Assembly (NCBI GenBank): GCA_031282925.1
Contig: JAITCT010000272.1
Span: 1-22,619, forward strand
Direction of reading: 5' to 3'
Source of the DNA: Dysgonamonadaceae bacterium
Lineage (GTDB): Bacteria > Bacteroidota > Bacteroidia > Bacteroidales > Azobacteroidaceae
Length of the DNA: 22,619 nucleotides
Every line of letters starts with the position of its first letter. The stretch's first letter is position 1. The translations under genes were made by a program, and so were the position numbers. Under the pieces are notes generated by a model. It saw nothing but the letters and a program-made list of their open reading frames with translations, made no database searches and had not been told where the DNA came from. Below, piece by piece: positions 1-22,619 of the stretch.

Positions 1-429
1 TTCCTGCACTTTACGCATCTTGACGTCGGTTTTTGTTCCCAGATACTTATAATTACAATTATTCTTATAGATTGCAAAAATTGATTTGGGATTCAGGGCT
101 TGGATTTCCTCGCCGGCAGGCTGGGTAACATTCACTTCTTCGTAGGATTTCCAGTAAACCCATTGCGTTTTCCCGTCGAAATAAATATTTTGGTCGGGCG
201 TATCAATTTTGAATTTATTCCCTTTCATCAGGATGGTTCCGTCAAAAGCCTGACCTGTTTTGTTCATTTCGTCTTTGACACTCAGCGTGAAATAAGCCGA
301 AATGTCGCCGGCCTGCGCAAGGGCTGCCGACGATTTATCCAATATTTCCTTCGCTTTCACGTCCTTTTGAGCCATGGCGGGCATGAAAAAGCCCAAACAT
401 AAAACTATTGTTCCTAATTTCTTCATCAT
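1..429 (-). CDS. lolA: LolA-like outer-membrane lipoprotein carrier, partial (3' end outside window)
   Basis: The minus-strand frame opens with ATGATGAAG at 429 and stays open for all 143 codons to the window edge, so the C-terminus is missing. A Sec signal peptide is visible (MMKKLGTIVLCLGFFMPAMA, then Q21). After it come a helix (KAKEILDKSSAAL), a DISAYFTLSVKDE strand, and the FDGTILMKGNKFKIDTPDQ and IYFDGKTQWVY strands. This is the order seen in the half-barrel of LolA and related periplasmic carriers, which move lipoproteins from LolCDE to the outer membrane. It sits 56 bp downstream of ftsK on the same strand, a neighbourhood I recall as common in Bacteroidales, so co-transcription is likely. 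Assignment rests on fold-like patterns and context. A LolA-like relative (DUF4292 or LolA-like type) cannot be excluded without the C-terminus. Confidence 0.82.
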   Translation of the reverse strand, partial: MMKKLGTIVLCLGFFMPAMAQKDVKAKEILDKSSAALAQAGDISAYFTLSVKDEMNKTGQAFDGTILMKGNKFKIDTPDQNIYFDGKTQWVYWKSYEEVNVTQPAGEEIQALNPKSIFAIYKNNCNYKYLGTKTDVKMRKVQE

Positions 430-485
430 TTGTATTTTTTAGTTACAAATTACAAGCAGGCGGATATTGTACCAGTAACTCGTAA

Positions 486-2882
486 CTATTTCATCGCATC
501 CAGTTTCTGTCTCAATTGATATTCGTCCATAACATACACATCACGGGGCTTGCTACCCTGCGAAGGCCCGACAATGCCTGCCTTTTCCATCTGATCCATC
601 AGCCGTCCCGCACGGTTGTAGCCGATTGAGAACTTCCGCTGAATCAGCGAAGTAGAACCCTGCTGATGGGCGACAATCAATTGGGCGGCTTCCTCAAACA
701 TGGAATCAAGGTCTTCCACGCTGAAATCGTCCGCTGATTTATCTTTCCTTTCCCCGACAAATTCAGGCAATATAAACGCCGTTGGATAAGCGGGCTGGCT
801 GCCGATAAATTTGGAGATGCGTTCCACTTCGGGCGTATCCACAAAAGCGCACTGTACGCGAACCATATCGCTTCCCTGGAAAAACAGCATATCGCCCCGG
901 CCAATCAGCTGGTTAGCGCCCTGACCGTCAAGAATCGTCCGCGAGTCAATGTTAGAAATGACGCGGAAAGCGATTCGCGCGGGGAAATTCGCTTTGATGG
1001 TTCCTGTAATGATGTTGGTAGTCGGCCTTTGGGTAGCGATAATCATGTGGATACCCACGGCGCGCGCTTTCTGGGCAATACGGGCAATGGGCAACTCAAT
1101 TTCCTTTCCGGCCGTCATGATCAAATCGCCAAACTCGTCAATAATAACAACGATGTAAGGCATGAATTTGTGGCCTCTCAGCGGATTCAAGCGGCGGTTG
1201 ACAAACTTTTCGTTGTATTCCTTCACATTCCGCGAGCCTGCTTTTTCCAGTAATTCGTAGCGGGAATCCATTTCTTCCGTCAGGGAGTTGAGCGTGTCGA
1301 TTACCTTGGTGAAATCGGTGATAATCGGTTTTTCAACATCGGGAAGTTTGGCTAAGAAATGCCTTTCAATAGCGGAATAAATCGTAAATTCAACCATTTT
1401 GGGGTCGATGAGTACGAATTTGAGTTGTCCCGGATGTTTTTTGTACAGCAGCGAGGTAATGGCAGCATTCAGGCCTACGGATTTTCCCTGTCCGGTTGCG
1501 CCTGCGACCAGCAAGTGCGGCAATCTGGCCAAATCGACCATAAACACTTCGTTCGTAATGGTGCGTCCCAGTGCAATCGGCAATTCAAAATTGGATTCCT
1601 GGTATTTCCGGGAAGAAATAATCGAATGCATGGATACGATTTGCGGGTCTTTGTTCGGGACTTCAATGCCGATGGTTCCTTTTCCGGGCATGGGCGCAAT
1701 GATGCGGATGCCCAAAGCCGCCAGATTCATGGCGATGTCATCTTCCAGGTTGCGGATTTTAGCGATGCGGATACCGTCTTCGGGAACAATTTCGTAAAGC
1801 GTAACCGTCGGGCCGACCGTTGCTTTGATGGATTTTATTTTTATCCCGTAATTTTCAAGCGTTTGGATAATCCGGTTTTTGTTGTTGGTCTGTTCGGACA
1901 TATCCACCTGCATATCGGTTTGATCGTATTTTTTCAACAAATCAACCGAAGGCAGCCGGTATTTGGATAAATCGGCGGTCGGGTCGTAAACGCCGAGTTC
2001 CTGCAGCAAACGATTGGCTTCTTCCTCGTCGTAACCGGAAGAAACATTCGTAGCCGGCGGGCGGGGTTCTTCATTTTCCGGTTTTTCAGGAGAAACGGGG
2101 AAAAACATTTCCTCCTCGTCCGCTTTGGGGATAATAACCTCGAAATCATTATCAGCAACCGGATTCTGCGGTTTTTCCGGCATTTTTTGAATAGCCGGTT
2201 CAGGATCAGCCATGATAAGACCGGAATCTTCCGGTTCCTTGCGTTCCGAATCTTGCGTTTTCGTTTTTATCTTCTTCTTATTATTAAAGGAAAAGAGTTT
2301 CCGTAAAAGCGGAATCGTTTTTCCGGAAACAAAAATCATCATAAGGATGAAAGCCAGCAGAATCAGCAGGAAAGTTCCCGGAACGCCGAGATTGAGCGTT
2401 ACGATTGCCGACAGTTCAAGTCCGTGCCGCCCTCCGATATAGATAGCCGTGTCCCGAAAGAAATTTCCAAAAAAGAAAGACAGTGCAAGCGATGTCCAAA
2501 TGGTGAGTACGGAGCAGATAATGAAATATTTAAGCAGGTTCACGTATTTGGCTTTCATCAAACGGAAGCCGGTGAACATCAGGAATAAAAGCAGAAAAAT
2601 AACGGCAACGCCGAATCCTTCGTTTAACAGGATATTGCTGAGAATAGCGCCTCTGGTTCCCGTCCAGTTTTCGATTCCGTCAATATGTCCCCAATAAAAC
2701 AGCGAAAGCCCTTCTATCCGGCTTTGGTCGGCGTCGCCCGCAAAGAAAAATGAAGTGGCGGCAATCGTTGCATAGACCGAAAACATGAATATAATCAAAC
2801 CCACCACAAAGTGAGTCGAATCGCTTTTGAAAAAAAGTTTAACTGCCGATGTTTTTTGTTGTTTATCTTTTTTGTGTTGCAT
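486..2882 (-). CDS. ftsK: DNA translocase FtsK/SpoIIIE family
   Basis: FtsK is a septum-anchored, ATP-driven DNA pump that clears and orients the chromosome terminus for XerCD dimer resolution during division. In this 798-aa protein (numbered from the ATG at 2882) the first 200 residues hold four membrane segments. An acidic, Pro-rich linker of about 110 residues follows. Then come the alpha/beta motor with Walker A GATGQGKS (about 461-468) and Walker B VVIIDEFGD (about 578-586), the ATQRP motif, and a C-terminal winged-helix gamma domain (IQRKFSIGYNRAGRLMDQME) that reads KOPS-type sites. The length is normal for Bacteroidetes FtsK, shorter than in E. coli because of the short linker. A longer reading from TTG at 2906 is possible, but a TAATTTTG promoter box covers that codon, so the ATG at 2882 is preferred. 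lolA follows 56 bp downstream. Confidence 0.96.
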   Translation of the reverse strand: MQHKKDKQQKTSAVKLFFKSDSTHFVVGLIIFMFSVYATIAATSFFFAGDADQSRIEGLSLFYWGHIDGIENWTGTRGAILSNILLNEGFGVAVIFLLLFLMFTGFRLMKAKYVNLLKYFIICSVLTIWTSLALSFFFGNFFRDTAIYIGGRHGLELSAIVTLNLGVPGTFLLILLAFILMMIFVSGKTIPLLRKLFSFNNKKKIKTKTQDSERKEPEDSGLIMADPEPAIQKMPEKPQNPVADNDFEVIIPKADEEEMFFPVSPEKPENEEPRPPATNVSSGYDEEEANRLLQELGVYDPTADLSKYRLPSVDLLKKYDQTDMQVDMSEQTNNKNRIIQTLENYGIKIKSIKATVGPTVTLYEIVPEDGIRIAKIRNLEDDIAMNLAALGIRIIAPMPGKGTIGIEVPNKDPQIVSMHSIISSRKYQESNFELPIALGRTITNEVFMVDLARLPHLLVAGATGQGKSVGLNAAITSLLYKKHPGQLKFVLIDPKMVEFTIYSAIERHFLAKLPDVEKPIITDFTKVIDTLNSLTEEMDSRYELLEKAGSRNVKEYNEKFVNRRLNPLRGHKFMPYIVVIIDEFGDLIMTAGKEIELPIARIAQKARAVGIHMIIATQRPTTNIITGTIKANFPARIAFRVISNIDSRTILDGQGANQLIGRGDMLFFQGSDMVRVQCAFVDTPEVERISKFIGSQPAYPTAFILPEFVGERKDKSADDFSVEDLDSMFEEAAQLIVAHQQGSTSLIQRKFSIGYNRAGRLMDQMEKAGIVGPSQGSKPRDVYVMDEYQLRQKLDAMK

Positions 2883-2904
2883 AAAAACCGGTGTTTTGAG
2901 GAGC

Positions 2905-2912
2905 AAAATTAC
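2905..2912 (-). promoter_or_regulatory. Putative ftsK promoter, -7 box TAATTTTG
   Basis: On the minus strand TAATTTTG matches the Bacteroidetes sigma-ABfr -7 consensus TAnnTTTG. It lies about 22 bp before the ATG at 2882. No convincing -33 TTTG was found at the usual distance. The position argues against the upstream TTG codon as the start of ftsK. Confidence 0.5.
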
Positions 2913-2937
2913 AAAAAATATTCAAGCAGCCGCCCAT

Positions 2938-2963
2938 AATTCGTAATTTGTAATTCGTAATTG
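2938..2963. repeat. Short AATTCGTAATT tandem repeat between gdhA and ftsK
   Basis: AATTCGTAATT is followed by a second near copy (TGTAATTCGTAATTGT) directly after the gdhA stop codon. The same GTAATTCGTAATT string, again next to CGCCC, recurs at 18085-18098 beside the end of the second SusD gene. It looks like a dispersed intergenic low-complexity repeat. No function is evident. Confidence 0.5.
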
Positions 2964-2966
2964 TAT

Positions 2967-4301
2967 TCACACAATTCCCTGCGCCATCATAGCCTGCGCC
3001 ACCTTCATAAATCCCGCCACATTAGCGCCTTTCACATAATTGATATAACCGTCCGGCTGTTTACCGTAAACAACGCATTGCCGGTGAATATCATTCATGA
3101 TTCGGTGCAGTTTGGCGTCAACTTCTTCTCCCGTCCATTGCAGGTGCATGGCGTTTTGGCTCATTTCCAGACCGGAGGTGGCGACGCCGCCGGCATTCAC
3201 CGCTTTACCCGGCGCAAATAAAATGCCTTTTTCAAGCATCAAATCAACGGCTTCGGCCGTACAACCCATATTGGAAATTTCCGCAACGCAAGTTACGCCG
3301 TTGTCAATCAACATTTGCGCGTCTTTTTCGTCCAGTTCGTTCTGAATCGCACAGGGAAGCGCAATATCCACTTTTTGTTGCCAGGGACGTTTGCCGGGGA
3401 AAAACTCAACGCCGTATTTCTTAGCGTAAGGCTCTACAACATCATCGCCCGTTGCACGGAGTTCCTGCATGTAATTGATTTTTTCGCCCGATATTCCGTC
3501 AGGGTCATACACATAACCGTCAGGCCCGGAGATGGTAACGACTTTTGCCCCTGATTGCGAGGCTTTCAAAGCGGCGCCCCAGGCCACATTCCCGAAACCG
3601 GAAACGGCAACGGTTTTGCCTTTGACGTCCAACCCTTTTTCTTTCAACATATCAAGTACAAAATAAATTCCTCCGAATCCGGTTGCTTCCGGACGAATTA
3701 ACGATCCGCCGTAATCCAAACCTTTTCCGGTGAAAGCGCCCGTATGCTCGCGGGCTAATTTTTTGAACATGCCGTACATGTAACCGACTTCACGCGATCC
3801 GACGCCGATATCGCCCGCAGGTACATCAATATCCGCACCGATATGCCTCCACAGTTCCAGCATGTAGGCCTGGCAGAAGCGCATGACTTCCGCACCGGAT
3901 TTTCCGCGTATGCTGAAATCCGAACCGCCTTTGCCGCCGCCCATCGGCAGGGTAGTCAGCGCATTTTTGAACGTTTGCTCAAAACCCAGGAATTTCAGGG
4001 ATGAAAGCGTTACCGAAGCATGAAAGCGCGTTCCGCCTTTGTATGGACCTATCGCATTGTTAAACTGAACCCGGTATCCGATATTTACACGAACTTTCCC
4101 GCTGTCGTCCACCCAGGGCACTTTGAAAGTAAAAATGCGGTCAGGCTCTACGATCCGCTCAATAATTCCCGCTTTTTCAAATTCGGGATGTTCGTTATAA
4201 ACGTCCTCAATGGAGTGAAGAACTTCTTTTACTGCCTGTAAATACTCGTGTTCTCCGGGGTGTTTTGCTTCAAGAGATTGAAGAATATTGTCTGTCTTCA
4301 T
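2967..4301 (-). CDS. gdhA: NADP-type glutamate dehydrogenase
   Basis: It catalyses the reversible reductive amination of 2-oxoglutarate to glutamate in the cytoplasm, the main ammonium entry point in many Bacteroidales. The 444-aa length is that of the hexameric small (about 50 kDa) NADP-dependent class. The substrate domain shows YKGGTRFH (87-94), the catalytic-lysine loop PMGGGKGGSDF (about 119-129, K124) and PAGDIGVGSREVGYM (161-175). The dinucleotide fold shows VAVSGFGNVAWGAA near residue 232. NIGYRVQFNNAIGPYKGG is typical of bacterial GdhA. It has its own promoter region (TACCTTTG box at 4337-4330) with an AACCGAA-T-TTCGGTT palindrome upstream, and is transcribed divergently from the acyl-CoA ligase. 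ftsK begins 85 bp past its stop and has its own promoter-like box, so the two are probably separate units. Coenzyme preference is inferred from the family. Confidence 0.97.
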   Translation of the reverse strand: MKTDNILQSLEAKHPGEHEYLQAVKEVLHSIEDVYNEHPEFEKAGIIERIVEPDRIFTFKVPWVDDSGKVRVNIGYRVQFNNAIGPYKGGTRFHASVTLSSLKFLGFEQTFKNALTTLPMGGGKGGSDFSIRGKSGAEVMRFCQAYMLELWRHIGADIDVPAGDIGVGSREVGYMYGMFKKLAREHTGAFTGKGLDYGGSLIRPEATGFGGIYFVLDMLKEKGLDVKGKTVAVSGFGNVAWGAALKASQSGAKVVTISGPDGYVYDPDGISGEKINYMQELRATGDDVVEPYAKKYGVEFFPGKRPWQQKVDIALPCAIQNELDEKDAQMLIDNGVTCVAEISNMGCTAEAVDLMLEKGILFAPGKAVNAGGVATSGLEMSQNAMHLQWTGEEVDAKLHRIMNDIHRQCVVYGKQPDGYINYVKGANVAGFMKVAQAMMAQGIV

Positions 4302-4329
4302 AAATCAATTATTTTATTTAATTTTAAGG

Positions 4330-4370
4330 CAAAGGTAACGATTATTTATTACATAAACCGAATTTCGGTT
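4330..4370 (-). promoter_or_regulatory. gdhA promoter with palindromic operator candidate
   Basis: TACCTTTG on the minus strand (4337-4330) matches the TAnnTTTG -7 box, giving a leader of roughly 20-25 nt to the ATG at 4301. A perfect 7+1+7 palindrome AACCGAA-T-TTCGGTT lies at 4356-4370, centred about 40 bp before the predicted transcription start, where a -33 box would be. No TTTG -33 element is visible, as could be expected of an activator-dependent promoter. The -7 box is the firmer part; the operator role is inference. Confidence 0.5.
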
Positions 4371-4446
4371 GAACTTGCTTACTCGTAACCTGTCTATGCA
4401 TAAAACCGCCCCGCGACAATTTGAAATGCGCCCAATATCACAAAAA

Positions 4447-4479
4447 TTGATGCAAAATAAAAAAAAAGTTGTAATTTTG
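4447..4479 (+). promoter_or_regulatory. Promoter of acyl-CoA ligase gene
   Basis: TAATTTTG at 4472-4479 fits the TAnnTTTG -7 consensus, with a TTG at 4447-4449 (22-bp spacer) as a possible -33 element. The ATG follows 23 bp after the box, so the predicted leader is short. Confidence 0.5.
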
Positions 4480-4502
4480 CTCGTTCATTTTAAAAACAAT
4501 CA

Positions 4503-6314
4503 ATGGAATATTCTCATTTATCTAATCTCATCCAAAAACGCGCCGGCAGGTTCGGCAATCAGGAAGCGTTAAGACTAAAAGACAAAGTAACAGGCAAATG
4601 GCAATCCGTTTCATGGGGTGATTTTGCCAAGAAAATAACGGCAACAGCCCGTTCCATGTGCCATGCAGGCGTTGAACCGCAATCCAATATCGGCATATAT
4701 TCCCAAAACATGGCCGAATGTTTGTATATTGATTTCGGCGCTTTTGCCAACCGGGCGGCAATGGTGCCGATGTATGCAACGGCCTCCGTTCCCCAAATCC
4801 GCTATATTATTAACGAGGCGGAAATAAGGCTGCTGTTTGTGGGCGAACAGGCGCAGTATGATAATGCCTGGCAGGTATTCCGGGACAGCGCTTTCCTGAA
4901 ACAAATCGTCATTCTTGACAAAACCGTAGTCCGGGCGCCGGATGACAAAACTTCCATGTATTTTGAGTATTTCAGTTCGCCCAAAAACCGCACTTCGCAA
5001 GACATAATCACTGTGGAAAAAAGAGTTCGAGCCGCCCGGGGAAAAGATATCGCTCATATTATTTATACTTCGGGGACTACGGGAGAACCCAAAGGCGTTG
5101 TCCTCACGCACGATAATTATTTGGAAGTGTTTAAGATGCACGACATTCGCCTGAGATATCTTCCGCAAAGATTTCTCTCAATGAGTTTCCTGCCTCTGGC
5201 GCATATTTTTGAAAAAGCATGGTCGCTTTACTGCCTGCACAGGGGATGCGCTTTAGCTATTAATTTGGATCCCAGGGAAATACAAACTGCCGTCAAAGAA
5301 GTGAAACCGCAAGCCATGTGCAGTGTTCCCCGTTTTTGGGAAAAGGTATATGCCGGCGTTCAGGAAAAAATCGAAACCTCAAATTTCATCTTTCGCCGTC
5401 TCTTTTTAAATGCCATTCTCACAGGTGAAAAATACTGTATTGATTATATTAATAAAGGTAAAAAGCCGCCTTTTCTGTTGAAATGCAGGTTTAAATGCTA
5501 CGAAGCGACAGTCTATTCCAAATTGAAGAAGATAATCGGAATCGAACGGGGCTTGATTTTCCCTTGCGCCGGCGCCATGCTCTCCGAGGAAATTATCCGC
5601 TTTTTACGTTCGGTAAACATCCCTTTGGTCTATGGTTACGGGTTGACCGAAACGACTGCAACCGTCGGCTGTTTTCCCGAAACCGGATACGAATTGGGTA
5701 CGGTAGGAAAAATAATGCCGTCAATAGAAGTCAGAATCGGCGAAAAAGACGAAATTCAGGTCAAAGGGAAATCCGTTACAGGCGGATATTACAAAAAACC
5801 GGATGCGACTGCCGCCGCATTTATTGACGACGGCTGGTTCCGAACGGGCGACGCCGGCTGTTTGACCGAAAACGGGGGTATCATTCTGACGGAAAGAATA
5901 AAAGACTTGTATAAAACGTCCAACGGGAAATATATTGCTCCCCAGCAATTGGAAAACAGGCTAATTAACGATAAATTCATCGAAAACGCTTTTGTTATCG
6001 GCGACCGGCGGAAATATGTAAGCGCACTTCTTATACCGGATTACAATGAATTAAAAAAATATGCCGAAGATGAAGGGATTTCATTTGAAAGCGAAATAGA
6101 TTTATGTAACAATCCGCAAATTATCAAACTGTATGAATCACGGGTGCTGGGTATGCAAAATGAATTTGCCAACTACGAACAAATTAAACGTTTTACCCTG
6201 TTTCCTCACGCGTTTACCATTGATTCTGGAGAGTTGACGAATACGCTTAAAATGAAACGGAATTATATTTTGGAAAAATACGGGGAGATTATTGACAAAA
6301 TGTATTACGAATAG
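4503..6314 (+). CDS. Long-chain fatty acid-CoA ligase (AMP-forming)
   Basis: It activates fatty acids to acyl-CoA through an acyl-AMP intermediate, probably at the inner face of the membrane. The 603-aa sequence carries the whole ANL-superfamily motif set: P-loop-like IIYTSGTTGEPKG (about 186-198), PLAHIFEKAWSLYCLH, the YGYGLTETTA adenine-binding motif (about 380-390), DGWFRTGDAG (about 442-451), and the hinge ERIKDLYKTSNGKYIAPQQLE, which leads into the C-terminal lid domain. The length and the KTSNGKYIAPQQLEN signature match the FAA1/long-chain branch common in Bacteroidetes rather than acetyl-CoA synthetase. The gene stands alone between the divergent gdhA and the promoter of the next operon. 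Chain-length preference cannot be read from sequence, and fadD or lcfB would be only approximate names. Confidence 0.93.
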   Translation: MEYSHLSNLIQKRAGRFGNQEALRLKDKVTGKWQSVSWGDFAKKITATARSMCHAGVEPQSNIGIYSQNMAECLYIDFGAFANRAAMVPMYATASVPQIRYIINEAEIRLLFVGEQAQYDNAWQVFRDSAFLKQIVILDKTVVRAPDDKTSMYFEYFSSPKNRTSQDIITVEKRVRAARGKDIAHIIYTSGTTGEPKGVVLTHDNYLEVFKMHDIRLRYLPQRFLSMSFLPLAHIFEKAWSLYCLHRGCALAINLDPREIQTAVKEVKPQAMCSVPRFWEKVYAGVQEKIETSNFIFRRLFLNAILTGEKYCIDYINKGKKPPFLLKCRFKCYEATVYSKLKKIIGIERGLIFPCAGAMLSEEIIRFLRSVNIPLVYGYGLTETTATVGCFPETGYELGTVGKIMPSIEVRIGEKDEIQVKGKSVTGGYYKKPDATAAAFIDDGWFRTGDAGCLTENGGIILTERIKDLYKTSNGKYIAPQQLENRLINDKFIENAFVIGDRRKYVSALLIPDYNELKKYAEDEGISFESEIDLCNNPQIIKLYESRVLGMQNEFANYEQIKRFTLFPHAFTIDSGELTNTLKMKRNYILEKYGEIIDKMYYE

Positions 6315-6329
6315 GGAAATTTCATAAAA

Positions 6330-6347
6330 ATACCATATTTTTGGTAT
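6330..6347. promoter_or_regulatory. Palindromic operator candidate, distal copy (ATACC-N8-GGTAT)
   Basis: ATACC (6330-6334) and GGTAT (6343-6347) flank an 8-bp AT-rich spacer, with an A-run before the left arm. It is centred 43 bp (about four helical turns) upstream of a second copy at 6373-6390, so both would face the same side of the helix. No T-tract follows, which makes a terminator for the preceding gene unlikely. Confidence 0.55.
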
Positions 6348-6372
6348 CAGCCATGCGAAAAACACATAAAAA

Positions 6373-6390
6373 ATACCTTATTTATGGTAT
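6373..6390. promoter_or_regulatory. Palindromic operator candidate, proximal copy (ATACC-N8-GGTAT)
   Basis: ATACC (6373-6377) and GGTAT (6386-6390) flank 8 bp. The last T of the right arm is also the first base of the TTG -33 element. The palindrome centre is about 43 bp before the predicted transcription start, a position typical of class II activators, though steric repression is equally possible. An identical arrangement stands before cysK at 15881-15898. Confidence 0.62.
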
Positions 6391-6420
6391 TGTGGCAATA
6401 AAAATAAACCTCTACCTTTA
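6390..6420 (+). promoter_or_regulatory. Promoter of HMA / TonB-plug operon
   Basis: TTG at 6390-6392, 20-bp spacer, then TACCTTTA at 6413-6420, one mismatch from TAnnTTTG. The leader to the ATG at 6479 would be about 50-55 nt. The -33 element overlaps the proximal palindrome. Confidence 0.5.
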
Positions 6421-6478
6421 TGCCGAAAATGCGTATTTTTTATTTTACAATGTATAATTTTAAAAAATTAAGAAAGAG

Positions 6479-7204
6479 ATGAAAAAAATGAATGTTTTAG
6501 TTTTATTGTTTGCTTTTATTGCAAGCAGCAGTGTGTATTCCTCAGACAATTCAGTAACGTTCAGAGTTGAAAACATGACTTGTGGCGGTTGTTCCGGAAA
6601 AATCAAAAAAACGGTAACGGCTATTGATGGAGTGTCAAGGTTTGAAGCAAACCTGGAAAAAAGAGTGGTTACGATCACTTACGACGATCGAAAAGTTAAT
6701 TCCGGTCAGTTGAAAGAAGCCATTGTGGCGATCAGGTACAACGCTACGGATTACGATCCGGACGAAGTAATTGCAAGAAAAATTTCTTTCAAAGCCGATC
6801 AAATCGGTTGCGGAGGATGTGCCGCTAAAGTAAAAAAGAATATCGGCGCCGAAGCGGGTATTATTAGCGTGGAAGTGGATTTACCGACGAAAGAAGTAAA
6901 AGTTGAGTACGACGCCAATAAAATTGCGTCGAAAGAAATTCAGAAAGATTTTCAGAAATTCAATTACACGGTAGTAAGGTATTGGACGAGTGAAAAAGTT
7001 AAATACGCTATTCTCAAAGTGGAACAAATCAATGACCCCGCCGAAGTAGAAAACAATCTGGCAACGGAAAAAGGTATTTTGGATGTTTCGGTTAACGAAA
7101 AAACAAAAGATGTTGCCATTGCCTATAATGCTACGATTATTACGGAAGATAATCTGGCCGACAGCATTGAGAAATATAATTTGAATTTGGTGGCGGAAAA
7201 TTAA
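6479..7204 (+). CDS. Exported protein with three HMA-like domains, two with CxxC
   Basis: The 241-aa protein has an N-terminal Sec signal (MKKMNVLVLLFAFIASSSVY, then SSD). Three ferredoxin-like HMA units follow. Unit 1 (about 25-90) has MTCGGCSGKIKK with C35 and C38. Unit 2 (about 101-166) has IGCGGCAAKVKK with C111 and C114. Unit 3 (about 174-237) keeps the strand and helix pattern (ILDVSVNEKTKDVAIAY) but has no cysteine. HMA domains bind Cu(I), Zn(II) or similar soft metals through CxxC. Here they would act in the periplasm, as a metallochaperone, a scavenger or perhaps a thiol-handling protein. The next gene, 26 bp downstream, encodes a plug-domain protein with its own Cys cluster, and the two look like one operon. 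The A-rich, G-containing sequence AAGAAAGAG before the ATG may serve as ribosome site. The metal is unknown. Confidence 0.85.
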   Translation: MKKMNVLVLLFAFIASSSVYSSDNSVTFRVENMTCGGCSGKIKKTVTAIDGVSRFEANLEKRVVTITYDDRKVNSGQLKEAIVAIRYNATDYDPDEVIARKISFKADQIGCGGCAAKVKKNIGAEAGIISVEVDLPTKEVKVEYDANKIASKEIQKDFQKFNYTVVRYWTSEKVKYAILKVEQINDPAEVENNLATEKGILDVSVNEKTKDVAIAYNATIITEDNLADSIEKYNLNLVAEN

Positions 7205-7230
7205 GGAATTAAAAATTAAATTATTTTAGT

Positions 7231-8028
7231 ATGAAAGCAAATGTTAGATTATTAAGTGTTGCGTTGGGGTTGCTGTTGTCAATTGGAGGTCTTAGCGCTC
7301 AAACAATCAAAGGAAAAGTGGTAGATAAAAACGGTGAGCCGATTTCCGGAGCAGTTATTTCTTACGGAAGCAATAACGGATCCACTTCCGATGCCAATGG
7401 GGAATTTACCGTTGATAGAAAAGATGCAAGCGATAAATTTACCGTTATTTTATTGGGATTCAAACAAAAAGACGTTAAACTGAACGGTAAGTCAAAAAAC
7501 CTGATTATCACGTTAGAAGAAGATACTAAAGACTTGGATCAGGTAGTTGTTGTCGGTTATGGAAAGTCGTCGAAAAGGAAAGCGACCGGAACCGTAAGCA
7601 CCATCACGAGAGATGTACTGGAACAGTATCCGGGAACAAGCGTTTTGGATGTTTTACAAGGCAGGATTGCCGGACTTACGTTAACCCGAACTTCCGGATT
7701 GCCGGGTTCATCGGTTTCGATAAATATTCGCGGAGTAACAACTATTGACGAAGGTTTTGCCGATTCTTGCGGATCGGGCGGATGTTGCGGTGTTACGGAA
7801 GGAACAAAAGTTGAACCTCTGATTGTTATTGATGGCGTGCCGTTTATCAATGAAAGTATTTCACCGCTGGACATCGGCGCGGTTGGAGCGGTTGGCCCGT
7901 TGGCAAGCCTCAGCACTGCCGACATTGAACGCATTGACGTGTTGAAAGATTCGGATGCTACCGCTATTTACGGTTCGAGAGGAGCTAACGGCGTGATTCT
8001 GATAACTACGAGGCATAGTCTGGATTAA
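7231..8028 (+). CDS. Plug-only SusC/TonB-receptor-like protein with Cys cluster
   Basis: The 265-aa protein has a signal peptide (ending LSAQ, about residue 24). A carboxypeptidase-regulatory-like beta-sandwich follows (about 25-95: IKGKVVDKNGEPISGAVISY), then a full TonB plug domain (about 105-262: QVVVVGYGKSSKRKATGTVS, VLQGRIAGLTL, SINIRGVTT, IERIDVLKDSDATAIYGSRG, GVILITT). It stops right after the plug, with none of the 22-stranded barrel of about 700 residues. An insertion between SINIRGVTT and PLIVIDGVPF holds C180, C185 and C186 (CGSGGCC), unusual in plugs. No barrel remnant follows, and the ORF is clean. It is either a decayed SusC or, as I think more likely given its HMA partner and intact signal, a stand-alone periplasmic plug protein. 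Confidence is high for the domains, low for the role. Confidence 0.82.
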   Translation: MKANVRLLSVALGLLLSIGGLSAQTIKGKVVDKNGEPISGAVISYGSNNGSTSDANGEFTVDRKDASDKFTVILLGFKQKDVKLNGKSKNLIITLEEDTKDLDQVVVVGYGKSSKRKATGTVSTITRDVLEQYPGTSVLDVLQGRIAGLTLTRTSGLPGSSVSINIRGVTTIDEGFADSCGSGGCCGVTEGTKVEPLIVIDGVPFINESISPLDIGAVGAVGPLASLSTADIERIDVLKDSDATAIYGSRGANGVILITTRHSLD

Positions 8029-8038
8029 TTAGTGATAA

Positions 8039-8125
8039 GTCAATGTTAAAATGGCGCTATTGAGTTTTATGAATCCTTAATTATTTTGATTTTGTAAATT
8101 ATTAAATTGCCTTTTTAACATTGAC
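8039..8125. repeat. Long inverted repeat after the plug gene
   Basis: GTCAATGTTAAAA (8039-8051) is matched by its perfect complement TTTTAACATTGAC (8113-8125). After one mismatch the pairing continues with GGC/GCC. The 61-nt interior is AT-rich and codes for nothing. It fills most of the gap between the plug gene and the next small gene. It could be a transcript-end hairpin or the remains of a small mobile element. Confidence 0.55.
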
Positions 8126-8135
8126 GTAACACTAC

Positions 8136-8348
8136 ATGGCTGTAAGATATATGAAACACAACATTGTTATATCCTTCACCCTGTCAATAATTTTTGTCGT
8201 TGTCGGGGTAGTAACAAAATTGAGCGGATACAAACATGCAGGAGATATATTTTTTCTTGTGTCAATACTCTCTTCCATTGTATTTATTATCTATCTGATT
8301 GTCTATTTTCAAAAAAAGTTTGAAAACAAAAACGAAAGCACAGCATAA
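8136..8348 (+). CDS. Small two-TM membrane protein, GldL-N-like
   Basis: 70 aa with two hydrophobic segments, about 10-27 (VISFTLSIIFVVVGVVTKL) and 37-56 (DIFFLVSILSSIVFIIYLIV), separated by SGYKHAG. They are followed by a charged tail, QKKFENKNESTA. The helix, K/H-x-x-G turn, helix pattern resembles the N-terminal membrane hairpin of gliding-motility protein GldL and the many short Bacteroidetes proteins related to it. This is a weak, pattern-based likeness, and no motility function is implied. The internal ATG at 8151 (MKHNIV) is an equally plausible start. The last codons lie inside the repeat that recurs before SusC at 9581. Function unknown. Confidence 0.6.
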   Translation: MAVRYMKHNIVISFTLSIIFVVVGVVTKLSGYKHAGDIFFLVSILSSIVFIIYLIVYFQKKFENKNESTA

Positions 8349-8448
8349 AACCTTTGTGAGTGGCGTTTATCTGCGTTTTCCTTTAAAAAAGAAATTCAAT
8401 GACATTACATAACGTTTTTAGATTATGCAAATTAATTGGTAACTTTTT
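8330..8448 (+). repeat. Leader/promoter repeat, copy 1 of 3
   Basis: This stretch contains AAACGAAAGCACAG, CATAAAACCTTTGTGAG, GGCGTTTA, a pyrimidine-rich run and the start of a reading frame encoding LHNVFRLCKLIGNF. Copies 2 (8699-8803) and 3 (9581-9706) keep the same order. AACCTTTG (8349-8356) is one mismatch from the -7 box TAnnTTTG and may be the promoter of each following gene. The repeat runs from the 3' end of one gene into the 5' coding part of the next. Confidence 0.65.
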
Positions 8449-8707
8449 TTTACAATTTACTGCTATGAAAGTCTTTTCAAAAAAACGTCTGTATGAAGGC
8501 ATAGGTTCTACTGCACTTTTTTATTATATTGCTGCCGTATGGAACACATTTGACAAAGGTGCTTTGCATTTTCTTTTCGAGGGTAATACTATACGGGTTT
8601 TGACGGGTCCGATATTTTTTGTGATTCTGTACGCTATAATTCGCTTGTGGCAGGATACTTATTTCATAAACCGAAAAAATAAGAAGCAACGCCACTTTCC
8701 TTTGTGA
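8399..8707 (+). CDS. Small membrane protein carrying the repeated leader; function unknown
   Basis: From the ATG at 8399 the protein has 102 aa. Residues 1-20 (MTLHNVFRLCKLIGNFFLQF) match the N-termini of the next gene at 8747 and of the SusC at 9644. An internal ATG at 8465 (MKVFSKKRLYEG) would give an 80-aa protein without the leader. That protein has two hydrophobic stretches, around STALFYYIAAVW and VLTGPIFFVILYAIIRLW, and a basic tail. It looks as if the shared leader has been joined in frame to an older small membrane gene. The 3' end overlaps the second leader repeat. I do not recognise the family. Start codon and expression are uncertain. Confidence 0.5.
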   Translation: MTLHNVFRLCKLIGNFFLQFTAMKVFSKKRLYEGIGSTALFYYIAAVWNTFDKGALHFLFEGNTIRVLTGPIFFVILYAIIRLWQDTYFINRKNKKQRHFPL

Positions 8708-8803
8708 GCGGCGTTTAGCTGCGCTTTCCTTTTATAAAGAAATTCAATGACAAGATTACATAACGTTTTTAGATTACGCAAATTAAGCGGAAAGTTTGTA
8801 TTG
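8699..8803 (+). repeat. Leader/promoter repeat, copy 2 of 3
   Basis: CCTTTGTGAGCGGCGTTTAG and the rest of the unit run into ATG and the LHNVFRLRKLSGKFV codons. Only the 5' part differs from the other copies: AAAGCACAG is replaced by CAACGCCAC, which can pair with the GTGAGCGGCGTT that follows. A stem is thus kept although the sequence changed. Confidence 0.62.
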
Positions 8804-9550
8804 TTATTCCTGTTTACTGTTGTGTGCGTTGGCTTCGTTAATTTGGCTTTGTTCGGACAAAACGATACGGTGAAAAATAAATCCGAACTCACAAAATTCG
8901 AGATTGATTTTGCCGAATACCGCATCAGCCGGGCAGGAACAGGAGTTGCGTCCGGCGACAGTGTTACCGTTCACCTTTTCGGATTCCTGACAATGCCGGA
9001 CACAGACAGGAATACATTCGGCGAGCAGAAACAGTCGGGAGCAGAGAAAGTCAAAGAGAAAGTCAAATTGCCTCTCAATTTTTATTTGTCGTCCGATTTA
9101 TCAACTTTCAGGCTGTACACTTTTCTTCGCGACGGTGAAGTAAAATATAAGGGAAAATCATATACTGCCGATGCAAGAGGAATTATAAAACTGCCTTCTC
9201 CGGTAGATGTTTCCAAAATCAGGATTCTCGGCAAGAAAACTGCGAAAGGAAACATCGCCGGCGGCAAACATCCGCCGTTATCTTCATTTTATCAATATGC
9301 GGACAGGAGAATTGCCGTGTACGAATTGGGAGTGAAAACTGCGGATGATATGAACGATAGCCGAGGTCGGGCAGACGTGCTCCGCAATCGAACAGACGTG
9401 CTCCGCAGCCAAGCAGATATGCTCCGCAACCGAGCCGACACGCTTCGCAGCAGGGCAGATGTGCTTCGCCGCCGGGCAGACACGCTTCGCAGAATCGCTG
9501 ATGAGCGTCGCAGGATCGCCTATGAGCGTCGCATCGCTCGTCGTGATTGA
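8747..9550 (+). CDS. Exported hypothetical protein with C-terminal heptad repeats
   Basis: 267 aa. Residues 1-20 carry the repeated leader (MTRLHNVFRLRKLSGKFVLL), followed by a hydrophobic core (FLFTVVCVGFVNLALFG) and QNDT, which together form a long Sec-type signal. Residues 45-190 are a mixed region I do not recognise (FEIDFAEYRISRAG, VTVHLFGFLTMPDTD, LPLNFYLSSDLSTFRLYTFL). Residues 208-263 are eight seven-residue units of the type xADxLRx, encoded by a 21-bp tandem repeat (9368-9535), and the protein ends in ARRD. The tail is rich in Arg and Asp and would form a highly charged helix, perhaps a coiled coil. The gene lies between two leader repeats and 93 bp ahead of SusC. Function unknown; a surface or periplasmic stalk is one reading. 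Confidence 0.68.
   Translation: MTRLHNVFRLRKLSGKFVLLFLFTVVCVGFVNLALFGQNDTVKNKSELTKFEIDFAEYRISRAGTGVASGDSVTVHLFGFLTMPDTDRNTFGEQKQSGAEKVKEKVKLPLNFYLSSDLSTFRLYTFLRDGEVKYKGKSYTADARGIIKLPSPVDVSKIRILGKKTAKGNIAGGKHPPLSSFYQYADRRIAVYELGVKTADDMNDSRGRADVLRNRTDVLRSQADMLRNRADTLRSRADVLRRRADTLRRIADERRRIAYERRIARRD
9368..9535 (+). repeat. 21-bp coding minisatellite, 8 units
   Basis: Eight consecutive 21-bp units, each encoding a heptad (RADVLRN, RADTLRS, RADTLRR and similar, degrading to IADERRR and IAYERRI). The unit length is a multiple of three, so copy-number change would keep the frame. The most regular units are the first six, and the last two drift. This is a typical slipped-strand or recombination substrate. 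Confidence 0.85.
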
Positions 9551-9580
9551 CTGTTTAGAATTTATTTTAATGTAAAAAAA

Positions 9581-9706
9581 AAACGAAAGCACAGTCATAA
9601 AACCTTTGTGAGAGGCATTTAACTGTGCTTTTTTATAAAAAATATGATGATAAAATTACATAACATTTTTAGGTTACGCAAATTAAACGGAAAGTTTGTA
9701 TGGTTA
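9581..9706 (+). repeat. Leader/promoter repeat, copy 3 of 3, before SusC
   Basis: AAACGAAAGCACAG, CATAAAACCTTTGTGAG and the pyrimidine run recur and lead into ATG ATG and the LHNIFRLRKLNGKFV codons. The first 32 bases match copy 1 almost exactly, with one inserted base. AACCTTTG at 9601-9608 may be the -7 box of the SusC gene, with a predicted leader of about 30 nt. Confidence 0.65.
9586..9634 (+). terminator. Terminator-like hairpin overlapping the SusC promoter repeat
   Basis: AAAGCACAG (9586-9594) and CTGTGCTTT (9623-9631) are perfectly complementary over 9 bp with a 28-nt loop. The right arm runs into six T residues (9629-9634). A transcript reading through from the gene ending at 9550 could fold this, whereas one starting at the AACCTTTG box inside the loop lacks the left arm. 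The long loop makes it a weak terminator on paper. Confidence 0.42.
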
Positions 9707-12409
9707 TCTCTGTTTTTATTCTTCGGAATAGGAATAAACAGCGGGATAACTTATGCCCAGGATGCAAGACGTAAGATAGTAACCGACTCGGTTGCTTTGT
9801 CGACAGGCAACACGGGCAAAATTGAATCGGACGTTATCGAACAGGAACAGGGAACCCGTACGGTAAACGCGCTGAAGGGGCGCGTAAGCGGCGTTGAAGT
9901 GGAAAACGGCAAAATAAAAATCCGCGGACAAAGCAATGTTACGGACAAATTGTCGGAGCCGCTGGTGATTATTGATGGCGTACAGTTGCCGTCGGGGTTC
10001 TCATGGTCGGGCGAAGACCGGTTTAGTCCGCTGAATCTGCTCAACTCTTCGAGCATCGAAAGTATTGAAATACTCAAAGACGCCGACGCTACCGCTATTT
10101 ATGGCGGAAAAGGCGCCAATGGAGTAGTCGTTATCAAAACAAAAAAAATACTGGAGCAAAAATTACGCATCTCGGCTTCCGTTGCCGCAGGTATTACGGG
10201 CATTGACAGTTGGTATGATTTCCTTTCTACCGGCGAATATCTGGATATCCGGGCTAAAGCTCTTGCGGCAGATAATATTACTCCCACCGAAACGAATGCT
10301 TACGACCTTTTGCTGTGGGGTGACAAATATCATACCGACTGGCAAAAAGAATTTATGGGACAGCAAGGGAAAGTATATAACGGAAATATAAGCATTTCGG
10401 GCGGAATAAGCGACAAAACAACTTTTTTTATTAATGCGAGTTACTTTGAAACCGGAACTGTGCTTCTGGCGGAACCCGATGACAAGGAAAAACGGATCAA
10501 TACCAAACTGCTGGTCAATCACCGGGGCTTGAACGACAGACTGGAAATTACCGCTTCTTTTGCTTTCAATAAACTTAACGTACAAAACAGAGGCCTGGAC
10601 CCGGATGCTTATCTTGTTAACGCACCCAATCAACCGGCCTATAATGACGACGGAACGCTTTACTGGCTTCCCAATAATGCATCTTTCGTTAATCCGTTAA
10701 GGGGTAAATATGCAGTAACGCAAAATAAAGGTACCGACCTGATTTCTAATTTGCAGACACATTACCGCTTTTTGCCGGATTTTGATGTGATAATAGACGT
10801 TGGTTACAGCAGGAATACTGCCGACCAGTTTCAAACCTACAGCGAAAAGTATTTGAATCCTTATGCGGCAAATACTTACAAAAACCGCGTACTTGCGGGC
10901 GACAGTTATAGCGAGAGATTTATTGCGGAACCCCGTATCAACTATGTTACGGCAAGGGACAAACATTCCCTGACGGCATTGCTCGGAGCTTCCTGCCAGA
11001 TTGATAATTTTGCGGGCGACGATTTGGAACTCCGCGATTTCCCGACCGAACTCTTTTTCAGGAATTATGCCGTAGCGCCTGTAAAATATTCGGTAAACAG
11101 CAATACGGAAGAAATAAAACGCGCCTCCGTCTATACGCGCGTCAGTTATGATTACGATGCCAAATACATATTTTCCGGTATAATAAGGCGCGACGGTTCG
11201 TCAATTTTCGACAAGGGAAACCGTTACGGTAATTTCTGGTCTTTAGCAGGCGCATGGGTCTTCTCCGGCGAAGATTTTGTCCATGAAAAGCTCGGATTCC
11301 TGAATTACGGGAAACTGAAAATAAGTCACGGGTTAACCGGCAACGATAACGTTACGCCTTTCCAGTATATTACTGCTTATGCGGCGGCGACGTATCCATA
11401 CGAAGGCCATTCCGGACTGTTTCTCAAAAGGGTGGCCAATCCCCAGTTTACATGGGAAAAAACCCGGAAATCGGAAATATATCTCGGCCTCGCTTTTCTC
11501 AAAAATCGCTTGCAGGTGACCGGCGCTTATTACCTGCATACTTCCAATTCCCTGATAGGGAACCAGCCGATCGCTTCTCAAGCAGGGGTAAGCTCCTATA
11601 AAGATATTCTGCAAGGCGTGGTTCTCCGGAGCAGGGGCGTGGAGCTGGATATGGTTTCCACCAATATCAGGAACCGGAATTTCCAGTGGTTAACCACGCT
11701 TACATTGACCGTGCCGGACAACAGCAGGATAACTTCATTCCCAGGTTTGGAAAATACTTCGTATGCGACGCAATTCAAAGCCGGCGAATCCATTCATATA
11801 ACCCGCCTGTATAAATTTACGGGAATCAATCCGGAAAACGGCGTTCCTGTTGTGGAAGATGTTGATTTGAACGGGACAATTACGGCAGCCGGCGACAAAC
11901 AGTTCCTGGAAGATACCGACCCCGATTATTACGGAGGGTTGCATAATTCGTTCCGTTACAAAAACTGGCAGTTAGACGTCTTTTTCTATTTTGAAAAAAG
12001 ACCTTTTCAGGAAGGCTATCTGAAAACATACTATTATCCGGCCGGTTATATCGGGAAAAATATACCGCGTTCGCTCGCAAACAATTACTGGACACCGGAA
12101 AATCCCGGCGGAACATTGCCGGGGCTAACTACTTCGACCACTTCGACTATCGGGCAAGCCTACTGGAATTACTATACCGAATCGTCGGCCGTATATGCCG
12201 ATGCTTCGTATATCCGCCTGAAAAATGTATCTTTAGCCTATACCCTGCCGAAACCGCTAACAGGTAAGCTGAAAGCAAAAGATATACGGCTGTATGTACG
12301 CGGCGAAAATTTATGGACGCTTACCAAATTTGATGAATGGGATCCGGAAACATTAAAGGCGATTCCTCCTTTCAGGACAATTACTGCCGGGGTAACTTTA
12401 TCGTTTTAA
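9644..12409 (+). CDS. SusC/RagA family TonB-linked outer-membrane receptor
   Basis: SusC-type receptors form the 22-strand barrel of a pedal-bin transporter whose lid is the SusD lipoprotein. They import glycans or peptides using TonB energy. The 921-aa protein has a long signal (leader-repeat MMIKLHNIFRLRKLNGKF, then a hydrophobic core, ending ITYAQ). The plug starts almost at once: VNALKGRVSGVEV, IKIRGQSNVT, PLVIIDGVQL, ESIEILKDADATAIYGGKGANGVVVI. The barrel ends in TITAGVTLSF with the C-terminal Phe of the BAM signal. The carboxypeptidase-like N-terminal domain usual in SusC is absent, so it is short for the family. It also lacks an FecR-interacting signalling domain. The SusD partner follows 96 bp downstream. 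The substrate is unknown, as no glycosidase or peptidase gene is nearby. Confidence 0.95.
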   Translation: MMIKLHNIFRLRKLNGKFVWLSLFLFFGIGINSGITYAQDARRKIVTDSVALSTGNTGKIESDVIEQEQGTRTVNALKGRVSGVEVENGKIKIRGQSNVTDKLSEPLVIIDGVQLPSGFSWSGEDRFSPLNLLNSSSIESIEILKDADATAIYGGKGANGVVVIKTKKILEQKLRISASVAAGITGIDSWYDFLSTGEYLDIRAKALAADNITPTETNAYDLLLWGDKYHTDWQKEFMGQQGKVYNGNISISGGISDKTTFFINASYFETGTVLLAEPDDKEKRINTKLLVNHRGLNDRLEITASFAFNKLNVQNRGLDPDAYLVNAPNQPAYNDDGTLYWLPNNASFVNPLRGKYAVTQNKGTDLISNLQTHYRFLPDFDVIIDVGYSRNTADQFQTYSEKYLNPYAANTYKNRVLAGDSYSERFIAEPRINYVTARDKHSLTALLGASCQIDNFAGDDLELRDFPTELFFRNYAVAPVKYSVNSNTEEIKRASVYTRVSYDYDAKYIFSGIIRRDGSSIFDKGNRYGNFWSLAGAWVFSGEDFVHEKLGFLNYGKLKISHGLTGNDNVTPFQYITAYAAATYPYEGHSGLFLKRVANPQFTWEKTRKSEIYLGLAFLKNRLQVTGAYYLHTSNSLIGNQPIASQAGVSSYKDILQGVVLRSRGVELDMVSTNIRNRNFQWLTTLTLTVPDNSRITSFPGLENTSYATQFKAGESIHITRLYKFTGINPENGVPVVEDVDLNGTITAAGDKQFLEDTDPDYYGGLHNSFRYKNWQLDVFFYFEKRPFQEGYLKTYYYPAGYIGKNIPRSLANNYWTPENPGGTLPGLTTSTTSTIGQAYWNYYTESSAVYADASYIRLKNVSLAYTLPKPLTGKLKAKDIRLYVRGENLWTLTKFDEWDPETLKAIPPFRTITAGVTLSF

Positions 12410-12446
12410 TTATTAATCATTTAAATGTAACAGTTATGAAATGTTT

Positions 12447-12454
12447 TATATTTG
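12447..12454 (+). promoter_or_regulatory. Candidate internal promoter before SusD, TATATTTG
   Basis: TATATTTG fits TAnnTTTG exactly. It would start transcription near 12460, downstream of the ATG at 12436, which therefore is a poor start for SusD. No clear -33 TTTG is present, so this may be a weak or chance site. Confidence 0.35.
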
Positions 12455-12463
12455 CGCCTTTTC

Positions 12464-12543
12464 AAGTTAACGAGTTGACGAGTAAACGGGAAACACCGCA
12501 CGTCGTTGACCCGTTTATTTGCTAACCTGTTTATTTGTCAACT
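12464..12543. repeat. Degenerate inverted repeat spanning the SusD start
   Basis: The left arm (12464-12490) reads AAGTTAACGAGTTGACGAG and then TAAACGGG. The right arm (12510-12543) reads CCCGTTTATTTGCTAACC and then TGTTTATTTGTCAACT, its near complement with G/A exchanges. Both arms are built from GTTRRCRARTAAAC-like units. The right arm is translated as most of the SusD signal peptide. Confidence 0.55.
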
Positions 12544-13906
12544 GATATTTTTGTCTTTTGCATCCTGCGACGATATTCTGGATGTGGATTTACCGGGCAA
12601 TATACTTCCGCGGGAGGACGTTTTTGACAGTCCGGAAGCGATAAAAGCCGCCGTAAACGGCATGTATGCGGAAAATTTTGCCGTGCACCGTATTTATGAG
12701 TATATACTTCCGCTTTATCTTTCCATTGCCGCGGACGAATCGTATCATAATCTTCCGAACAATTATAATTATGAAGAACTGCGGAAGAACGCGTATGGTC
12801 CTTCAAATGACTATGTCGGATTTCTTTGGTCGTATCCTTACGCATCAACGCTACTGAGTAATGGCTTGATTGAAGGGCTATCCCAAACTGTCGTTATTTC
12901 CGAAGAGGAAAAACGGCATTATACGGGTGAAGCCAAATATTTCAGGGCTTACAATTATTTTGTTCTCGTCAATCTTTTCGGCGACGTTCCCTGGGTAAAA
13001 TCCGCCAATATAAGGGAAACGGCGTTACAGCCGCGCGAATCGAAAGAAAAAATCATTACGGAAGCGGAAGGCATTATAGATGACTTGAAATTCACCGAAA
13101 CGGCGCTGGCAAACAGCAGCAACAGCAATGCATACGTAACCAAAGCGGCCGCTTCCGCCCTGCTTGCCCGCGTTTACCTGTACCACGAAGACTGGGCGGA
13201 GGCCGAAGCCAAAGCCGGCGAAGTAATCGGAACTTCGGGTTACGAATTGGAAACGGATTTGGATAATGTATTTCTTCGTTCAAGCAAAGAGACTATTTTC
13301 AGATCCTCGTCTGCCGCCGGTCAACCTTCGTATGTAGGACGGACTTATTTGGCTGTTGTGCTCTTAAATGCTTCCTATTTCAGGCTGACCAGCGATTTAG
13401 TGAACTCTTTCGAGGATGAGGACTTGCGCAAAGCAAAATGGCTTAAGAACGAGACGACCTATTTTCACCCCTACAAATACAAACGCAATGCTGCCGCTTC
13501 GGCAGGCGCTGCCGAAGACCTTGTGTTGCTGCGTCTGGCCGAACAGTACCTGATTCGGGCGGAAGCGCGGGCGCAGCAAAACAAACTGACCGGAGAAAAC
13601 GGCGCAATTGCCGATATAAATGTAATCCGCAACCGCGCCGGACTGTCTGCTTTACCCGAAACGCTTCCAAAAGAACAGGTTTTACTTGCTATTGAAAATG
13701 AACGCCGTCACGAACTGTTTGTTGAAGAAGGCCATCGCTGGTGGGACCTTGTCCGTACGGGACGCGCCGATGCGGTTCTGGGAAATAAAGCCAAATTCCC
13801 CGAAAAACAGTGGGAATCCTACAAGGCGTTATTCCCTGTACCGGAAGGGGAGCTTACTCAAAACAGCAATCTCACGCCCAATCCGGGGTATGGGGATATA
13901 AATTAG
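12506..13906 (+). CDS. SusD/RagB family surface lipoprotein
   Basis: It is the substrate-binding lid of the SusC transporter encoded just upstream, anchored in the outer membrane by lipid. The 466-aa protein has a lipobox SFASC with C21, followed by DDILDVDLPGNILPREDVFD, the usual SusD N-terminal pattern. Further signs are the helical TPR-like core (YTGEAKYFRAYNYFVLVNLFGDVPWV, AAASALLARVYLYHEDWAEAE) and the C-terminal ENERRHELFVEEGHRWWDLVRTG and LTPNPGY motifs. The only in-frame start is TTG at 12506: a stop lies at 12476-12478 and no ATG comes between. The TTG gives a perfect lipoprotein signal (MTRLFANLFICQLIFLSFAS), itself encoded by a repeat arm. The protein is at the short end of the family. 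A frameshift joining it to the ATG at 12436 is a less likely alternative. Confidence 0.93.
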   Translation: MTRLFANLFICQLIFLSFASCDDILDVDLPGNILPREDVFDSPEAIKAAVNGMYAENFAVHRIYEYILPLYLSIAADESYHNLPNNYNYEELRKNAYGPSNDYVGFLWSYPYASTLLSNGLIEGLSQTVVISEEEKRHYTGEAKYFRAYNYFVLVNLFGDVPWVKSANIRETALQPRESKEKIITEAEGIIDDLKFTETALANSSNSNAYVTKAAASALLARVYLYHEDWAEAEAKAGEVIGTSGYELETDLDNVFLRSSKETIFRSSSAAGQPSYVGRTYLAVVLLNASYFRLTSDLVNSFEDEDLRKAKWLKNETTYFHPYKYKRNAAASAGAAEDLVLLRLAEQYLIRAEARAQQNKLTGENGAIADINVIRNRAGLSALPETLPKEQVLLAIENERRHELFVEEGHRWWDLVRTGRADAVLGNKAKFPEKQWESYKALFPVPEGELTQNSNLTPNPGYGDIN

Positions 13907-13935
13907 TTATTGCCGCTAAATTATTTCTATGTAGA

Positions 13936-13969
13936 CGTCATTGCGAGCTACGAAGTAGCGAAGCAATCC
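13936..13969 (+). repeat. CATTGCGAGC-type dispersed repeat, forward copy
   Basis: CGTCATTGCGAGCTACGAAG and then TAGCGAAGCAATCC form a partial palindrome (TACGAAGTAGC centre). An inverted copy, 27 of 34 bases identical by my count, lies at 18022-18055. Repeats of this CATTGCGAGC...GAAGCAATCC type are widely seen between bacterial genes. Confidence 0.65.
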
Positions 13970-13984
13970 ATTATTATTCCCCCT

Positions 13985-14071
13985 GTTGGTGCGAGGTTCC
14001 ACCTCGCGCCTTTTATCCCGACAGGTTCAACCTGTCAAAATAGACGGCGCGAGGCGCAGCCTCGCACCAAC
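13985..14071 (+). repeat. 87-bp multi-hairpin repeat, copy A
   Basis: The ends GTTGGTGCGAGG (13985-13996) and CCTCGCACCAAC (14060-14071) are perfect complements. Inside are three hairpins: GCGAGG/CCTCGC, GACAGGTT-c-AACCTGTC and GCGAGGC/GCCTCGC. Copy B at 15357-15443 has the same length and about six differences. It is a REP-like element following the SusD stop and may also end that transcript. Confidence 0.75.
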
Positions 14072-14215
14072 CGAGGGTAACTGTTATAGCTTGTTTATTT
14101 CACATCCATAGAGTTTAAATCGGTTTATTTTTATATGCTGATAATAAGATAATTATAGAAATTAAAAAATTGACCTGTAATTCACTATTAATCTAATTAA
14201 TTTAAAAAAAGTAGT

Positions 14216-15079
14216 ATGAAAAATTTATCTAAACTTGCAGCCTTGTTGCTGCTCGCGGGGTTTATTTTTTCCTGCACAAATGATGATATTGTCAAGCGGG
14301 AAAGTAAAAACCAGTTGTCAGTTGCTAAACGATTTGCTATCGCAAAAGAAGCATCTGTATTCCACAGTGACGGATTAGACTTCGCTTTCTCAAAGATTCA
14401 GGAAGAAAACGAACAAAATATCCTTAAAGCAGCCAGAATATCATCTGATACAAATCAGGTAAAGACTTTGGTTTCGGATATATTAGCGGAATACTTTTCA
14501 AAAGATTCCATCATTCTGTCTTTATCAAGTATTAATTCGATATTCCCTTTGTCATCGGAGCTAATTTCAGAGAGCAGTGTGTTAAAGTCAGATTCTGAAC
14601 ATCTACATTCTTCCAAAGTCCTTGACTTTTTTAAGAAAACAGTCAAGGATATGGCAGGATTGCGGGCAAATGAACGTGAATCTCTGATTGAAGCAGCTAT
14701 TGAAACAAGTGAGTTCACAAACTTGTTGGAAGAAGAACAAAATCTGCTGCTGCTTACCTTTGCCATATATTTAGACTCGTCACATTACTGGGAGTCGAAT
14801 TTGGAAGCATGGTACCTGTACGGTAATAATATTATTTCTCCATCGTTATTGCGCTGCTCGTGGTGGGATCCAACTACTTGGGACTGGGATGCAATCTGCA
14901 ATACGGTACAGGATTATGCCCTAACTGATGCAATAGGCGCTATTGCGTGGGGGGGAGCAGGCGCAGCAGCAGGATGTTTTGCGGCAGGAGTCGGTGCAGT
15001 AGGCGGAGCCACCACCGGCGCGGTAGGCGGTGCGGTAGGATGCTCGCTAGAGAAAGCGCTTAAAGAGTTGTGCAAATAA
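14216..15079 (+). CDS. Lipoprotein with glycine-zipper C-terminus, function unknown
   Basis: 287 aa. A type II signal peptide ends in the lipobox FIFSC (C20). Residues 21-185 are mostly helical and Ser/Glu-rich (DFAFSKIQEENEQNIL, SLIEAAIETSEFTNLLEEEQ). Then come an aromatic segment (SHYWESNLEAWYLYGNN, about 189-205), a Trp cluster (CSWWDPTTWDWDAIC, 214-228) and a long Gly/Ala-rich stretch (about 238-275, many GxxxG, GGAG and GAVGG). The end is CSLEKALKELCK. Five cysteines (214, 228, 254, 276, 286) follow the lipid Cys. Such zippers insert into membranes in bacteriocins, pore-formers and some outer-membrane lipoproteins. The gene is visibly more AT-rich than its neighbours and, with the mini-protein 33 bp downstream, sits between 87-bp direct repeats. 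A toxin/immunity-like pair is a guess; an ordinary envelope lipoprotein is the alternative. Confidence 0.72.
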   Translation: MKNLSKLAALLLLAGFIFSCTNDDIVKRESKNQLSVAKRFAIAKEASVFHSDGLDFAFSKIQEENEQNILKAARISSDTNQVKTLVSDILAEYFSKDSIILSLSSINSIFPLSSELISESSVLKSDSEHLHSSKVLDFFKKTVKDMAGLRANERESLIEAAIETSEFTNLLEEEQNLLLLTFAIYLDSSHYWESNLEAWYLYGNNIISPSLLRCSWWDPTTWDWDAICNTVQDYALTDAIGAIAWGGAGAAAGCFAAGVGAVGGATTGAVGGAVGCSLEKALKELCK

Positions 15080-15112
15080 ATATTAAACGTAAAATAAAAA
15101 CATTTATTCATT

Positions 15113-15313
15113 ATGAAATCTTTTCTTAAAAACGCCATTCGTCCAGCGCTAATTTATAGTATAATTACTACAATTCTGGGGACTGCTCTGTTTGCACTGC
15201 TATCCGGTGACTACGAACACTGTAAAAGACCGTTAAGCTATATAATAGGCTTTATTGTACTCCTAATAAGTTATTTGTTAATTCAATACAGGCGCTTAAA
15301 AAAGGAGTCTTAA
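15113..15313 (+). CDS. Two-TM mini membrane protein paired with the Gly-zipper lipoprotein
   Basis: 66 aa: a basic start (MKSFLKNAIRP), TM1 about 12-31 (ALIYSIITTILGTALFALL), a short acidic/basic loop (SGDYEHCKRP), TM2 about 42-60 (LSYIIGFIVLLISYLLIQY) and a basic end (RRLKKES). By the positive-inside rule both ends would be cytoplasmic. It starts 33 bp after the lipoprotein stop on the same strand, so it is probably co-transcribed. Size and topology fit small immunity or holin-like proteins, but many unrelated mini-proteins look the same. No family is recognised. Confidence 0.6.
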   Translation: MKSFLKNAIRPALIYSIITTILGTALFALLSGDYEHCKRPLSYIIGFIVLLISYLLIQYRRLKKES

Positions 15314-15356
15314 TTTTAATGTATCAATTTAATTACAGGTCAAATTTTAACCTCTT

Positions 15357-15443
15357 GTTGGTGCGAGGCTCCACCTCGCGCCTTTTACCCCGACAGGTTC
15401 AACCTGTCAAAATAGACGGTGCGAAGCGCAGCCTTGCACCAGC
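15357..15443 (+). repeat. 87-bp multi-hairpin repeat, copy B
   Basis: Same length, orientation and three-hairpin plan as copy A. The changes weaken the third hairpin (GCGAAGCGCAGCCTTGC). The CGACAGGTTCAACCTGTC core and AAAATAGACGG are unchanged. With copy A it brackets the lipoprotein and mini-protein genes. Confidence 0.75.
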
Positions 15444-15476
15444 CGGAGTTTATACCCAAGTTCCAAATGCGGTTAC

Positions 15477-15658
15477 AACCTTATTTTCACCTGATTTACC
15501 GACAAAACAACCTCAAGAGAATGAATTATGACAGTATTCCCTTAACCTTATTACCTCATTTAAGAGAAAAATGAATAAAGGTAATAAGGTCATGGATATT
15601 AATTATTCACTGCTCTACTGAGGTTGTTTTGTTATTTGAATCAGGTAAAAATAAGGTT
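15477..15658. mobile_element. MITE-like 182-bp palindromic element
   Basis: The left end (15477-15515; AACCTTATTTT, ACCTGATT, ACAAAACAACCTCA) is the near complement of the right end (15619-15658), about 39 bp with a few mismatches and a one-base indel. Within it ACCTTATTACCT (15545-15556) pairs perfectly with AGGTAATAAGGT (15579-15590). It has no coding capacity. Terminal inverted repeats plus a foldable interior and small size suit a non-autonomous element. No target-site duplication could be settled by eye. Confidence 0.55.
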
Positions 15659-15668
15659 TTATGCCCTT

Positions 15669-15842
15669 TGTTGCGACAAGCTTCTACCTTGTCGCAATTA
15701 TCCCGGCAGGTTCAACCTGTCAGGATAGACGGCGTAGTGGCGCACACATGGGTGCGCCACCGATGATTCGGGGCACCACCACCGATGGTCAGGACGGCGC
15801 GCCGATGATCAAGGGCGCACACGTCGGAGCGCCCCTACAATG
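15669..15842 (+). repeat. Diverged composite of the hairpin repeat, copy C
   Basis: The hairpin TTGCGACAAG/CTTGTCGCAA (15671-15680, 15688-15697) is followed by the shared core GGCAGGTTCAACCTGTC and ATAGACGGCG. After these come GTGGCGCAC/GTGCGCCAC (15737-15760) and GGGCGC/GCGCCC (15813-15834) hairpins. It shares only the middle with copies A and B and appears built from several repeat families. The open frame across it is repeat-derived, not a gene. Confidence 0.65.
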
Positions 15843-15880
15843 ACGGCTGCGGTAATTCTCCATTCCCAATAGCTAAAAAT

Positions 15881-15898
15881 ATACCACAAACAAGGTAT
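15881..15898. promoter_or_regulatory. Palindromic operator candidate before cysK (ATACC-N8-GGTAT)
   Basis: ATACC (15881-15885), 8 bp, GGTAT (15894-15898), preceded by an A-run as in the two copies at 6330 and 6373. GGTATTG again joins the right arm to the -33 TTG. Arm sequence, spacing and distance to the -7 box are identical to the proximal copy of the HMA operon. Confidence 0.65.
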
Positions 15899-15928
15899 TG
15901 CCCGTTTAAAATTTTTCCACCATCTTTG
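15898..15928 (+). promoter_or_regulatory. Promoter of the cysK operon
   Basis: TTG at 15898-15900, 20-bp spacer, CATCTTTG at 15921-15928 (TAnnTTTG with one mismatch). The leader to the ATG at 15963 is about 30 nt. The -33 element overlaps the palindrome. Confidence 0.52.
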
Positions 15929-15962
15929 CAACCTGAAATAAACATACACAACTTATATTGCT

Positions 15963-16898
15963 ATGGCTAAAATTGCGAAAAAACTTACAGAATTAATCGG
16001 GAATACGCCTTTGCTCGAACTGAGTAAAGTGCAACGCCTGCAAAACATCAACGCCCATGTCGCAGGGAAGCTCGAATACCTGAATCCCGCCCGCAGTGTG
16101 AAAGACCGCATCGGCCTGGCGCTGATTGAAGATGCTGAAAACAGTGGTCTGCTTACGGCAAACAGCGTTATTATCGAACCGACCAGCGGCAATACCGGCA
16201 TTGCACTGGCTTTCATTGCCGCCTCCAAAGGATATAAACTTATCCTTACGATGCCTGAAACAATGAGCCTCGAACGGCGCAGCCTGTTACAGGCCCTGGG
16301 TGCGGAAATTGTCCTCACGCCCGGCTTTGAAGGAATGAGCGGCGCTATCCGCAAAGCGGAAGAATTGCAAAAGAACTATCCGACTGCTTTCATCCCGCAA
16401 CAGTTTCGTAACCCTTCCAATCCGCAAATACACCGCGTTACTACTGCTGAGGAAATCTGGCGGGATACGGACGGAACAGTAGATATTTTCGTGTCGGCGG
16501 TGGGTACAGGAGGTACGATAACGGGTGTAGGCGAAGTGCTTAAAAAATACAAGCCCGACGTCAAAGTGATTGCCGTAGAGCCTTACGATTCGCCTGTGCT
16601 TTCGGGTGGCAAACCCGGTCCGCACAAAATCCAGGGCATCGGAGCAGGATTCGTTCCGAAAGTGTTTAACGCTCATATCGTTGATGAAATTATCAAGGTA
16701 AAGAACGACGAAGCCATTGAAACGAGCCGTTTGCTGGCGCGGGAAGAAGGCTTGCTGGTCGGCATTTCATCGGGGGCGGCCGCATTTGCCGCATTGCAGG
16801 TTGCCAAACGGGTAGAAAACACAGGCAAAACCATTGTGGTTATTTTGCCGGATACGGGAGAACGCTATTTGTCAACACAGCTTTATCAATTCGACTAA
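15963..16898 (+). CDS. cysK: Cysteine synthase (O-acetylserine sulfhydrylase)
   Basis: PLP enzyme that replaces the acetyl group of O-acetylserine with sulfide, or with the sulfur of a thiocarboxylated carrier, to give cysteine. The 311 aa match the CysK/CysM family length. Visible are the N-terminal [10 protein letters not shown], the Schiff-base lysine in [11 protein letters not shown] (K47), the [11 protein letters not shown] substrate loop, the [13 protein letters not shown] phosphate-binding loop and [12 protein letters not shown] with the pyridine-contacting Ser. NPARSVKDR is nearer to CysK than to CysM by eye. It is the first gene of a tight operon with a ThiS-like carrier (12-bp gap) and a ThiF-like E1. 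That context, as in the CysM-CysO system, raises the chance that the sulfur donor is a protein thiocarboxylate. No serine acetyltransferase gene is in view. Confidence 0.96.
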
Positions 16899-16910
16899 CA
16901 TTATAAAATC

Positions 16911-17123
16911 ATGGCAAAAATCAAAGTAAACGGAGAACCGCAGGAACTGGAAAAACCCGTTACGCTTGCGGAATTGCTGGTATTAAACCGCATCACGCAA
17001 CCGGATATGGTGTCTATCCAACTGAACGGCGAATTTGTGTATAAAGAAGATTACTCTCGTGTCGTCAACGACGGCGACGATATTGATTTCCTGTATTTTA
17101 TGGGAGGAGGCAACATCCGATGA
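16911..17123 (+). CDS. ThiS/MoaD-family sulfur carrier with C-terminal extension
   Basis: 70 aa of the beta-grasp sulfur-carrier fold: IKVNGEPQELEKPVTLAELL, then VSIQLNGEFVYKEDY, SRVVNDGDDIDFLYFMGGG. Such carriers are adenylated at a terminal Gly-Gly by an E1 and then thiocarboxylated. Here three residues, NIR, follow the glycines, so the carrier as translated cannot be activated until trimmed. In Mycobacterium CysO and Wolinella HcyS systems a JAMM-type metalloprotease acts at this end of the carrier; no such gene is in the window. The stop codon TGA overlaps the ATG of the E1 (ATGA at 17120-17123), and the GGG codons read GGGAGGAGG, a strong Shine-Dalgarno for that gene. A thiamine ThiS is possible, but no thi genes are near. 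Confidence 0.88.
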   Translation: MAKIKVNGEPQELEKPVTLAELLVLNRITQPDMVSIQLNGEFVYKEDYSRVVNDGDDIDFLYFMGGGNIR

Positions 17124-17935
17124 ATTTTACGGAAGAACAAATCGTTCGCTACAGCCGTCATATCCTGCTTCAGGATGTAGGAGTTGAAGGGCAGGAAAAA
17201 ATCAGCGCCGGCAAAGTATTGATAGTGGGAGCAGGAGGTTTGGGAGCTCCGGTCGCATTCTATCTGGCGGCAGCGGGCGTGGGGACTGTCGGTATCATTG
17301 ACGGCGACGTAGTGGATTTGAGTAATTTGCAAAGGCAAATCATCCATTTTACGGCTGACGTAAACAAGGCCAAAGTAATTTCGGCAAAAGAAAAAATCAA
17401 TCAGTTGAATCCCGATGTGAAAGTAATTACTTACAATGAATTACTTACTTCGGAAAATGCGTTTGACGTTATCAGGGATTACGATTTTATAGTGGACGGC
17501 ACGGATAATTTCCCTGTCAAATTCCTTATCAACGATGCTTGCGTACTGGCGGGAAAACCGTTTTCACACGGCGGAATACTGCGGTTTGAAGGACAAACCT
17601 TAACTCGTGTGCCCGGCACTGCATGTTACCGTTGCCTGTTCCATTCGCCTCCTCCGCCCAATGCCGTGCCGACATGTTCTCAGGCAGGCGTACTGGGTGC
17701 AATAGCGGGGATGCTGGGAACGATTCAGGCGGCGGAAGCGCTGAAATATTTCACCGGCGCAGGAGAGTTGCTAACCAACCGCTTACTTACTTTCAACGCA
17801 AAAAGCATGGATTTCAGGAAAATCACGGTCAAGCGGGCGGTTTCCTGTCCCGTTTGCGGGGAACATCCGGTAATTACGCAGTTGATAGATTATGAACAGG
17901 CGGCGTGCGAATTAAAAACTCATGCAAAAATATAA
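17120..17935 (+). CDS. ThiF/MoeB/HesA-family adenylyltransferase (E1-like)
   Basis: It adenylates the C-terminal glycine of the partner carrier as the first step of thiocarboxylate formation. The 271-aa protein shows the nucleotide fold GAGGLGAPVAFYLAAAGVG (37-55), DGDVVDLSNLQRQ (61-73, with the Arg and Gln that contact ATP), VDGTDNF (125-131), the zinc ligands CYRC (169-172) and CPVC (243-246), and the PTCSQAGVLG loop with C186. The length is that of MoeB/ThiF without the rhodanese domain of MoeZ and without a fused JAMM protease. It overlaps the carrier gene by four bases, so the two are translationally coupled. Its real partner is most likely that carrier, with CysK as sulfur acceptor. moeB or thiF would be naming by similarity only. 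Confidence 0.92.
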   Translation: MNFTEEQIVRYSRHILLQDVGVEGQEKISAGKVLIVGAGGLGAPVAFYLAAAGVGTVGIIDGDVVDLSNLQRQIIHFTADVNKAKVISAKEKINQLNPDVKVITYNELLTSENAFDVIRDYDFIVDGTDNFPVKFLINDACVLAGKPFSHGGILRFEGQTLTRVPGTACYRCLFHSPPPPNAVPTCSQAGVLGAIAGMLGTIQAAEALKYFTGAGELLTNRLLTFNAKSMDFRKITVKRAVSCPVCGEHPVITQLIDYEQAACELKTHAKI

Positions 17936-17984
17936 TGCCAAACGAAATTGAATTAAAATGATGCCTTTTTAAGTGCATCGTTAT

Positions 17985-18055
17985 GAAGCGGCGAGCCATC
18001 CGGAATAACCACAGCGTATCCGGATTGTATCGCCGCTTCGCAGTTCGCAATGACC
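17985..18055. repeat. Large hairpin with inverted CATTGCGAGC-type repeat between convergent genes
   Basis: GAAGCGGCGA (17985-17994) pairs perfectly with TCGCCGCTTC (18030-18039), and inside it ATCCGGA pairs with TCCGGAT. The right half (18022-18055) is the inverted relative of the repeat at 13936-13969. It fills most of the 185-bp gap between the E1 gene and the oppositely transcribed SusD. It may serve as a two-way transcript end, although no T-tract is present. Confidence 0.55.
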
Positions 18056-18120
18056 GTTGCGGCAATTGGACAGGGCAAAGCGCCCGTAATTCGTAATTCA
18101 ATAGCCGGTTCTCCCCTACC

Positions 18121-19989
18121 CTATTTCCAATTCTCATTCTGCACCAGCACTCCGCCCATGGTAATAATCTGGTCGTTGGGAACAGGCATTGTCATCCATT
18201 TAGCATTATATACCGAGTAGTTGTATTTGGTCAGGTATTGCTTCTCGTAGTTCAGGTAATCGGTCAGTTCTTCACGCGCAACGCCCCATCTTGCCAGATC
18301 GTACCACCGGTGTCCTTCAAGGGCAAACTCTATTTTGCGTTCAAACTGGAGAGCTTCCATTGCCTTTTCTTTGGTTTCAAACTGTGATTCGGGATAAAGC
18401 CCTATGCAGTAGTTGGCTGCCGCGTCAGGCCGGGCGGCGGCGTTCACTTTATCGTCCAGGACGAAAGGAGAAGCGACCGGTTTCATGGAAACCGGGTCTG
18501 CCGCTTTCACATAAGCATTGGCGGCGCGCGCGCGCACCCGATTGACGTATTCGCGTGCGCCGGCCCAGTCGCCGGTTTCTATCAGCGCTTCGGCATACCA
18601 GAGCAGGACGTCGGCATAACGGATGAGATGCACGTTCTTTGCTGTCGAAGTACTGACGGTGGTAAGGCTCAAAGAGCCTTTGTCGGCCTTGTTGGGGATA
18701 TACTTTTTGTTCATGTAGAGTCCGCCGTTGCTCACGTCGCGCACCCATCCGTCGGTTCGTTCGGGGACGGCATAGTCGAGGTAAGGCACATTGAACCGGC
18801 CTGTGCTTATGTCAAGGCGCGGGTCGGTATAAACCGCGAGGTCGGTTCGGGGAACGCCGTTGCTGATTGAGGTCAGCGGGGGGCGGTTTTGATAGGCTTT
18901 GTCCAGCAGTGGCAACCCGTTTTCATCTACGATATGCGAATTGACAAGTTCAAACGAGGGTTGGAAGAAGCCCCATCCGCTTGCGCCCAGCCCGCCGGGT
19001 ACGGCCAGGTTCGGGCCTCCGTTTATTGCGCTGGTAACGGTCTGCGTACCGGAAATAGCCATCTGGACGTCAAAAACCGATTCTCCCGTCCAGTCGCTCA
19101 AGCCTGCGGTGTAAAGTTGCCCGTAGGTATCTGCCAGACGGTATTTGGCGCCGGTATTGTCTATGCCCGAAGCGATGATTTTTTCAAGCAGGGTTTTTAC
19201 GTCCTGCCAGCTGTCAACGGTATGGGTTGTTCCGTTTTTCCCGTTGTAGGGCGACGACCGGTACAGTTTTACTTTGGCCAGGAAGGCGGCTGCCGCCCAT
19301 TTATTGGCTAAACCTTTATTTGCCGTCCAGGCAGGCGGCAGGTTATCAAAGGCGTATTGCAGGTCGTTAATAATGTTGTCCCAGATATAAATATAGTTTC
19401 CGTTCGCGTCAACGTTGGGGACCTTCGGGTTGACGCTTCCGGCGTATTCCTCGCTGCCGACGTAGGGGATTGCCGCTCCGAAGAGTTTGACGGCTTCAAA
19501 GTGCCAGAATCCGCGAAAGAAACGGGCATGGGCAATTGTTTCGGTATAGTAGTCCTTCGCTTCGCCCGGCATTGCTTCCAGTTCTTCTTTGATTTTGCCG
19601 GCCAGGTATATGAGGTTGTTTGCCCGGAACACGCCGCCGTAAACGGATTGCCATTTCACGTTCAGGAAAGCATTGTCGGTCGTTATGGCATACGTTTCGA
19701 GACTGGTAAACGCCGGCAGGTCGGTAAACGTGGAGCCTTTGTTTGCCGAACCGCCCATTACGTCTCCGTACTGGTAATTGGTGAGCGGCGCTTCAAAGTA
19801 GTTCTCATCAATGTCTTCGGGATTGTACATGCTTGCATACATGCCGGTTATGATATTGTCTATGCCTTTCCTGTTCAGTAGGCTTGTTTCATCTACGTCG
19901 CCTGCCGGCTTGACGTTCAGGAAATCGCTACATGCGGTTGTTCCTGCCAGCGCAAGTAGCGCTAATAACTGATAATTGAAGATTTTCAT
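18121..19989 (-). CDS. SusD/RagB family surface lipoprotein (second pair)
   Basis: Lid lipoprotein of the SusC transporter encoded just upstream on this strand (48-bp gap). The 622 aa include a textbook lipoprotein signal (MKIFNYQLLALLALAGTTAC, C20), then SDFLNVKPAGDVDETSLLNR, and the SusD helical core (IAHARFFRGFWHFEAVKLFGAAIPY, KWAAAAFLAKVKLYRSSPYN). The C-terminal half holds IRYADVLLWYAEALIETGDW, FERKIEFALEGHRWYDLARWG and the terminal IPNDQI-like segment (here VPNDQIITMGGVLVQN). It is larger than the first SusD by about 150 residues, inserted mainly in the substrate-facing middle (GGPNLAVPGGLGASGWGFF region). The substrate is not evident, and no hydrolase genes are visible on this side of the window. 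Confidence 0.96.
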   Translation of the reverse strand: MKIFNYQLLALLALAGTTACSDFLNVKPAGDVDETSLLNRKGIDNIITGMYASMYNPEDIDENYFEAPLTNYQYGDVMGGSANKGSTFTDLPAFTSLETYAITTDNAFLNVKWQSVYGGVFRANNLIYLAGKIKEELEAMPGEAKDYYTETIAHARFFRGFWHFEAVKLFGAAIPYVGSEEYAGSVNPKVPNVDANGNYIYIWDNIINDLQYAFDNLPPAWTANKGLANKWAAAAFLAKVKLYRSSPYNGKNGTTHTVDSWQDVKTLLEKIIASGIDNTGAKYRLADTYGQLYTAGLSDWTGESVFDVQMAISGTQTVTSAINGGPNLAVPGGLGASGWGFFQPSFELVNSHIVDENGLPLLDKAYQNRPPLTSISNGVPRTDLAVYTDPRLDISTGRFNVPYLDYAVPERTDGWVRDVSNGGLYMNKKYIPNKADKGSLSLTTVSTSTAKNVHLIRYADVLLWYAEALIETGDWAGAREYVNRVRARAANAYVKAADPVSMKPVASPFVLDDKVNAAARPDAAANYCIGLYPESQFETKEKAMEALQFERKIEFALEGHRWYDLARWGVAREELTDYLNYEKQYLTKYNYSVYNAKWMTMPVPNDQIITMGGVLVQNENWK

Positions 19990-20037
19990 TCCTGTTAGTT
20001 CTTAATTGTTCGATGTTTATATTGCCGGATTTAGCCG

Positions 20038-22619
20038 TTAAAATGAAATATCAACGCCAAGTATCCATTGGCGCGGAACGCCGTATGAGCCGTAATCCAC
20101 TCCTTTGTTGCGGTCGAAACTTTGGCTCGTGTCTTCGGGGTTTACACTGCGTACTTCGGGGTCAAGTCCCGGATAGCGGGTCCAGGTAAAGGCGTTGGAT
20201 AACTGTCCGTAGAGGCGGATTTTCTCTATCCCGATTGCGTTCATCCACCGTTCGGGCAGGGAATATCCTATCGTAAGCGTTTGCATGCGCAGGTAAGAAC
20301 CGTCGGCGACATAGGTGGAGTTCGACTCGTTGGCGGCTTCCGTTCCTTCGCCGGCGCTGGTCGCCCACAGGGGATAAATGCCGAAGGGGTTGTTGACGGG
20401 ATGCCAGGAGTTATCGCGCCTGTCGCGGGAGTAGTTGGATTGCAGGGCGCCGAAATGGGTGTAATGCATGTATTGCATGAAAAGGTCGTTTCCCGCCGAA
20501 AAATAAAAAGAGGCGCTCAAATCCAGATTCTTGTACGCCGCGCCGATATTCATCCCGCCCGTGAAATCGGGATGGGGGTTGCCGATAATTGTACGGTCTT
20601 CGGCATTGATTTTCCCGTCGCCGTTCACGTCTTCTATTTTGTATCGGCCAACCCAGGCTTCGGGATTCAGGTCTTTTGCGTCGGCAACGGCAAAGGGCAA
20701 TACCGGCTGCTTTTTGCTGTTTTTGAAGTTCAGTACATCGTCTTCATTTTGATAAATGCCGGTTACTTTGTATCCGAAAAACATGCCTACGGGCTGGCCT
20801 TCGGTGGTAATGTTTACTTTTGGGAGGCGCGTATCGAAAAACAGGTCCGAAGATCCGAGTTTGGTAACTTTATTCCGGTAGGTTGACAGGTTGGCGTTGA
20901 CGCTGTAACGCAAGTTGTCCACTTTGTCTTGCCAGGCGACGCCGATTTCCGCGCCGACGTTTTCCATGTCGCCGATGTTGATTTGCGGTTTAACGGCATT
21001 GCCGGCCAGTGCCGAGTAGTTGGCCGGAACAAGCATATCCGTTGTTTTCTTTATATACCAGTCGGCGCTCAGGGAGAGTCGGTTTTTCAGCAGAGTTGCG
21101 TCAAAGCCCGTGTTTAGCATCCGGGTTGTTTCCCATTTGGTGTCAGAGTCGCCCAGATAGTGCAAGGCGTATCCGGCCGATACATCCATGTCGTCGCCGG
21201 TAACGGGATAAAGGTAGTTGTCGCCCGTAGAATAGCGGTAGGCATAATTATAGGCGCCGATATTGGAGTTGCCTGTTGTGCCGTATCCGGCACGCAGTTT
21301 CAGGTCGTTCATCCAAGTGCGCGCCGGGGTCATAAAATCTTCGTCCGAAATGCGCCATCCCAGCGAGGCAGAGGGGAACGTTCCCCAGCGGTTTTTGGCT
21401 GCGAAGCGGGAGGAGGCGTCGCGGCGGATGGTGAGTGTGGCCAGATAGATGCCGCGAAAAGAATAGTCGGCGCGTCCGAAGATTCCAAACATGGTAGAGC
21501 GGCTGTGCATGTATCCCGAATTGTCCTTGCCGAAGGGAGCCCCATTATCCAGTATCCACGTATCGGGATTGTTTTCAAAGAGATAACGAATGCGGCTACC
21601 CGTTATATGCCGTCCGTTGTTCTGGCTCAGGGCTTCCGAACCGATAACGACAGACATGTTGTGGTCGGCATTGAATTTCCGTATGTATGTAACCGTATTA
21701 GTCCACTGCCAGTTGAGGAGGTAGTCGGCGGCTTCGTTGAGCGAATTGTCGGCTGTTCCTTCCTTGTTCGACATGATGGTTCTTTCGTTGAAGGTCAGGT
21801 CCCATGCTCCGTCCAGCGTTGCGCTGTACTGCGTTTTCAGGGTAAAACCTTCGATAGCGGGTTTCAGTTCGGCAAAGACGGAGGATTGTCCTTTGAACGA
21901 ACGGCTCCAGTCGTCTTTCCGGTTGGTGGCGGCGTTGAGGGCGGATATATCCCGCCCGCCTTCGGGGGCTTGCGAGCCTGCCCAGTCTCCGCCGATGTTT
22001 TTCACCGGCACCCAAGGCTGTATGGTGTATGTGCGGGCAAACACCGATTCGTCGCTTTGTATGCCGCGCTCTCCTGCAAGTTCTATGATGGCCAGGTTGG
22101 TATTTTGCCCTATTGCGAGCCACCGGTTAGGGACAAACGTGGTATTAGCCCGCAGGGAATAGCGGTCGAAACGGGATGCAATGACGGTTCCTTCGCGGGA
22201 TGTGCAGGCGATGGACATGGCGTATGCGCCTTTGTTGCTGCCGCCCGAAAGGGAGAGTTGATGGTTTTGCACTTTGCCTGTACGCGTTATCAGGTCATAC
22301 CAATTGCTTCCCCGGCGGGCTTCTTCTTCGGAATAGCCGTCTGCAAGCATCTGGTAGTAGGCCGAGCGCGACCATGAACCGGTGCCGTCGTCGCGGTAAG
22401 AAGCCTCCCATGCAGCAATGCTTCCAAATTCTTCGATAATTTGTTCTTTCGAGAGACCCGCAGGTTTGATGGCATAGGGCATCCTCAACTGGTTGTTGGC
22501 ATCCAGGCTGCCGAACTGGATGTGCGAGAGACTGGCAGTGGAGTGGCGTATGTCGCGCAGGTTCACCATTCCCTGCGCCTGAAATTCCATTGCTTCCCAG
22601 GCGTCCAGCAGGTCGTAGC
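20038..22619 (-). CDS. SusC/RagA family TonB-linked receptor, partial (5' end outside window)
   Basis: The frame is open to the right edge (the residues before the first internal Met read YDLLDAWEA), so signal peptide, N-terminal domain and most of the plug are missing. The visible 859 residues are barrel. They include NWYDLITRTGKVQNHQLSLS at the plug/barrel border, SNKGAYAMSIACTSREGTV, the NRWGTFPSASLGWRISDEDF strand pair, LKLRAGYGTTGNSNIGAYNY, DVNGDGKINAEDRTIIGNPH (a calcium-like DxNxDG loop typical of SusC) and the final RQWILGVDISF with terminal Phe. It heads the pair with the SusD at 18121-19989 and belongs to a different subfamily from the receptor at 9644, judged by low similarity in the barrel. 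Confidence 0.95.
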   Translation of the reverse strand, partial: YDLLDAWEAMEFQAQGMVNLRDIRHSTASLSHIQFGSLDANNQLRMPYAIKPAGLSKEQIIEEFGSIAAWEASYRDDGTGSWSRSAYYQMLADGYSEEEARRGSNWYDLITRTGKVQNHQLSLSGGSNKGAYAMSIACTSREGTVIASRFDRYSLRANTTFVPNRWLAIGQNTNLAIIELAGERGIQSDESVFARTYTIQPWVPVKNIGGDWAGSQAPEGGRDISALNAATNRKDDWSRSFKGQSSVFAELKPAIEGFTLKTQYSATLDGAWDLTFNERTIMSNKEGTADNSLNEAADYLLNWQWTNTVTYIRKFNADHNMSVVIGSEALSQNNGRHITGSRIRYLFENNPDTWILDNGAPFGKDNSGYMHSRSTMFGIFGRADYSFRGIYLATLTIRRDASSRFAAKNRWGTFPSASLGWRISDEDFMTPARTWMNDLKLRAGYGTTGNSNIGAYNYAYRYSTGDNYLYPVTGDDMDVSAGYALHYLGDSDTKWETTRMLNTGFDATLLKNRLSLSADWYIKKTTDMLVPANYSALAGNAVKPQINIGDMENVGAEIGVAWQDKVDNLRYSVNANLSTYRNKVTKLGSSDLFFDTRLPKVNITTEGQPVGMFFGYKVTGIYQNEDDVLNFKNSKKQPVLPFAVADAKDLNPEAWVGRYKIEDVNGDGKINAEDRTIIGNPHPDFTGGMNIGAAYKNLDLSASFYFSAGNDLFMQYMHYTHFGALQSNYSRDRRDNSWHPVNNPFGIYPLWATSAGEGTEAANESNSTYVADGSYLRMQTLTIGYSLPERWMNAIGIEKIRLYGQLSNAFTWTRYPGLDPEVRSVNPEDTSQSFDRNKGVDYGSYGVPRQWILGVDISF

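Follow-up and report, generated by a model that had tools for sequence, protein, structure and literature searches.

A palindrome at fixed distance from the -7 element marks a conserved, probable sulfur-linked regulon and points to a candidate NarL/LuxR-type regulator in Bacteroidales

The 22,619-nucleotide stretch of DNA analyzed here (the window) raises the question of why a cysteine synthase operon and an operon for an exported HMA-domain protein share one palindrome at one promoter position. Upstream of cysK, an exact copy of ATACC-N8-GGTAT (ATACCACAAACAAGGTAT; positions 15881 to 15898, forward strand) with NarL-like 7-2-7 geometry is followed by TG, 20 bp, and CATCTTTG (together 15899 to 15928, forward strand). 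The last element, at 15921 to 15928, is a -7 box of the sigma-ABfr type at a spacing of 22 bp from the palindrome (N22); TAnnTTTG is described as the -7 sequence that the primary sigma factor of Bacteroidetes uses (PMC7366714). Before the HMA operon, another exact copy (ATACCTTATTTATGGTAT; 6373 to 6390, forward strand) is likewise followed by TG and 20 bp, and the -7 box of this operon (TACCTTTA; 6413 to 6420, forward strand) again lies at N22. The identical palindrome at identical distance that a preliminary description had reported was thus confirmed, with exactly 22 bp to the -7 box at both promoters. Its claim that the spacers are unrelated held for the 20 bp leading up to the -7 box and failed for the eight inner bases of the palindrome, which are constrained. 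A TTG at the junction of palindrome and spacer in the cysK promoter stands where a -33 element would be expected to lie. The HMA operon has a second perfect palindrome (6330 to 6347, forward strand), without a -7 box at N22; the two copies, both perfect, are 43 bp apart, or about four helical turns.

The 22.6-kb window contained three exact copies of the palindrome, whereas 400 first-order Markov sequences averaged 0.01 (maximum, 1); the copies are therefore not attributable to chance. Two of the three had a -7 box at N22 (Markov mean, 0.0). With up to two mismatches allowed, the motif was not enriched in the window (12 sites versus 7.5 expected), indicating that the signal resides in the exact copies. 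The analysis accordingly used sites that matched exactly or at 9/10. The consensus of 155 distinct anchored sites (palindromes with the required -7 box) was AAAW-ATACC-MYAWWTRK-GGTAT-TK, then 20 bp, then TAMYTTTG, in which the core letters and the box were set by site selection and the flanks and center were not.

Downstream of its promoter, cysK (15963 to 16898; ATG at 15963; PF00291, PALP) encodes cysteine synthase and is followed by genes for a ThiS-like, CysO-like sulfur-carrier protein (16911 to 17123; PF02597) and a ThiF/MoeB-like E1 enzyme that would charge the carrier (17120 to 17935; PF00899), all on the forward strand. Operons combining ThiS, E1, JAB, and cysteine synthase genes have been proposed to encode sulfur-transfer pathways (PMC1779556). 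The HMA operon, also on the forward strand, encodes an exported protein with three HMA domains (6479 to 7204; ATG at 6479; PF00403) and a SusC-type plug protein containing CGSGGCC (7231 to 8028; PF07715 and PF13715). The latter is too short for a barrel and gave no barrel match. Similar short SusC-like proteins are also encoded 3' of the HMA gene in genomes G022, G020, and G041.

The genome to which the window belongs (G000; 2.04 Mb, 74% complete) contained 12 exact palindromes and none of the reversed control. Nine of these had a -7 box at N22 (C4:6373, C4:15881, and one each on contigs C26, C65, C99, C147, C249, C293, and C313), two of the nine boxes ending in TTTA. The three unanchored palindromes were the extra HMA copy and single copies on C144 and C207. 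We judged the tandem-repeat-like copy at C144:3725 and the copy within an open reading frame (ORF) at C207:7040 to be chance occurrences, as was a site with one mismatch inside an ORF at C83:1214. Three further sites had two mismatches, a level at which the control rises too (14 matches against 7). Genes behind anchored sites in this genome include cysK-thiS-thiF, DsrE-TusA, two SusC receptors, a C39-like protein, and a small Cys-rich protein; others encode proteins without a Pfam match. At C313, only a 64-amino-acid ORF precedes the contig edge, and the promoter resembles several in G022, including one before a NifD-like gene. A one-mismatch site (TTACC...) on C313 lies 28 bp upstream of a NifH-like gene. 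On this contig (locus L021), NifB-like and NifH-like genes of the window's organism occupy 1014 to 3245 on the minus strand.

If the palindrome is functional, orthologous promoters should retain it. A CysK search of 45 genomes returned 47 matches in 35 genomes, from which we dropped the G001 gene, whose contig offers nothing upstream of it, and the second piece of the gene that is split in G027. A promoter was counted when its palindrome matched at 9/10 or better and its -7 box, at N22, at 5/6 or better. By this measure, 38 of the 45 testable cysK genes in the family carried the site, compared to 0 of 2,700 shuffled upstream regions. Sites also lay directly upstream of cysK in Parabacteroides chinchillae, P. 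gordonii, Dysgonomonas sp. 520, a Muribaculaceae metagenome-assembled genome (MAG), and a Bacteroidaceae MAG. The ORF caller missed some first genes, and cysK at L234, L251, and L266 was placed by tblastn; cysK genes placed in this way had the site in MAGs of Bacteroides and Bacteroidaceae and in Prevotella sp. KH2C16. Absence of the motif from orthologous cysK promoters, which the preliminary description had named as the outcome that would speak against it, is thus not what was found. The spacing was nearly invariant: of the 28 exact TAnnTTTG boxes found no more than 60 bp from the last palindrome before cysK, 27 lay at N22. The G002 promoter has an exact box at N42 plus a 5/6 box at N22, and in G039 the copy with the box matches at 9/10 and adjoins an unanchored 10/10 site.

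Presence of the site before cysK followed that of a GerE-domain protein considered below: it was found at 38 of 41 cysK promoters in regulator-positive genomes (all except those of G005, G020, and one copy in G023) and at none of the four in regulator-negative genomes (G025, G027, G038, and G040). These comparisons bear on whether the motif is simply a general enhancer-like promoter element or a mobile repeat rather than a regulatory operator. Such an element would account for the fixed distance to the core promoter, the many SusC targets, and the likeness of some promoters beyond the motif within one genome (several in G022). We nevertheless regard this explanation as extremely improbable, given that none of the testable cysK genes in the four regulator-negative genomes has the site upstream, that the palindrome is kept while its central bases vary, and that orthologous cysK promoters retain the motif while their spacers differ.

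The HMA protein was found in 6 of 45 genomes. With the G036 locus left out because it is cut by a contig end, footprinting of the regions upstream of HMA orthologs showed the palindrome to be kept in all five testable genomes, which span two genera and 48 to 100% identity and have 10/10 matches throughout. The spacing was N22 in four of them and N23 in G008. Two palindromes precede the HMA gene in G022 and G008 as well, at spacings different from the 43 bp of the window.

Across 117 relatives, the palindrome plus TTK was frequent mainly in the window's family, though some members lacked it, and many genomes of other families of the order were at about the level of the control palindromes. The anchored form occurred in 35 of 48 genomes (the own genome, 44 family members, and 3 others added for their many palindromes), with no control matches. 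In a phylum-wide draw of 148 genomes, 6 of the 147 from other orders had one anchored match each, and the control had none. Among 22 handles reached via named regulator loci, 18 had anchored sites and the control none; at least 2 of the 22 duplicate G004 and G026, which leaves 16 of 20. The 80 named regulator loci (936 kb) held 19 exact palindromes and no reversed ones. In G003 and G021, which belong to one genus (1.0 to 1.2 Mb, 99% complete), no regulator, anchored site, or cysK match was found.

Which protein might bind the palindrome? A protein with a GerE domain (NarL/LuxR type) was the first gene product at three anchored sites, and its gene is divergent from cysK in G008 and G004. At an E value of 1e-15, matches were found in 41 of 63 genomes, one per genome apart from G023, the weakest of them (26 to 35% identity, outside the family) possibly not being orthologs. 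In G023, the regulator gene is in two fragments (G023:C179:7180-7819), and this genome has only one anchored site. The ortholog in the own genome (G000:C40:2812-3456; 67% identity) matched PF00196 (GerE) with an E value of 2.5e-15. The protein of ∼215 amino acids comprises a receiver-like N terminus and a GerE DNA-binding domain, and profile A2 of the family aligned with VraR over residues 2 to 206 and with most of RcsB and NarL. The PF00072 receiver model matched one of four scanned proteins, below the cutoff. D8, D54, S82, and K104, which would correspond to the phosphorylation residues of the family (acidic pair, Asp, Thr/Ser, and Lys), were invariant in 12 regulator sequences, with the second acidic position occupied by Asn. 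These residues are kept, but the acidic pair is incomplete and the receiver model mostly fails, so the protein may or may not be phosphorylated. No cognate histidine kinase was recognized by eye among 14 larger, unannotated clusters of neighboring genes. Thiol sensing through Cys126 was also considered but is not claimed: this residue was invariant in the first 12 sequences and was neither invariant nor 90% conserved in a set of 26.

Anchored sites and the regulator co-occurred strongly. In the 48 genomes, anchored sites were present in 32 of 34 regulator-positive genomes versus 3 of 14 regulator-negative ones (P = 1.1e-6), and among family members at least 60% complete in 30 of 32 versus 0 of 10 (Fisher P = 4.5e-8), both P values overstating independence because the genomes share ancestry. 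The regulator-positive genomes without an anchored site were G007 and G031, the latter having one that ends in TTTA; the regulator-negative genomes with anchored sites were G001 and G044, each 53% complete, and G060.

Gene neighborhoods link the regulator to sulfur metabolism. Half of the named regulator loci (40 of 80) had cysK, an OAH-sulfhydrylase-type gene, or MnmA within ∼6 kb, and 36 immediate neighbors were MnmA (19), OAH-sulfhydrylase-type (9), or CysK (8), although some of the OAH-sulfhydrylase-type neighbors are only 32 to 34% identical. In a Muribaculaceae MAG the order is site-cysK-regulator. Of 29 regulator loci with upstream sequence, 7 (G020, G004, G026, G011, G036, G008, and G009) had a 10/10 palindrome no more than 230 bp from the regulator start, and 3 more had a 9/10 palindrome within 90 bp. 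Four genomes (G004, G008, G009, and G011) have a single palindrome with -7 boxes on both sides, one toward cysK and one toward the regulator; in all, palindromes with -7 boxes on both sides numbered five. No palindrome of at least 9/10 was found near the regulator start at the other 19 of the 29 loci, the best in the own genome being 7/10. Autoregulation is thus not general, which slightly lowers our confidence in this regulator model.

The 7 to 10 regulator loci with sites are also what would be seen if the GerE protein were merely a target like any other and a different regulator (a LysR or MarR protein or a different NarL-type paralog) bound the palindrome. That Bacteroides reticulotermitis has two such GerE paralogs also speaks for this explanation. 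The 7-2-7 geometry as in NarL sites, the near single-copy profile, and the sulfur-gene neighborhoods favor the GerE protein instead, and we consider binding by another regulator unlikely.

Two other regulator families were weighed against the same genomes. CysB/Cbl (LysR) and CymR (Rrf2) govern regulons that control cysK and sulfur uptake, and Rrf2 regulators control cysteine genes in Firmicutes. An Rrf2-family repressor (CymR/IscR-like) covering the -33 region from the palindrome and repressing sulfur genes when cysteine is plentiful would have precedent, and in G038 an Rrf2 gene ends 25 bp upstream of cysK. Profile counts over the 45 genomes largely refute this idea, which we hold to be highly improbable: Rrf2 exceeded the cutoff in one genome only, G038, itself without an anchored site, and thirteen others gave weak, short matches below the cutoff. 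In the G038 locus (L344; G038:C5:120-1515), the Rrf2 gene directly precedes a siteless cysK; this relative lacks the GerE regulator, which the Rrf2 protein seems to have replaced. For class II activation by CRP, a site at about -42 is characteristic, and the position of the palindrome suits a CRP/FNR-family class II activator; CRP-type helix-turn-helix (HTH) domains exceeded the cutoff in 41 of 45 genomes. However, such HTHs (subfamilies pooled) occurred equally in the siteless genomes G003, G013 to G015, G025, G027, G032, G038, and G040, so their presence does not track the motif, and the half-site is unlike those generally known for CRP or FNR. Control by a CRP/FNR protein is accordingly quite improbable.

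The palindrome is most likely the landing site of a hitherto undescribed relative of NarL, the nitrate regulator. An engineered 7-2-7 NarL site is TACCCCTAAAGGGGTA, and NarL sites are given at -40 to -49 for napF and -38 to -47 for yeaR (PMC4549865); TACCCTAAATAGGGTA, found at five G008 promoters, has 12 of 16 bases in common with the former. As at these E. coli promoters controlled by NarL/NarP, TACC-N8-GGTA lies upstream of the core promoter and consists of two inverted TACC-type heptamers separated by two bases, the arrangement that NarL prefers. The candidate regulator shares with NarL/NarP a GerE domain and, apparently, a receiver-like N terminus. Unlike the targets of NarL/NarP, which serve nitrate respiration, those described here are largely sulfur genes behind sigma-ABfr promoters, and the regulator has a degenerate receiver (none of the four proteins scanned reached the cutoff of the Pfam receiver model). 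The regulon resembles those of CysB/Cbl and CymR in joining cysK with other sulfur genes but would depend on an unrelated protein family, Rrf2 being below the cutoff or absent in 44 of 45 genomes.

We consider it probable that the palindrome serves as operator for a regulon of sulfur supply, bound by a NarL/LuxR-type dimer that most likely acts as a class II activator under sulfur scarcity. According to this model, a dimer of the single-copy regulator would occupy the inverted 7-2-7 heptamers. The site center lies ∼31 bp upstream of TAnnTTTG, which would place it near -42, with the right half-site abutting a weak -33 element. From there, the regulator would most likely contact the housekeeping RNA polymerase directly, and would activate transcription during a shortage of cysteine or reduced sulfur. 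The constant distance and the five two-sided palindromes fit activation by polymerase contact better than repression.

To describe the regulon, we surveyed the first genes behind 99 anchored sites on ∼90 stretches from genomes picked for many sites plus the own genome. SusC/TonB genes formed the largest class (26 of 99), followed by 11 CysK, 6 PstS-like, 5 OAH-sulfhydrylase-type, 5 DsrE, and 4 HMA entries, the last including two sites before one gene. Less frequent were sulfite reductase-like (3), GerE regulator (3), NifD-like (2), and threonine synthase (2) genes, along with many singletons, several without an evident sulfur link. Profiles exceeded their cutoffs for targets encoding OAH sulfhydrylase, threonine synthase, MnmA, and family 2B encapsulin and fell below curated cutoffs for a NirA-like reductase with a TusA tail, MetQ, a methionine gamma-lyase-like enzyme, and YeiH; an NlpA/MetQ target was over the Pfam cutoff. 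A JAB-domain gene lies close to DsrE-TusA, and the gene 3' of the encapsulin encodes a class V aminotransferase (PF00266). Farther afield, sites precede MnmA in Phocaeicola barnesiae and both a regulator paralog and an OAH-sulfhydrylase-type gene in B. reticulotermitis. The sulfur regulon suggested in the preliminary description is well supported by these recurring co-targets in sulfur assimilation and transfer, even though SusC/TonB genes, whose substrates are unassigned, remain the largest single class and count as a point against the model. The only basis for the tie to soft metals also raised there is the HMA/CopZ-like members. Also counting against the model, feoB, HmuY-like, and TonB genes have anchored sites in Parabacteroides, Prevotella, and relatives, possibly reflecting a second, iron- or heme-responsive regulator with a similar palindrome. 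These sites often read ATACCTA-N4-TAGGTAT (L277 to L279, L283, L286, and L293).

By sequence comparison, the NifD-like targets and the NifH-like protein of the own genome are closer to methylthio-alkane reductase, the enzyme of structure 9FMG (PMC12552129), than to nitrogenase. The NifD-like target at L098 scored 844 bits to MarD (9fmg_A) versus 125 to the best chain named nitrogenase alpha, and the second scored 300 versus 120 bits. The G000 NifH-like protein scored 517 bits to MarH (9fmg_D) versus 277 to nitrogenase; nif-like genes here thus need not mean nitrogen fixation. A MarD relative among the targets recalls the sulfur starvation response described for methylthio-alkane reductase (PMC12552129). 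In a cyanobacterium, the encapsulin SrpI is reported, together with a cysteine desulfurase, to be induced by sulfur starvation (PMC8049743), and the targets here likewise include a family 2 encapsulin shell with a class V aminotransferase/cysteine-desulfurase-type neighbor. Both of those systems belong to other phyla, and the regulator proposed here is NarL-like. At L107/L349 (G012:C323), a family 2B encapsulin shell gene followed by the class V aminotransferase (cysteine-desulfurase-type) gene has its own palindrome; this pair adjoins DsrE-TusA-JAB and cysK-ThiS.

A more specific version, which we put forward tentatively and at somewhat less than an even chance, is that sulfur economy in Bacteroidales is run by an orphan activator of the NarL type that has a degenerate receiver and senses a sulfur metabolite or the thiol state without a kinase. 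Through one operator at -42 it would switch on cysteine and methionine synthesis, sulfur-carrier transfer, nitrogenase-like methylthio-alkane reductases, sulfur encapsulins, and uptake by SusC/D, PstS-like, and HMA systems. If so, the ligands of the SusC/D, PstS-like, and HMA systems would be sulfur compounds or thiol-bound metals.

Together, these data indicate that the shared palindrome is real, conserved, and wider in its reach than the preliminary description supposed, that it probably marks a sulfur-supply regulon of Bacteroidales, and that the regulator is a strong candidate. Bacteroidales are major gut bacteria, active in cysteine and H2S turnover. Among the matches listed from the open-licence PMC literature (titles and abstract openings), we found no description of how sulfur assimilation is controlled in this order. 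With the operator defined, a regulator proposed, and the targets listed, sulfur control can be put to a direct test in strains of Parabacteroides and Dysgonomonas. For SusC/D, HMA, and nitrogenase-like genes without an assigned role, the operator hints at a physiological setting; the nitrogenase-like genes could otherwise pass for nitrogen fixation genes.
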